Assembly (NCBI RefSeq): GCF_012641365.1
Contig: NZ_JABAIM010000001.1
Location: 1,488,001-1,552,000, forward strand
Reading direction: 5' to 3'
Origin: Leeia aquatica
GTDB lineage: Bacteria > Pseudomonadota > Gammaproteobacteria > Burkholderiales > Leeiaceae
DNA length: 64,000 bases
The translations under genes and the position numbers were made by a program. The number at the start of each line of letters is the position of its first letter. Position 1 is the first letter of the stretch. The notes under the pieces are model-generated. The model was not told the DNA's origin and did not search any database. It saw only the letters and a list, made by a program, of their open reading frames with translations. Of this stretch, positions 1 to 64,000 are shown in pieces.

Positions 1-500
1 GCAGCAGACACGGCGCCGGTGACGATATGCACCTTCACCTCCAGCCGCACCCCGCTCATGCCGAGCGGCTCTTTCACATCTTCCTGCCCGTCGATGATGA
101 ATTCCTGCTCCAGAATGTGCAGGATCTGCTGATCGGTCGGGATGTTCACTGCACGTGCAGTCTCGATCACCCGGTCCACGTCGGTCTGGCTGACCTCCTT
201 GTCCTTGATCGCCACCATGCCGTGCGAGTTGAAGCTCTTGATGTGGCTGCCCGCGATGCCGGTATACACCTCGCGAATCTTGCAGTCCGCCATCAATTCC
301 GCCTCCTCCAGCGCGCGCTGGATAGCGTTTACGGTGGATTCGATATTGACCACCACGCCCTTTTTCAGGCCGCGGGAGGGGTGACTGCCCATGCCGATGA
401 TTTCCAGCTGGCCATCCACCTTGAGCTCCGCCACGATGGCCACGATCTTGCTGGTGCCAATGTCGAGCCCGACGATCAGGTTTTTGCTGTCCTTGCTCAC
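1..500 (-). CDS. ftsA: Cell division protein FtsA (N-terminal part, cut by window edge)
   Basis: FtsA is the actin-like ATPase that tethers FtsZ to the inner membrane. Reverse translation from a GTG at 500 gives VSKDSKNLIVGLDIGTSKIV, the phosphate-1 loop typical of FtsA (GLDIGTSK). The pattern SHPSRGLKKGVVVNIE and the SHIKSFNSHG segment follow. The start is chosen because AGGAG lies about 8 nt upstream and the protein begins where FtsA proteins normally begin. It is the last visible gene of the dcw cluster, 16 nt after ftsQ. The C-terminal two thirds lie outside the window. Confidence 0.95.
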   Translation of the reverse strand, partial: MSKDSKNLIVGLDIGTSKIVAIVAELKVDGQLEIIGMGSHPSRGLKKGVVVNIESTVNAIQRALEEAELMADCKIREVYTGIAGSHIKSFNSHGMVAIKDKEVSQTDVDRVIETARAVNIPTDQQILHILEQEFIIDGQEDVKEPLGMSGVRLEVKVHIVTGAVSA

Positions 501-516
501 CCTGTGTTCTCCTGCT

Positions 517-1404
517 TTAAACCTGTTGTCTGTTGATGACCGGACGGCCCGGTCGGGTTGTCAGTGCTGCGGGCTTGGCCGGCTTGTTCGGCACCGCCTG
601 ACCCGTACTTCCCGGCTTGCTGCCATTGCCGGGCTTGCTTGCAGCCGGTTTGCTCACTGGCTTGCTGCCCGGTTTGTTCGCTGGCTTTGCTTCTGCATCC
701 GCGGGCAAGGCACTGGCAGGCAAGCGGATCGCCACCCCGTTGCTGTAACGCAAATCCACCACACCGATGGTGTTGCGCCCGGCCAAGGCCCGGTCATAAA
801 TGCCGATGAATCGCTTCAGGCGGTCATCCACATCATCACGCCCCACCAGCACCTGCATGCCGTTTGACAGCTGCATGCGCCAAGCACGCCGGGGGGACAG
901 CTCCAGCTTCACCGCTTGCAACTGCTTGCTGCCCAGCACACTGCTGAACTTGCGGTAAGCGGCCACCACATCCTGACTACTGCCTTCCGGACCGTTGAAC
1001 TGGGGCAGCTCGTCTTCGCTGTTGGCCTCAAACACTTCACCGCGGGTGTTGACCAGTGAGGCTTCGCCCCAGCGCGCCAGCGCCTGATGCTCTTCAATGC
1101 TCACCACCAGCACCCCCGGCCAGCGCCGGCGGATGCTCACCTGCCGTACCCAGGGCAACTTCTCGAAGGCGTGCCGGGTTTCATCAATATCCAGCGTGAA
1201 GAAATTGCCTTGCATCACATTCTTCGAGATGTAGTGCACCTGATCACGGCTGATGTGTGACAACTGCCCTTCCACCTTGATCTGCCGCAGCGGAAAGGCA
1301 CGTGAATTCACCAGCAGGTACACCCCGCTGTACAACACCGCCGCTGCGAACAGGCCGTACAACAGGTTGGCGAGCGCATTCAGCACCTGTGGCTTATCCC
1401 ACAT
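517..1404 (-). CDS. ftsQ: Cell division protein FtsQ with a long Pro/Lys-rich tail
   Basis: FtsQ is a bitopic inner-membrane protein that links FtsB/FtsL to the divisome. One membrane helix (about residues 12-32) is followed by the POTRA domain (PLRQIKVEGQLSHISRDQV) and the FtsQ beta domain (LPWVRQVSIRRRWPGVLVV). The start has AAGGAG about 8 nt upstream. At 295 residues it is longer than many FtsQ proteins because the last 55-60 residues are a low-complexity tail of alternating K, P, S, G and A. It sits between ddl and ftsA, as expected in dcw clusters. Confidence 0.95.
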   Translation of the reverse strand: MWDKPQVLNALANLLYGLFAAAVLYSGVYLLVNSRAFPLRQIKVEGQLSHISRDQVHYISKNVMQGNFFTLDIDETRHAFEKLPWVRQVSIRRRWPGVLVVSIEEHQALARWGEASLVNTRGEVFEANSEDELPQFNGPEGSSQDVVAAYRKFSSVLGSKQLQAVKLELSPRRAWRMQLSNGMQVLVGRDDVDDRLKRFIGIYDRALAGRNTIGVVDLRYSNGVAIRLPASALPADAEAKPANKPGSKPVSKPAASKPGNGSKPGSTGQAVPNKPAKPAALTTRPGRPVINRQQV

Positions 1405-1447
1405 GTGTGCGCTCCTTTCTGTCGTGCAGCCTGATCAGCATGTTCTA

Positions 1448-2392
1448 TTACGCCCCTTGCAAGGTGGTATCCAGGATCCGCAGCACCAGGTCGGGATAAT
1501 CCATCCCGGCCTGCCGAGCCCCCATCGGCACCAGGCTGTGGCTGGTCATGCCCGGCGCGGTATTGGCTTCCAGCAAATACGGCTGGCCTGCGGCATCGGT
1601 CATGAAGTCGATCCGGGCCCAGCCTCGACCGCCGATCGCCCAGAAGGCCTTCTTCACCAGCTCACCAATAGTGGCTTCCTGCTCGGCGGGCAAACCACAC
1701 GGGCAGCGGTACACCGTGTCATCACGGAAATACTTGGCCTGGTAATCGTAAAACTCGGTCGCCGGTTCAATCTTGATGGCGGGCAGCGTGACAAAGCCAC
1801 TGACCTCATCGCCCAGGATCGGCATGCTGTACTCGCCACCATCCAGAAAACGCTCCGCCAGCACCACGCGGTCATAGCGCCGTGCTTCGGCAAAGGCTGC
1901 AGGCAGATCAGCCGCCTGCTTCACCTTGCTGATGCCGATGCTGGAGCCTTCGATATTCGGTTTGACGAAGATCGGCAGGCCCAGCTTGGCAACAACGGCA
2001 TCCCAGTCGCTGTGCTCATCCAGCAGCTCAAACTGCGGCACCGGCAAACCCAGTGCTTGCCACAGCAGACGGCTGCGCAGCTTGTCCATGCCGATGGCCG
2101 ACGCCATCACGCCACAGCCGGTATACGGCAGGCCCATCACTTCCAGCGCACCCTGTACCGTGCCATCCTCACCGAAGGGGCCATGCAGGATCAGGAAAGC
2201 ACGATCAAACCCCTCGGTTTTCAGATCTGCCAGCGGGCGCTCCGCCGGATCAAACGCATGTGCATCCACGCCCCGGCTGCGCAAGGCATCCAGCACACCA
2301 TTACCGCTCATCAGCGAGACTTCGCGCTCGGCGGACGGGCCACCCATCACTACCGCCACCTTGCCGTACTTCTGCTTCATGTCCATGCTCAT
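1448..2392 (-). CDS. ddl: D-alanine--D-alanine ligase
   Basis: It joins two D-alanines with ATP in the cytoplasm to supply the dipeptide that MurF adds to the peptidoglycan precursor. The N-terminus shows [14 protein letters not shown], then LHGPFGEDG, the ATP-grasp segment [12 protein letters not shown], and the Mg-binding end ARIDFMTD...[14 protein letters not shown]. Length (314) fits DdlB. The ATG overlaps the murC stop in an ATGA, which suggests translational coupling. Position between murC and ftsQ is the classical DdlB position. Confidence 0.96.
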
Positions 2393-3780
2393 TGTCCTGC
2401 CACCAATTTGCCCGGCACCGCCCCGATGGAGCCTGCCCCCATGGTCATCACCACGTCACCCGGCTGCGCCACCCGCAGGATGGCCTCCGGCATATCCGCA
2501 ATCTCGGCCACAAACACCGGCTCGACCCGGCCTTGCACCCGCACGGCACGCGCCAGGGCACGGCCATCTGCCGCCACGATCGGCTGCTCACCTGCTGGAT
2601 ACACCTCGGCCAGCAACAGACCATCCACGGTGGACAGGACCTGGGCAAAGTCTTCAAACAGATCACGGGTACGGCTATAACGGTGCGGCTGGAAGGCCAG
2701 CAGCAGACGGCGATCCGGAAACGCGCCACGGGCTGCGGCCAGCGTTGCCACCATTTCCACCGGGTGATGGCCGTAATCATCCACCAAGGTGAAGCTGCCA
2801 CCTTGCGGCAACGGCACTTCGCCATAACGCTGGAAGCGACGGCCTACCCCGCCAAACTCGGCCAGCGCGCTTTGAATCGCCTCTTCCGACGCGCCCACTT
2901 CCAGCGACACCGCGATGGCGGACAGCGCATTCAGCACATTGTGGTGGCCCGGCGTATTGAGCGTGATGGGCAAACGGTGCTCGGTACCGTTCTGCCATAC
3001 CGCGTCGAACTGCATCTGGCCATGGTTGGCGACGATGTTCTCGGCGCGAATGTGCGCGTCTTCACTCACCCCGTAGGTGGTGACCGGCTTGCTGATGCGC
3101 GGCAGGATGGAGCGCACGTGCGGATCATCCACACACAGCACAGCACGTCCATAGAACGGCAGGCGTTGCAGGAAATCGACAAACGCGCCCTTCAGCCTTT
3201 CAAAATCATGGCCATAGGTATCCATATGATCGGCGTCGATGTTGGTCACAATCGCCATCACCGGGCTCAGCATCAGGAAGGACGCATCCGACTCGTCTGC
3301 TTCCGCCACCAGAAAATCACCCTTACCCAGCTTGGCATTACTGCCCGCTGCGTTGAGCCGCCCACCGATCACATAGGTCGGGTCCAGCCCGGCCTTGCCG
3401 AGAATGGAAGCCACCAGACTGGTGGTGGTGGTCTTGCCGTGGGTACCCGCCACCGCAATGCCTTGCCGCAGCCGCATCAACTCGGACAGCATCATGGCGC
3501 GCGGCACCACCGGAATGCCCAGTTCACGGGCTTCCTGCACTTCCGGGTTATCTGCCTGTACGGCGGTAGAAGTGACCACCACGTCGGCCCCATGCAGCAA
3601 CCCCTTGCCATGCCCCTGGTGGATGCTGGCACCCGCCTTGGCCAATCGCTGCGTGGTGGCATTGCTGGCCAGATCACTGCCGCTGACCTCGAAACCGAGG
3701 TTGAGCAAGACCTCGGCAATGCCGGACATGCCTACGCCGCCAATGCCAACAAAATGAATCCGTTTGACCTTGTGTTTCAT
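2389..3780 (-). CDS. murC: UDP-N-acetylmuramate--L-alanine ligase
   Basis: MurC adds L-alanine to UDP-MurNAc, the first peptide step of peptidoglycan synthesis. The N-terminal Rossmann motif [17 protein letters not shown], the ATP loop [11 protein letters not shown] (around residue 120) and the C-terminal [16 protein letters not shown] are diagnostic. 463 residues is normal. It overlaps murG upstream and ddl downstream by 4 nt each (ATGA), so the three are probably co-translated. Confidence 0.98.
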
Positions 3781-4847
3781 CGCGCCACCTCTTCACATGC
3801 CGCAACCACCTGCTGGGTAGCCTGCGGCATGCCTTTTTGCCGTGCCTTTTCGGCTCGGACTTGTAATTCCTGACGGTCCAGCCCGGCCAGCAAACGCGCC
3901 AGCGACGCCACCGTCATCTCTTGTTGCGGCAACAGCCAGCCGGCACCCGCGTCCGTCAGGAAGCGGGCATTGGCCGTCTGGTGGTCGTCAACTGCCGTGG
4001 GCAGCGGCACATAGATACCGGCCACCCCGGCTGCGGCCAGCTCGCTCACCGTCAGTGCGCCGGCACGACACAGCACCACATCGGCCCGCTGCAAGGCTGT
4101 GGCCATGTCTTCAATAAAAGGCACAGCTTCTGCCGCCACCCCGGCCTGGGTGTAGTGCTCACGCAGGGCCGCAATCTGCTTTTCACCTGATTGATGCACC
4201 ACTTGTGGCCGCTGCGCTTCCGGCATGCTGGCCAGTGCAGCAGGCACCGTCTGGTTAAGTGCCATGGCACCCTGGCTGCCACCTACGACCAGCAATTGCA
4301 GCGGCCCATGCCGGTCGGCATAGCGGACAGCCGGTTCCGGCATCGCCACAATGCTGTCGCGCACCGGGTTACCCACCGTCGCCAGCTTGGGCTGCGGCGG
4401 GAACACATTCGGAAATGCCTGCAGCACCCGCTTGGCCAGCCGGGCGCTGACACGGTTGGTCAGACCCGCCACCGCGTTCTGCTCGTGGATCAGCAACGGC
4501 ACCCCGGACAACCAGGCCGCAACTGCCCCCGGAAAACCCACATAACCACCAAAACCCACCACCACGGCCGGGCGGTGCTGGCGGATGGCCTTGCGGGCTT
4601 GCCAGATGGCTCGCAGCAACATGAAGGGGGTCTTCAGCTTGCGCAGCAGCCCATTGCCACGCACGCCTTGCATCTGCAGTTGCACCATCGGGTAGCCATG
4701 CGGCGCCACCAGCCGGTTTTCCATGCCGTGGGTGGTACCCAGCCAGACGGGCTTCCAGCCTTTGGCCTGCAGCGCCTGTGCCACAGCCAGCGCCGGGAAA
4801 ATGTGCCCACCGGTCCCGGCGGCCATGATCAGGGCGGTCTTGCTCAT
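3777..4847 (-). CDS. murG: UDP-GlcNAc:lipid I N-acetylglucosaminyltransferase
   Basis: MurG is a peripheral inner-membrane GT28 enzyme that converts lipid I to lipid II. Visible motifs are [15 protein letters not shown] near the N-terminus, [38 protein letters not shown] and the donor-site stretch [16 protein letters not shown] place the start at the ATG of MSKTALIM, which overlaps the ftsW stop as ATGA. The frame is open 12 codons further upstream, but those would lie wholly inside ftsW. Confidence 0.97.
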
Positions 4848-6013
4848 ACCTGAAACCCCCGCATCATTTGCCGTGACTCCCAATCAATCCGTAATACCAA
4901 GCCCAGCGCCATCAGGTTGGCCACCGTGCCGGAACCACCAAAGCTCATCAGCGGCAGGGTCAGGCCCTTGGTTGGCAACCAGCCGACGTTCACGCCGATA
5001 TTGATCAGCGCCTGTCCACCAATCCAGATGGCCACACCATAGGCGGCCAGTGCCGACCAGTAGCGCTCCAGCTTCAGGGCTTGCTTGCCCACCGCAAAGA
5101 TGCGCCAGACCAGCAGCAGGAACAGGCCGAGCACCGCTGCCACACCAACGAAGCCCAGCTCCTCGGCGACAATCGCCAGCAAGAAGTCGGTATGCGCTTC
5201 GGGCAGGTAGTGCAGTTTTTCGACCGAACCGCCCAGACCGACCCCCAATACTTCGCCACGGCCGAAGGCGATCAGCGAGTGGGTCAGCTGGTAACCTTTG
5301 CCGAGCGGATCAGCAAACGGGTTCAGGAAGCCCAGCACGCGCTTGTAGCGATACTCGGAAGTGGTCACCAGCAGCACAAAGCCGATACCCAGCGTCAGCA
5401 CCAGGCCGACAAACAGCCGCCAGTTCATGCCCCCCAGGAACAGGGTTCCCATGGCAATCGCGGTGATCACTGCAAAAGCGCCGAAGTCGGGCTCCGCCAG
5501 CAGCAAGCCACCGGTGATCAGCATCACAAAGAACATCGGCACAAAGCCCTTGATCAGGCTGTGCATGTAAGCGGCCTTGCGCACCGTATAATCAGCGGCA
5601 TACAGCACCACAAACAGCTTCATCAGTTCAGACGGCTGCAGGTTGATCACCACCAGACCCAGCCAGCGACGGCTACCATTGATCTCGCGCCCCACATGCG
5701 GGATCAGCACCATCACCAGCAAGGTCAACCCGAACAGGAAGGCGTAAGGCGCATACTGCTGCCAGATGCGGGTCGGGATCTGGTAGGCCAACAGTGCCGC
5801 TACCAGCCCGACACCGATGAACACCGCCTGACGGGTCAGGTAATAGGTGATGCGGTAGTTGGTGTCCTTGTCGGTCGCGGCATAGGCAATGGACGCCGAG
5901 TACACCATGACCAGACCGATGGCCAGCAGCAGCAGGGTGGACCATACCAGCACCGCATCCACGCCACTGGGTTGCGGACGGTTACGCAGCTGGCGGAAGG
6001 ACAGGCTAACCAT
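4844..6013 (-). CDS. ftsW: Lipid II polymerase / divisome protein FtsW
   Basis: FtsW is a SEDS-family glycosyltransferase working with FtsI at the septum. The protein is strongly hydrophobic with about ten membrane segments. It carries the SEDS signatures [17 protein letters not shown] and, near the C-terminus, [25 protein letters not shown]. The start at MVSLSFRQ overlaps the end of murD by 8 nt. An in-frame extension of 22 codons has no family resemblance and is rejected. Confidence 0.97.
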
Positions 6014-7400
6014 GCGCCCCTCCCACTCGTGCAGCGATTGCGTTGGCCGCAGCAATGAACACCTCGGCGCGGTGCGCATAGTTACGGAACATGTCGAGGC
6101 TGGCGCAGGCCGGGCTGAGCAGGATCACTTCGCCATCCTGTGCATCGGCCCAGGCAGCTTCCACTGCTGCCGGCAGATCTGCACAGTGCTGCACCGGCAC
6201 GCCACTGCCTTGCAGGGCTGCTTCAATCTGCGCTGCGTCACGCCCGATCAGGTAGACCGCGCGGGTAGAGCGCTGCACAGCGTGCTGCAGCGGACTGAAA
6301 TCCTGCCCCTTGCCATCACCCCCGGCAATCAGGCGCACGCCCCGGTCAAAGCCCAGCAACGCGGCTTCTGTCGCGCCAACATTGGTGCCTTTGGAATCGT
6401 CGATAAAAGTCACGCCATTCAGTGTCAGCACCGGCTCCACCCGGTGCGGCAAGCCACGGAAGCTGGCCACATGCGGCAGCAGTGTGGCCAGCGGCAGCCC
6501 GGCAGCGTCCAGCAAGGCCAATGCCGACAACACGTTGGCGGCATTGTGCAAGCCGGGCAGCGGTACCGACAGTACGGGCAGCAAGGCCTGATCCCCCCGC
6601 GCCAGCATCAGGCCATCCGCCCGGTCCAGCAGACCATACTCGCTGGCGGACTGCGGCGTAGCCAGCGCAAAGCTGCGCAGCGGCAAACGCGCGTCGCGCA
6701 TCGCCCAGCTGCGTGCATCGTCACGGTTCAGTACCTGTGCCTTGGCATTCAGGAAAATACGCTGCTTGGCGGCGGCATAGCCATCCATGCCATCGTAGCG
6801 ATCCAGATGGTCTTCCGACAGATTGAGTACCGTCGCACTGTCGCAGCGCAGGCTATTCGTGGTTTCCAGCTGGAAGCTCGACAGCTCCAGCACAAACACG
6901 TCCGGATAAGCTGCGCCATCCGCACGGTCTTCTTCGCAGGCTTCCAGCGCATCCAGCACCGGCAGGCCGATATTGCCCGCCACCATGGTCTTCAGACCCG
7001 CCTGCTGGCACAGATGGCCGACCAGGCTGGTGACCGTGCTCTTGCCATTGGAGCCGGTTATGGCAATCACCTTGCTGGGCCAGTCACGAATCCAGCGTGC
7101 GAACAACTCCACATCGCCCAGCATCGGCACGCCTCGCGCCTGGGCGCGGGCAATCGCCGGTTCCGCCAGCGCAATGCCAGGGCTGACCACGGCATAGTCA
7201 ATACCGCCAAACAGCATGTCGTCAAACGGCCCCAGGTGAATGGAGACCTGCGGCAAATCCTGCTGGAAACGGGCGAGCTGGGGCGGGGCACTGCGGCTGT
7301 CTGCCACCGTGACCTGTGCGCCATGCGCGCACAGCCAGCGGCAGGCCGACAGCCCGCTGTCGCCCATCCCCAGAACCAGTACCCGTTGGTTGCCGTACAT
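6006..7400 (-). CDS. murD: UDP-N-acetylmuramoyl-L-alanine--D-glutamate ligase
   Basis: MurD adds D-glutamate to UDP-MurNAc-L-Ala. The N-terminus has [17 protein letters not shown], the ATP loop is [17 protein letters not shown] (about residue 115), and [19 protein letters not shown] and [13 protein letters not shown] follow in family order. The C-terminus ends [18 protein letters not shown]. 464 residues is standard. It lies 8 nt after mraY and overlaps ftsW. Confidence 0.97.
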
Positions 7401-7408
7401 GCTTTGGA

Positions 7409-8527
7409 TTACCTCAGCTTCAGGGTGGCCAAACCAGCCAACACCAGCATCATGGTGATGATCCAGAAGCGGACCACCACCTGCGTTTCCTTCCAGCCCT
7501 TCTTCTCGTAGTGGTGATGCAAAGGCGCCATCAGGAAGATGCGCTTGCCACCGCTGTACTTGAAGTAGGCCACTTGCAGCATCACCGACACCGCTTCCAC
7601 CACGAACACGCCGCCCATGATGGCGAACACGATTTCCTGCCGCACGATCACCGCCACCGTACCCAGACCGGCACCAATCGCCAGTGCACCCACATCACCC
7701 ATGAACACTTCTGCCGGGTAGGCGTTGAACCACAGGAAGCCGAGACCTGCCCCGACCAGGGCGCCGCAATAGATCACCACCTCGCCGGTACCCGGCAGGA
7801 AAGGGAAGCCCAGGTGCCGAGCGTGCAGCATATTGCCCGCCACGTAGGCAAACACCGCCAGGCCACCTGCCACCATGACGGAGGGCATGATGGCGAGGCC
7901 ATCCAGCCCGTCGGTCAGGTTGACGGCATTGCTGCTGCCGACAATCACCAGATAGGTCAGCACCATGAAGCCCACCAGCCCAAACGGGATGGCCACAGTC
8001 TTAAAGAAGGGCACCAACAGCGTGGTCTGAGCAGCGGTTTCCTTGAAATCGGACAGTGCAAAGCTGCCATGGGTCGCCAGCCAGTAACCGGCGATCAGCG
8101 CAATGGCGCTCTGGCCGATCATCTTGGCGCGGGCAGACAGGCCTTTCGGGTTCTTGTGCACCACTTTCTTGTAGTCATCAATGAAGCCGATCGCCCCGGT
8201 ACCCAGCGTCACCAGCAGCAGCAGCCAGACGTAGTGGTTGCGCAAGTCGGCCCACAGCAAGGTGGTCATCGCCAGCGACAGCAGGATCAAGGTCCCGCCC
8301 ATGGTCGGCGTACCGGCCTTGCTCAGATGGGTTTGTGGACCATCATCACGGATCGGTTGGCCCACTTTCAGCGAGGTCAGCTTGCGGATGACCGACGGCC
8401 CCAGCCACAGCGAGACAAACAACGCGGTCAGCATCGCCAGCACGCCACGCAGGGTGACGTAGTTGAACACATTGAAGGCCCGAATCTCGGTATGGGCCGC
8501 CAGCCATTGTGCCAGTAGCAACAGCAT
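7409..8527 (-). CDS. mraY: Phospho-N-acetylmuramoyl-pentapeptide transferase
   Basis: MraY moves phospho-MurNAc-pentapeptide onto undecaprenyl phosphate, making lipid I in the inner membrane. It is polytopic, with conserved [13 protein letters not shown] near the N-terminus, [23 protein letters not shown] and [11 protein letters not shown], and it ends with [13 protein letters not shown]. These cover the aspartates of the PNPT family active site. Only 2 nt separate it from the stop of the murE/murF gene, so coupling is likely. Confidence 0.98.
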
Positions 8528-8529
8528 GC

Positions 8530-11337
8530 TCAGGCCTCCCTCATGAAATGTTCCACTACCCGCTCCATACGCATGGCACGAGAGCCTTTAACCAATACCG
8601 AACAATCGGCATCCAGCAAGGTTTCCAGCGCCTGCAACAGGGCATCGAACTCGGTAAAATGCTGTGCCGTCGGGCCATATGCAGCACACGCCTGGGCAGT
8701 GTCCCCACCCCAGGCCAGCATGCAATCGGTGCGTCCTTGCGCGTAGGCGCCCACCTCGGCGTGCAGGTCACGGCTTTGCTCGCCCAGCTCACCCATGCCG
8801 CCCATCACAAACACCCGCTTGCCCGGCATGGCTTGCAGCACATCCAGTGCAGCGCGCATGCTGGCAGGCTGGGCGTTGTAGGTGTCGTCAATCAGACGGC
8901 CACCGAAGCGGGCGGGCTTCTGCTGCAAGCGGCCCTTGCTGCCCTGGTATTGGGCCAGCCCGGCTGCCACGGCCTTGGGAGAAATGCCCAAAGCCAGCGC
9001 AGCCGCGGTGGCTGCCTGCGCATTGCGCACATTGTGTTGTCCCGGCACCTGCAGGCAGGTTTGAATCTCACCCGACAGAGTATGCAGCAGCAACTCGGTA
9101 CCACGTGCGCTGCTGCTGGCTTCGGCATGCACATCCGCCTGCGCCGTACCGAAGGACACCATGCGGCGCCCGGGGTTGAGACCGCGCCAGTAGTCCGCAT
9201 ACGGGTCTGCCGCATTGATGACTGCGATACCGCTGGCGGCAAGACCCCTGAAAATTTCGCCCTTGGCCGCGGCAACGCCATCCAGCGTGCCACCCACACC
9301 AGGCAGATGGATCGGAGCGGCATTGTTGATCAGGGCCACATCCGGACGGGTTAGCCCTGTCAGGTAGGCAATCTCGCCGGTGTGATTCATGCCCATTTCG
9401 ATCACGGCGAAGCGGTGCCGAGGACGCAGACGCAGCAGGGTAAGCGGCAAACCGGTATGGTTGTTGAAGCTGCCCTCAGTGGCCAATACCTGTTCAGCAC
9501 CGACTTCAGCTGCACAAATCGCCGCCAGCATCTCCTTGACCGTGGTCTTGCCGACCGAGCCCGTGACACCAGCCACCGGGATGCGGAAACGCCCACGCCA
9601 CCAAGCTGCCAGTTTGCCCAACGCCAGATCCACATCGGCCACCTGCAATACCGGGCAGGCATAAGCGGCTGCAGGTACTTCACTGACCAGCGCGGCCACG
9701 GCACCTGCCGCCAGCGCATCCGGAATCAGGGCATGGCCATCCAGCGACGCACCCTTGCGTGCCACATACAGGCTGCCCTGTTGGACTGTGCGGGTATCGT
9801 GGGTGACGTGGCGGAAGGCCACATCGTTGCCGATCAGCTGCGCGCCAATGGCTTCAGCGGCCATGCTGAGCGTGGTCATCGCAGTTTCATCCGCGCCCAC
9901 CAGCGCCTGCCGTGCTTCTTCCACATCGTCAAAGTGGTGCTTGGTCTTGCCGATGATCTGGTAATCCTCGTTGCCCTTGCCGGCGATCAATACGATGTCG
10001 CCCGCTTGGGCAGCCGCAATGGCATGGCGGATGGCGGCACGGCGATCGACCTCGACATGGTGAGCGCCCACCACACCCGCTGCCACCTGCGCAACGATGC
10101 TGTGCGGGTCTTCGGTACGCGGATTGTCGCTGGTCACCACAGCCACATCAGCCAGCCGACCGGCAATTTCGCCCATGATGGGACGCTTGCCCGCGTCACG
10201 ATCACCGCCACAGCCAAACACGCAGTAGAGCTTGCCCCCTGCGGGCAGGACATCGCGCAGTGTTTGCAATGCGTTTTCCAGCGCGTCCGGCGTGTGCGAG
10301 TAGTCCACCACCACCGAAGGCAGCGTACCGCCGCCGACCCGCTGCATGCGACCGGCCACACTGCGAATCTTGCCCAGCACGCAGCCAGCCTCTGCCAGCG
10401 ACACGCCTTCGCACAACAGCACACCCAGCACGCCCAGCAGGTTGGCGACATTGAAGCGCCCCAGCAGCGTACTGTTCACGGACACGCCCCCCTGCGGGGT
10501 GACCAGCTCAAGTTGCAAGCCATCCAGGCCCATCTGCAACTGGCGGCAATGCAGGTCACCTTGCGACAGGCCATAGCTCAGCACCTGCACGCCCTGCGCC
10601 CGGGCCAGCGCCACCAGTTCGGGCCCAAACGGGTCGTCAATATTGATCACGGCATGTTGCAGACCGGGCCAGCGGAACAGGCGGGCCTTGGCAGCGCCAT
10701 AGGCGGCCATGGTACCGTGATAATCCAGATGATCACGGGTCAGGTTGGTAAACAAGGCGGTACGGTAACGCGCACCGTTGACACGGCCTTGCTCCAGCGC
10801 ATGCGAGGACACTTCCATCGCCACCGCCTGCGCGCCCTGTTTCAGCAAGTCCGCCAGGGTGGCGTGCAAGGTCACGGCATCCGGTGTGGTGTTAGTGGCC
10901 TCCACCAGCTGCCCGGCAAAGCCGTTGCCTGCCGTACCGATGACTGCAGTCTTGCAGCCCAGTGCATCCAGCGCCTGCATCAGCCAGTGGGTGCAGGAAG
11001 TTTTGCCATTGGTACCGGTGATACCGATCAGGCTCAGCTGCTGACTGGGTGCGCCATACCATTGATCGGCGATCTGGCCCAGCTGTTCGCGCAAGCCGGT
11101 CACCGCGCAATGCGGCACTTGCAGCACAGCGGGCCACTCGAAACCTTCGGCTTCATAGATGACGGCGCTCACGCCAGCGGCTACCGCTTGCTCAATATAA
11201 CGACGACCATCCTGGGCGCTGCCCGGCATGGCAACAAATACCCGCCCCGGACCGGCCATGCGGCTATCCAGCGTCAGGTCGGTGACCGATGGCGGCAGTT
11301 GCCGCAGAAATGCCATCACATCCATGTTCAAACTCAT
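8530..11337 (-). CDS. murE-murF: MurE-MurF fusion ligase (UDP-MurNAc-dipeptide--DAP ligase / tripeptide--D-Ala-D-Ala ligase)
   Basis: This single 935-residue frame holds two complete Mur ligases. Residues 1 to about 480 are MurE: ATP loop [10 protein letters not shown] (105-114), [17 protein letters not shown], and DNPR (404-407), the motif that selects meso-diaminopimelate. Residues about 487-935 are Mur[25 protein letters not shown] (592-599), [15 protein letters not shown] and [15 protein letters not shown]. The join is [20 protein letters not shown]. The methionine at residue 487 (ATG at 9877-9879) looks like the former murF start, so an internal start could still make separate MurF. The gene overlaps ftsI by ATGA. 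Such fusions are known, for example in Bordetella. Confidence 0.95.
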
Positions 11338-13076
11338 AATCCGGTCTCCGCTTCCGGCTCATCAAAGCCGGGGATCACCGTGGTCTGTACCGGGGCATCA
11401 TGCGGCACCTTCATCTTGCGCATGATGTCGGACACAATCTTGCTGAATACCGGCGCAGCGACCTGACCACCGTAATGGCGGGTCGGATCCGGCTCATCGA
11501 TCATCACGGCCACGATGATCCGAGGGTTGGAGATGGGCGCGACCCCGACGAAGGAGGCCACATACTTGCTCTTGTCGTAGCCCCGGCCACTGACCTTGTA
11601 TGCCGTGCCGGTCTTGCCGCCGACCCGGTAGCCCACCACCTGCGCCAATTGCGCGGTACCACCGGGCTGGGTCACCATCTCCAGCATTTTCAGCACTTGC
11701 TGCGCGGTTTGCGGCTTCAGCACCTGGGTAGCCGGCCCCGGCGCATCCAGCTTGAGGATGCTCACCGGGCGAATGGCGCCGTTATTGGCGAACACCATGT
11801 AGGCGCGGGCAATCTGCATCAGGCTGACCGACAGGCCATAGCCGTAAGACATGGTGGCCTGCTCCACCGTCTGCCAGGTCTTGGGGGACCGCAGCTTGCC
11901 ACGTGCCTCACCTGGGAAACCGGTGCCCGGCACCTTGCCCAAGCCGACGCGATCGAACAGGCTCCACAAGGTTTCGGCCGGCATTCTCAGGGCGATGGTG
12001 GCGGTGCCGATGTTGCTCGACTTCTGCACCACGCCCTCTACCGTCAGCGAGCCATAGTTATGGGTGTCGGTGATGGTACGGCCGCCGATCTGGGTGCTGC
12101 CGCTGGTCGGAATCAGGGTGGTGGGCTGCACGATCCCGGCGTCCAGCGCCGTGGCGATCGACAGCGGTTTCATCATGGAACCGGGCTCGAACTGATCGGT
12201 CAGCACACGGTTACGCATGCGGCTGGGGTCGATCTTGCTGCGGTTGTTCGGGTTGTAGGTCGGCAGGTTGGCCAGCGCGAGGATCTCACCGGTATGGGCA
12301 TCCAGCACCACCACGCCACCGGCCTTGGCCTTGGCCGCAGCCACCCCCGCCACCAGTTCGTGATAAGCCCAGTACTGAATATCGCTGTCAATTGACAGGG
12401 TGACCGTCTCGCCGTCCTTCGGCAGCACCTTGGTGCCAACGTCTTCCACCACATAACCACGGCGATCGCGGATCACCTTCCAGCGGCCATCCTGTCCGGC
12501 CAGCAGACTGTTACGTGCCCGCTCGATGCCTTCCTGCCCCTTCTCGTCGTTGTCGGTAAAGCCAACGATATGGGCCATCATCTCGTGCGCTGGATACAGG
12601 CGGACATACTCCGGCTGCTGGTACACGCCAGGCACTTTCAGGTCCAGAATGGTTTTGGCCAGCTCCGGGTTGATGCGGCGCTTGAGATAGACGAACTCAC
12701 GGTCCTTGCTGGCAAAACGGGCCCTCAGCTCGGTTTCAGGCACTTTCAGCAGGTCGGATAACTGGCGAAATTGCTCCAAAGTCACCAGCCCGGCCGCCTC
12801 TTTGGCATTGACCCAGATACTGGCCGCCTGTGCGCTGCGTGCCAGGGTGTTGCCCTCACGGTCGGTAATCACACCGCGCTTGGCCTTGAGCGGAATCACC
12901 CGGTTGTAGCGGATCTCCCCTTCTTTGCGCAGGAAATCATCCTGCTGCACCTGCAGGTAGAGCGCGCGACCCGCCAGCGCCACGATGCCCAAACCGAGCA
13001 TGCCAAAGACCAGTGCCGACCGCCAGGCCGGCAACTTCAGGGCAAGTTCAGGATTGGCATAGCGTGCGCGAGCCAC
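11334..13076 (-). CDS. ftsI: Septal peptidoglycan transpeptidase (PBP3)
   Basis: FtsI is the class B penicillin-binding protein that cross-links septal peptidoglycan. One N-terminal membrane helix (about 20-42) is followed by the PBP dimerisation domain (RGVITDREGNTLARS). The transpeptidase domain carries the catalytic tetrad SMMK within FEPGSMMKPLSIA, SSN within VQKSSNIGTA, and KTG within YRVGGKTGTAYK. 580 residues is typical. The gene lies 3 nt after ftsL and overlaps murE/murF. Confidence 0.97.
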   Translation of the reverse strand: MARARYANPELALKLPAWRSALVFGMLGLGIVALAGRALYLQVQQDDFLRKEGEIRYNRVIPLKAKRGVITDREGNTLARSAQAASIWVNAKEAAGLVTLEQFRQLSDLLKVPETELRARFASKDREFVYLKRRINPELAKTILDLKVPGVYQQPEYVRLYPAHEMMAHIVGFTDNDEKGQEGIERARNSLLAGQDGRWKVIRDRRGYVVEDVGTKVLPKDGETVTLSIDSDIQYWAYHELVAGVAAAKAKAGGVVVLDAHTGEILALANLPTYNPNNRSKIDPSRMRNRVLTDQFEPGSMMKPLSIATALDAGIVQPTTLIPTSGSTQIGGRTITDTHNYGSLTVEGVVQKSSNIGTATIALRMPAETLWSLFDRVGLGKVPGTGFPGEARGKLRSPKTWQTVEQATMSYGYGLSVSLMQIARAYMVFANNGAIRPVSILKLDAPGPATQVLKPQTAQQVLKMLEMVTQPGGTAQLAQVVGYRVGGKTGTAYKVSGRGYDKSKYVASFVGVAPISNPRIIVAVMIDEPDPTRHYGGQVAAPVFSKIVSDIMRKMKVPHDAPVQTTVIPGFDEPEAETGL

Positions 13077-13079
13077 GTT

Positions 13080-13379
13080 TTACTCTTCCTTCGGTGGCAC
13101 CACCACCACCGATTCACCATTGGCCGTCACCACCCGCGTACGCTGTGGGTCCGGCGTTTTCATCTTCAGCGTCCCGGTTGCCTCACGCTCAATACGCGAG
13201 TGCATGCCCTGGGTGCTCTGTTCCAGCAACAGCTTGTCGTACTCCTCTTTGTACTGCTTGGCCTGCGCATCCTCATGTTGCAGCTCGGCAAAGATGCGGC
13301 GTGACTTGTGCTGTGAAGTCACCACCGACAAGGCAGACAACACCGCCACGATCAGCAGCAGGGCATTGAGCTTATGCAC
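13080..13379 (-). CDS. ftsL: Cell division protein FtsL
   Basis: FtsL is a small bitopic protein that forms a complex with FtsB and FtsQ. I start at GTG 13377-13379 ([20 protein letters not shown]), giving 99 residues. A membrane helix comes first and a coiled-coil-like periplasmic segment ([20 protein letters not shown]) follows. GGGGTGA stands just ahead of this start, and it overlaps the rsmH stop by 8 nt. The frame stays open 25 codons further upstream, but that part has no FtsL character. Confidence 0.9.
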
Positions 13380-14313
13380 GCTCACCCCCGGTGCGCTCTG
13401 CCACACGCAGCACAGCGCTGCGTGAGCGCGGGTTCTGCCGGATCTCTTCTGCACTCGGCTTGATGGCCTTGCCGATTAGCGTCACCGGCGCCTGCGGCAT
13501 GTCTGCGGCACGCACCGGTACCCGGCTGGGCAAACGATCCACCGTCGCCGCGTCACGCAGCGTCTGCTTGACCATGCGGTCTTCCAGCGAGTGAAAGCTG
13601 ATCACCGCCAGACGCCCGCCTGGCTTCAGGCAGGCAATGGCCGCCGGCAGGACTAGCGAAAGTTCTTCGAGTTCGCGATTGAGGTAAATCCGTACAGCCT
13701 GAAAGGTGCGTGTCGCGGGGTCCTGGCCCGGCTCGCGAGTGCGGACGGCCTTCGCCACGATCGCGGCAAGCTGCCGGGTTGTGACGATGGGCTCTTGGCC
13801 GCGCGCAGCAACAATCGCGCTTGCAACCTGTTTAGCAAACCGCTCTTCACCATAATCCCTGACCACCCTTGCGATATCCGCTTCTGCAGCGGAGTTGAGC
13901 CAATCCGCAGCGGTAAGGCCACGGCTGTTGTCCATGCGCATGTCCAGTGGCGCATCAAAACGGAAACTGAAACCACGCTCAGCCTCATCCAGCTGCGGGG
14001 AGGACACACCCAGATCCAGCAAGATGCCGTCCACCTGGGCGATGCCCTGCTGCGCCAGCACATCGGCGAGCTCGGCGAAAGCGGTATGCACAATGGTGAA
14101 ACGCGGGTCGTCGATACTGGCCGCCGCGGCGATGGCCTGCGGGTCACGGTCGAGCGCGATCAGGCGACCCTGCGGCCCCAGCTGCTGCAGGATGCGTCGG
14201 CTATGTCCCCCTCGACCAAAGGTGCCATCCACATAGATGCCGTCCGGATGCACGGAGAGTGCCGTCACCGCTTCCTCGAGCAACACGGTGACGTGTGGGC
14301 TGGAGGTGGACAT
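13372..14313 (-). CDS. rsmH: 16S rRNA (cytosine(1402)-N(4))-methyltransferase
   Basis: RsmH (MraW) methylates N4 of C1402 in the 16S rRNA decoding centre using SAM. Motifs in order are [26 protein letters not shown] (SAM site), [30 protein letters not shown] and the C-terminal [16 protein letters not shown]. 313 residues is normal. The start ATG shares one base with the mraZ stop (TAATG), and the stop overlaps ftsL. Confidence 0.97.
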
Positions 14314-14762
14314 TAGAGCGAGAACCCTTCGAGTTCGGCAGGCATGCCATCACTGCTGTACTGCAGCGCCACATCACACTGGCGCTGCCATCCGAGCTCA
14401 TCCCAGATCTCGAATTTCTTGCCTTGACCGATCATGACCACCCGTTTGTCGAGCCCGGCGAAGGCACGCAGCTCAGGAGAGAGTAAAATGCGCCCCGCCG
14501 AGTCCATCTCCACGTCCTCGGCGTAACCCACCACCACCCGCTGATAGGCGCGCAGTTGCGGATTGAAACTGGACACACTGTTGAGTTTTTCTTCAATCGG
14601 GCCCCATTCCGGCGCCGGATACAGCAGCAGACACTTGCTTGGGTCCGCCGTGATGACCAGACGGCCATCGGCCTGCTCGGCGAGCGCATCCCGATAGCGT
14701 GCCGGGACCGCCATGCGCCCCTTGCTATCCAGATTCAGAATCGCGCTACCCCGAAAGCCCAC
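14313..14762 (-). CDS. mraZ: Transcriptional regulator MraZ
   Basis: MraZ is an AbrB-fold DNA-binding protein that represses its own dcw operon. I start at GTG 14760-14762 ([20 protein letters not shown]), where MraZ proteins normally begin; AGGA lies about 5 nt upstream. Two SpoVT/AbrB-like halves are visible: [15 protein letters not shown] and [17 protein letters not shown]. The open frame continues 19 codons upstream through the MraZ repeats, which I treat as untranslated. The protein is about 149 residues. Confidence 0.93.
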
Positions 14763-14793
14763 TGTGTCCTCGCGCCGCTGGTTTGGGTCAAAA

Positions 14794-14819
14794 ACCCACA
14801 AAAACCCACTTTTTCCCAC
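14794..14819 (-). promoter_or_regulatory. MraZ operator: three TGGGN repeats at 10-bp spacing
   Basis: On the minus strand the sequence shows GTGGG three times (plus-strand cccac at 14795-14799, 14805-14809 and 14815-14819), each separated by exactly five A/T-type bases. Three or more TGGGN repeats with 5-nt spacers are the known MraZ target. They sit directly downstream of the predicted transcription start, which fits autorepression. Confidence 0.88.
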
Positions 14820-14827
14820 TTGTCGCC

Positions 14828-14856
14828 ACTATAGTTAAAAAAAAATGGCAGGTCAA
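14828..14856 (-). promoter_or_regulatory. Sigma-70 promoter of the dcw cluster
   Basis: Reading the minus strand, TTGACC (14856-14851) and TATAGT (14833-14828) are separated by exactly 17 bases that include a run of nine T. The predicted start falls near 14821, immediately before the MraZ repeats. The remaining stretch from 14857 to the lipoprotein gene at 15087 is AT-rich at first and shows no convincing gene. Confidence 0.8.
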
Positions 14857-15086
14857 GGCGGTAAATCGCGATTTTTCCTTTTGCGACAAGGACTTACGGC
14901 ATTTTCATCGAAAAGACAATTTCCTTTAAAATGAATGAGATAGCGCTCAAATAGAAAGTAACCTCTGAGGATTAACCTCACCCGTGAGTCAGTACGACGT
15001 CATGCGCAGATCCACCATCCCACTTCAGGCTGGACAGTACCCGCAGCGCGTCTTACCCTTGTCGGCATTACCCTCCGGAGATCACC

Positions 15087-15449
15087 ATGACGCGCCATGG
15101 CCTGCCCCTGCTGCTGGGTCTGCTCTGCTGTGCCTGCACCCAACTGAAGCCGACTGCGCTCTGGGTGGCGGACCAGCATGGCCTGGACGCCGGGGTCGAT
15201 ACGCTGGAGCTGGGAAACCAGCGTTGGCAGATTCGGGTAGAAACCAGCACCCTGCTGATGACCGGCAACATCCAGCAGCGCCTGCAAGATGCCGTCCACT
15301 TGCATTGCCGTAAGCAAGGGCGCCCCATTCCTGTGATCGAACGTGAGGAAAGCGGCCTGCTCAACAGCCTGACGGGGGGCCGCCGCTACGCCACCGCCAT
15401 CCTCCATTGCGACCCCGCCGCAGCCGCCGCTCCGTCAACTGTCCAATAG
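15087..15449 (+). CDS. Small putative lipoprotein, unknown function
   Basis: The 120-residue product starts MTRHGLPLLLGLLCCACTQL, a short signal peptide ending in a plausible lipobox (CCAC or LCCAC), so a lipid-anchored protein in the envelope is likely. The rest is soluble with a basic HLHCRKQGRPIPVIEREE segment and a possible disulfide pair. CGGAG lies about 7 nt before the ATG. It stands alone between the dcw promoter and the HD-GYP gene. I do not recognise the family. Confidence 0.7.
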   Translation: MTRHGLPLLLGLLCCACTQLKPTALWVADQHGLDAGVDTLELGNQRWQIRVETSTLLMTGNIQQRLQDAVHLHCRKQGRPIPVIEREESGLLNSLTGGRRYATAILHCDPAAAAAPSTVQ

Positions 15450-15552
15450 TTCATACCTTTCATGCTACTCAAGGTTTAACTGCGTTCCTGGCAGTGCTAG
15501 CATTAGGACTACTGCCTTCTTCAGGGCAGCGATCACAGGAAGCCATGCCGCC

Positions 15553-16836
15553 ATGAGTTTCGAGATCGTCAATAACCAGTTCCTGCAGCAGTTGGCTGCC
15601 GCAGGGGCAGCGCATGACATTCAGGCGTGCGAAGACATCTATTCCGAAACTGGCGTTAAACTTCTTGCCAATGGCAGCACGTTGGCGGGCGACATTCAGG
15701 CGAGACTCCTGCATCACAAGTTGCGCCGCCCGCTGGAGCACAGCATCCGGGTAGCCGATGCACCCAACAACCGCACCCTGCTGGATATTTTTAATCACAT
15801 CCTGGATCAGGACCCCATTCTGGCGCACTGGGCCAGTCGCAGTGGCATTACGCTGGAGTTACAAGAGGCCCTGCAGCGTCTGAGCCTCCCGGAGTGCGCG
15901 TGGAGTGCACTGGCCATTGCACGGCACAGTGACCCAAAGTTTATTGAGCATGGCTTAAGGGTCGCCCTGATTGCGATTTCCACGGCCCAAGCTGCCGGGC
16001 AAGCCTGGCGCCACCTGCTCCCTGCAGCGTTATTGCACGACATTGGTTATCTATACCTGAACCCGGCCCTGTGGAAGGCCCAACAACCGATCGGGCCGGG
16101 CGAATGGAAGCAGTTGTCGGCCCATCCGATCATCGGGCAAATGTGGGCGCAAAATGTGGCCGGACTCGGCGGTGAAGTGGCCGCTCTAATCGCCTGCCAC
16201 CACGAACGCGCCGACGAGAGCGGTTATCCGCGTCAGATTGGCGGGGAGCGCCTCGGTCCCGTCGCAGAAATTTTGGCTTTGGCAGAAATGGTCAGTGGCA
16301 TGCTGGAGCACCGTAGTTATCCCTTGGGGCAACTACGTATTGCCTTCAAACTTTTGCCGGGCCAGTTCACCCGAAAGACACGTCAAGCCGCACTCAGTGG
16401 CACACAAGACCTGCCGGTTGGCGAAGCCCCCGCAATCAGCACGGAAAAGATTGAAGCTGCCCTGCATCAGCTTTTGTTACGCTTTGGTCAAGCACTGGAA
16501 GTGCTGGAGCAGCTGGACTGGCACTGTACCAGCCATGTTGGCAGACAGCTGAAACAGCGACTGGCAGATCGGCTGAATGTCATTCAGCGCGCCTTCACCA
16601 GCGCCGGGCTTGATGTCTGGTTGCCTGAAGCCCAAAGGGAATCTGACACTAACGGGGAAATCTTCTGGAACGAACTGGCATGGATCATTCGTGAAACCAA
16701 CTGGCACACACGCCATCTGGCGCGTGATTTAACCCGGCAATGTCTACTGCTACCCCAAACTGAAGCGCACGCCTTCGAACCACTGGCAAGCCTGTTTTTG
16801 GCACTTTCCGACGAGTTGACCCGGGCCGGATTGTGA
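15553..16836 (+). CDS. HD-GYP-like phosphodiesterase, divergent
   Basis: The 427-residue protein has an N-terminal region of about 110 residues without a recognised fold and then an HD domain. HD-GYP hallmarks are recognisable: HGLRVALIAI, LLHDIGYLYLNPALWKAQ, HPIIGQMWAQ and HHERADESGYP with LGPVAEILALAEM. HD-GYP enzymes hydrolyse cyclic di-GMP. Differences from the consensus are Tyr for Lys after HDIG, Glu for Gly in DGSGYP, and Glu for the usual last metal-ligand Asp (ALAEM). Metal ligands are otherwise retained, so activity is possible but unproven. The stop overlaps the next start by 4 nt. Confidence 0.8.
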   Translation: MSFEIVNNQFLQQLAAAGAAHDIQACEDIYSETGVKLLANGSTLAGDIQARLLHHKLRRPLEHSIRVADAPNNRTLLDIFNHILDQDPILAHWASRSGITLELQEALQRLSLPECAWSALAIARHSDPKFIEHGLRVALIAISTAQAAGQAWRHLLPAALLHDIGYLYLNPALWKAQQPIGPGEWKQLSAHPIIGQMWAQNVAGLGGEVAALIACHHERADESGYPRQIGGERLGPVAEILALAEMVSGMLEHRSYPLGQLRIAFKLLPGQFTRKTRQAALSGTQDLPVGEAPAISTEKIEAALHQLLLRFGQALEVLEQLDWHCTSHVGRQLKQRLADRLNVIQRAFTSAGLDVWLPEAQRESDTNGEIFWNELAWIIRETNWHTRHLARDLTRQCLLLPQTEAHAFEPLASLFLALSDELTRAGL

Positions 16837-17291
16837 AACGCGTCCTTTTGGTGTGGCATAGCCAGGGAGGACGAACCGGGCGGCTGGCTGAGGCCGTCGC
16901 TGCCGGTCTCGCCCAGGCAGCCGATGAAATCACCGTCTGCAACCGGCAAGCGCTGCAGGCCACCACCACGGAATTGCTGGAAGCCGATGGCATCCTGATC
17001 GGCACCGCCGAGCAGTTTGGTTATATGTCCGGTGCCATCAAGGATTTCTTTGACCGCACCTACTACCCGGCGGAAGGCAAAATGCAGGGGCGACCCTACG
17101 GCTTGTTTGTCTGCGCGGGCAATGACGGTCAGGGTGCCATTGTCAATGTGGAGCGCATCGCCACGGGTTACGGCTGGAAACGCGCGCTGCCACCCATGCT
17201 GGTCAAAGGGGAACCCACCCCCGAGCAGTTGAACGCTGCCGAGGAGTGGGGCGCCACCTTTGCGGCCGGGCTCAGTATCGGCCTGTTCTGA
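16833..17291 (+). CDS. Flavodoxin-family FMN protein
   Basis: The 152-residue protein begins KRVLLVWHSQGGRTGRLAEA, an FMN phosphate-binding loop of flavodoxin/NAD(P)H:quinone reductase type. It continues with ADGILIGTAEQFGYMSGAIKDFFDR, which resembles the flavin-contacting loop of WrbA-like proteins. A cytoplasmic flavin redox role is likely; the partner is unknown. The start is GTG inside the GTGA overlap with the HD-GYP gene, so translation should be coupled. Confidence 0.82.
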   Translation: MKRVLLVWHSQGGRTGRLAEAVAAGLAQAADEITVCNRQALQATTTELLEADGILIGTAEQFGYMSGAIKDFFDRTYYPAEGKMQGRPYGLFVCAGNDGQGAIVNVERIATGYGWKRALPPMLVKGEPTPEQLNAAEEWGATFAAGLSIGLF

Positions 17292-17313
17292 TCCTGAGCC
17301 TGATCAGCCGCGC

Positions 17314-18687
17314 TTACTGCCGCCGCCAGGTGGTGCCTTGCGGGCCGTCTTCCAGCACAATCCCGGCCGCCAGCAGTGCATCACGGATGCGGTCGCTTTC
17401 GGCAAAGTCCTTTGCCTTGCGCGCCGCTTGCCGCGCGGCAATCTGGGCTTCAATCGCGGCGGCATCCAGCCCGTCCGCGCCCGCCTCACCTTGCAGGAAG
17501 GCTTGCGGATCACGCTCGAGCAGGCCCAGCACATTGGCCAGTGCCTTCAGCTGCGCCGCCAGCTGCGGATCGCGGCTGCGGTTGACTTCACCAGCCAGAT
17601 CAAACAGCACTGCTACGGCTTCCGAGGTGCCAAAGTCATCATCCATCGCCTCACGGAAGCGGGCAGCATACGAATTCTGCCAGTCCAGCGTTACGCCATC
17701 AGCAGGCGGGGTTTGCCGCAGCGCGGTGTACAACCGCTCCAGCCCTTGCTTGGCATCGCGCAGCAGCTCTTCCGAGTAGTTGATCGGGCTGCGGTAATGT
17801 GCCCGCACCAGCAGAAAGCGTACCACTTCACCGTCGAACTGTCGCAGCACATCGCGGATGGTGAAGAAGTTGCCCAGTGATTTGGACATCTTCTCGCCAT
17901 TGAGTTGCAGAAAGCCGTTGTGCAGCCAGTAATTGACGTAAGTATGGTTATGGCAGCCTTCGCTTTGCGCGATCTCGTTCTCGTGATGGGGGAACTGCAG
18001 GTCCTCGCCACCGCCGTGAATGTCAAAGTGCACGCCAAAATGATGCTTGGACATCACCGAGCACTCAATATGCCAGCCCGGACGCCCCGGCCCCCAGGGC
18101 GATGCCCAGTGTGGCTCACCGGGTTTGGCGGCCTTCCACAGCACAAAGTCAAACGGGTCACGCTTGTGCGGATCCACCTCCACCCGCTCGCCGGCCCGCA
18201 GGTTGGCCAGCGTTTTACCGGAGAGTTTGCCGTAGCCCTCAAAGCTGCGTACCGCGTAGTACACATCACCGTTGTCCGCCGGGTAGGCGCGACCATTGGC
18301 AATCAGCTGTTCGATCATCTGCACCATGCCCTCCACGTGCTGGGTGGCACGCGGCTGCAGGGTGGGCGGCAACAGGTTCAGGTGAGCCAGATCATCGTCC
18401 ATGGCAGCGACATTCTCATCCACCAGCTGCATCGGGGTAATGCCACGCTCCAGCGCCCGCTTGATGATCTTGTCTTCAATGTCGGTGATGTTGCGCACAT
18501 AGTTCACCTCGTACCCCGAGGCCCGCAGCCAGCGATAGATGGTATCGAACGCAGCCAGCATGCGGGCATGCCCGACATGGCAGAGGTCGTACACCGTCAT
18601 GCCACAGACGTACATATTGACCTTGCCGGGCTGGATCGGGGTAAACACTTCTTTCTGGCGGGACAGGGTATTGTACAGTTTCAGCAT
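17314..18687 (-). CDS. cysS: Cysteinyl-tRNA synthetase
   Basis: CysS charges tRNA-Cys. The class I signature is [15 protein letters not shown] (HIGH-type HVGH) near the N-terminus, zinc-site residues occur in [13 protein letters not shown] and [15 protein letters not shown], and KMSKS is in [12 protein letters not shown]. The C-terminal anticodon-binding part ends with [13 protein letters not shown] start at the ATG of MLKLYNTLS, which has GAGAG about 7 nt upstream; a GTG four codons earlier is less likely. Confidence 0.97.
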
Positions 18688-18753
18688 CTGGGCTCTCACT
18701 CAAGGTACCCGGCCTCAGGCCGGGCCAAACCGGTGCTTTCCGGCCACCGGCAA

Positions 18754-18778
18754 CAAAAACGCCGCCCGAAGGCGGCGT
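18754..18778 (-). terminator. Intrinsic terminator after the DUF4124 gene
   Basis: Minus-strand reading gives CGCCGCC-TTCG-GGCGGCG followed by TTTTTGTT: a 7-bp GC stem, tetraloop and U-tract. It lies about 30 nt beyond the DUF4124 stop and ahead of cysS on the same strand, so cysS probably has its own promoter. Confidence 0.85.
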
Positions 18779-18808
18779 ACCGGGCAGGCGCAGGCCTCCC
18801 CGGCGGGA

Positions 18809-19261
18809 TCAACTACAGTACTTGGCAATATCCGCTTCCAGCGAGCGGATGGCTTGCTCCGATGCTTTCGGGTCCATGAAGACACGCTCACCGTTCTCGT
18901 TCACCTGATAAATCCCGCTCGCCGACCTCATCCTTGACAGGTGGTCCCGCGCCTCAGCGCAGCGCTGGCGCTGGGTTGCGTCTTTGGCGGCCTGGGCATC
19001 GGCCTTGGACTGCTGGTCTTTCTTGTCCATCTGCCGCTTGTTGAAGTCTGTCTGTTGGCTCTGCCAGTCGCCACTGCCACTGGCCTTGCCACCACCTGAG
19101 GCCGACTTGGGCGCAACAGTCTGCGTCTGGGTGCCCGCAGGAGGCGGCGTCTGCGAGTAGTGGGTCACGCCCTGTGCATCGACCCATTTATACATTTGCG
19201 CCTGGGCGCCCAGCGCCAGCAGCAATAACAGCCCACCCAACGTTTTCAACATCTGCATCAC
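18809..19261 (-). CDS. DUF4124-domain periplasmic protein
   Basis: A signal peptide (MLKTLGGLLLLLALGAQAQ) is followed by the DUF4124 signature MYKWVDAQGVTHYSQTPP. A Gly/Ser-rich linker, a charged QRQRCAEARDHLSRM helix and a terminal YCS follow. DUF4124 proteins are common, poorly understood exported proteins of proteobacteria. The ORF opens MMQMLK, and the third methionine gives the tightest signal peptide. It sits 12 nt after glnS and may share its transcript. Confidence 0.85.
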   Translation of the reverse strand: MMQMLKTLGGLLLLLALGAQAQMYKWVDAQGVTHYSQTPPPAGTQTQTVAPKSASGGGKASGSGDWQSQQTDFNKRQMDKKDQQSKADAQAAKDATQRQRCAEARDHLSRMRSASGIYQVNENGERVFMDPKASEQAIRSLEADIAKYCS

Positions 19262-19273
19262 CCTGCTCCTGCC

Positions 19274-20968
19274 TTAGCCTGCTTCCTTGCTCCAGGAATC
19301 CTTCAACGTCACCGTCCGGTTGAACACCGGCTTGCCCCCTGCCCGATGTTCAACGCGGTCAGTGCAGAAATAGCCCAGCCGCTCGAATTGGTAACGGGTC
19401 TCCGGTGCCGCGTCTTGCACTGCAGCCTCCACCCAGGCCTCCACCACCTGCAAGGAATGCGGGTTGAGGAACTGCATGAAGTCCACGTACTGGCCATCGT
19501 CACCCCGCACCGCATCCGGACGGGGTTCGGTAAACAGGCGGTCATACAGACGGACTTCTGCCGCAATGGCGTGTTCGGCGGACAACCAGTGAATCACGCC
19601 CTTGACCTTGCGGCCCACCGGGTTCTGCCCCAATGTAGCGTGATCAATCGAGCATTTCAACTCGACGACCTCGCCTGATGCGTCCTTCACCACCTCATCG
19701 CAGCGAATCACATAGGAGTAGCGCAAGCGCACTTCCATGCCCGGCGCCAGACGCTGCCAGCCAGCGGGCGGCACTTCGGCAAAGTCATCGCGCTCGACGT
19801 ACAGGGTGGCAGCGATCGGTACTTCACGCTCACCGAACTCCGGGTGATGCGGATGGAACGGTGCGCTGCGCTGGCCGGTGACCCCGGCTTCAAAATTGGT
19901 CAGCGTCACCTTCAAGGGGTTGAGCACGGCCATCACGCGGGGCGCTTCGGCTTCCAGCGTCTCGCGCACAGCGCCTTCCAGCACCGAGTAATCAATTACG
20001 TTCTCGCTCTTGGAGATGCCGCAACGCTGTGCAAACAGGCGAATCCCGGCCGGGCTGTAGCCCCGGCGACGCATGCCGGAGACCGTGGGCATGCGTGGAT
20101 CGTCCCAGCCACTGACCACCTTTTCGTTGACCAGCTGGTTCAGCTTGCGCTTGGAGGTCAGCGCGTACAACAGCTCCAGCCGCGAGAACTCGTACTGCCG
20201 TGGGTGGCAGTCAATGCTGATATTGTCCAGCACCCAGTCATACAAGGGCCGGTGGTCTTCAAACTCCAGCGTGCACAGCGAATGGGTGATGCCTTCCAGC
20301 GCATCCGAGATGCAATGGGTGTAGTCGTACATCGGGTAGATGCACCATGCATCTCCGGTGCGAATATGATGCAGGCGGCGAATGCGGTAGATGACCGGGT
20401 CACGCAGGTTGATGTTGCCGGACGCCATGTCGATCTTCAGCCGCAGGGTACGGCTACCGTCGGCAAACTCGCCGGCACGCATGCGGGTGAACAGGTCGAG
20501 GTTTTCTTCAACACTGCGGTCACGCCAGGGGCTCGGCTTGCCCGGCTCGGTCAGGGTGCCGCGGTAGGCACGCATCTGCTCGGCATCGAGGTCATCCACA
20601 TAGGCCAGACCTTTCTGGATCAGCTCGACAGCATAGCCGTACAACTGCTCGAAGTAATCCGAGGCAAAGCGCACTTCGCCTTGCCATTGAAACCCCAGCC
20701 AGCGCACGTCTTCCATGATGGCGCGCACATACTCTTCGGATTCTTTTTCCGGATTGGTATCGTCAAAGCGCAAGTTGCAGGCACCGGCATAGGCCTGCTC
20801 GCCCTGCACCAGCCCGAAGTTCAGGCAGATCGACTTGGCGTGCCCCACATGCAGGTAGCCATTGGGCTCCGGCGGAAAACGGGTCTGGATGGCCGCATGC
20901 CGCCCATCCTTCAGGTCGTTGTCAATGATGGTGCGGATGAAATGGGCAACTACTGGTGCATCACTCAT
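19274..20968 (-). CDS. glnS: Glutaminyl-tRNA synthetase
   Basis: GlnS charges tRNA-Gln. The class I HIGH motif is in [15 protein letters not shown], the MSK equivalent in [12 protein letters not shown], and the GlnRS-type DDTNPEKE and [14 protein letters not shown] segments are present. 564 residues agrees with bacterial GlnRS including the C-terminal beta-barrel anticodon domains. The gene is divergent from the TPR gene at 21322. Confidence 0.97.
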
Positions 20969-21258
20969 GGTGTACGGGAACGATCCATTGCGTCGGAAAA
21001 TAATCAGGTCTTGATCTTACCTGAAAAGACAGAATCCCGCAGGTGCTCCCCCCCCAAGAGCGGGTCATGGTTCGAGCTTGTCGGCGCATGCCATCTGACC
21101 TTGTACCAAGGGGCAGTAGGGCGGCATGACTGGCGGCATCCGGCAGACCACACCCGACACACCAAACACAATGCCCACCGCATGCCGCGCAGGACAAGCT
21201 CAAAAGCACGCCGTGCCTTAAGCATGATAAACAAATGCAACAATGATGCTGCGCTGAA
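20969..21258. other. Intergenic region without a supported gene
   Basis: About 350 bases separate glnS from the TPR gene. A minus-strand open frame crosses it and runs into the TPR gene, but it has no start, composition or family support. I see no RNA gene. The right end carries the candidate promoter listed separately. Confidence 0.6.
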
Positions 21259-21288
21259 TTGTGGTACAGGACTGCTTCTTGTTAGAAT
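21259..21288 (+). promoter_or_regulatory. Candidate sigma-70 promoter for the TPR/L,D-transpeptidase operon
   Basis: TTGTGG (21259-21264) and TAGAAT (21283-21288) are separated by 18 bases. The predicted start would give a leader of roughly 25 nt before the ATG at 21322. Confidence 0.5.
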
Positions 21289-21321
21289 CCGCCAGATCAA
21301 ACCGCTTTGACAAAGTCCAAT

Positions 21322-22401
21322 ATGCCCAATCGCCCGCTGCGCCTCATTCCGCTTTGCCTGGTACTGGCACTGACCACCGCCCGTGCTGACGAAGCCCAGG
21401 ACATCAGCGCGCTGATCAAGCAAGGTCAAAGTACGCAAGCCCTGGAGCGGGCCAATCAGTATCTGGTCAAAGACCCCAAGAATGCCAAAGTCCGCTTTGC
21501 CAAAGGCCTGGCGCTGGTTGACCTTAACAAGCCTGCCGACGCCATCAAGGTCTTCCAGGGGCTGACGGAAGACTATCCGGAGCTGCCGGAGCCGTATAAC
21601 AATCTGGCGGTGCTGTACGCCCAGCAGAAACAGTTCGACAAAGCGCGTCAGGCGCTGGAAATGTCGATCCAGACCCACCCCAGCTATGCCACCGCACACG
21701 AGAACCTGGGTGACATTTATGCGCAGATGGCAAGCCAGGCCTACAGCCGTGCGCTGCAGCTGGACAAGAACAATGCCAACGCGCAAACCAAGCTGACGCT
21801 GATTCGTGACCTCTTCACCAAGCCTGGCGCACCGCTGGCCACCGTGAAACCGACCGCACCGGTGGTGGTCGCCACCGCCAAGCCGGAACCGGTGAAGCCT
21901 GAGCCGGTGAAGACTGAACCCGCCAAACCGGCCGCAACCGTGACGACACCTGCCACCAAGCCCGTCAAACCGGATGCCACCACGCCAGCGGTGAAGGTGG
22001 AGCCCAGCAAACCGGAACCAGCCAAGACTGAGCCGGCCAAACCGGCCGCCAGCAGCCGCGATGACAAACCGGTATTGCAGGCCACCGAGGCTTGGGCACA
22101 GGCTTGGTCGAAGCAGAAAGTAGGGGCTTACCTGTCCGCCTACGGCAGCAGCTTCAAGCCGCCACGCGGCATGAGCCGCTCGGCGTGGGAAGCCGAGCGT
22201 CGCGAGCGCCTTACCGCATCCAGCTCCATCAGCGTCAGCATTGGCGCACCTAAAGTCAGTTTCATTGATGACAACACGGCACGTGTGACATTCACCCAGT
22301 CATACAAGTCGGATACACTGAAGACTTCCACCGGCAAAACGCTGATCATGACGAGGAATGGCGACCGATGGTTGATTACCGAGGAACGGGTAGGCCGTTG
22401 A
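21322..22401 (+). CDS. Exported TPR protein with Pro/Lys linker and NTF2-like C-terminal domain
   Basis: A signal peptide (PLRLIPLCLVLALTTARA) precedes several TPR units (for example YNNLAVLYAQQKQFDKARQA), a linker of repeated KPEPVK/TEPAKP and a C-terminal domain of about 100 residues beginning TEAWAQAWSKQKVGAYLSAY and ending RWLITEERVGR. That last domain is of the type found at the end of some L,D-transpeptidases, and the next gene carries a copy. A periplasmic scaffold role in cell-wall or surface processes is plausible. TTG 21307 is an alternative start. No strong Shine-Dalgarno is visible for either. Confidence 0.8.
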   Translation: MPNRPLRLIPLCLVLALTTARADEAQDISALIKQGQSTQALERANQYLVKDPKNAKVRFAKGLALVDLNKPADAIKVFQGLTEDYPELPEPYNNLAVLYAQQKQFDKARQALEMSIQTHPSYATAHENLGDIYAQMASQAYSRALQLDKNNANAQTKLTLIRDLFTKPGAPLATVKPTAPVVVATAKPEPVKPEPVKTEPAKPAATVTTPATKPVKPDATTPAVKVEPSKPEPAKTEPAKPAASSRDDKPVLQATEAWAQAWSKQKVGAYLSAYGSSFKPPRGMSRSAWEAERRERLTASSSISVSIGAPKVSFIDDNTARVTFTQSYKSDTLKTSTGKTLIMTRNGDRWLITEERVGR

Positions 22402-23681
22402 ACCGTTCAAAACGTAGTGGCTTGATGTCTCCCCGCCCAGGGCGGTTGCGACGTGTACTGGCACTGGTGCTGGTCAGTCTGCCCGCGGCGTCGGTCAACT
22501 CCATGGGTTCGTTTGCCACACCGGACCCGGCGCCCCTGCCGCTGGCGCAGGCCAGCCCCGGCAAGCCCATTGACGTGACGCATCGTCGCCCCGAGCAGGA
22601 ATTGATGCGGGTGCTGGATGCCATGCAGCGCGGGCAGTTTGGCACGGCCCAGTCCACGCTGGACCAGCTGCTGCGCGATTACCCCAACTACCGTCTGGCA
22701 CACCTGATTCAGGGGGACCTGCTGAAGGCGCGAGGCCGTCCGCTCAAAACCATGGGCGATGTCTCCGAGGTCAGCCCCGAAGTGCTGAATGACCTGCGGC
22801 TGGAAGCCCAGGTCCGCCTGAAGCGCTATACCGAAGATGCGCCGGTCGACAAGGTACCCGGCAACATCTTGCAACTGTCCAGCGCCCAGCGCTATCTGCT
22901 GGCGGTCGATGTCAGCCGCTCCCGCCTGTATGTGTACCAGAACGACAATGGTACCCCGCGCCGGGTGGACGATTTCTACATCACCATCGGCAAGAATGGT
23001 TACGACAAGCGGATCGAAGGCGATCAACGCACTCCGCTGGGCGTGTACTTTGTGCTGTCACAGCTCCCCAAGGCCTCGCTGCCTGATCTGTACGGGGCCG
23101 CCGCTTTCCCGCTGAGCTATCCCAATGAGTGGGACCGGCTGCAAAAGCGGACCGGCCACGGTATCTGGCTGCACGGCAGCCCGTCTGACACCTATAGCCG
23201 GCCACCGTTATCCAGCAATGGCTGCGTGGCGCTGACCAACCAGGACTTGATGGCGCTCAGCAAATACCTGCAGATCGGCGTCACTCCGGTGATCATCAGC
23301 CGGGACTTTGACTGGGTTAATGCCGAGCAAACCCAGCAGGATCGGGATAGCCTGTTGCAAAGCCTGGAGCACTGGCGGCAAGACTGGGAAAGCCGTGACA
23401 CCCGCCGCTACCTGGAGCACTACTCGGCCAACTTCCGCAGCGGCAGCCAGGACCTGACGGCCTGGTCGGCACAGAAAACCACAGTCAATGCCAGCAAGAA
23501 ATGGATCAAGATTGGCTTAAGCAATGTCAGCCTGTTCCGCTACCCGGATAACCCGGATATGGTGGTGGCCACCTTCGAGCAGGATTACCGTAGCGACAAC
23601 CTCAGCAGCAAGGGCGGCAAGCGGCAATACTGGCAACGCGAAGGCAGTGGCTGGAAAATCATTTACGAAGATGTCAGTTGA
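22368..23681 (+). CDS. L,D-transpeptidase (YkuD family) with NTF2-like C-terminal domain
   Basis: The YkuD catalytic motif is clear: GIWLHGSPSDTY and SSNGCVAL, with His about 269 and Cys about 286. Upstream is a TPR-like segment (GQFGTAQSTLDQLLRDYPNY). The C-terminal domain (HWRQDWESRDTRRYLEHYSA to WKIIYEDVS) matches the previous gene's C-terminus in layout and in VATFEQDYRSD versus VTFTQSYKSD. Such enzymes form 3-3 cross-links or attach proteins to peptidoglycan. The start is uncertain: ATG 22368 overlaps the TPR gene by 34 nt. TTG 22398 or ATG 22425 would place the signal peptide (RLRRVLALVLVSLPAA) at the N-terminus. Confidence 0.88.
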   Translation: MVDYRGTGRPLNRSKRSGLMSPRPGRLRRVLALVLVSLPAASVNSMGSFATPDPAPLPLAQASPGKPIDVTHRRPEQELMRVLDAMQRGQFGTAQSTLDQLLRDYPNYRLAHLIQGDLLKARGRPLKTMGDVSEVSPEVLNDLRLEAQVRLKRYTEDAPVDKVPGNILQLSSAQRYLLAVDVSRSRLYVYQNDNGTPRRVDDFYITIGKNGYDKRIEGDQRTPLGVYFVLSQLPKASLPDLYGAAAFPLSYPNEWDRLQKRTGHGIWLHGSPSDTYSRPPLSSNGCVALTNQDLMALSKYLQIGVTPVIISRDFDWVNAEQTQQDRDSLLQSLEHWRQDWESRDTRRYLEHYSANFRSGSQDLTAWSAQKTTVNASKKWIKIGLSNVSLFRYPDNPDMVVATFEQDYRSDNLSSKGGKRQYWQREGSGWKIIYEDVS

Positions 23682-24322
23682 TGGACACCCGCATGAAATC
23701 TGTTACCCGTCTGTTTACCCTCAGCGCCCTGCTGTTCAGCCTGCCCCTGCTGGCTCGCCCCATGGTGGAAATCCGTACCAACCGGGGGGTGATGGTCGCC
23801 GAGTTGTATAGCGACAAAGCACCGAAGACGGTGCGCAACTTCCTGCAGTACGTTGGTGACGGCTTCTACAGCCAGACCACCTTTCACCGCGTGATCCCTG
23901 GCTTCATGATCCAGGGCGGCGGCCTGACGGCCAGCATGGAGCCCAAGGCCACCCGTGCACCCATTGCCAGCGAGTCCAACAATGGTCTGAAAAACCAGTT
24001 CGGCACCCTGGCCATGGCACGTACCCACGATCCAGATTCGGCCACCAGCCAGTTCTTCATCAATCTGAGTGACAACAAGCACCTGAACTATTACAAGCCC
24101 ACGCCGGACTACATGGGCTACACCGTGTTTGGCAAGCTGGTCAAAGGCGAGGATGTGGCGGAAGCCCTCTCCAAGCAAACCACGCAGACCATTGGCGACT
24201 TTACCGATGTGCCGGTAGAAGCCATTACCATCGAAGCCATCGTTCGCCTGCCGGACAGCCCGGACGCACCGGTTGCCAGCAAGCCCACCAGCAAGAAACC
24301 TGTCCGCAAACGCAGCAAGTAA
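23681..24322 (+). CDS. ppiA: Exported cyclophilin-type peptidyl-prolyl isomerase
   Basis: A signal peptide (VTRLFTLSALLFSLPLLARP) leads into a cyclophilin domain: [56 protein letters not shown] and YTVFGKLVKGEDV. It catalyses proline isomerisation, here probably in the periplasm. A lysine/arginine-rich tail (SKKPVRKRSK) is unusual for PpiA. The ATG shares one base with the L,D-transpeptidase stop; a later ATG (23693) is possible. Confidence 0.92.
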   Translation: MDTRMKSVTRLFTLSALLFSLPLLARPMVEIRTNRGVMVAELYSDKAPKTVRNFLQYVGDGFYSQTTFHRVIPGFMIQGGGLTASMEPKATRAPIASESNNGLKNQFGTLAMARTHDPDSATSQFFINLSDNKHLNYYKPTPDYMGYTVFGKLVKGEDVAEALSKQTTQTIGDFTDVPVEAITIEAIVRLPDSPDAPVASKPTSKKPVRKRSK

Positions 24323-24353
24323 GCTGCGCTACGCCTACTGAAGGAAACTGATC

Positions 24354-24863
24354 ATGAGCGACATCGTCACCCTCTATACCAGCATGGGCAACATCACGCT
24401 GGAACTGAACGCCGACAAGGCCCCGAAGACGGTGGCCAACTTTCTGGCCTATCTGGATGCGGGCCACTACAACGGCACCGTATTTCACCGTGTGATCGAC
24501 GGTTTCATGATTCAGGGCGGTGGCTTTGAACCGGGCATGAAGCAAAAACCGGCACCGACGACCGTCGAGAATGAGGCCGCCAATGGCCTGCGGAACGACA
24601 CCTACACGGTGGCGATGGCACGCACGCCAGACCCGCATTCGGCCAGCGCCCAGTTCTTCATCAACGTCGCCGACAATGCCTTCCTCAACTATCGCGACCC
24701 CAGCCAGCAAGGCTTTGGCTACTGTGTGTTTGGCAAGGTGATTGCCGGGCAAGAGGTGGTGGACCAGATTGGCAAGGTCAAGACCGGCAGCGCAGGCTTC
24801 TTCCAGGACGTACCGGTGCAGGATGTGCTGATCGAGCGCGCCGAGCGCGGCGAAGCTGCCTGA
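24354..24863 (+). CDS. ppiB: Cytoplasmic cyclophilin-type peptidyl-prolyl isomerase
   Basis: This compact 169-residue cyclophilin has no signal peptide: [59 protein letters not shown] and [24 protein letters not shown] precedes the ATG at good spacing. It follows the exported paralogue by 31 nt and precedes lpxH, a common arrangement in betaproteobacteria. Confidence 0.95.
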
Positions 24864-24895
24864 GCCTGGCGGGCCACAGCCCCGTGGCCTGACGC

Positions 24896-25630
24896 ATGTC
24901 CAAGCTGTATTTTATCGCCGACCTGCACCTGTCTACCGACACGGTGCAGGAATACCACCGCTTTGCAGACTGGCTCCCAAGCCTGCAAAGCGGTGACCGC
25001 CTCTATATCCTGGGCGACTTCCTCGAGGTCTGGGTAGGGGATGACGATCTGGATGATCCCTTTGCCCGGCAATTGACAGCCCTGTTGCACCACACGGCGG
25101 CACGAGGTGTCTCACTGTTCCTGCAGCATGGCAACCGGGATTTCTTGCTGGGCGAACGCTTTGCCCAGGCCGCCGGGCTGACGTTGCTGCCCGACCCTTG
25201 CTATCTGCCCGGCGAACAACTGCTGCTCAGCCATGGTGACCAGCTGTGTCTGGATGATCATGACTACCAGCGCTTCCGTGCCGAAGTACGCCAGCCGCAG
25301 TGGCAGCAGGCTTTTCTGGCGCGTCCACTCAGCGAGCGCAAGGCTTTTGCCCGCCAGCTGCGCGAGCAAAGCGAGGCCCAAAAGCGGAGCAAGCCATTGC
25401 CCATCATGGACGTCGCCGACAGCGCGGTACAGGATTGGCTGGCACGCTGGCCCGATGCGATCCTGATTCACGGCCACACCCATCGGGCGGCGCAGCATCG
25501 CTACACCACGCCCTCCGGCGCACGCCAGCGCTGGGTACTGCCGGATTGGCATGCCGAGCGCTGGGGCTTCCTGCAGTGGCAAGCCGGTCAGCTACAGGCA
25601 CATTACACCCCACCGCTGGACACGCCCTAA
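24896..25630 (+). CDS. lpxH: UDP-2,3-diacylglucosamine diphosphatase
   Basis: LpxH hydrolyses UDP-2,3-diacylglucosamine to lipid X in lipid A synthesis, at the inner face of the inner membrane. The metallophosphoesterase motifs are FIADLHLS, LGDFLEVWVGDDD, HGNRDFLLG, LSHGDQLCLDD and LIHGHTHRA. The length of 244 fits. It indicates a lipopolysaccharide-bearing Gram-negative host. Confidence 0.95.
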   Translation: MSKLYFIADLHLSTDTVQEYHRFADWLPSLQSGDRLYILGDFLEVWVGDDDLDDPFARQLTALLHHTAARGVSLFLQHGNRDFLLGERFAQAAGLTLLPDPCYLPGEQLLLSHGDQLCLDDHDYQRFRAEVRQPQWQQAFLARPLSERKAFARQLREQSEAQKRSKPLPIMDVADSAVQDWLARWPDAILIHGHTHRAAQHRYTTPSGARQRWVLPDWHAERWGFLQWQAGQLQAHYTPPLDTP

Positions 25631-25825
25631 TCCATTTGTTGCAGTGCCGCAACAGCCAAATTTCAATACCACCATTGCCAGACCCGCGCCCTGATTTGGT
25701 TCAAGGCATCAGCATATTTAGCACTCCACACATTCCGCACCATCCCTCTTGCATTGCAGCAGCAAAGGCATAGACTTCGCGCAACTGCCCTAAAGTAGGG
25801 CGTCGCCACGAAGGAAATGCACCAA

Positions 25826-26347
25826 ATGGTTACATTGGCTGATTTGCACGCCTGTCTGCAAAGCTGTAATGATCTGGCCCAACAAGCCAGCCACGCTTGG
25901 CTGTGCGGGATGGAGGATGCGCTGCAAGCACAGCTGGATGGCAGCCGTGCCCTGCTGGAGGACTGGCAGGCGCAGCCTTTGCTGCCGGCAGGAGGCCCCG
26001 AGCAGCAATTACGCCAGCAACAGCAGCGGCTCTCCCATCAGCTGGAGCTGGGCATGACTGCGGCACGCAATATCTACCTGAGCAATATGCGTACGCAAAC
26101 CGAATGGTTGCAGCTCAGTGAAAAATGGGTTGCCACCTGCAGCGCAGCCCTGCTGGACCAGCTCCCCACGCCGCCGGGCTCGCCAGCACCTGCCGTGGAA
26201 GCCATGCGCTCAGCCGTAGAGATTGGCGGGTGCGCCTTCGACTCGCTGTCCAAGGCCACCCGCCAGGTCAGCCATTTCGCTGGTACCAACATGACCGCCG
26301 CCACCCTGAAGGCACTCAATGTGGCCCGTGAGAAGCTGAACGGCTAA
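25826..26347 (+). CDS. Phasin-like helical protein
   Basis: This 173-residue protein is almost entirely amphipathic helix. Its C-terminal part (FDSLSKATRQVSHFAGTNMTAATLKALN) resembles phasin-family proteins, which coat polyhydroxyalkanoate granules. The N-terminal half is Gln/Leu-rich (EQQLRQQQQRLSHQLELG). I choose ATG 25826 because AAGGAA is correctly spaced for it; the ATG three codons earlier would touch the ribosome site. Assignment is by composition and short similarity only. Confidence 0.55.
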   Translation: MVTLADLHACLQSCNDLAQQASHAWLCGMEDALQAQLDGSRALLEDWQAQPLLPAGGPEQQLRQQQQRLSHQLELGMTAARNIYLSNMRTQTEWLQLSEKWVATCSAALLDQLPTPPGSPAPAVEAMRSAVEIGGCAFDSLSKATRQVSHFAGTNMTAATLKALNVAREKLNG

Positions 26348-26353
26348 GTAGCA

Positions 26354-26370
26354 GGCTGGCCTCGCCAGCC
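26354..26370. terminator. Hairpin between convergent genes
   Basis: GGCTGGC-CTC-GCCAGCC forms a 7-bp perfect stem between the stops of the phasin-like gene (plus) and the sulfurtransferase gene (minus). No clear U-tract follows on either strand, so its efficiency as a terminator is uncertain. Confidence 0.4.
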
Positions 26371-26390
26371 CCGTACAAGCGGCAGTCAGC

Positions 26391-27236
26391 TCACGCTTCA
26401 GTGCCGGTTGCCACCGGCCGTGATGCGTCGCTGCACCATTCACTCCACGAGCCAGCATACAGGCGGCTGCCCGTCAGCCCGGCATGGCTCATCGCCAGCA
26501 GATTATGGCAAGCGGTCACACCAGAGCCACACTGGTGCACCAGCTCGCTGGGTGCCACACCCGCCAGCAGCTGCTCAAACTGCTGGCGCAGCACATCCGC
26601 CGGTTTAAAGCGCCCATCGGCCTGCAGGTTGTTCTGGAAAAAGAAATTACGTGCGCCGGGAATATGACCACCGACCGGGTCCATGGTCTCCCCCTCCCCG
26701 GCAAAACGGCCTGGCGCCCGTGCGTCCAGCACCACAAATGCGGGGTGCTGCAGGTTAGTCAGCACGGTCTCTACCCGTACCGGCTCGTCCGCCGGTTGCA
26801 GCGGATAGGGTGCCGCAGGAACCACCTGTGGCAGCTCGGTGGTCAATGCCCCCCCCGCAGCCTGCCAGGCGGCGACACCGCCATCCAGCACCGCCACCGC
26901 CTGATGCCCAAGCCAGCGCAGCATCCACCATAGCCGCGCCGCGTACATCCCGCCTGAAGAGTCATACGCCACCACCTGCGTCCGCGGGGTAATGCCCCAG
27001 CGCGCCACGGTCTCCGCAAAGTGGGCACGCTCCGGCAAGGGGTGCCGCCCATTGCGCCCGGTCTTGGCTGCGGACAGGTCATCCTCCAGACTGGCAAACT
27101 GTGCCCCCGGCAAATGTCCTGCCGCGTACTGGGCACGCCCCCAGCTCAGGTCGGTCAGTTGATGGCTGCAATCGAGCAGGCACACCTGGCCTTGCAGTGC
27201 CTGCAGGCTGGCTGCATCAATCAGCGTCTGGTACAT
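26391..27236 (-). CDS. sseA: 3-mercaptopyruvate/thiosulfate sulfurtransferase
   Basis: Two rhodanese domains are visible. The second holds the active loop HQCGSGVTACHN; CGSGVT is the form typical of mercaptopyruvate sulfurtransferases. The first domain includes FASLEDDLSAAKTGRNGRHP and WWMLRWLGHQAVAVLDGG. The start is the ATG of MYQTLIDAASLQ, preceded by AAGGAG. The 48 codons upstream in frame belong to the neighbouring methyltransferase region. It overlaps that gene by 20 nt. Confidence 0.92.
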   Translation of the reverse strand: MYQTLIDAASLQALQGQVCLLDCSHQLTDLSWGRAQYAAGHLPGAQFASLEDDLSAAKTGRNGRHPLPERAHFAETVARWGITPRTQVVAYDSSGGMYAARLWWMLRWLGHQAVAVLDGGVAAWQAAGGALTTELPQVVPAAPYPLQPADEPVRVETVLTNLQHPAFVVLDARAPGRFAGEGETMDPVGGHIPGARNFFFQNNLQADGRFKPADVLRQQFEQLLAGVAPSELVHQCGSGVTACHNLLAMSHAGLTGSRLYAGSWSEWCSDASRPVATGTEA

Positions 27237-28422
27237 GAGGTGCTCCTTGTGGGTCCGGTCGGCGATTGCTGCCCGCCACCATCTTGAATTCCAGCAGGCG
27301 GCATTCCAGTGCGCCATTGAACAGGACCGTACGCTTGCTGGCCGACAAGCGGATGGTTTTGGCCAGCTCCGGATCGGCACTCAACAGGTAAGCACGCCAG
27401 CCACTGAAGTGTTGCTTCAGCCAGTGCCCCAGCTGCGGGTACCACGCCTTCAGTGCTTCCAGTTCACCCAGACGTACACCGTAGGGCGGGTTGCTGACGA
27501 TCACCCCATCGCTGGCCGGTGGGCGGCAATCCAGCAGGTCACACTGTTTGAGCTCGATCGCCTCGCCCAAACCGGCAGCCTCAATATTGGCCTGCGCCCG
27601 TTTCAGCACATCGCCGTATTTGTCGCTGCCATAAATCGGCAAACGGCGGCGAACCGGCGCCTGCTGCTCTCGTTCGGCCAACCAGGCTTGCCATTCCGCC
27701 TGTGGAAAGCTGCGATTGCGCTCAAAGGCAAACCGCCGCCCGGAGCCCGCATCGATGCCCAAGGCCATCTGCGCCGCTTCCATCAGGATGGTGCCGCTAC
27801 CGCACATCGGGTCCAGCAGCGGCTGGCACAAGCCATCCTCGGTATGCGCTTGCCAGCCGCTGAGCATCAGCATACCTGCCGCCAGATTCTCGCGCAGCGG
27901 CGCTTCGCCCTGCACCTGACGCAAGCCCCGCTTGAACAGCGGCTCACCGCTGGTGTCCAGATACAGGGTCAGTACCCGTGCATCCAGAAACGCATAAATG
28001 CGCTGATCGGGTGCTTCGGTATTGACGCTGGGGCGGCTGCCAGTACGCTCACGGAAATGATCGCAAATGGCATCCTTGATGCGCAGGGTCAGGAAGTCCA
28101 GACTGGGCAGCGGGCACTTTTGTGCCGACACGCTGACCTTGATGGTCTGTGACGGGTCAAACCACTGCCCCCACGGCAGCGCCTGGGCTGCACGGTAGAC
28201 GTCCTGCTCGGTGCGGTAAGGGGTCTGCCGCAGGCGCCACAGAATGCGGCTGGCCAGACGGCTGCAACGGTTGGCACGCGCCGCGCACAACCAGTCGCCC
28301 TTGAAATGCACGCCACCGGCCACCGCCTTGACCTGTTCACCGCCCAGCGCTGTCAGCTCCTCGGCCAGCAAAGCCTCCAGCCCGCGGGGACTGGTCGCAA
28401 AAAAATCATGCATGGTCATCAA
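27217..28422 (-). CDS. THUMP-domain 23S rRNA methyltransferase (RlmL-like)
   Basis: The N-terminus (FFATSPRGLEALLAEELTAL) and residues to about 160 form a ferredoxin-like/THUMP RNA-binding module. The SAM methyltransferase follows with LLDPMCGSGTILMEAA and the N2-guanine catalytic motif SNPPYGVRLG. This matches the N-terminal half of E. coli RlmL, which makes m2G2445 in 23S rRNA. At 401 residues it lacks the RlmK half. The C-terminal tail (SNRRPDPQGAPHVPDAD) overlaps sseA. Confidence 0.9.
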   Translation of the reverse strand: MMTMHDFFATSPRGLEALLAEELTALGGEQVKAVAGGVHFKGDWLCAARANRCSRLASRILWRLRQTPYRTEQDVYRAAQALPWGQWFDPSQTIKVSVSAQKCPLPSLDFLTLRIKDAICDHFRERTGSRPSVNTEAPDQRIYAFLDARVLTLYLDTSGEPLFKRGLRQVQGEAPLRENLAAGMLMLSGWQAHTEDGLCQPLLDPMCGSGTILMEAAQMALGIDAGSGRRFAFERNRSFPQAEWQAWLAEREQQAPVRRRLPIYGSDKYGDVLKRAQANIEAAGLGEAIELKQCDLLDCRPPASDGVIVSNPPYGVRLGELEALKAWYPQLGHWLKQHFSGWRAYLLSADPELAKTIRLSASKRTVLFNGALECRLLEFKMVAGSNRRPDPQGAPHVPDAD

Positions 28423-28471
28423 AACTGCTCCTGCCTGGGGCCACTTGCGGTGACGTGTTCGTTTACAATAG

Positions 28472-29578
<1,107 letters not shown>

Positions 29579-29583
29579 TCACC

Positions 29584-30171
29584 TCAAGCCGCGCTGACTT
29601 CCTCGAGCAGCGCGGCAAGCTGGCTGCTGGACGCGGTCAGGCGCTGTCCATGCTCATTGCGCCGCTGCGACGCTTTGAGCCACTCCCCACGCGGCAACAG
29701 GGAGAGGTGAAACTGTTGGCCATACGCTTCAAACGCCAGCGACAGGAAACGCCCGCCTTGTCGCCATTCAAAAGGCAAGCCCAGGTTGGTGAGCAGAATG
29801 GCGGCCCGCTTTTCGTCTTCCGCCTCGGCCAGCAATTCGATGCAGGCATGCTCGCCCGCCACCCCACTGAGCACATCTCCCGACAGCAGAGGGGACAAGC
29901 CCTGCAGTTGCCCCATCATCGCCAGCGCCGCCTGCCGTAATTCCTGCAAGCGCTGGGGGTGCTCGTCATCAAACAGCGCGCGATACTGTGACAACGCCTG
30001 CTCCAGCAAGGCCTGATCCGGCCAGCTGGAAGGGTCATGGTTGCCCAGTTGCAAGGCGGCCCTGCGGCAAGCCACCGCCAGCTCCTGCTCGCTACCTTCT
30101 GCCAGCAGGCGGGCGGCCCGGTCTGCAATCTGCCATTGGGCATGCCGGTTACGGGTTGAACGTGAACGCAT
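29584..30171 (-). CDS. Conserved hypothetical protein, betaproteobacterial type
   Basis: The 195-residue cytoplasmic protein has RSRSTRNRHAQWQIADRAARL at the N-terminus and a central PLLSGDVLSGVAGEHACIEL. From memory it resembles a betaproteobacterial family with a nucleotidyltransferase-like strand-helix pattern (LSG-x-G, then acidic), sometimes misnamed as a muramate ligase. I cannot assign a function. The start ATG at 30171 has a perfect AGGAGGT about 5 nt upstream. It is convergent with hemB, 5 nt between stops. Confidence 0.7.
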   Translation of the reverse strand: MRSRSTRNRHAQWQIADRAARLLAEGSEQELAVACRRAALQLGNHDPSSWPDQALLEQALSQYRALFDDEHPQRLQELRQAALAMMGQLQGLSPLLSGDVLSGVAGEHACIELLAEAEDEKRAAILLTNLGLPFEWRQGGRFLSLAFEAYGQQFHLSLLPRGEWLKASQRRNEHGQRLTASSSQLAALLEEVSAA

Positions 30172-30244
30172 GTCGACCTCCTTCACCCCTAGCCCGAACT
30201 TACGCTAACAAACCCGTGTGACAATCCGGTGACGTCACCAGCCC

Positions 30245-32587
30245 TTAGAATAGCAGGTCGCGCACCGTCTCCACATTGGTGCCCGCCTCTTCACCGCCGT
30301 CACCGCCCTCTCCGCTGGCAGGGCGTGCCGATGAACTGTTATCCAGCCCCAGCCCCGGCGCGGTAGAGGTCCGCTCGGCGTAATAGTATTCACTGCCTTG
30401 CTTGACCACGCCCTTTGGCATCGGCAACGGCCGCTCCGGAATACCCTTCAGTACTTTGCCCATATAGGTCATCCAGATCGGCAAGGCGGCGTGACCACCG
30501 GTTTCCGAGCCACCCAGTGGCTTGGGCTGGTCATAGCCTACCCAGACCACGCCCACCAGATTGCGCTGCGAGAAGCCGGCAAACCAGGCATCCATCACGT
30601 CGTTGGTGGTACCGGTCTTGCCTGCAAGGTCTTTCCGGCCCAGCGACATGGCACGTGCTGCAGTACCGTAACGCACCACGTCACCCATCACACTGGTCAT
30701 GATGAAGGCGTTGCGCGGATCGATGGCCTCCGGTGCATTCTGGCCCACTACATAGGGCTTGCTCTGGAACACCACCTTGCCCTTCGGGTCTTCAATGCGT
30801 TCAATGAAGTAGGGCTGTACCTTGTAGCCACCGTTGGCAAACACACTGTAAGCCGCTGACATCTGGTACGGCGTCACGGACCCCGCACCCAGCGCCATGG
30901 TGAGGTAAGGGGGGTGTTTGTCTGGTGTGAAGCCGAACTTCTGCATGTACTCCTGTGCATATTGCGGCGTAATCGCCTGCAGGATACGGATCGATACCAG
31001 GTTCTTGGACTTGGTCAGTGCCTGCCGCAGACTCATCGGCCCGGAGAAGCGGCCATCCGAGTTTTTCGGCTCCCAGCGCTGCCCGCCTTGATCAATCACC
31101 AGCGGGGCATCATTGATGATGGTGGATGCCGTAAACCCTTTTTCCAGCGCGGCTGAATAGATAATGGGCTTGAAGCTGGAGCCCGGCTGCCGCCAGGCTT
31201 GCGTGGCATGGTTGAAGTTGTTGCGGTTGAAGTCAAAGCCGCCCACCAGCGCCTTCATCGCCCCCGTATTCGGGTCCATCGACACGAAGGCGGACTCGAT
31301 CTGCGGCAGTTGTGAAATCTCCCACTGGCCTTTGCTGTTCTGGAACACACGGATCACCGCACCCGGGCGAATCCGCACCGCTTCGTTGGCCTTGGGACCG
31401 ATCATGCGCTGGGCAAACTGCAGACCCGCACCGGTCAGCTCCAGGGTTTCCCCACCCTTGCGATAGGCCACCACCTTTTTCGGGCTGGCTTCCAGTACCA
31501 CGGCCGGGTAGATATCGCCGCTGTCCTTTACTTCCTGCAACATCTGGTCGAGGTAATCCTCGCGCTGCTCGACTGGGCCCTCGGCATAATTGCTGATGTC
31601 TATGTAAGACTCGGCACCACGGTAGCCATGGCGCTTGTCAAAATCCAGCATGCCATGCCGTACAGCCAGATGCGCCGTCTCCTGGTGATCGGCCAGAATG
31701 GTGGTATACACCTTGTAGCCTTGGGTATAGGCCGCATCCTTATACTGGTCCACCATAAACTGGCGCACCATTTCGGCCACGTACTCCCCGCGCACCGTAA
31801 AGTCGGCCTGTGACTTCAACACGTGCAGCTCTTCGACTTGTGCCGCTGACCATTCCGCATCCGTAATGAAACCCAGCTCGTGCATGCGGCGCAGCACATA
31901 CAACTGGCGGGTTTTGGCCCGCTCCGGGTTGACCACCGGATTGAACTTGCTGGGTGCCTTGGGCAAGCCGGCCAGCATGGCATACTGGGCAATGCTCAAC
32001 TCATTGATGGGTTTGCCGTAGTAGATCTTGGCGGCCGCGCCAAAGCCATAGGCACGCTGACCCAGATTGATCTGATTCATGTACAGCTCAAGGATCTGGT
32101 CCTTGCTGAAATTCTGCTCAATCTTGAACGCCAGCAAGGCTTCCTTGAACTTGCGCTCCATGGTCTGCTCGGGCGTCAGGAAGAAATTTTTGGCCACTTG
32201 CTGGGTGATGGTACTGGCACCGGAAACCGTCTTGCCTTTGGTAAAATTGGAGAGCAGCGCACGGGCGACACTGATGTAGTCCACGCCCCCATGCTGATAG
32301 AAGCGCTCGTCTTCCGCCGCCATCAAGGCCTGCTTCATCTTCTCCGGCACATCAGCAATCTTGAGGAAGTCTCGCCGCTCCTGGCCGAACTCCCCAATCT
32401 GTACACCGTCTGCGGTATAGACCCGCAGCGGAATGGCGGGTCGGTAATCCTGCAGCACTTTGACATCGGGCAAGCGGGGATACACGATCATGACGGCGAT
32501 GGCCAGGATGGCAATCCCGATCAGGCCAAGGCTTACCATGAACAACAACGGATAGGTAATCCACTTGCGTGACGGTCTCAAGTTCAT
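30245..32587 (-). CDS. mrcA: Penicillin-binding protein 1A
   Basis: PBP1A is a bifunctional peptidoglycan synthase. A single N-terminal membrane helix (14-36) is followed by the GT51 domain with EDERFYQHGGVD and the repeat TITQQVAKNFFL. An OB-like domain and the transpeptidase come next, with SSFK in RQPGSSFKPIIY, SKN in LTKSKNLVSIRI and KTG in LAGKTGTTNDVMD. 780 residues is normal. It is divergent from pilM, the usual arrangement in proteobacteria. The acidic Gly/Glu-rich tail is low complexity. Confidence 0.97.
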   Translation of the reverse strand: MNLRPSRKWITYPLLFMVSLGLIGIAILAIAVMIVYPRLPDVKVLQDYRPAIPLRVYTADGVQIGEFGQERRDFLKIADVPEKMKQALMAAEDERFYQHGGVDYISVARALLSNFTKGKTVSGASTITQQVAKNFFLTPEQTMERKFKEALLAFKIEQNFSKDQILELYMNQINLGQRAYGFGAAAKIYYGKPINELSIAQYAMLAGLPKAPSKFNPVVNPERAKTRQLYVLRRMHELGFITDAEWSAAQVEELHVLKSQADFTVRGEYVAEMVRQFMVDQYKDAAYTQGYKVYTTILADHQETAHLAVRHGMLDFDKRHGYRGAESYIDISNYAEGPVEQREDYLDQMLQEVKDSGDIYPAVVLEASPKKVVAYRKGGETLELTGAGLQFAQRMIGPKANEAVRIRPGAVIRVFQNSKGQWEISQLPQIESAFVSMDPNTGAMKALVGGFDFNRNNFNHATQAWRQPGSSFKPIIYSAALEKGFTASTIINDAPLVIDQGGQRWEPKNSDGRFSGPMSLRQALTKSKNLVSIRILQAITPQYAQEYMQKFGFTPDKHPPYLTMALGAGSVTPYQMSAAYSVFANGGYKVQPYFIERIEDPKGKVVFQSKPYVVGQNAPEAIDPRNAFIMTSVMGDVVRYGTAARAMSLGRKDLAGKTGTTNDVMDAWFAGFSQRNLVGVVWVGYDQPKPLGGSETGGHAALPIWMTYMGKVLKGIPERPLPMPKGVVKQGSEYYYAERTSTAPGLGLDNSSSARPASGEGGDGGEEAGTNVETVRDLLF

Positions 32588-32683
32588 GTCTGTTTTGTAG
32601 AGGGTCTATAGTTAAACGAGGGCTACTGTAGGCGAAAACGCGACAATATGCGAGCATTCATGATAAAAGCATGATTGCTTTAC

Positions 32684-32712
32684 TTGACAGCTTTACGCTG
32701 CTAGCATTTCAT
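32684..32712 (+). promoter_or_regulatory. Candidate promoter of the pilMNOPQ operon
   Basis: TTGACA (32684-32689) is followed after 17 bases by TTTCAT (32707-32712), a weak -10 box behind a perfect -35. CATAAT slightly downstream is another possibility. The leader to the TTG start at 32765 would be about 45 nt. Confidence 0.45.
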
Positions 32713-32764
32713 GTAGTTTCACACATAATGCATGTAACCTGCTTAATGTTCAAAGGAATTTGCC

Positions 32765-33847
32765 TTGAAATCCAGCTTTAACATGGACTTTCTGAAGCCG
32801 AAAGCGCCACCGCTGGTTGGGGTCGATATCAGCTCGCACGCTGTTAAAATGGTCGAGCTGAGCAAAGCGGGCAAAACCCTCAACATCGAGCGGTATGCCA
32901 TCGAACCCCTGCCCAAAGACGCGGTTGCTGACGGCAATATCGCCAACCATGAGGCCGTGGCAGACGCCATCAAGCGCGCTTGGCGCAAGCTGGGCGCGCG
33001 CACTAAAAACGTCGCGCTGGCCCTGCCGGCTGCCGCAGTCATTACCAAAAAGATCACGGTACCCGCAGGTCAAAGCGAGCGGGACCTCGAGCTACAAGTC
33101 GAATCCGAGGCAAACCAGTATATCCCGTTTGCCCTGGAAGAGGTGAATCTGGATTTTCAGATCATTGGTCCGTCCCCTGCCACGGCCGACGAGGTTGAGG
33201 TGCTGATCGCTGCATCCAAAAAGGAAAAGGTGGAAGACCGGGTCGCCGCTGCGGGTGAGGCCGGTCTGAAAACACTGGTGATGGATGTGGAGTCGTACGC
33301 CACCCAGGCGGCGTTCGAGCTGATCCAGAAGCAACTGCCCGGTGAGGGCCGCGATCAGACCATTGCCATCGCTGACATTGGCGCGACCATGATGCACATC
33401 ATGGTGGTACGCAACGGACAGCAGATCTTCCTGCGCGAGCAGGCGTTCGGTGGCAACCAGCTAACGCAAGACATCCAGCGCCGCTTTAACCTGAGCCAGG
33501 ATGAAGCAGAAACTGCCAAGCGCAACGGCGGGCTGCCAGAGAACTATGAACCAGAGGTGCTCAAGCCCTTCATGGAAACACTGGCACAGGAAGTGATGCG
33601 TTCCTTGCAGTTCTTCTTTGCCTCCACCCAGTACAGCCATGTGGACTACATTCTGCTCGGCGGTGGCTGCAGCAGCATTCCTGGACTGGATGAAGTGGTG
33701 GCCAACCGCACCCAGGTCAGTACCTTGATTGCCAACCCCTTCCTTGGCATGTCTCCACCCAGCCGGATCAAGCCGAAGCAGTTGCTACAGGACGCCCCGT
33801 CACTGCTGATCGCCTGCGGTCTCGCCCTTCGCAAGTTTGAGCCATGA
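32765..33847 (+). CDS. pilM: Type IV pilus assembly protein PilM
   Basis: PilM is an actin-like cytoplasmic ATP-binding protein that joins PilN's tail to the pilus machine. Motifs: VGVDISSHAVKMVEL (phosphate-1), VALALPAAAVITKKI, IADIGATMMHIMVV (phosphate-2) and ILLGGGCSSIPGL (adenosine). I keep the TTG start because AAAGGA is well placed for it; the internal ATG at 32783 has no ribosome site. The stop overlaps pilN by ATGA. Confidence 0.95.
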   Translation: MKSSFNMDFLKPKAPPLVGVDISSHAVKMVELSKAGKTLNIERYAIEPLPKDAVADGNIANHEAVADAIKRAWRKLGARTKNVALALPAAAVITKKITVPAGQSERDLELQVESEANQYIPFALEEVNLDFQIIGPSPATADEVEVLIAASKKEKVEDRVAAAGEAGLKTLVMDVESYATQAAFELIQKQLPGEGRDQTIAIADIGATMMHIMVVRNGQQIFLREQAFGGNQLTQDIQRRFNLSQDEAETAKRNGGLPENYEPEVLKPFMETLAQEVMRSLQFFFASTQYSHVDYILLGGGCSSIPGLDEVVANRTQVSTLIANPFLGMSPPSRIKPKQLLQDAPSLLIACGLALRKFEP

Positions 33848-34419
33848 TTAGATTAAACCTGTTACCTCACCGCGAGCTGCGCAAGGCCGCCCAGACCCGT
33901 CAGTTCTACATTTTGACGGCCTTTACCTTGCTCGCTGCCTTGGGTGGTGCTTTTGCCGTCTACCAATACCTGGTAGATCAGGTCACCTACCAAGAGGCGC
34001 GCAATGGCTACTATCGCCAGGAGAATGACAAGCTGTCCAAGCAGATAGTAGAAATTGACAAGCTGAAGGAAGAGCGGGAAACCCTGCTCAGCCGCAAGAA
34101 AGTGGTTGAGGACCTCCAGGTCAGCCGCTCGGAAGTGGTGCAGCTGCTCGATTCACTGGCCAAGCTGACCCCGGAAGGCATCATGCTGACCAGTATCAAG
34201 CAGACCGACACCACGGTGGACCTGACCGGCAACACCATTTCCAATGCGCGGATCGCAACGTTCATGCAGAACATCCAGAGCTCCAGCATGCTGGCCAATC
34301 CGACCCTGATCCAGATCACCGGGGGCGATGCTGGCAAGCCGAGCACGTTCAGCATGCAGATTCAGATCAAGCGCGGCGCACCGGCTGATGCGGCCGCTTC
34401 CGCTGCACCCAAGGGTTAA
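33844..34419 (+). CDS. pilN: Type IV pilus assembly protein PilN
   Basis: PilN is a bitopic inner-membrane protein of the alignment subcomplex. The N-terminal MIRLNLLPHRELRKA is the cytoplasmic motif that docks into PilM. A membrane helix (about 21-43), a coiled coil (NDKLSKQIVEIDKLKEERET) and a ferredoxin-like periplasmic domain follow. 191 residues is standard. It is coupled to pilM by a 4-nt overlap and lies 3 nt before pilO. Confidence 0.95.
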   Translation: MIRLNLLPHRELRKAAQTRQFYILTAFTLLAALGGAFAVYQYLVDQVTYQEARNGYYRQENDKLSKQIVEIDKLKEERETLLSRKKVVEDLQVSRSEVVQLLDSLAKLTPEGIMLTSIKQTDTTVDLTGNTISNARIATFMQNIQSSSMLANPTLIQITGGDAGKPSTFSMQIQIKRGAPADAAASAAPKG

Positions 34420-34422
34420 GTC

Positions 34423-35052
34423 ATGGCCTCCCTAGACGAATATCGCAACCTGAACATCAACGAGATTGGCACATGGCCATGGCCGGCACGGCTGGGCATC
34501 CTGTTGCTGATCGTTATCCTGATCAACGTGGCCGCCTACTTCCTGTTCTGGGAAGAAGAAATCACCAACCACGACAACAAGGCTGCAGAGGAAACCCAAC
34601 TGCAGGAAAAATACAAGGAACTGAAGCAAAAGGCCGTTAACCTGGATGCTTACAAGCTGCAGCTGAAGGAAATCCGCCAGTCGCTGAGCGAGCTGCTGAA
34701 GCAGCTGCCGAAGCGCTCTGAAATGGACGCCTTGCTGACCGACATCAACCAGGCCGGCGTGGGTCAAGGTTTGGTCTTTGTCGAATTCAAGCCGCAAGCT
34801 GAAACCAAAACCAATGAGATGGCTGAACTGCCCATCAACCTGAGCATGAAGGGCAATTACCACAGCTTTGCCCGCTTTGCCAACGACATCGCCAAGCTGC
34901 CCCGTATCGTCAACCTGAACAACATTCAGATGACCGCAGCCGCCGATGGCAACATCAGTATCCAGACGGTAGCCAAGACCTTCCGCTATCTGGATGACAA
35001 TGAGCTGGAAGCCATGCGCAACAACCAGAACAAGGGGGCGAACAAACCATGA
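34423..35052 (+). CDS. pilO: Type IV pilus assembly protein PilO
   Basis: PilO pairs with PilN in the inner membrane. A short cytoplasmic tail (LDEYRNLNINEIGTWPWPAR) precedes one membrane helix (about 27-43), a long coiled coil (EETQLQEKYKELKQKAVNLD) and a globular domain with LPINLSMKGNYHSFARFAND, the usual PilO segment. 209 residues is normal. Its stop overlaps pilP by 4 nt. Confidence 0.95.
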   Translation: MASLDEYRNLNINEIGTWPWPARLGILLLIVILINVAAYFLFWEEEITNHDNKAAEETQLQEKYKELKQKAVNLDAYKLQLKEIRQSLSELLKQLPKRSEMDALLTDINQAGVGQGLVFVEFKPQAETKTNEMAELPINLSMKGNYHSFARFANDIAKLPRIVNLNNIQMTAAADGNISIQTVAKTFRYLDDNELEAMRNNQNKGANKP

Positions 35053-35567
35053 AGCGCCCACTGACCCTAGTCAGCCTCTTGCTCGGCAGCATATTGCTGA
35101 GTGCCTGCGGCAAAAGTGATTTCAAAGACATTGACGACTGGATGGCCAACGAGTCCAAGGATTATCGTGCCCGGATTGAACCCGTGCCCGAACTCAAACC
35201 CTATGTCCCGTTTGACTATCAGGCTCAGGACCAGCTGGAGCCCTTCTCCAGCGCCAAGATCCAGGCCAAGAAAGGGGCTGGCAACGGCACCCCAGCCAAC
35301 TGGAAAAAAGAACCCCTGGAAGAATTTGATCTCGACAAGATCACGATGGTGGGCACGCTGAACAACAAGGCAGAAGGTCGCATCGCCTTGGTCAAGGTGT
35401 CCACCGGGGAAATCTTCCGGGTCAAGGTCAGCAATCACATCGGACGCAACTTCGGTGTGATCACGGCCATTACCGATAGCAGCGTCGAGATCAAGGAAAT
35501 GATCGAAGACAGCAGTGGCGACTGGTCAGAGCGCAGCGCCAGCCTCAAACTATCTGAGCAGGAGTAA
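35049..35567 (+). CDS. pilP: Type IV pilus lipoprotein PilP
   Basis: PilP bridges PilNO and the PilQ secretin. The lipoprotein signal is LVSLLLGSILLSACGKSDF, with lipidation expected at Cys20 or nearby. A disordered linker leads to the beta-sandwich domain: DLDKITMVGTLNNKAEGRIALV and VKVSNHIGRNFGVITAI. 172 residues fits. It overlaps pilO and is 8 nt from pilQ. Confidence 0.95.
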   Translation: MKRPLTLVSLLLGSILLSACGKSDFKDIDDWMANESKDYRARIEPVPELKPYVPFDYQAQDQLEPFSSAKIQAKKGAGNGTPANWKKEPLEEFDLDKITMVGTLNNKAEGRIALVKVSTGEIFRVKVSNHIGRNFGVITAITDSSVEIKEMIEDSSGDWSERSASLKLSEQE

Positions 35568-35575
35568 CCATAATT

Positions 35576-37624
35576 ATGAAGACCGTCACGCTGTCCGACT
35601 GCAAAGCGGTCCGCTGGGTATCAGGGCTGTTGGCAAGCGTCTTGCTGAGTGCCTCGGCCTGGGCGGCCAACAGTATTGAAAGTGTCGATGTTTCGGCACT
35701 GCCAGGCGACCAGGCCTTGATCAAGGTCAAAATGAGCGGCCCTGCCGTCACCCCGACTGGCTTTACGGTTGCCACGCCCCCACGCATTGCGCTGGATTTC
35801 CCCAATGTCAGCAGCCATCTCAGCTCGCCCAACATCTCGGCCAATCAGGGTAACCTGCGTGCGGTGAATGTGGTAGAAGCCAATGGCCGTACCCGCCTGG
35901 TAGTCAGCCTGCTGCAAACGGCACCCTACGAAGTCAGCACCCAAGGCAATGAAGTCTGGGTCAAGCTGGGCACGGTGATGACCGGTGCCAATGCCGGCAC
36001 ATCCAACACACAGTTTGCGACCAGCAAGCCCGCTGCAAGCCGCGACTCCATTCGTGATATCGAATTCCGCAAAGGCCGCCAGGGTGAAGGCCGCGTGGTG
36101 ATTGATCTCAATAACGGCAATGCCGGCATCGACATTCGCCAGCAAGGCAAGCTGCTGCTGGTGGACATCAGCAAGGCCACACTGCCGATCAACCTGCAAC
36201 GCCGCATGGACGTGACCGACTTTGGCACGCCGGTGCAGTTCATCGACGCCAAAGGCAAGGGTGAATCGACACAGCTGGTGATTGAGCCCAAGGGCCTGTG
36301 GGAGTACTCGGCGTATCAGACCGATGGCCAACTGGTGATCGAAGTCAAGGAACAGGTACGTGACCCTAACCGGGTCAGCCAGACCAAGACCTATTCGGGC
36401 GAAAAACTGTCGCTGAACTTCCAGAACGTGGAAGTGCGGTCTGTGATTGCCGTACTGGCAGACTTTACCGGCCTCAACATCATTACCAGCGATACCGTCA
36501 CCGGCAATCTGACCCTGCGTCTGAAGGATGTGCCATGGGACCAGGCCTTTGACATCGTGCTGCAAGCCAAGGGCCTGGATTCCCGCCGTAAAGGTAATGT
36601 GATCCTGGTCGCCCCGCGTGAAGAATTGGCCACAAAAGAAAAGCTGGCGCTGGAAAATGAGCAAAGCATTGCCGATCTTGAAGCCACCCGCACCGAAACC
36701 TTCCAGCTGAACTATCAGAAAGCCAAGGTGGTTTTCGAATTCCTCAAGGATGAAAAGAACCGCTTCCTGACCAAGCGCGGCAGTGTCATCGTTGATGAGC
36801 GCACCAATCAGTTGTTTGTCAGCGATATACCTACCAAACTGGACGAGATTCGTGACTTGCTGCGCAAGATCGACGTGTCCTCCAAGCAAGTCATGATTGA
36901 GGCACGAGTGGTGATTGCCGAAGAAAGCTTTGGCCGTCAGCTGGGCGGGCGGCTGACCTTCAACCAGACCAAGTCATTCTTTGGCTCGACCAGTACTACA
37001 GCTGCAGGCTCTGCGCTAGGTGGATCCATACTGGGCTCGTTAGGGACTTCCGTCAGTGGTAGTTTCGGCCTGAAACTGACGCACAACCCAACCGGAGCCC
37101 TGCTTAACTTGGAATTGCTAGCGCTGGAATTGGACAGACGGGGCAAAGTGGTATCCAGCCCGCGCCTGGTCACCAGTGACCAACGGCAAGCCACGATAAG
37201 GCAGGGTGTTGAAATCCCGTACCAGACGTGTACTGCGGCGGCAAATGGTGGCGCAGCAACCTGCTCCATTGCATTCAAAGCAGCACTACTAGAGCTGGAT
37301 GTCACGCCGCAAATTACGCCAGACAATCGGGTGACAATGACGCTCAAAGTCAGTAAAGATGCCAAAGGTGAATCCACCAGCAATGGTCCGGCCATCAACA
37401 AGCGTGAAGTCAATACCAATGTCACGGTTGCCAACGGTGAAACCACGGTAATCGGCGGTGTGTTTGAAGAGGAAACCCACGCCGACATTGAGAAAACCCC
37501 TTTCTTGGGCGACATCCCCTTGCTCGGCTGGTTCTTCAAGAACAAGAAAGATACGGTCGAAAAGCGTGAGTTGCTGATTTTCGTCACCCCGCGTATTCTG
37601 GATGATCGTCTGGCGGTGCGCTAA
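35576..37624 (+). CDS. pilQ: Type IV pilus secretin PilQ
   Basis: PilQ forms the outer-membrane gate through which pili extend. After a signal peptide come two AMIN-type domains (from about residue 35), then a secretin N0/STN domain (SLNFQNVEVRSVIAVLADFT), an N1 domain, and the secretin barrel with VPWDQAFDIVL, QVMIEARVVIAEE, VTPQITPDNRVTMTL and the terminal EKRELLIFVTPRILDD. The part coded by about 36960-37350 uses codons rare in neighbouring genes (CTA, TTA, AGA, AGG, ATA) and adds a cysteine pair, QTCTAAANGGAATCS. Confidence 0.96.
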   Translation: MKTVTLSDCKAVRWVSGLLASVLLSASAWAANSIESVDVSALPGDQALIKVKMSGPAVTPTGFTVATPPRIALDFPNVSSHLSSPNISANQGNLRAVNVVEANGRTRLVVSLLQTAPYEVSTQGNEVWVKLGTVMTGANAGTSNTQFATSKPAASRDSIRDIEFRKGRQGEGRVVIDLNNGNAGIDIRQQGKLLLVDISKATLPINLQRRMDVTDFGTPVQFIDAKGKGESTQLVIEPKGLWEYSAYQTDGQLVIEVKEQVRDPNRVSQTKTYSGEKLSLNFQNVEVRSVIAVLADFTGLNIITSDTVTGNLTLRLKDVPWDQAFDIVLQAKGLDSRRKGNVILVAPREELATKEKLALENEQSIADLEATRTETFQLNYQKAKVVFEFLKDEKNRFLTKRGSVIVDERTNQLFVSDIPTKLDEIRDLLRKIDVSSKQVMIEARVVIAEESFGRQLGGRLTFNQTKSFFGSTSTTAAGSALGGSILGSLGTSVSGSFGLKLTHNPTGALLNLELLALELDRRGKVVSSPRLVTSDQRQATIRQGVEIPYQTCTAAANGGAATCSIAFKAALLELDVTPQITPDNRVTMTLKVSKDAKGESTSNGPAINKREVNTNVTVANGETTVIGGVFEEETHADIEKTPFLGDIPLLGWFFKNKKDTVEKRELLIFVTPRILDDRLAVR

Positions 37625-37645
37625 GCTGCTGTAAAATCCGCTACA

Positions 37646-38188
37646 ATGCCCGTCATGGCACTCGACATGACGGGCAATTTCTTTTTGGTGGGTTTGATGG
37701 GCGCAGGCAAGACCACGGTGGGTCGCGCCCTGTCGCGCCGCTTCAACAAGGCCTTCTTCGATTCAGACCATGAAGTGGAGGCCCGCACAGGGGTGCGCAT
37801 CGCTACCATTTTCGATATCGAAGGCGAGGCCGGTTTTCGTGAGCGCGAACGCGAGATGATTGCCGAGCTGTGCCAGCGCCAGAATGTGGTACTCGCCACC
37901 GGCGGCGGTGCCGTGCTGGACCCGCGCAACCGTGAGCAGCTCGCACGTCATGGCTTGGTCATTTATCTGCGCGCCACACCGGAAGAGCTGTATCACCGCA
38001 CCAAGCTGGACCGTAACCGCCCCCTGCTGCAGACCGCAGACCCACTAGGCCGCCTGCAGGCCCTGTACACCCAACGCGACCCTCTGTATCGCGAGGTCGC
38101 CGATGTCATCTTTGATACCAGCCGCCAGACGGTGCAGAGCCTGCTGACGCAACTGGAACCCCAATTACAAAAACTGAGCCATGCCTGA
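37646..38188 (+). CDS. aroK: Shikimate kinase
   Basis: AroK phosphorylates shikimate in chorismate synthesis. The Walker A loop is [14 protein letters not shown], the shikimate-binding residues lie in [13 protein letters not shown] and GFREREREM, and ATGGGAVLD and RNRPLLQ (lid) follow. ATGs at 37655 and 37667 are later possible starts; the last gives the usual N-terminus just before NFFLVG. It lies 21 nt after pilQ and overlaps aroB by 8 nt, a typical pil-aro arrangement. Confidence 0.96.
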
Positions 38189-39263
38189 TTACCAGACCCT
38201 GACCCTCGACCTGGGGGCACGTAGCTATCCGATCTTCATTGGTGAAGACTTGTTGTCTGCAGCGGAGCACACTTTGCGTCCGTGGTTGGGCAATGGCAAG
38301 GTGGTGCTGGTCAGCAATACCACGGTCGCCCCGCTCTATCTGGCGCGCTGGCAGGCCTGCCTGGAGCACTGGGGGATCGCGCACCATCATGTCATCCTGC
38401 CGGACGGTGAGCAGTACAAGGATGTCCAGCACCTGGACCAGATCTACAGCGCCTTGCTGGCCGCGCACTGCGACCGCAAGACCACCCTGCTGGCCTTGGG
38501 TGGCGGTGTTATTGGGGATATGACCGGTTTTGCCGCGGCCTGCTATATGCGTGGCATTGCCTTTATCCAGATCCCGACCACCTTGCTGGCCCAGGTGGAT
38601 TCATCGGTGGGGGGCAAGACCGGCATCAACCACCCTTTGGGCAAGAACATGATTGGCGCGTTCTATCAGCCCCGCGCCGTGCTCGCCGAAATCAGCAGTT
38701 TATGCACCCTGCCCGCGCGTGAACTGGCCGCCGGGCTGGCAGAGGTCATCAAATATGGCTTGATTGATGATGTACCCTTCTTTGACTGGCTGGAGCAGCA
38801 CATGCCCGCCCTGCTGGCGCGCGACGGTGCGGCACTGGCTGAAGCCGTCGCCTGGAGCTGCCGCAACAAGGCACGCATCGTCGCCGCCGACGAAACCGAA
38901 AGCGGTGTACGCGCGCTACTGAACCTGGGGCATACTTTTGGTCATGCCATTGAAGCCGGACTGGGATATGGCCAGTGGCTACATGGCGAAGCGGTAGCAG
39001 CCGGCATGGTGATGGCCGCGACCGCATCCCATTTGGCCGGATGGCTGTCTGCGCCCGAATTGCAGCGCATTCGGCGGTTGATTGAAGCAGCAGGCCTGCC
39101 AGCCGAAGCGCCGCCCTTGGGTGCTGAACGCTATCTGCAACTGATGCAGGTCGACAAGAAAAATGAGGGTGGCCGCATCCGCTTTGTCATGCTACGTGGC
39201 ATCGGGCAAGCCTTTCTGACCGATGCCTTGCCCACTGCAGCACTAAACGCTGTCTTGCGTTAA
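38181..39263 (+). CDS. aroB: 3-dehydroquinate synthase
   Basis: AroB makes 3-dehydroquinate from DAHP using NAD and a divalent metal. Motifs: [61 protein letters not shown] (metal histidines) and [13 protein letters not shown]. 360 residues is normal. It is the last gene of the pil-aro transcript, followed by a strong bidirectional terminator. Confidence 0.97.
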
Positions 39264-39280
39264 GCAGCGCGCACCGCCAA

Positions 39281-39311
39281 TAAAAAGGCCCGCATCAGCG
39301 GGCCTTTTTAT
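39281..39311. terminator. Bidirectional terminator between aroB and the desaturase gene
   Basis: AAAAAGGCCCGC-ATCA-GCGGGCCTTTTT is a perfect 12-bp stem with A/T tracts on both flanks. It can stop aroB transcripts on the plus strand and desaturase transcripts on the minus strand. Confidence 0.93.
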
Positions 39312-39326
39312 TCAGTCAGGATGTCC

Positions 39327-40520
39327 TCACGCCGCGGCAGGCACAGCCATCCGCTGCAGCTGACGTGCAAACTGCTGTAGCGATGGAATGCCGCTCAATT
39401 CGGCACGTTGGCACCAGTCACGCAAGCGGTTCAGCAGTTGCTCGGAGTTCATGGCCGAACGCTCCCACAACGTCGTCAGCTCTTGCCGCATCTGGTACAC
39501 GGTTTCCAGCACCCGGCTTTGCTGCAGGATCGTCTGCAGCGTCGCGCGCTCGCCTTCCGGTGTGTCTTTAGCATCCTGCTTCAGCCAGCGCTTCATCTGC
39601 CCCCAGCTGAGGCCCGATGGCAGCTTGGCAGCACCGGCCAGCTTTTCCAGCTCAGCCGCGCAGGTTTCACGCAGCGTACGCGCGTATCGTGAGGCAATGA
39701 TGTAGCGATTGGCAATCAGCGCCTGCAAGGTGGCATGGTCGGCTTCGAGTTTGGTGGGGACATCCACCATCTTCGGCTGGGTACGGCGCACCGTCGCCAG
39801 CCCCAGCAGCGACAGGATGCGGATATACATCCAGCCGATGTCAAACTCAAACCACTTGTAAGACAGCTTGGCGGATGTCCCAAAGGTGTGGTGGTTGTTG
39901 TGCAGTTCTTCCCCCGCAATCAGGATGCCCCACGGGAAAATATTGGTGCTCTTGTCCTCGCACTCAAAATTGCGATAACCCCACCAGTGCGCCAAGCCAT
40001 TGATGACCCCTGCTGCAAAAAACGGGGTCCACACCATGGCCACCGCCCACATCCAGATACCATTAGGGCCAAACAGCAGGATAGCCAATACCAGCAGTAT
40101 GCTGATACCGCCCGCGCTGTAGCGGGTGTAGACATTGCGCTCCATCCAGTCATCCGGCGTACCGTGGCCGAACTTGTCCATGGTTTCCTGGTTCTTGGCC
40201 TCTTTGCGGTAAAGCTCTGCGCCTTGCAACAGCACTGTACGGATACCATAGGTCCACGGGCTATGCGGGTCTTCCGGGGTCTCGCAGCGAGCATGGTGCT
40301 TGCGGTGGATCGCCGCCCACTGCTTGGTCACCATGCCGGTGCCCATCCACAGCCAGAAGCGGAAAAAGTGGCTGACCACCGGGTGCAGGTCCAGCGCACG
40401 GTGCGCTTGATGCCGGTGCAGAAAAATCGTCACTGCTGCCATGGTGACATGGGTAAAACCCAACACCACCAGGATATAGCCCCACCAGGGCAGATCAATC
40501 AAACCATTAAGCCATTGCAT
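39327..40520 (-). CDS. Membrane fatty acid desaturase (acyl-CoA/delta-9 type)
   Basis: This di-iron integral-membrane enzyme introduces a double bond into fatty acyl chains, usually to keep membranes fluid in the cold. The three histidine boxes are HRHQAH, HRKHH and HNNHH. About four membrane segments are visible, with the first at 10-33. The C-terminal 120 or so residues after the last box form a soluble helical extension (LETVYQMRQELTTLWERS). A TATAAT-like box occurs at 40562-40567 upstream on the minus strand without a clear -35. Confidence 0.92.
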   Translation of the reverse strand: MQWLNGLIDLPWWGYILVVLGFTHVTMAAVTIFLHRHQAHRALDLHPVVSHFFRFWLWMGTGMVTKQWAAIHRKHHARCETPEDPHSPWTYGIRTVLLQGAELYRKEAKNQETMDKFGHGTPDDWMERNVYTRYSAGGISILLVLAILLFGPNGIWMWAVAMVWTPFFAAGVINGLAHWWGYRNFECEDKSTNIFPWGILIAGEELHNNHHTFGTSAKLSYKWFEFDIGWMYIRILSLLGLATVRRTQPKMVDVPTKLEADHATLQALIANRYIIASRYARTLRETCAAELEKLAGAAKLPSGLSWGQMKRWLKQDAKDTPEGERATLQTILQQSRVLETVYQMRQELTTLWERSAMNSEQLLNRLRDWCQRAELSGIPSLQQFARQLQRMAVPAAA

Positions 40521-40628
40521 GAGTCCATTCCATCCATCTTGATCATGGTTATTGTCACTGCATTATACCTGCGTCCATACGGTCTACACTGCACCGGCTG
40601 TCCAGATTCCAGGCGAGTTGCCCCCGCA

Positions 40629-41873
40629 TCAGGTGCTGGCCAGCACAATCTGCCGCTCGCGGAACAATTGCCAGGCACGCGCCAGAATGGCTGAAGACAG
40701 TTCACCACTGCCCTTTTCAGGGTCTGCAATCCAGAAGCCCAGCTCCAGCTGCACGCCGTTGGCGGCGAACGCCTTGACGATCACGCCGGGTGCTGGATCC
40801 TGCAGAATGCGCTGCTGCCCCTGCGCCGCCTCCAGCAAGGTAGCGCAGGCCAGCGGCAAATCTGAGTCGAACGTAACGATCGCCTGCAAGGCAATACGGG
40901 TGCGCCGATCCGAGTAGGAATGATTGGTCACCACCGAGGTAATCAGCGTGTCGTTCGGCACAATGGCTTCATTGCCTTCCGGGTTGCGCAACACCATGTA
41001 GCGTGCGGTCAGCCGGGTCACTTCGCCGAAGCGGCCATCCACCGTCAGCAGGTCACCCAACCGGATGGAGTGATCCAGCAAGATGATGAAACCACTGACG
41101 TAATTGCTGGCAATCTTTTGCAGGCCGAAACCCAGCCCCACCCCCAGCGCCCCGCCAAACACCGAGAGCAGGGTCAAGTCGATGCCGGCAACGCTGAGCG
41201 CAATCATTACGCCAGAAACCAGCAGCAACGCCCGTCCCAGTTTGGACAACATCACCCTGGAGCTGCTATCCAGTGCCTCCGTCCGCAACAGTCGGCGCTC
41301 CAGCGCTCGGGATAGCGACAGCGTAACCAGCAGCGTCAGCGTCACCGTCATCAAGGCATTCAGCACCATCAGCAGCGACAAGGAGTGTTTGCCTACCGGG
41401 ATGGCTACCCCGTCAAGCAACAGCAGGAAATCTTCCCAGTCGCCAGTCAGATGCAGGGTGACCACCAGCCAGATGACGATGGCCATACCCCGCTCGGACA
41501 CCCGCAGCCAGCGCGCCTGAGGAAATACACTGCGCAGCAGGTAAATGCCCAGCCGGATCAGCAGCCACGCCAGCACCAGTACATTGATCAGCCATAACAG
41601 CCAGACCTGCTGGTAATGCTGCAGGCTCCACTTCCCGAAGCTGATGAATACTACAGCCAGCAAGGGAAACAGCACCCGCTGCAAGCCACCGGCACCATAT
41701 TGCCAGGTCGTCTCTTCTGCCTTGAGTACCGGCCGCCAGCGACGACTCAAGCCCCAAGCCAGCAACATGGCCACCGCCAGCACCAGCCACTCTTTCCACG
41801 AGGCCTGCCAGCTCAACAATTCGCGTAATGAAGCGTCCAGGTAACGTTGCTTCAGCATCACGTTCCAGTTCAT
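40629..41873 (-). CDS. MscS-family mechanosensitive channel
   Basis: The protein has several N-terminal membrane helices and then the MscS pore and beta domain: LSVFGGALGVGLGFGLQKIASN (pore helix), SGFIILLDHSIRLGD and VPNDTLITSVVTNHSYSD. MscS channels release solutes on hypo-osmotic shock. 414 residues exceeds minimal MscS because of extra N-terminal membrane spans. The C-terminal alpha/beta domain is present and ends RERQIVLAST. Confidence 0.92.
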   Translation of the reverse strand: MNWNVMLKQRYLDASLRELLSWQASWKEWLVLAVAMLLAWGLSRRWRPVLKAEETTWQYGAGGLQRVLFPLLAVVFISFGKWSLQHYQQVWLLWLINVLVLAWLLIRLGIYLLRSVFPQARWLRVSERGMAIVIWLVVTLHLTGDWEDFLLLLDGVAIPVGKHSLSLLMVLNALMTVTLTLLVTLSLSRALERRLLRTEALDSSSRVMLSKLGRALLLVSGVMIALSVAGIDLTLLSVFGGALGVGLGFGLQKIASNYVSGFIILLDHSIRLGDLLTVDGRFGEVTRLTARYMVLRNPEGNEAIVPNDTLITSVVTNHSYSDRRTRIALQAIVTFDSDLPLACATLLEAAQGQQRILQDPAPGVIVKAFAANGVQLELGFWIADPEKGSGELSSAILARAWQLFRERQIVLAST

Positions 41874-42031
41874 GCACGAGTCCGATGCAAAATCATAGCG
41901 CGCACCCGGCCATTCGACCAGCGCCGCTTGGGCAAGTACATGGTTTCAAACATGAAAATGACATGTTGATTGTAAAGAAATTTGTTATCATCAGGCTTCT
42001 TTAATCATCTTCAACCGGATTTCACGCGACC

Positions 42032-43525
42032 ATGAGCAAGAAAATCGTCATCCCTGTCGCCATCGTTGCCGTCCTGGGCGTCGGCTACACCGGCACATCC
42101 TGGTGGTTTGGCAAGCAGGCACGGACTCAGCACCAGCACTTTGTAGAGCGGCTCAACAAGGTCGCTCCTTATCTGAAGGTGACGGAACTGGAAAGTTCCA
42201 GTGGCGTCTTCTCCTCCAGCCGAACCATCAAGTATACCGTGGCTGGCAGTGTAGGGTGTGATCTTGCCGAGAGCATGCAGCGCGTGGGCAAAGACATGGG
42301 CCCGCTGGAGTTCACCGTCAAGGAAACCATCCACCATGGCCCGTTCACCTTCGGTGGTGGTCACACCGGGTTTGCCCGTGCGGTGGTGAACACCGAGCTG
42401 GTGCTGAGCGCAGACACCCGCAAGAAGCTGGAAGAAGTATTCGGCAAAGTACCGCCTGCCAGCCTGCGCACCGTGGTCAGCATGGGCGGTGACAGCGAAC
42501 TGACCCTGGATGTGCCAGAACTGACCTCCAGCCTGAATGATGGCTCCAAACTGCAATGGACCGGCCTGACCGCCTCGGTCAGCTACCCTGCCGATTACAG
42601 CAGCTACGTCACCAAGATGAGCAGCAATGGCCTGACCATCACGGGCGCATCAGGCGAGCAAGTGCAGATCGGCAAAATCAGCATGGACAGCAACAGCAAG
42701 ACCGAATTTGATGTGCTGTCGGTTGGCGATGCCAGCTTCAACATCGACAGCATGTCGTTCAAGAATGCCGCGCTGCCCATGCTAAACACGGAAGTCTCCA
42801 AGATCAGCTACACCGCCACCAGCAAGAAGAATGGCGACTTCCTCGACATGTCGCTCAAGCTGGGCGTGGACAAAGTCAACACCATGGGCAAGAGCTATGG
42901 CCCGGCCCACTATGATGTTAGCCTGAACCACTTGCACGGTAGCACCTTGGGCAAGCTGGTACAGGAAGTCAACAGCATGTCCGGCCAGTGCAGCGACCAA
43001 GCGACCCGCCAGATGCAGCTAATGAGTGCGCTGGGCAAGCATGGTATTGCCCTGATGCAACAAACGCCGGAATTCATTCTGGACCGCATCAGCTTGAACA
43101 TGCCGGAAGGTGAAGCCGTGATCAAGGCCAATGCCAAGATCAACAACTTTGCTGCCAGCGATGTCCAGCAACCTGCAGGTCTGCTGCAAAAGCTGGAAGC
43201 GGGTCTGGATATCAACTTCCCGGAAGCCATTGCCAAGATGCTGGCTGCGCAAATGATGGCCAAGGAAGGCATGGATCCAGCAACGGCAGAGGCCATGCTG
43301 ACCCAGCAACTGGAAGGTGCTTTGGCCCAAGGCCTGCTGGCCCGTAATGGCAAGCAGCTGGTGACCAAGCTCAGCTGGAAGGCCGGCAAACTGCAGATCA
43401 ACGGCAAGGAGTTCCCGCTGCCGATGCTGGGTGCCCTGATGGGCGGCGCCCCGGCCGCACCGGAAGGTGGTACGCCCGAAGGCGCCATGCCGGAAGGTGA
43501 AGCCAGCGACGCCATGCCACAGTAA
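42032..43525 (+). CDS. DUF945 (YdgA-like) exported protein
   Basis: An N-terminal membrane anchor (VIPVAIVAVLGVGYTGTSWWFG) precedes a large, mostly beta soluble domain. Family features include TELESSSGVFSSSRTIKYTV and VKETIHHGPF, matching DUF945 as in E. coli YdgA. The C-terminus ends in a Gly/Pro/Glu-rich tail with repeats of PEG (APEGGTPEGAMPEGEASD). Its function is not established. The gene stands alone, with a perfect inverted repeat after its stop. Confidence 0.85.
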   Translation: MSKKIVIPVAIVAVLGVGYTGTSWWFGKQARTQHQHFVERLNKVAPYLKVTELESSSGVFSSSRTIKYTVAGSVGCDLAESMQRVGKDMGPLEFTVKETIHHGPFTFGGGHTGFARAVVNTELVLSADTRKKLEEVFGKVPPASLRTVVSMGGDSELTLDVPELTSSLNDGSKLQWTGLTASVSYPADYSSYVTKMSSNGLTITGASGEQVQIGKISMDSNSKTEFDVLSVGDASFNIDSMSFKNAALPMLNTEVSKISYTATSKKNGDFLDMSLKLGVDKVNTMGKSYGPAHYDVSLNHLHGSTLGKLVQEVNSMSGQCSDQATRQMQLMSALGKHGIALMQQTPEFILDRISLNMPEGEAVIKANAKINNFAASDVQQPAGLLQKLEAGLDINFPEAIAKMLAAQMMAKEGMDPATAEAMLTQQLEGALAQGLLARNGKQLVTKLSWKAGKLQINGKEFPLPMLGALMGGAPAAPEGGTPEGAMPEGEASDAMPQ

Positions 43526-43534
43526 GCGGTAACC

Positions 43535-43579
43535 GTACAAACAACAACGGGACACAGTGTGTCCCGTTGTTGTTTGTAC
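43535..43579. terminator. Perfect 21-bp inverted repeat, probable bidirectional terminator
   Basis: Arms at 43535-43555 and 43559-43579 are exact reverse complements around the 3-nt loop AGT. The inner part is GC-rich (CGGGACAC) and the outer part is GTT/AAC-rich, resembling a broken U-tract on both strands. It lies between the convergent DUF945 and rsmB-like genes. Confidence 0.75.
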
Positions 43580-43619
43580 CCCTGGCTATCTGATCAGACA
43601 TCGCTGGGGGAAAAAGACC

Positions 43620-44861
43620 TTAGTCTGGCACCCGCTCCAGCACTGCCGCAAAGAACCCGTCTGTTGCGTGCACATGCGGATACAGTTGCAAGTAATCGCC
43701 TTGCTGTGGCACCTGCGGCAGCAGGCTGGACACCGGCACCACGCGGAAAGCCGGGTGGCTTTGCAGGAAGCGGGTAATTTGCAGCTGGTTCTCATCCGGC
43801 AAGATGCTGCAGGTCGCATACACCAAGCGCCCACCGGGTTTGACCAGCCGGGCCGCACTTTCCAGAATCGAAGCCTGACGTTGCAGCAAGTCCTGCAGCG
43901 AGGCTTCACTTTGTCGCCACTTCAGGTCCGGGTTGCGTCGCAGCGTGCCCAGACCACTACAGGGCGCATCCACCAGCACCTTGTCGATCTTGCCCTGCAG
44001 ACGTTTGATGCGGCTGTCGTTCTCATGCGCAATCAACTGCGGGTGAACGTTGGACAGGCCGGAGCGTTTCAGCCGTGGCTTGAGGTTGTTGATGCGCTTT
44101 TCTGACACGTCAAAGGCATACACCCGGCCTTGTGATGCCATCAAAGCCCCCAGCAGCAGCGTTTTGCCACCGGCACCGGCGCAAAAATCCACCACCATGT
44201 CGTGGCGCTTCGGGGCCAGCAACAAGCCCAGCAGCTGGCTGCCTTCGTCCTGCACCTCTACCCCACCCTCGAGAAACAGCGGGTGGCGGTTGATGGCGGG
44301 TTTACCCGGCATACGGATACCCAGCGGGGAGAAAGGCGTCGGCTCGGCCTGCCAGCCCGCTTGTTGCAGTGCTGCCAGCGCCTGCTCGCGCGTGCTTTTC
44401 AGCGTGTTGACACGCAAATCCAGCGGCGCAGGCTCACGCAATCCCCGCCCCAAGGCCACAATGTCAGCTTCCGGCATGTCCTTGAGGTGCGGCAGCACCC
44501 AGTCCGGTAGTTCGGCACGGGCGATCAAGGGCTGCTCGGTGGGGGCTGCCGCCAGCAAGGCAGTCAACCATGCGGTATCGGCTTCCGACAGCAGTGGCGC
44601 CAGCTCCCGCTGCGGCAGGCTGCGCACCAGACGCATATAGGCCAGCAACAATTGGCGTGGCGTCGCATCCGGTGCACGCCATTCCAGCCACAGGCGATGG
44701 CGCAGCACCCCGAACACGCTTTCGGCAATAAAGTTGCGATCCTGCGCGCCCAAGGCCGGATGATTACGAAAGTAATGGCTCAGCGACACATCCGCCGGAT
44801 AGGTCAGCGGCAGAATGGCTTGCAAAGCCTGATGGGCCTGTTCAAATTGAAACGGGGTCAT
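43620..44861 (-). CDS. rsmB: RsmB-like rRNA (cytosine-5) methyltransferase
   Basis: This Nol1/Nop2/Sun-family enzyme uses two cysteines to methylate C5 of cytosine in rRNA. Motif I is VVDFCAGAGGKTLLLGAL, motif IV DAPCSGLGTLRRNPD, and motif VI LVYATCSILPDEN with the catalytic Cys. The N-terminal 130 residues are helical and may correspond to the RNA-binding part of RsmB. The precise target (C967 of 16S) is inferred, so the symbol is tentative. Confidence 0.85.
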   Translation of the reverse strand: MTPFQFEQAHQALQAILPLTYPADVSLSHYFRNHPALGAQDRNFIAESVFGVLRHRLWLEWRAPDATPRQLLLAYMRLVRSLPQRELAPLLSEADTAWLTALLAAAPTEQPLIARAELPDWVLPHLKDMPEADIVALGRGLREPAPLDLRVNTLKSTREQALAALQQAGWQAEPTPFSPLGIRMPGKPAINRHPLFLEGGVEVQDEGSQLLGLLLAPKRHDMVVDFCAGAGGKTLLLGALMASQGRVYAFDVSEKRINNLKPRLKRSGLSNVHPQLIAHENDSRIKRLQGKIDKVLVDAPCSGLGTLRRNPDLKWRQSEASLQDLLQRQASILESAARLVKPGGRLVYATCSILPDENQLQITRFLQSHPAFRVVPVSSLLPQVPQQGDYLQLYPHVHATDGFFAAVLERVPD

Positions 44862-44898
44862 GGTGTGTTCTCATCAACGCAGCCGAAACCGCATCGGA

Positions 44899-46062
44899 TT
44901 ATTTGTTGTCCCGGCCGGTTTCCAGCATGGCACGGTATTGATATACCACTTGATCGCCGAATTTCAAACCCAGCAAGACCAAATCTACGGGCTGCCCTTC
45001 ATCATTGGTACCGACAATCCGCACCGGATAATTAAAGTGGTCCAGATCGAGCCAGACATCAAAGCGCCTGCTGCCGCCCACCACCTGACCACGAACGTGG
45101 GCTGTACGGATTTTCCCTGCAGGCACTTCAATCACTTCTTCCCGGTCTGCCACAAAGCGAACCGGATAAACCTTGTTGCGGAATACCAGTTGAAGGTCAA
45201 ATGATTGCCCTGGCTCCAGCTGAGCGGCCAATTGATACCCCCAGGTTAACAAATCCTGGGTATCACTCTCCAGCGCCACCTCTTTCGGGTCATCCGGTGA
45301 ACCATAGTGAATGACTTTTTGCGCATAGTCGATGGCCGCCGCGTACTTTGGCTCGGTCTTTTCATCCCGATACTCGGCAAACTTGTCAGGCAAGATACCA
45401 TCCTTGCCGATCCGGCCACGGCTTTCCCAGCGGATGCTCTTGTTGAACAGGGAGCCCCCCATCACGATGCGGTAGCCCTCGCCGGTAATCTCCCAGCGCT
45501 GGGTCATTTCCGGCCCCTTCAACATCTGATACTTCGCTGTGCCCGCCCGTGGGAAACTGTCACCATAATTGGCCAGCTTGCCATTACTTGGCTTATCCGC
45601 AGGCTTGTCAGCCGGCTTGTCCGGCTTGCTACTCGGCTGCGAGGCCGAAGCTTCCGGTTTGATCTTGGGTACTTCCGTCGACGCACCACGCGCCAAAGCG
45701 CCGATGGAAGCCGCTTGCCCATTAGCCTGCGACGCGGCTTGCTGCCCGCGTGCCGGGCGATTATTACGATGGCTGGCGTGCTGTGTCCTGCCGATATCTG
45801 AGGCTGCCTGCTCGGAAGCGGCCTGCTCCGAGGCCGCCATACCGTCTGCGGGATCAGGCTTGACCGCCAGTTGTGCTGCTACCTTGACCGGATCACTCTG
45901 CAGCAGCTTGGCCTTGTTGGCCTTGGTCAGCAGCTTGGTCTGCAGCACCTTGGTTTCCGGTGTGCTCCAGTCCGGCAAGGTGATGATGTTGGCCGCCAGC
46001 AGGACGATATGGATCAACAGAGAGAGGGTCAGTGGCAGCCACCACCGCTTGAATGCCGACAT
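44899..46062 (-). CDS. DUF3108-domain protein with TonB-like N-terminal anchor
   Basis: One N-terminal membrane helix (WWLPLTLSLLIHIVLLAANI) leads to a long Ala/Gln/Lys/Pro-rich linker with short tandem repeats (ASEQAASEQAASD, KPADKPADKPS). A C-terminal beta-rich DUF3108 domain of about 220 residues follows (KYQMLKGPEMTQRWEITGEG, FDVWLDLDHFNYPVRI). The role is unknown; a periplasmic location is likely. I start at MSAFKRWW (46062), 4 nt after the purN stop, so it is probably a third gene of the purM-purN transcript. Confidence 0.83.
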   Translation of the reverse strand: MSAFKRWWLPLTLSLLIHIVLLAANIITLPDWSTPETKVLQTKLLTKANKAKLLQSDPVKVAAQLAVKPDPADGMAASEQAASEQAASDIGRTQHASHRNNRPARGQQAASQANGQAASIGALARGASTEVPKIKPEASASQPSSKPDKPADKPADKPSNGKLANYGDSFPRAGTAKYQMLKGPEMTQRWEITGEGYRIVMGGSLFNKSIRWESRGRIGKDGILPDKFAEYRDEKTEPKYAAAIDYAQKVIHYGSPDDPKEVALESDTQDLLTWGYQLAAQLEPGQSFDLQLVFRNKVYPVRFVADREEVIEVPAGKIRTAHVRGQVVGGSRRFDVWLDLDHFNYPVRIVGTNDEGQPVDLVLLGLKFGDQVVYQYRAMLETGRDNK

Positions 46063-46066
46063 GGGT

Positions 46067-46663
46067 TTAACCTGCCACCCGCACCCGGCCATCGGCTTCC
46101 ATGTGTAGCCGGTTTTCTACAAACAGGCGTACTGCCTCAGGATAGAGACGATGCTCTTCAACCAGCACACGCGCCGCCAGGCTGGATTCATCATCCTCTG
46201 CCAGCACCGGCACCGCCGCTTGCGACACAATCGGGCCGTGATCCAGCTCGGCGGTGACAAAATGCACCGTGCAACCGTGCAGCTTGACCCCCGCCTGCAA
46301 GGCTTGCTGATGGGTGTGCAAACCCTTGAAGGCGGGCAGCAGCGAAGGATGGATGTTCAGCATCCGCCCCGTGTAATGGCGGGTAAAGCCTGCGGTGAGG
46401 ATGCGCATGAAACCGGCCAGCACCACCAGATCCGGCTGATAGCCGTCGATCAACTGCATCAGCGCTGCGTCGTATTCCTCACGGCTGGCGAAATCGCGGT
46501 GCGACAGCACCGCGGTCTCAATACCGTGCTCACGGGCAAACGCCAACCCTGCAGCATCCGGTTGATTGCTGATCACCGCTGCTATCCGGCACGGCAGCTG
46601 CGCCTTGACCAGCGCCTGCATATTGCTGCCGCGACCCGAAATCAGGATGACAATCTGTTTCAT
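46067..46663 (-). CDS. purN: Phosphoribosylglycinamide formyltransferase
   Basis: PurN transfers a formyl group from 10-formyl-THF to GAR in purine synthesis. Motifs: ILISGRGSNMQALV, the catalytic LNIHPSLLPAFKG (Asn-His) and TAELDHGPIVSQA (Asp). 198 residues is normal. It lies 5 nt after purM. Confidence 0.97.
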   Translation of the reverse strand: MKQIVILISGRGSNMQALVKAQLPCRIAAVISNQPDAAGLAFAREHGIETAVLSHRDFASREEYDAALMQLIDGYQPDLVVLAGFMRILTAGFTRHYTGRMLNIHPSLLPAFKGLHTHQQALQAGVKLHGCTVHFVTAELDHGPIVSQAAVPVLAEDDESSLAARVLVEEHRLYPEAVRLFVENRLHMEADGRVRVAG

Positions 46664-46668
46664 GACCC

Positions 46669-47700
46669 TTACACCACCAGCGTCTGCGCTTCGCCCACCA
46701 GCTGCGGGCGGATACGACCAATGCGGTACACCGTCTCACCGGCTTCGGTCAGGATGCGGGTCGCCGCTTCGGCATCTTGCGCCGACAGCACCAGCACCAT
46801 GCCGATGCCACAGTTGAACACGCGGTACATCTCGCCCATCGCCACATTGCCCGCATCACGCAGCCACTCAAACAGCTTGGGCAGCTGCCAGCTGCCAGCC
46901 TGTAGCTCGGCGGTCAGCCCTTCCGGCAGCACGCGCGGAATATTGTCCAGCAAACCTCCACCGGTAATATGAGCCATGCCCTTGACGGTGATGCTCTCCA
47001 TCAGTTTCAGCACGGGCTTCACGTAGATGCGGGTCGGCGCCATGATGGCAGCCGCCAGCGTGCGGCCATAGAAGTCCGCATTGAGATCAGCCTGGCTGTG
47101 CTCAATGATCTTGCGCACCAGCGAGTAGCCATTGGAATGGGTGCCATTGGAGGCCAGGCCCAGCACCACATCGCCTTCGGCAATGGTCTTGCCGGTGATG
47201 ATCTTCGACTTTTCCACCACACCCACGGCAAAACCCGCCAGATCGTATTCACCGGCCGGATACATGCCCGGCATTTCAGCGGTTTCACCCCCAATCAGCG
47301 CACAACCGGCCTGCTCACACCCCTGGGCGATGCCTTTGACCACATCGGTGGCTTGGGCCACGTCCAGCTTGCCGCAGGCAAAGTAGTCGAGAAAGAACAG
47401 CGGCTCGGCGCCCTGCACCAGAATGTCGTTGACACTCATGGCCACCAGGTCAATGCCCACCGTGTCATGGCGGCCCAGCTCAAACGCCAGGCGCAGCTTG
47501 GTACCCACCCCGTCGGTCCCGGACACCAGCACCGGTTCCTGGTACTTTTTGCTGATTTCCACCAGCGCGCCAAAGCCGCCAATGCCCGTCAACACTTCCG
47601 GGCGCATGGTGCGTTTGGCAAAAGGCTTGATGTTCTCAACCAGCTGGTCACCTGCGTCGATGTCCACGCCAGCGTCACGGTAGGTGAGGGAGGTGCTCAA
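46669..47700 (-). CDS. purM: Phosphoribosylformylglycinamidine cyclo-ligase (AIR synthetase)
   Basis: PurM closes the imidazole ring to make AIR with ATP. Motifs: [62 protein letters not shown] and [15 protein letters not shown]. The codon at 47698-47700 is TTG, with AGAGAG about 6 nt upstream, so a TTG start is inferred. 343 residues is normal. It is divergent from the permease gene. Confidence 0.97.
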
Positions 47701-47852
47701 TTCGTACTCTCTTTCCGGGGGCAGTCAACGGTACGTTTTGCAACGCGCCGGGCCGGTGTGACTCACACGGGCCGATCAAACAAAAGATTCTTCTGGGCTT
47801 CACCCAAGCGCAGGCAACTGTGGAATAATCGTCAGTTCCTTCGCTTAAGCCA

Positions 47853-48947
47853 GTGATTTCGCTGCGGATTGTACCCGAAATGCGCGCTGCCCGCCCTCTT
47901 TTGCCATCATCGGTCTGGATCGGCCTTGCCGTCGTCAGCGGCCTGGCCCTGCTGTGGCTGCTGCGTTCGGTACTGACGCCCTTTCTGGTCGCGGCCATCC
48001 TCGCCTACATCCTCTATCCCTGGGTCGAAGCGCTGACCCGCCGCAAGGTACCGCCCACTGCAGCCTCCCTGCTGGTGCTCAGCGTGGTCGGGATCATCTT
48101 CCTGGTTCTGCTGATGTTGATCATCCCGCTGTTTTACCGGCAATTTGCCGCGCTGATCGAGCGCATGCCAGCCTTGACGGCCTGGCTGGAAACCCAGGTG
48201 GCCCCCACCCTCTCTGCCTGGTTCGGCACGGAGATCACACTCGATGGCAGCCGCCTACAGGCCTTGCTGTCCGGCAATCTGGGCAAGATCAATCAGCTGT
48301 TGCTGTCCCTGTTGCCGTCCTTGCGCAGCAGCACCCTGTCCGTGATGGGCACCCTGGCCAATCTGGCGCTGATCCCGCTGGTGATGTTCTACTTCTTGCG
48401 GGATTGGCCTCGTCTGACCCACAGTGCCGAGAACATGCTGCCGCGCCGCTTTGCCGCCCGTACTTCGGGTTTGGCCCGGGAAATCGACCGGGTGCTGGGC
48501 GAATTCCTGCGCGGTCAGCTCTCAGTCATGCTGGTCATGTCCATTTACTATAGTCTGGTCCTGAAGCTGGTGGGGCTGCAGTTTGCATTTTCGGTCGGGA
48601 TCATTACCGGCCTGCTGGTGTTCATCCCCTATGTCGGCATGGCAACCGGCTTGCTGCTGGCGACCATGGCGGGCATGCTGCAGTTCGACAGCATGGCGCC
48701 CTTGCTGATGGTGTGGCTGGTGTTTGCCATTGGTCAGGCACTGGAAGGCTTTGTGGTGACCCCCTGGCTGGTCGGCGATCGCATTGGCCTGCACCCGGTG
48801 GCCGTCTTGTTTGCCCTGATGGCGTTTGGCCAGCTGTTCGGCTTTACCGGGGTGCTGCTGGCCCTGCCATTGGCCGCCTGCCTGCTGGTCGCACTGCGCG
48901 AGGCCCGTACCCGCTATCTGAACAGCGCCTTCTATCAGCAGAACTGA
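47853..48947 (+). CDS. AI-2E/PerM-family membrane permease
   Basis: This polytopic inner-membrane protein has paired N-terminal helices (IGLAVVSGLALLWLLRSVL), a soluble loop with amphipathic helices, and a C-terminal block of helices including VGIITGLLVFIPYVGMATG and FGFTGVLLALPLAACLLVAL. The PYVG motif is typical of the family. Members have been linked to AI-2 or sodium/proton export, and the substrate here is unknown. The start may be GTG 47853 or ATG 47880. It lies 3 nt before hda. Confidence 0.88.
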   Translation: MISLRIVPEMRAARPLLPSSVWIGLAVVSGLALLWLLRSVLTPFLVAAILAYILYPWVEALTRRKVPPTAASLLVLSVVGIIFLVLLMLIIPLFYRQFAALIERMPALTAWLETQVAPTLSAWFGTEITLDGSRLQALLSGNLGKINQLLLSLLPSLRSSTLSVMGTLANLALIPLVMFYFLRDWPRLTHSAENMLPRRFAARTSGLAREIDRVLGEFLRGQLSVMLVMSIYYSLVLKLVGLQFAFSVGIITGLLVFIPYVGMATGLLLATMAGMLQFDSMAPLLMVWLVFAIGQALEGFVVTPWLVGDRIGLHPVAVLFALMAFGQLFGFTGVLLALPLAACLLVALREARTRYLNSAFYQQN

Positions 48948-48950
48948 ATC

Positions 48951-49643
48951 TTGCAGCAACTGATCCTTGATCTGGCCCCACCGCCCGCCCCGCGTCTGGA
49001 CAATTTCGTCGGTACCGGCAATCGCGAATTGCTGAGCGCCCTGTCCGCCTGGGCGACGCAGCGCGAGAGCGAGCCTTTCATTTACCTCTGGGGCGAGCCC
49101 GGCAGCGGCAAAACCCATTTGCTGCAGGCAGCGCTGGCAGATGCGCGCGAAATGGGCCACATGGCCTTCCTGCTGCAAAATGACCTGTTGCTGGAAGTAG
49201 AGGCCGCGGCCATTCCAGGGGACGCCCATGTGGCCGTTGATGATGTCAACTGCCTGAACCCGGCGCAACAGATCGCGGTATTTGCCCTGTTCAATCGCCT
49301 CAAGGAAGGCGGGGGATCCATGCTGTCTGCCGGACCGCAGCCGCCGATGCAGCTGGACCTGCGCGATGACCTGACCACCCGCCTGGGCTGGGGGCTCACC
49401 TACCGTGTCAACGCCTTGAGTGACAGCGACAAGACCACGGCGCTGCAACGGCATGCCCGCAACCGTGGCATCGTGCTGGCACCCGAGGTATGTGATTACC
49501 TGCTGCGCCACTATCGGCGCGACCTGCCTTCGCTACTGAACCTGCTGGACCTGCTGGACCGGGAGTCGCTGGCCTTGAAGCGCCCGATCACCCTGCCGCT
49601 GGTCCGTAACCTGCTGCTGGCCTCTGCGCCTTCCCAGCCCTGA
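48951..49643 (+). CDS. hda: DnaA regulatory inactivator Hda
   Basis: Hda binds the sliding clamp and promotes hydrolysis of DnaA-ATP after initiation. The N-terminal QQLILDLAPP matches the clamp-binding peptide (QL-x-LDL). The AAA+ core shows LWGEPGSGKTHLLQAA (Walker A), VAVDDVNCL (Walker B) and DLTTRLGWGLTYRV (sensor/arginine finger region). 230 residues fits. The start codon is TTG. It is embedded between the permease and a HAD phosphatase. Confidence 0.92.
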   Translation: MQQLILDLAPPPAPRLDNFVGTGNRELLSALSAWATQRESEPFIYLWGEPGSGKTHLLQAALADAREMGHMAFLLQNDLLLEVEAAAIPGDAHVAVDDVNCLNPAQQIAVFALFNRLKEGGGSMLSAGPQPPMQLDLRDDLTTRLGWGLTYRVNALSDSDKTTALQRHARNRGIVLAPEVCDYLLRHYRRDLPSLLNLLDLLDRESLALKRPITLPLVRNLLLASAPSQP

Positions 49644-49660
49644 TGCAAGGATGTACTGCC

Positions 49661-50323
49661 ATGAAACTGGTGATGTTCGATCTCGACAATACCCTGCTGG
49701 CCGGTGACAGCGATGTCAGCTGGACCCGCTTCCTGATCGACCAGGGTCTGGTGGACCGTGAGCAATACCACACCGCCAATGAGCGCTTCTATGCGGATTA
49801 CTCGGCGGGCAAACTCGACATGCAGGCCTATCTGGAGTTTGCCCTGGCGCCGCTGACCCGCTTCTCGCTAGAGGAGTTGAACCGGCTGCATCAGCAGTTC
49901 ATGCAAGGCTACATTGAGCCGATGATGACCCCACGCGCGCGCGCCGAAGTCGCCCGCCACAAGGCCGAAGGCGCCATCGTGCTCATCATTACCGCCACCA
50001 ATCGCTTTGTGACGGCCCCGATCGCGGAAGCCTTTGGGGTAGCACACCTGATTGCGACGGAAGCGGAACTGAAGGATGGCCGTTATACCGGCAAATCGTT
50101 TGGTACGCCCTGCTTCCAGGCGGGCAAGATCATCCGACTGGAGCAGTGGCTCGCGGAGCAAGGCAAGCAATGGCAGGATTTCAGCGAGACCTGGTTCTAT
50201 AGCGACTCCCGCAACGACCTGCCCTTGCTGCAAAAGGTCAGCCACCCGGTGGTCGTCAACCCCGATCCGGTGCTGAAAGCCCACGCCGACAACGCCGGCT
50301 GGCCTACCCTGCTCTGGCATTAA
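49661..50323 (+). CDS. HAD-family phosphatase (HAD-IB, SerB/CicA-like)
   Basis: HAD motif I is LVMFDLDNTLLAGDSD, motif II IITATNRFVTAPIA and motif III/IV FYSDSRNDLPLLQKV. This subfamily acts on small phosphomonoesters; CicA and histidinol-phosphatase-like proteins belong here. The start ATG 49661 has AAGGA upstream; the ATG at 49643 overlapping the hda stop is less well supported. It is the last gene of the permease-hda group. Confidence 0.88.
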   Translation: MKLVMFDLDNTLLAGDSDVSWTRFLIDQGLVDREQYHTANERFYADYSAGKLDMQAYLEFALAPLTRFSLEELNRLHQQFMQGYIEPMMTPRARAEVARHKAEGAIVLIITATNRFVTAPIAEAFGVAHLIATEAELKDGRYTGKSFGTPCFQAGKIIRLEQWLAEQGKQWQDFSETWFYSDSRNDLPLLQKVSHPVVVNPDPVLKAHADNAGWPTLLWH

Positions 50324-50328
50324 GCCGC

Positions 50329-50348
50329 GAGGGGCAGCACGGCCCCTC
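50329..50348. terminator. Hairpin between convergent genes
   Basis: GAGGGGC-AGCACG-GCCCCTC gives a 7-bp stem in the 31-nt gap between the HAD phosphatase stop and the stop of the 538-residue gene. No U-tract is visible, so termination is likely but inefficient or factor-assisted. Confidence 0.4.
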
Positions 50349-50354
50349 CCAGCA

Positions 50355-51971
50355 TCAAACCCAGCTGAAGCGGTAACTCTCGTAGTTGCTGCCACGCTCT
50401 TGCAGTGCCTGCAGCTTGAAGCGGCGTACTCCATCGGGCAGCTGCGCTTCCAGCACCCGCTCGACCTGAAACACACCAACCGGTACCATCACGGTCGCCA
50501 GCTGCAACAGCGAAGGCACATCCGGCAAGAACACCGCCGGTTGCGGCTGAATGGTCAGCGACTGTACGCCAGTAGCGGACACCACCGCAGCCGTGGGCTG
50601 CCCCGCCAGCAATTGCACACCCAGCTCAACCTCATTGATGCCAGCCAGCTGCAGACGGCGGACAATCCCCAAGGTATCCGGCACCCGGGCACGCCGGATC
50701 ATCACCAGCTGGTGCTGCAGCCACTGCTGCCCGGTCTGCTCAGCCTGCAACCGCAGGCCACTGGCACTCTCATCCTGCAGTGACCAACCTTCCAGCGGTG
50801 GCAAGTGCAGGGTGTGGTCGCCGCCTTCACGGAAGGTTTCACTGGCCCGCCGCCCAAACAGCTGGAAATCCGCCATACCGCTGGCGCGAATTTCCTTGGT
50901 CTCTTTCGGCAATTCAAACAGACGCCCGCTCAGCTGAGCGTAGATACGCGGCCAGTCACCACCGATTTCCACTTCTTCGATGGCTTGGCGACGCGGAAAC
51001 ACGCGGTCGCCCTTCTCGCTCCACAGCCGGTAGAGCTGGCTGAGCAACTGCACCCCTCCGGCCGCAACCAGATCATCCCCCAGATCCGCCACATCCCAGT
51101 CGCTGCCATCGCGCAGCATCTTGATGCGCTTGGCGAGGCTGGCCACGACCGGGTCACGGTCGATGTAGCGCGGCTGCGCCGCATCATGCAAGGGCAGGCT
51201 GCGTGCCGGCGAACCACCGGCCAAATCAACCTGCAGCGGTGACAACCGCGCCTCCGGAGCCGCAGCCGTCACGTTCAGCTTGAGCGACCAGCGCGACAGC
51301 AAGCCATCCACAAAGCGGTACTGCCGCACCGTCATCTGGCTGGGGTTGGACAACTCCACCATCAGCACATGGCAATAAGCCGCCATCGGGGTGGTATAGG
51401 GCAGCCCTTCCTGCAGCGTGTCCTTCAGCCGCTTGCCCGCCCAGCCACGCGCCTCAATCTCTCGGTAAATCTCATGCAGGGTATGCCAGCCAGACGGAGG
51501 CACTTGGCGGTAGGTGGCATGAAACTCGCTGAACCAGCGGCCCAGGTTATACACGGCGCGCTGACCGGCAAACGGGCCGTACTCCAGCGCGTCCGGGTCG
51601 CCCTGCAAGGCGGCGTGCAGCACCAGCCGGTAGCCCGCCTGCATGGCGCGCCACAGCTCGCATACCAGCTCCCATTGCTGCAGGTGCTCTTCGTGAAACG
51701 GCAAGGGTCGGTTCAGGTATTTCTTGGCCAGCTCCTCCTGCACCATGGCCACTGGCTCACGCAGCATTTCGAGGATTTTCAGCCGCTCGCGCGGCACCAA
51801 CTCACACTCATTCTGCTGGCGCAGCAAGGATAGCAACTGCAATTGCGCCGGGGCCACATTGATCAAGGAGATGCCGGACAGCCACAGCTTGCAGGCCTTG
51901 GCATCCTGTACCGGGCATTCGGGATTGGCCTGCGGCTGGGGCAGCAGGAACTGGGCGTGATAGTGATCCAT
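50355..51971 (-). CDS. Unrecognised 538-residue cytoplasmic protein
   Basis: I cannot name this protein with confidence. It has no signal peptide or membrane helix. The first 250 residues are helical and tryptophan-rich (WELVCELWRAMQAGYRLVL, YNLGRWFSEFHATYRQVPP). The last 150 residues look like beta strands (MIRRARVPDTLGIVRRLQLA, VELGVQLLAGQPTAAVV), reminiscent of PilZ-like barrels that bind cyclic di-GMP; that is inference only. It lies 4 nt downstream of the HIT gene and is probably co-transcribed with it. Confidence 0.55.
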   Translation of the reverse strand: MDHYHAQFLLPQPQANPECPVQDAKACKLWLSGISLINVAPAQLQLLSLLRQQNECELVPRERLKILEMLREPVAMVQEELAKKYLNRPLPFHEEHLQQWELVCELWRAMQAGYRLVLHAALQGDPDALEYGPFAGQRAVYNLGRWFSEFHATYRQVPPSGWHTLHEIYREIEARGWAGKRLKDTLQEGLPYTTPMAAYCHVLMVELSNPSQMTVRQYRFVDGLLSRWSLKLNVTAAAPEARLSPLQVDLAGGSPARSLPLHDAAQPRYIDRDPVVASLAKRIKMLRDGSDWDVADLGDDLVAAGGVQLLSQLYRLWSEKGDRVFPRRQAIEEVEIGGDWPRIYAQLSGRLFELPKETKEIRASGMADFQLFGRRASETFREGGDHTLHLPPLEGWSLQDESASGLRLQAEQTGQQWLQHQLVMIRRARVPDTLGIVRRLQLAGINEVELGVQLLAGQPTAAVVSATGVQSLTIQPQPAVFLPDVPSLLQLATVMVPVGVFQVERVLEAQLPDGVRRFKLQALQERGSNYESYRFSWV

Positions 51972-51975
51972 CGTC

Positions 51976-52416
51976 TCAAGACCCCGGCTGGAGGATCCGT
52001 TGCAATGCGGCCTGCAATCGGCCAGGCAACGTCGGATCGTCCTGTTTTTCAGTCACGCGCACCGCACTGCCCCAGATTGGATTGGGAAAGTGCCGGTCAC
52101 GACGGAAGCGGGGAATCACATGCCAGTGCAGGTGTGGCGTCATGTTGCCCAAGCTGGCCAGGTTGATCTTGTCTGGCTGCAGCACCTCACGCAGCACCTG
52201 CTCGGTGGCAAACACCACGGTCATCAGTTGCTGACGCTCTGGCAGTGGCAGATCGGTCATCTCGGGCAAGTGGCGGTTCAGGATCACCCGGCAGAAGCCC
52301 AAGTAATCTTCATCCTCCACCAGTACCACGCGACAACACGCATCCTGCCACAACACCAGACCACCCGTGGTCTGGCACAGCTCACAGCCTGCGTTGGTGC
52401 TCAGTGTGGCAGACAT
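51976..52416 (-). CDS. HIT-family nucleotide hydrolase
   Basis: The histidine triad HLHWHVIPR is present (His-x-His-x-His), with a preceding CELC motif (GCELCQTTGGL) that may bind zinc. HIT proteins hydrolyse nucleotide-phosphoramidate or related bonds. 146 residues is normal. A good promoter lies directly upstream and the gene appears to lead a two-gene transcript. Confidence 0.9.
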   Translation of the reverse strand: MSATLSTNAGCELCQTTGGLVLWQDACCRVVLVEDEDYLGFCRVILNRHLPEMTDLPLPERQQLMTVVFATEQVLREVLQPDKINLASLGNMTPHLHWHVIPRFRRDRHFPNPIWGSAVRVTEKQDDPTLPGRLQAALQRILQPGS

Positions 52417-52439
52417 GCGACCCCCATTGGTAATGCCGG

Positions 52440-52469
52440 ACTATAATTGACTTGGCATTCACACGTCAA
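52440..52469 (-). promoter_or_regulatory. Sigma-70 promoter for the HIT gene
   Basis: Minus-strand TTGACG (52469-52464) and TATAGT (52445-52440) are separated by 18 bases. The predicted start lies near 52433, giving a leader of about 17 nt to the ATG. Confidence 0.65.
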
Positions 52470-52526
52470 GACAATGGCATACCTGCCTGCCGGTAACCGA
52501 CAAAGGGTTGCCCCTGACCGACAGGC

Positions 52527-55500
52527 TTACAGCAGAATGCGCTCGATTCCGCCTTGCCGGGCTTTCTCCACATACTGGGGCAGCCAATCCTCACCCAGCA
52601 GATGGCGCGCCATCTCCACCACAATATAGTCTGCCGTGGTGCCCGCGTCATCATTATAGCGGGACAAGCCTTGCAGACAGGAGGGGCAGGAGGTCAGTAC
52701 CTTGACGGCGACTTCGGCGTCCCCGGCACGCAACTGTGCGGCATCCCGCCGCATTTCCTCTTCCTTGCGGAAGCGGACCTGGGTGGCAATGTCCGGGCGG
52801 CTGACGGCAAAGGTGCCGGATTCACCACAGCAGCGCGCATTCTGCACCACCGGCACGCCCATCAGTTCGTTGGCGACTTTCAGCGGCGCATGCGTCTTCA
52901 TCGGGCTGTGGCAGGGGTCATGGTACATATACTGCACGCCACTCACGCCCTCCAGCCGCACGCCCTTTTCCAGCAGGTATTCGTGGATGTCCAGCAGGCG
53001 GCAGCCGGGGAAAATCTGCTCGAACTGATACTTCTGCAACTGGTCCATGCAGGTGCCACAGGACACGATCACCGTTTTGATGTCCAGGTAATTCAAGGTA
53101 TTGGCCACCCGGTGGAACAGCACCCGGTTCTCGGTGGTGATGGCGTCGCCCTTGTCCTTGAAGCCCGCGGAGGTCTGCGGATAACCGCAGCACAGATAGC
53201 CGGGTGGCAGCACCGTCTGCGCCCCCACATGGTAGAGCATGGCCTGCGTCGCCAGCCCCACCTGCGAGAACAGCCGCTCGGAGCCACAGCCGGGGAAGTA
53301 GAACACCGCTTCGCTATCATCCGCCGCCCGCGCCGGGTTGCGGATCACCGGCACGATGCTGGGGTCTTCAATGTCCAGCAAGGCCCGCGAGGTTTTCTTC
53401 GGCAGCTTGCCCGGCATCGGCTTGTTGATGAAATGGATCACCTGCGCCTTGACCGTCGGCTTGCCGAGTGAGGCAGGCGGCGTGCTAGTCTGGGTTTTCA
53501 GCAAGCCAAAACGCTTGCCGAGCTGATGCCCCATGCGTTGCAGTCGGTAACCCCAGCCGATCATGCTGCTACGGATCAGCTTGATGGTGGCCGGGTCCTT
53601 CACTGTCAGGAAGGTCATGGCCGCCGCCGTACCGGGGTTGAATTTCTTTTTGCCCTCGGCGCGCAGGAAATTGCGCATCGCCATGCTGACATTGCCAAAG
53701 TCGATCTTCACCGGGCAGGGGTTAGCACACTTGTGGCACACCGTGCAGTGATCCGCCACATCGGAGAGCTCGTCAAAGTGGCGCAGCGACACCCCGCGTC
53801 GGGTCTGTTCTTCGTAGAGGAAAGCTTCGGTCAGCAGCCCGGTGGCCAGAATCTTGTTGCGCGGTGAGTAGAGTAGGTTGGCGCGCGGTACGTGGGTGGC
53901 ACACACCGGCTTGCACTTGCCGCAACGCAGGCAGTCTTTCACCATGTCGGAAATGCCGCCAATCTCACTCTGCTCCAGAATCAGCGACTCCGCCCCCAGC
54001 AGGTTGAAGGAGGGCGTATAGGCATTGCGCAGATCGGCCCCCGGCAGCAGCTTGCCCTTGTTGAAGTGGCCATGGGGGTCGATGCGTTGCTTGTAGTCGA
54101 CAAAGGGCTGCAGCTCTTCCGCGCGCAGGAATTCCAGCTTGGTGATGCCAATGCCGTGCTCGCCGGAAATCACCCCGCCGAGGTCGCGCGCCAGCGCCAT
54201 GATGCGTGCCACCGCCTGATGCGCAGTCTGCAGCATGGCGTAGTTGTCCGAGTTCACCGGGATATTGGTATGCACATTGCCATCACCGGCATGCATGTGC
54301 AGTGCCACGAACACCCGGCCGCGCAGCACCTGCTGGTGCAGGCGCTCCACTGCGGCCATCACCGGCGCATCGGTGCGCCCGGCAAACAGGCCTTGCAGAT
54401 CCGCCAGCAGCTCCTGCTTCCAGCTCACGCGCAGGATGGAATCGCGCAAGGCGTGGAACACGCTCTGCGGCATTTCATCCGCTTCGGGCTGCCGTTCCAG
54501 CGGCGCATCCGGCCAGCGAGCACGGTACAGCTCGAAAGCGACGTCCAGATGGTCCAGCTGCCACTGCCAGCGTTGGGCGACGGCATCAATCTGCGCCAAG
54601 GCGGCATCACGGCGGTCACCAATCAGCTCTTCATGGCTGAGCTGGGCATCGCCCTCGTCCAGCGGCAGATTGCCGCTGTGGAAGAACTCTGCCAACCTGG
54701 CCAGCAGCTCCAGCTTGTTACGGATCGACAGCTCGATATTGATGCGCTCGATCCCGTCCGAATAGTCGCCCAGCCGGTGCAGCGGAATCACCACGTCTTC
54801 GTTGATCTTGAAGGCATTGGTATGGCGGGCAATGGCCGCAGTGCGGGCGCGGTCCAGCCAGAATTTCTTGCGGGTTTCCGCGCTCACTGCAATGAAACCC
54901 TCGCCGCCACGCGCGTTGGCCAGCCGCACCACCTGCGAGCAGGCTTCGCTGACCGCAATTTCATCGTCCGACACCAGATCCGCCAGCAACACCATCTTCG
55001 GGCGACCCCGGCTCTTGGCCTTGGTGGCATAGCCCACCGCCCGCACATAGCGCCAGTCCAGATGCTCCAGACCGGCCAACTGCACCAGCGGGTGCTGGTC
55101 CAGGTAATCCTTGATCTCGACAATGGCCGGGGTGGCGCGGCTCACCTCGCCAAAAAACTCCAGACAGACGGTGCGCACATGACTGGGCATGCGGTGAAGG
55201 ATGAAGCGGGCGGCGGTAATCAGGCCATCGCAGCCTTCCTTCTGCACGCCGGGCAGCCCGGCGAGGAATTTGTCGGTCACATCTTTACCGAGCCCCACCT
55301 TGCGGAAGGCGGCACCCGGAATTGTCAGCACCTCTTCGGAGGCAACAGTACGGTCGTCGTCGGCAAAGCGGATGATACGGAAACGCGCCAGCGCCGCATC
55401 ATGAATCTTGCCGCGGTTATGGTCCAGCCGGGTCACTTCCATCCAGCGACCATTCACGTCCACCATGCGCCACCAGGCAAGGTTATCCAGCGCGGTACCC

Positions 55501-56378
55501 CACAGCACCGCCTTCTTGCCACCCGCGTTCATGGCAACATTGCCGCCGATACAGGAAGCGTCGATCGAGGTCGGGTCCACCGCAAACACCAGCCCGCTGG
55601 CGTCTGCGGCGTCGGCCACCCGGCGGGTCACCACCCCGGCACCGGCACGGATGGTGGCGGTCGGGCTATCGTGGCCCGGCAGCACCAGCGGTTCGACCTG
55701 GCCCAGCACGTCCAGCTTTTCAGTGTTGATCACCGCGCTCAGCCGGGTCAGCGGCACGGCACCACCGGTGTAGCCGGTACCGCCGCCGCGCGGGATGATG
55801 GTCAATCCCAGCTCGATACAGGCGCGCACCAGCGGAGCCACTTCGTCTTCGCTATCCGGCGTCAGCACCACAAAGGGGTACTCCACCCGCCAGTCGGTGG
55901 CATCCGTGACATGGGATACCCGTGCCAGACCGTCAAAGCAGATGCTGTCGCGCCGGGTCAGCCCGGACAGGCGACGCAGGATGCGCTTGCGCAGCGCCTT
56001 GGTTTCCGCAAAGCCATCGGCAAAGCGCTTCACCGCCTCGCGCGCAGCCGCCAGCATCTGGCCAACGCGTGCCTGCTGCTCGCCCTCGCCCTCACTTTTG
56101 CGCTTCTCGATCTCGTTCAACCGATGGTAGAGCGCCTCGATCAGGGCTTGCTGACGCTTGGGGTTGTCCAGCAGATCGTCTTGCAGGTAGGGGTTACGCT
56201 CTACGACCCAGATATCCCCCAGCACCTCGAACAGCATGCGGGCAGAGCGACCGGTCTTGCGCTCCTGGCGCAGGCTTTCCAGCATGTGCCACATCGGCTC
56301 ACCCAGCAGACGACTGACGATTTCATGGTCGGAAAACGAGGTGTAGTTGTAGGGAATTTCGCGCAAGCGTGCGGTCAT
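52527..56378 (-). CDS. Large FAD/Fe-S oxidoreductase (DUF3683, D-lactate dehydrogenase/glycolate-oxidase type)
   Basis: The 1283-residue protein combines parts often split over two or three genes. An N-terminal DUF3683-like region (about 1-150) precedes a PP-loop FAD domain ([20 protein letters not shown]) and the FAD-oxidase C-terminal domain ([26 protein letters not shown]). Two 4Fe-4S motifs follow, [11 protein letters not shown] near 820 and [11 protein letters not shown] near 882, and two CCG domains, near 1062 (YLCCGYPQ) and 1181 (ARCCGESG). The likely reaction is oxidation of a D-2-hydroxy acid with electrons passed to quinone. The substrate is not deducible. Confidence 0.88.
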
Positions 56379-56403
56379 GACGGCGTACCGGGGGCGGATT
56401 TAG

Positions 56404-56436
56404 AATATTAATAGTCGTATTTTGCAACTTAATATT
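56404..56436. promoter_or_regulatory. AT-rich inverted repeat ahead of the 1283-residue oxidoreductase gene
   Basis: AATATTAA (56404-56411) and TTAATATT (56429-56436) are exact inverted copies with a 17-nt gap, 25 nt upstream of the oxidoreductase ATG. Each arm is itself close to palindromic. The spacing suggests two operator half-sites on one promoter face. The regulator is unknown. Confidence 0.5.
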
Positions 56437-56508
56437 AACTTTGCCTAGCCTTGACAAGCGTCAAAAGCTGCGCTGCAACAAAGAAAAATCACCCTGTATT
56501 TCATAGGG

Positions 56509-56934
56509 TTATAAGCTCATAACCCAATCCAGCAACCACAGTAGCACCGCATAGCGCGCGGCCTTGCCCAACAGCATCCACAGCATGCAGGGCAGCCACG
56601 GCAGGCGCAGCCAGCCCGCTGCCAGGCACAGGCCATCCCCCACCAGCGGCACCCAGGAGAACAGCAGGCTGGCTGGCCCCAGCCGCTGCAACCGTTGCTG
56701 CCAGCGCCCCATGGCGGGTGGCGGCGCGCGGCGCCCCAGCCACAGCGAAGTCATGCCGCCCAGGGTATTGCCGAGACTGGCCAGCAGCCAGGCGGTCCCT
56801 GCCCAGTCCGGCCAGTGCTTGACCAGCGCCAGCAACACCACTTCCGAGCTGCCCGGCAGCAGGGTGGCGGACAGGAAACTGCTGCCAAACAGCCCTGCCA
56901 GCGCCCAGACCAAAGGACTCAAGCCATCCGCCAC
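56509..56934 (-). CDS. YqaA-like inner-membrane protein (DedA/SNARE-associated relative)
   Basis: This 141-residue hydrophobic protein has about four helices. FLSATLLPGSSEVVLLALV and NTLGGMTSLWLGR match the VTT/SNARE-associated domain of the small YqaA group. DedA-superfamily members are linked to lipid or undecaprenyl phosphate recycling; this member's substrate is unknown. It follows the peroxiredoxin gene on the same strand but is separated from it by a strong terminator. Confidence 0.85.
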   Translation of the reverse strand: MADGLSPLVWALAGLFGSSFLSATLLPGSSEVVLLALVKHWPDWAGTAWLLASLGNTLGGMTSLWLGRRAPPPAMGRWQQRLQRLGPASLLFSWVPLVGDGLCLAAGWLRLPWLPCMLWMLLGKAARYAVLLWLLDWVMSL

Positions 56935-56958
56935 AACATCTCCTTACTGTCGCAGCCC

Positions 56959-56990
56959 AAAAAAAACGGCGCACAAACGTGCGCCGTTTT
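56959..56990 (-). terminator. Intrinsic terminator of the peroxiredoxin gene
   Basis: Minus-strand AAAACGGCGCAC-GTTT-GTGCGCCGTTTT is a 12-bp stem followed by four more T, giving a run of eight T at its 3' end. It lies 20 nt past the peroxiredoxin stop. Confidence 0.92.
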
Positions 56991-57009
56991 CCCAGGTACG
57001 TGCCTCGGC

Positions 57010-57615
57010 TTACAGCTTGTCCGCATTGCTGGACAGGTAAGACGCCACGCCTTGCGGGTTGGCTTGCATGCCGGTGTCGCCCTTGTTCCAGCCTGCCGGG
57101 CACACTTCACCGTGCTCGTCGGTGAACTGTACGGCGTCGACCAGACGCAGGATTTCATCCACGCTGCGGCCGATCGGCAGGTCGTTCACCAGTGCCACGC
57201 GCACGGCGCCGGTCTTGTCGATCACGAAGGTACCACGGTAGGCGACGGTGCCGTCCGGGGTTTCCACACCGTAGGCCTTGGCGATGCTGTGTGCCATATC
57301 AGCGGCCAGGGTGTACTTGACCGGGCCGATACCACCCTGGTTGATCGGGGTGTTGCGCCAGGCGTTGTGGGTGAAGTGGGAGTCGATGGACACGCCCACC
57401 ACTTCCACGCCACGGGCCTTGAACTGCTCCATGCGATGATCGAAGGCGATCAGCTCGGACGGGCAGACGAAGGTGAAATCCAGCGGGTAGAAGAACAGCA
57501 CGGCGTACTTGCCGGCGATGGTTTGCGAGAAGCTGAAGTTCTCAACGATCTCGCCATTGCCCAGTACGGCGGGAACGGTAAAGTCTGGGGCCTTGTGGCC
57601 AACGAGTGTGCTCAT
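57010..57615 (-). CDS. Typical 2-Cys peroxiredoxin (AhpC/Prx1 type)
   Basis: It reduces hydrogen peroxide and organic peroxides. The peroxidatic Cys lies in FYPLDFTFVCPSELIAF and the resolving Cys in HGEVCPAGW, so it is a Prx1/AhpC-like enzyme. No ahpF is next to it, so thioredoxin may be the reductant. I start at MSTLVGHKAPDF (57615), where GGAGA precedes at good spacing. A candidate OxyR site lies about 160-195 nt upstream. The protein ends in NADKL, near the family length of about 200. Confidence 0.95.
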   Translation of the reverse strand: MSTLVGHKAPDFTVPAVLGNGEIVENFSFSQTIAGKYAVLFFYPLDFTFVCPSELIAFDHRMEQFKARGVEVVGVSIDSHFTHNAWRNTPINQGGIGPVKYTLAADMAHSIAKAYGVETPDGTVAYRGTFVIDKTGAVRVALVNDLPIGRSVDEILRLVDAVQFTDEHGEVCPAGWNKGDTGMQANPQGVASYLSSNADKL

Positions 57616-57771
57616 GGTGTTCTCCAATCAGTCAACTAGCAGAAAGGCGGTGGCAGCCCAGCGGACAAGCCGCAATCAGACTACCGCCGTCGTGTGACAG
57701 TTCGCATCATGCCCCGCAAGCGGGGAGTGCCGATGTGGCGACAAGGATAACCAGCTACGCCGCTTTGCTCA

Positions 57772-57808
57772 ATCGGGAATGGCTATCAGTGCGATAGCCC
57801 TGCCCTAT
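57772..57808 (-). promoter_or_regulatory. OxyR binding site upstream of the peroxiredoxin gene
   Basis: On the minus strand the tetrads are ATAG, CTAT, ATAG and CGAT, each separated by exactly 7 nt. The OxyR consensus is ATAG-N7-CTAT-N7-ATAG-N7-CTAT, so 15 of 16 defined bases match. Plus-strand tetrads are at 57772-57775, 57783-57786, 57794-57797 and 57805-57808. The site lies between rppH and the peroxiredoxin gene. Confidence 0.8.
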
Positions 57809-57821
57809 CAGTCAGGGGCGT

Positions 57822-58334
57822 TCACTGCCCGCCCAGGCGCGCGGCCTCCACCCGGCGCTGCACATGCGCCAGAAAACGGGCCAGCTCGTTGAGCGCACGT
57901 TCGTAGACATCCCGTTTGAACTCAATGACACTGTCCACCGGGTCCCAGTAGTCACTCCAGCGCCAGGCATCAAACTCAGGGTGGGTGCTGGCGCGCAAGG
58001 ACACGTCGCAATCGCGCCCGGTCAGCCGCAACAGGAACCAGATCTGCTTCTGTCCCTTGTAGCTGCCGCGCCATTCGCGGCGCACCCAGTGGGTCGGCAC
58101 TTCATAGCGCAGCCAGTCACGCGTGCGCCCAAGGATCTGTACATGACAGGCCTTGAGCCCGACCTCTTCTTCCAGCTCGCGGTACATCGCCTGCTCGGGG
58201 GTCTCCCCGTGCTTGATGCCACCTTGCGGGAACTGCCAGGAGTGTTCCCGGATCCGTTTGCCCCAAAAGACCTGATTTTTGTGATTACACAGAATAATGC
58301 CGACATTGGGGCGATAACCGTCGCGATCAAGCAT
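57822..58334 (-). CDS. rppH: RNA pyrophosphohydrolase (Nudix)
   Basis: RppH removes pyrophosphate from mRNA 5' ends and so starts RNase E-dependent decay. The N-terminus [20 protein letters not shown] is characteristic, and the Nudix box runs from [20 protein letters not shown] to VGL. I start at ATG 58334, matching the E. coli start; a frame five codons longer is open. About 170 residues is normal. Confidence 0.95.
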
Positions 58335-58412
58335 CGTTATCACCTGCAAGAAACTATTGAACTGGCTTCATTTTTTCACATTTCAGGCAGATTGAACAGG
58401 TCGGCACCGGGT

Positions 58413-59195
58413 TCAGATCAGCAGGGCGCGCTCCGTATGCAGATTTTCATGACGCAAACGGGCCGTCATGTCCTGCATTGGCAAGCCAAAGCTGTCCTCC
58501 AGCGTTTCTGCCAGCTCATACAGCGCCTTCCAGCCAGGGTCATTCTGACCACGGCGGAAAGCCAGCACGATGGTATTGCCATGTTTGAAGTCCGGCAGCA
58601 GCAGGATGCGGCGGTCGAAAATCACATTGATGCGCTCCACCAGCATCTGGAACTGCGGCGAGGCACGCCACAGGTTGACCACCATGATGCCGTTGGTGGT
58701 CAGCGCACGATGCGCAGCCTGGTAGAACGCTTCACTGCACAGATTTTCCGCCAGCTGGTGACTGCCAAAGCCATCCACCATGATCACGTCACTGTGGTTC
58801 TCCAGCCCGGCAACAAAGGTACCACCATCGCCCACATGCACTGGCAGGCGCTCGGCATCCAGCGGCAGCATGAACTGGCTGTGCGCCACCGCCACTACTT
58901 CCGGGTGCAGCTCGACATTCTCGATCACCGTGTCCGGCAGGTGCTTGTACATGAACTTGGGCAGCGAAGCGCCGCCCAGCCCGAGCACCGTCACCCGCCT
59001 GGGGCGATCGTTGAACAGCAGGAAGGACATCATGCAGTGGGTGTACGGCAGCTCCAGCGCAAACGGGTCGCTCAGGCGCATGGCGCTCTGCACGGTTTCC
59101 GAGCCCAGATGCAGGTAGCGGACACCGCCTTTTTCGCTGACATTGATGGCCACTTCGTCCTGGCCACCCCGCTGCCGACGCTTGAACCAGCTCAT
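58413..59195 (-). CDS. Spermidine-synthase-like SAM-dependent transferase
   Basis: The protein has a spermidine synthase-type Rossmann core: RVTVLGLGGASLPKFMYKHL (with GLGGAS in place of GGGDG), IENVELHPEVVAVA and DVIMVDGFG. The catalytic DAY-type region is altered, so a methyltransferase-like or polyamine-unrelated role is possible. I start at MSWFKRRQRG (59195), which overlaps the folB stop as ATGA; 41 upstream codons in frame lie inside folB. Length is 260 residues. Confidence 0.78.
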   Translation of the reverse strand: MSWFKRRQRGGQDEVAINVSEKGGVRYLHLGSETVQSAMRLSDPFALELPYTHCMMSFLLFNDRPRRVTVLGLGGASLPKFMYKHLPDTVIENVELHPEVVAVAHSQFMLPLDAERLPVHVGDGGTFVAGLENHSDVIMVDGFGSHQLAENLCSEAFYQAAHRALTTNGIMVVNLWRASPQFQMLVERINVIFDRRILLLPDFKHGNTIVLAFRRGQNDPGWKALYELAETLEDSFGLPMQDMTARLRHENLHTERALLI

Positions 59196-59560
59196 GCGCC
59201 CCCCTGCCACTCGGCACGGCTGGTGCGAATCTCGACGCCAACCGCTTCCACATCCGAGTAGGCCTCGAGCTTGGCGCTGGACACACAGACCGCGTGCACC
59301 TCCGGCCGGGTAAAGCACAGGTCGACAATGCTTTCCACCAGGGATTCCTGCAGGTTGAAGTGGCGGCTCTTCACCAGTGCCACCACGCCGTCGCGCAGGT
59401 AGTCATAATCCAGCGAGTACTGCACGTCATCTGCGGGCAAGCGCTGGTCGTCCAGCTCCACCTCCAGATTGATATGCACGGTCTGCCGCCGCAGCCGCTC
59501 GTGCTGGTAAAAACCGATGGACGCCATCAGCCGCAGGTTGCGAAAGAACAGTTTGCGCAC
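59192..59560 (-). CDS. folB: Dihydroneopterin aldolase
   Basis: FolB cleaves dihydroneopterin in folate synthesis. The FolB pattern is clear: LRLMASIGFYQHERLRRQTV, SLDYDYLRDGVVALV, and VESIVDLCF. A longer frame opens at a GTG 59596 that lies right against its ribosome site, so GTG 59560 (VRKLFFRNLRLM) fits the family start better. Neighbours are a SAM-transferase (ATGA overlap) and a pteridine reductase, so a small pterin cluster is likely. Confidence 0.88.
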   Translation of the reverse strand: MRKLFFRNLRLMASIGFYQHERLRRQTVHINLEVELDDQRLPADDVQYSLDYDYLRDGVVALVKSRHFNLQESLVESIVDLCFTRPEVHAVCVSSAKLEAYSDVEAVGVEIRTSRAEWQGGA

Positions 59561-59607
59561 AGTTGCCCCGTCATGGTTTGAGAGTGAATGAACCACGTCC
59601 TGCGTGG

Positions 59608-60378
59608 TCAGATGTATACGCTGCGGCCACCATCCACGTTCAGAACATGCCCCGTCACATACGGTGCGTCCAGCAACAGGAAGGCCACCGCCCCGGCCAG
59701 ATCGGCAGGCTGCCCCGAACGCCGCAAGAAGGTGTGAGCCAGAATCTGCTCACGCGCCTGCTCATCAAAGCCGTCATGGTGCTCCGGCCACAGGTTGACC
59801 CCTGGCGCCACCGCGTTGACCCGCACTGTCGGGGCCAGCTCGCCGGCCAGCCCCTTGGTCAGGGCCACCAGCCCGGCCTTGGCCAGCGAGTAAATCAAGT
59901 GCCCCGGCATCGGCCGTTCGGCGTGGATGTCGACAATATTGACGATGGCCCCGCCCAGCCGGGTCAACCACGGTGCGGCGGCCTGCGACAGGAACAGCGG
60001 TGCCTTCAGGTTGGTCCCCACCAGCTCGTGCCAGGCGGCTTCATCACACTGCCCCAGCGGCGTGGCATAAAAGCTCGACGCATTGTTGACCAGCATATCC
60101 AGCCGGCCAAAGCGGGCCACCACCCGCTCGACCAGTGCCGGTAATTGGGCGACTTCCAGCAAGTCTGCCGCAAAGCAGGCGCAGGAGTCTGGCCGGTGTG
60201 CATTGAGCTGTGCAGCCAGCTGCTCCGCTTCCTGCTGCGATCCGCGATAGTGAATCGCCACATTGAGACCGCGCTGGTGCAAGGTGCGGGCAATCTCGGC
60301 ACCCACCCGACGCGCCGCGCCGGTGACCAGCACCACCCGTGGGGAGGTGTGAGACTCAGCCAACACTGCCACCCCCAT
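59608..60378 (-). CDS. folM: Pteridine reductase-type short-chain dehydrogenase
   Basis: The SDR cofactor motif is the PTR1/FolM form TGAARRVGAEIARTLHQ with an arginine pair for NADPH. NNASSFYATPLG, the catalytic YSLAKAGLVALTK (Tyr and Lys of YxxxK) and VNAVAPGVNLWPE complete it. It probably reduces dihydropterins or dihydrofolate. Its first codons overlap the stop of the upstream SDR-like gene by up to 23 nt. The symbol reflects similarity, not proof. Confidence 0.85.
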   Translation of the reverse strand: MGVAVLAESHTSPRVVLVTGAARRVGAEIARTLHQRGLNVAIHYRGSQQEAEQLAAQLNAHRPDSCACFAADLLEVAQLPALVERVVARFGRLDMLVNNASSFYATPLGQCDEAAWHELVGTNLKAPLFLSQAAAPWLTRLGGAIVNIVDIHAERPMPGHLIYSLAKAGLVALTKGLAGELAPTVRVNAVAPGVNLWPEHHDGFDEQAREQILAHTFLRRSGQPADLAGAVAFLLLDAPYVTGHVLNVDGGRSVYI

Positions 60379-61075
60379 CCACCGGCAGCAGGTGGCCGGT
60401 CACAAAATCGGCTTGCAGCAGATAGTGCATGGCCTGCACCAAATCCGCTTCGCGCAGCGGGCGTTTCATCGCCACCTTCTGCACCATGCGCTTGTGCGCC
60501 AGCTCGTTCAGCTCCCCCTCCCGCAATTGCGCAGCGGGGTACTGGATGGCATTCAACCGCACATCGGGTGCCAGCTCAGCCGCCAAGGCCCGCAAGGTGG
60601 CGGGCAAGGCCGCCTGCACGGCGCCGTCCAGCCAGTGGCTGCGGCTCACTGCCTGATCCAGCCACCACAGCACCACCCCCTGTTGCTCACGCAGCAGGGG
60701 AACCGCCGCCTGGGTCAGCGCCAGCAAGGGCCCCAGCCGCTGCGCCAGCTCCAGCTCCACCGCTTCCGGCAGCGGCAGGCCGGGCCGTTGTGGCGGCTGC
60801 AGCAACAGCACATCCAGACGCCTCCACAATTGCTGCACTTCGCGCAGCAGCGCCTGGGCAGTGGCCTCGGAATGCACATCGGCCTGCACCCGGCAGACCC
60901 GGCTGGCAGGGGCCGCTGCCAAGGCAGGCGGCAGCGGCAAGGGACTGTGCCACACCAGGCGATAGCCTGCCTGCAGCAGGGCCTCGGCCAGCGCAGGCCA
61001 CGGCGACGCAGCGCCGGACAGCAGCGCCACCGGCATCATCTCGTCTGGAGTCGCAGAGCGTGTAGGATTCATCAT
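60356..61075 (-). CDS. Degenerate short-chain dehydrogenase-like protein
   Basis: This 239-residue protein has the length and closing motifs of the neighbouring pteridine reductase (ADFVTGHLLPVDGGGSVG) and the LAAELAPDVRLNAI strand. It lacks key catalytic parts. The cofactor loop reads SGAASPWPALAEALLQ without the TGxxxGxG glycines, the NNA motif is replaced by LLQPPQRPG, and the YxxxK pair is absent (HWLDGAVQAAL in that place). It is most likely a pseudoenzyme or structural partner. Start may be ATG 61075 or 61039. Confidence 0.72.
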   Translation of the reverse strand: MMNPTRSATPDEMMPVALLSGAASPWPALAEALLQAGYRLVWHSPLPLPPALAAAPASRVCRVQADVHSEATAQALLREVQQLWRRLDVLLLQPPQRPGLPLPEAVELELAQRLGPLLALTQAAVPLLREQQGVVLWWLDQAVSRSHWLDGAVQAALPATLRALAAELAPDVRLNAIQYPAAQLREGELNELAHKRMVQKVAMKRPLREADLVQAMHYLLQADFVTGHLLPVDGGGSVG

Positions 61076-61139
61076 GGCGATTGTAGCAGTCCGCCCTCAA
61101 AAACCGTAGCCACTTGCCCGCCATGGTAAGCTAGCGGCT

Positions 61140-62330
61140 TTGTATACCTGTTGTTGTATCGTGCATATTTCTGGACACACCCCCTCACTGCCGGAGCCGT
61201 CGGCGGACGCGCTGGCGCTGTCGCAACGTCTGCTGGCCCATATCCGTGACGCCATTGCGGCGGCGGGCGGCTGGCTGCCTTTTGTCGAGTATGAAGCGCT
61301 GGCGCTGTACGCGCCGGGCATGGGCTACTACAGCAACGGCAGCGTGAAGCTGGGGCAGGAGGGTGACTTCACCACCGCACCGGAGCTCTCCAGCCTGTTC
61401 GGGCAGACGCTGGCACGGCAAGTGGCTGAGATCCTGCCGCATACCGGCCGCCAGATCATTGAGTGCGGCCCCGGCTCCGGCAAGCTGGCGCTGGACCTCC
61501 TGCGGGAGCTGGAGCGGCTGGACTGCCTACCGGAGAGCTATGCACTGCTGGAAGTGAGTGGCGACCTGCGCGAACGCCAGCAGCAGCGCTTTGCAGAACA
61601 AGCCCCGCAGCTGCTGCCGCGCCTGCGCTGGCTGGACCAGTTGCCGGAGCAGATCGACGGTGTAGTGCTGGGCAATGAGGTGCTGGACGCCATCCCCACC
61701 CATTTGCTGCGCTGGGAGAAAGACGGCGTACATCAGCTGGGCGTCGTCTGGCAGGATGACGCCTTGCAGCTGGCCGCGCGCCCGCTGACCGACGCCGACT
61801 TGCTGGCCCAGGCGGAAGCGCTGCCGGTTGACGCCCCTTACCAGAGCGAAGTGCAGTGGCAGGCCGCGGGCTTTGTCCGCACGCTGGCAGAGCGGCTGCA
61901 GCGCGGCGTGATCCTGCTGATCGACTACGGCTTCCCGCAGCGCGAGTACTACCACCCGCAGCGCGTCAGCGGCACCCTGATGTGCCATTACCGCCACCAT
62001 GCCCACCCGGACCCGCTATGGCTGCCCGGCCTGCAGGACATCACCACCCACGTTGATTTCACGGCGATGGCACTGGCAGGCGTCGAGCAAGGGCTGGAAC
62101 TGGCGGGTTACACTAGCCAGGCATTGTTTCTCGCCAATGCCGGCATCACCGAATTGCTGCAGGAAGCGGACCAGACCGATCTGCCGCGCTGGCTGCCGCT
62201 GGCCAACCAGGCGCAGCGACTGATGAGCCCGGCGGAGATGGGCGAGCTGTTCAAAGTACTGGCGCTCAGCCGCCACTACCCGCATCCGCTGCGGGGCTTT
62301 GCCATGGGCGACCGCAGCCATACACTGTAG
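61140..62330 (+). CDS. MidA/NDUFAF7-like SAM-dependent methyltransferase
   Basis: It belongs to the COG1565 group: FVEYEALALYAPGMGYYSNG, GDFTTAPELSSLFGQTLARQ and IIECGPGSGKLALDLL (SAM site), then VLGNEVLDAIPTHLL and LIDYGFPQREYYHP. The mitochondrial relative methylates an arginine in complex I; the bacterial target is not established. The frame starts with TTG 61140; GTG 61161 (VHISGHTPSL) is equally likely. It is divergent from the SDR-like gene. Confidence 0.88.
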   Translation: MYTCCCIVHISGHTPSLPEPSADALALSQRLLAHIRDAIAAAGGWLPFVEYEALALYAPGMGYYSNGSVKLGQEGDFTTAPELSSLFGQTLARQVAEILPHTGRQIIECGPGSGKLALDLLRELERLDCLPESYALLEVSGDLRERQQQRFAEQAPQLLPRLRWLDQLPEQIDGVVLGNEVLDAIPTHLLRWEKDGVHQLGVVWQDDALQLAARPLTDADLLAQAEALPVDAPYQSEVQWQAAGFVRTLAERLQRGVILLIDYGFPQREYYHPQRVSGTLMCHYRHHAHPDPLWLPGLQDITTHVDFTAMALAGVEQGLELAGYTSQALFLANAGITELLQEADQTDLPRWLPLANQAQRLMSPAEMGELFKVLALSRHYPHPLRGFAMGDRSHTL

Positions 62331-62383
62331 CCCCCGCGCGGACGACTGCTGGTGTTGTTTAACCCTGACCTTGAGGATCTGCC

Positions 62384-62587
62384 ATGACGACGCTACCACC
62401 GGATAACCTGCCCAGCTACCGCCTGTTGACCGGGCCAGACGACGCGCAATTCTGCCATCGGGTCAGCGAGGCCCTGGCCTTGGGTTACGTGCTGTACGGC
62501 TCGCCCGCCGTCACCTTCAATGGTGAGCGGGTGATTGCCGCCCAGGCGGTCATCTGGCCGCATAGCGTGGCAGCATCCCATGCTTGA
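62384..62587 (+). CDS. DUF1737-domain small protein
   Basis: The 67-residue protein contains YRLLTGPDDAQFCHRVSEAL followed by GYVLYGSPAVTFNGERVIAA, the whole DUF1737 pattern. Function is unknown. GAGGA stands about 7 nt before the ATG. It overlaps the next gene by 8 nt. Confidence 0.85.
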   Translation: MTTLPPDNLPSYRLLTGPDDAQFCHRVSEALALGYVLYGSPAVTFNGERVIAAQAVIWPHSVAASHA

Positions 62588-62882
62588 AACGACCGGCGTG
62601 CTGGTGATGGGTCAGGTAACCGTGCACGATGAGGCACTCTGGGCACGCTACCGGCAGCAGGTACCCGCCACGCTGGCCCCGTGGCAAGGCCGGGTGCTTG
62701 CACGAGGTACCTTGGGGCCGGCGCTGTGCGGGCAACCACAAGGTGAGCAGGGGGTCATCCTGCATTTCCCCAGTCAGGCACATGCCGAAGGCTGGTACGG
62801 CTCACCGGCTTATCAGGCTTTACTGCCCTTGCGACAGGCCGCCGCTGACATGAGCTTGATGCTGATGCACAGCAACACTTGA
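62580..62882 (+). CDS. DUF1330-like dimeric alpha/beta-barrel protein
   Basis: Starting at ATG 62580 (MLETTGVLVMGQVTVHDEAL) the product is about 100 residues with the DUF1330 pattern GQVTVHDEALWARYRQQVPA, a central VLARG and FPSQAHAEGWYGSPAYQALL. Such proteins adopt a ferredoxin-like dimeric fold; no enzyme activity is known to me. The start overlaps the DUF1737 stop by 8 nt, so the two are probably coupled. The tRNA promoter begins inside its stop codon. Confidence 0.82.
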   Translation: MLETTGVLVMGQVTVHDEALWARYRQQVPATLAPWQGRVLARGTLGPALCGQPQGEQGVILHFPSQAHAEGWYGSPAYQALLPLRQAAADMSLMLMHSNT

Positions 62883-62907
62883 CAGTCTCCATATTCCTGT
62901 GGATAAT
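62879..62907 (+). promoter_or_regulatory. Sigma-70 promoter of the tRNA-Met gene
   Basis: TTGACA (62879-62884) and GATAAT (62902-62907) are separated by exactly 17 bases. The bases after the -10 box are GC-rich (GCGCGAC), as expected for a stringently controlled stable RNA promoter. The -35 box overlaps the DUF1330 stop codon. Confidence 0.85.
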
Positions 62908-62922
62908 GCGCGACTCTCGTGT

Positions 62923-62999
<77 letters not shown>

Positions 63000-63007
63000 G
63001 TCATTCC

Positions 63008-63039
63008 AAAAATGGCCCGCAAGTATGCGGGCCATTTTT
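63008..63039 (+). terminator. Intrinsic terminator of tRNA-Met
   Basis: AAAAATGGCCCGC-AAGTAT-GCGGGCCATTTTT is a 13-bp inverted repeat with a T-tract, 8 nt past the tRNA end. Confidence 0.92.
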
Positions 63040-63194
63040 CATTTGTACTGCCCTAATCCGGCCATGGGTCCTTTCGCCCTGGGCCTCTTCAGAGAAAACA
63101 CCTTGTTGCCGCATGCTGTAACAAGGCTGCGCTTACATCCCGCCCCTGCTTCGTGCTATGTTGATGCGCTTGAGTGCTCATCCTTCACGCCGCC

Positions 63195-63923
63195 ATGTCC
63201 TCCACCCCTCTGCCCGTTGGCAGCCCCTTGTGGCTGCAGATTGCCACCACCCTCAGCCAGGACATCCTGGCGCATCAACTGACAGGTCGCCTGCCCAATG
63301 AGCAGGCGCTGGCGGCGCGCTTCACCGTCAACCGCCACACCATCCGTCAGGCGGTCCAGCACCTGAAAGACCGGGGGCTGGTGCGCATCGAGCGCGGGCG
63401 CGGCACCTTTGTGCAGGAGGACATGATCGCCTACCGGCTGGGCCGCAACAGCCGTTTCTCGCACAGCCTCACCGTGCAGCACCTGGTCGGCTCGGTCGCC
63501 ATCCAGTCCCACCAGGCCGAAACCGCCAGCGACGCCGTATGCGCCCTGCTGCAGTTGCCCGCCGGCAGCAGCGTGCTGCGGGTGGAATCGCTCGACCTCG
63601 CCAACGGCGAAGTGGTCAGCGTCTGCACCCAGTACTTTCCCCTGCCGCGCTTTACGGACTTCAGGACGGTCTACCGCAACAGCAGCAGCACCAGCGATGC
63701 CTTCCGACAGATGGGCATAGCCCGTTTCAGCCGGGTACTCAGCCGGGTCAGCGCCCGCATGCCACGGCTGGAAGTGGCGCAAGCGCTGCAGATGGGCCGC
63801 CAGCAACCGGTGCTGTATGTCGAGAGCGTCTACGCCGATGAAAGCGGCCAGCCCATTGAATACGGCATCACCCGCTTCCCCGGCGACCGCGTGCAGATCG
63901 AAGTCACCCCGGATACGCTGTAG
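63195..63923 (+). CDS. phnF: PhnF-type GntR/HutC-family transcriptional regulator
   Basis: The N-terminal winged helix is GntR-like (GRLPNEQALAARFTVNRHTI, RQAVQHLKDRGLVRIERGRG) and the C-terminal UTRA ligand domain runs from FSHSLTVQHLVGS to YGITRFPGDRVQIEV. The YRLGRNSRFS segment and the whole layout match PhnF, which controls phosphonate uptake and use. I start at ATG 63195; an ATG at 63174 is also in frame. A palindrome follows the stop, and its targets probably lie beyond the window. Confidence 0.82.
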   Translation: MSSTPLPVGSPLWLQIATTLSQDILAHQLTGRLPNEQALAARFTVNRHTIRQAVQHLKDRGLVRIERGRGTFVQEDMIAYRLGRNSRFSHSLTVQHLVGSVAIQSHQAETASDAVCALLQLPAGSSVLRVESLDLANGEVVSVCTQYFPLPRFTDFRTVYRNSSSTSDAFRQMGIARFSRVLSRVSARMPRLEVAQALQMGRQQPVLYVESVYADESGQPIEYGITRFPGDRVQIEVTPDTL

Positions 63924-63940
63924 TTTTTTTGCCCGCAAAT

Positions 63941-63960
63941 ACATCTAGACGTCCAGATGT
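63941..63960. promoter_or_regulatory. Candidate PhnF operator palindrome
   Basis: A 20-bp palindrome with nine of ten matched pairs (arms ACATCTAGAC and GTCCAGATGT) lies 18 nt after phnF. HutC-subfamily GntR regulators bind short palindromes of this size. It would suit control of the next gene, which begins outside the window. Confidence 0.55.
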
Positions 63961-64000
63961 AAACAGACTGTCATATTTCCCCGGTACAGTGGCGCCGTTC

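Follow-up and report, generated by a model that had tools for sequence, protein, structure and literature searches.

A MurE-MurF fusion in the genus of Leeia aquatica, apparently separate in origin from that of Bordetella

Introduction

It is debated whether the Mur ligases assemble into a channelled complex, and the question bears on the poor performance of Mur inhibitors in cells. The closest described system is the MurE-MurF fusion of Bordetella pertussis, which is the only one for which both ligase activities have been reported in one purified polypeptide. In a coupled assay this protein gave no gain in rate, and its active sites were estimated to be about 35 Å apart (PMC6420597). There is a structure, 8f5d, entitled 'Architecture of the MurE-MurF ligase bacterial cell wall biosynthesis complex', which from its title and its 71% identity to the Bordetella petrii protein used below as a control we take to be that of the B. 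pertussis protein. MurE-MurF fusions were noted in a number of proteobacteria and bacteroidetes in a 2016 review (PMC4929429), while a 2019 paper lists Bordetella, Pseudovibrio, Desulfobulbus and Desulfobacula (PMC6420597); Bordetella had been correctly cited as the precedent in the initial annotation of the DNA described here.

A search of mostly open-access literature found no published description of a MurE-MurF fusion in the Leeia lineage. Fusions of this kind are already known, and what is new here is an added lineage, in which the fusion arose separately and is joined in another way. We consider it highly probable that the Leeia aquatica protein is a bifunctional ligase, fused once in the ancestor of its genus and independently of the fusion in Bordetella and Achromobacter, and that it is best described as two ligases on a tether.

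Results and discussion

The fused gene and its setting

The window, meaning the whole stretch of L. aquatica DNA that was analysed, is 64,000 nucleotides long. The features relevant to the fusion are as follows.

8530..11337, minus strand: murE-murF fusion gene (murEF), 935 codons plus stop, ATG at 11337; PRK11929 match, 1043 bits
9901..11337, minus strand: MurE half, residues 1-479; TIGR01085, 626.8 bits, and alignment to E. coli MurE (1e8c)
9880..9900, minus strand: spacer VGADETA, 7 residues; from comparison with congeners, predicted loop
8533..9879, minus strand: MurF half, residues 487-935, from the retained MurF ATG; TIGR01143, 532.2 bits, and alignment to P. aeruginosa MurF (4cvk)
11334..11337, minus strand: ATGA overlap of the ftsI stop and the murEF start; from ORF coordinates and sequence
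7409..8527, minus strand: mraY, adjoining murEF downstream in the dcw cluster; TIGR00445, 414 bits
13080-13454 (ORF), minus strand: ftsL, assigned from position and size

The initial annotation had placed a complete MurE and a complete MurF in one uninterrupted frame at 8530-11337. The coordinates are right, and the strand, which had been omitted, is minus; the plus strand of the same interval has a stop in frame 1. The frame has profile matches to both enzymes (TIGR01085 over residues 18-479 and TIGR01143 over residues 513-931), and all the motifs sought in the two ligase halves were found. In the MurE half these are TGTNGKT at 107, HLDYHG at 203, YGAAKARLF at 213 and DNPR at 404-407, the last of which bears out the earlier assignment as a DAP-type MurE. 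In the MurF half they are TGSVGKTT at 592, the loop that had already been recognized, NNHTG at 625, an 11-residue motif at 817 and VKGSR at 916. The calculated mass of the protein is 98.1 kDa.

The curated bifunctional NCBIfam model NF008896/PRK11929 matches the protein over its full length (residues 10-932), and at 1043 bits the cut-off of 1023 is passed, although the score is well below the 1324.8 bits of the B. petrii protein. The fusions of the two congeners score slightly under the cut-off, at 1021.5 and 1004 bits. The likeness to the B. pertussis protein extends to the order of the domains (MurE then MurF), the length of about 935-945 residues and the location in the dcw cluster, and the L. 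aquatica sequence is 47% identical to 8f5d over 747 aligned positions. Taken separately, the halves align nearly end to end with E. coli MurE (1e8c) and P. aeruginosa MurF (4cvk, 4cvm), at 42-45% identity, but these are two proteins from two genes, unlike the single chain in L. aquatica.

The surrounding dcw cluster is ordinary and intact, and reads on the minus strand as mraZ, rsmH, ftsL, ftsI, murEF, mraY, murD, ftsW, murG, murC, ddl and ftsQ. The ATGA overlap of ftsI and murEF is consistent with translational coupling, and the anti-SD duplex upstream of the murEF ATG is -6.6 kcal/mol. The start of mraY is 2 bases past the murEF stop. Further along the cluster (window 1448-3780), ddl comes straight after murC without an intervening murB.

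No second murE or murF was found in the genome: its only two other matches, with E values of 6e-9 and 7e-6, are weak and fall at murC and murD. The single copy means that an essential pathway depends on the fusion gene, which is therefore very probably functional.

Anatomy of the join

The family of L. aquatica was sampled by three genomes of one genus, from separate assemblies, and all three carry the fusion at the same place. The two congener proteins are 60-65% identical to that of L. aquatica, indicating that the frame has stayed open at the seam through considerable divergence.

A short join containing GCG ATG ACC had been described, and this is what is found when the minus strand is read: the seam encodes VGADETA at 9900-9880 and is followed by the murF ATG at 9879-9877. 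The corresponding spacers of the congeners are LNAPDDT and LNAPQDS. In all three species the MurF ATG is retained and is followed by a threonine codon (ATG ACC, ATG ACC and ATG ACT, encoding Met-Thr), and the fusions align from MurF residue 1, so that the whole MurF N-terminus is kept behind a 7-residue spacer. AlphaFold predicts the spacer as a loop between a helix at 471-479 and the first elements of MurF, a strand at 488 and a helix at 490-497. The Bordetella-type join is different: MurF is picked up at about residue 25, about 24 N-terminal residues are missing, and a long, extended C-terminal helix of MurE leads straight into MurF.

A stop-removing or frame-joining change at a short murE/murF junction would have put a complete MurF, with its ATG, in frame after MurE. 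It had been suggested that the bases at the join are the remains of a lost ATGA stop/start overlap. In favor of this, a 4-base overlap is the commonest murE/murF junction in split relatives (48 of 138). Against it, any ATG followed by A resembles ATGA, and the nearest split families are mixed, two loci having the 4-base overlap (L008, L114) and one an in-frame TAG (L006). Since both kinds of junction occur in these families, the sequences make a lost ATGA a possible ancestral state but do not decide the matter. In 21 of the 138 split relatives murE and murF share one frame, and removal of the intervening stops would be enough to fuse them.

Other junctions in the set of loci vary in spacing. 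Nine split loci (L004, L005, L006, L089-L091, L094, L095 and L097) have murE and murF in the same frame with only one or two stop codons between them, so that losing these would turn the pair into a fusion. An unusually wide gap of about 2.2 kb is present in L147 (genome G042, between 1624 and 3807), while about 1.1 kb of other sequence separates the genes in Neisseria polysaccharea (L050, 5473 to 6588) and about 0.5 kb in a Neisseria MAG (L065, 5458 to 5914).

Internal initiation at the MurF ATG

The retained ATG raises an alternative, namely that the full fusion is made together with a separate MurF initiated at 9879-9877. The codon is kept in three of three species and is followed by threonine, as in a natural MurF start, and the anti-SD duplex upstream of it in L. 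aquatica is -3.4 kcal/mol, which is near the gene-internal background of about -2.6 to -3.0 kcal/mol rather than absent. The congeners have no SD to speak of (0 and -0.7 kcal/mol), whereas the median at the best-scoring murF start of the 138 split relatives is -6.95 kcal/mol, a contrast that is exaggerated because those starts were picked partly on their SD. On this sequence comparison a separate MurF is unlikely, although of the alternatives considered here it survives best. A nicked or internally initiated MurF may occur, above all in L. aquatica, whose site is at the background level and not below it.

Predicted structure, and tether versus channel

The AlphaFold model of the L. aquatica fusion, made from 13 fused sequences, has a pLDDT of 89.5 and a pTM of 0.81. 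Its alignment contained fused rows only; when separate MurE and MurF sequences were combined with them, the MurF rows became aligned onto the homologous MurE half. The two halves of the model match solved structures well, with Z scores of 39.7 for MurE (1e8c) and 41.0 for MurF (4cvm). The best match to the whole chain is 8f5d, with an rmsd of 23.7 Å over 802 alignment columns, a figure that comes without an estimate of the inter-domain error. A control model of the B. petrii protein, made with the same set of fused sequences, superimposes on 8f5d with an rmsd of 5.7 Å over 781 columns, and this agreement indicates that such modelling is able to reproduce the known arrangement. The models thus give a hint that the halves are placed differently in the L. 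aquatica protein than in 8f5d.

The protein would act in two consecutive steps. The N-terminal MurE half would add meso-diaminopimelate to UDP-MurNAc-L-Ala-D-Glu, and the C-terminal MurF half would add D-Ala-D-Ala to the resulting tripeptide. Most likely the two enzymes fold independently and are held together by a flexible tether, so that the MurE:MurF ratio would be fixed at 1:1 and the tripeptide would stay close to the enzyme that uses it next, through proximity and not through a tunnel. We infer that the protein is made at full length, with activity in both halves, and that it brings a benefit through co-production or proximity; the fusion could also be neutral, the tether bringing no benefit.

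The initial annotation had suggested that the fusion could channel the tripeptide directly. Such a handover, from the active site of MurE to that of MurF, would imply that the geometry of the fusion has been selected. MurE and MurF do catalyze consecutive steps, and their fusions recur, with at least six changes of state on the tree described below. The proposal nevertheless finds no support here. It sits badly with the B. pertussis fusion, given the lack of a rate gain in the coupled assay and the distance between its sites (PMC6420597), and also with the variation among lineages in join length and in the predicted positions of the halves, which speaks against a single channel geometry having been conserved. 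We regard direct channelling as improbable, a little more so than internal initiation.

We suggest tentatively, as something less than an even bet, that MurE and MurF have been fused separately in two betaproteobacterial lineages, with different inter-enzyme geometries as the outcome. If so, the two lineages would be a natural comparison for asking what such fusion is selected for, be it a specific channel or complex surface or just co-production. Independent fusions with different joins are in effect a test, in that a geometry that matters should be converged on, and the evidence leans against convergence on one geometry. Otherwise, the finding lengthens the list of lineages with such fusions by one family, a modest addition to what is already known.

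Origin of the fusion

On a tree of 83 concatenated MurE and MurF sequences, from which the join was left out, the fused state requires at least six changes. In a smaller and more careful tree the clade of the Leeia genus (support 100/100) is nested among split relatives of the Neisseriales type, including Neisseria, Paludibacterium and Vogesella (96/97), while the Bordetella-type fused clade (100/99) is placed elsewhere, with split families between the two; the bootstrap for this tree was short of full settling. All trees were calculated under LG+G4.

The initial annotation had allowed for an independent event, and the trees uphold this. A common ancestry with the Bordetella-type fusion, whether by descent or by gene transfer, could be argued from the identical domain order and from the fact that the L. 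aquatica protein passes a bifunctional model built for such fusions. When the genus and the Bordetella-type sequences were constrained to one clade, however, the log-likelihood of the concatenated sequences fell by 215 and the constraint was rejected by the AU test (p = 0.0001), as it was for each half alone (p = 0.022 for MurE and 0.0028 for MurF). Together with the intervening split families and the differing joins, this makes a shared origin very improbable. It is concluded from these sequence comparisons that the fusion in the Leeia genus arose independently of that in Bordetella and Achromobacter, and that several such events have occurred in the betaproteobacteria.

An assembly or sequencing error, such as the indel near 9880 that had been named as a possible refutation, could in principle have joined the frames of two separate genes by removing the stop that divided them. 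No evidence for an error was found, however, and both congeners, in separate assemblies, have an open frame at the same seam. An indel in a single assembly is thereby ruled out, and this explanation is left with almost no credibility.

Distribution of MurE-MurF fusions

In an even, order-wide sample of 399 genomes, uninterrupted full-length matches were found in at least nine genomes from three families. Among the matches listed, these are three genomes of family f1 (G000, G001, G002), five of f4 (G054, G175, G295, G324, G377) and one of f19 (G361). In addition, G018, from a fourth family (f17), likewise has MurE and MurF in one frame. The fused loci that could be named are from Achromobacter, B. 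petrii, an Azohydromonas-labelled MAG and a further betaproteobacterial MAG, and, outside the class, from Syntrophaceae (L017) and a Pleomorphomonas MAG (L036).

Four betaproteobacterial fusions, L092 (in G361), L126 (in G018), L028 and L043, fall outside both the genus clade and the Bordetella clade and have spacers of their own; L028 and L043 are truncated, at a frame change or at the end of a contig. These four, together with L017 and L036, are like the L. aquatica protein in having both ligases in one frame with MurE first, but are found elsewhere on the tree and differ from it in their spacers. A survey of the phylum, the threshold of which was too strict for a measure of prevalence, gave only one further uninterrupted full-length match: in a genome from another class (G410, contig 10, 229609-232437), a frame of 1000 aa contains MurE and MurF at 40% identity.
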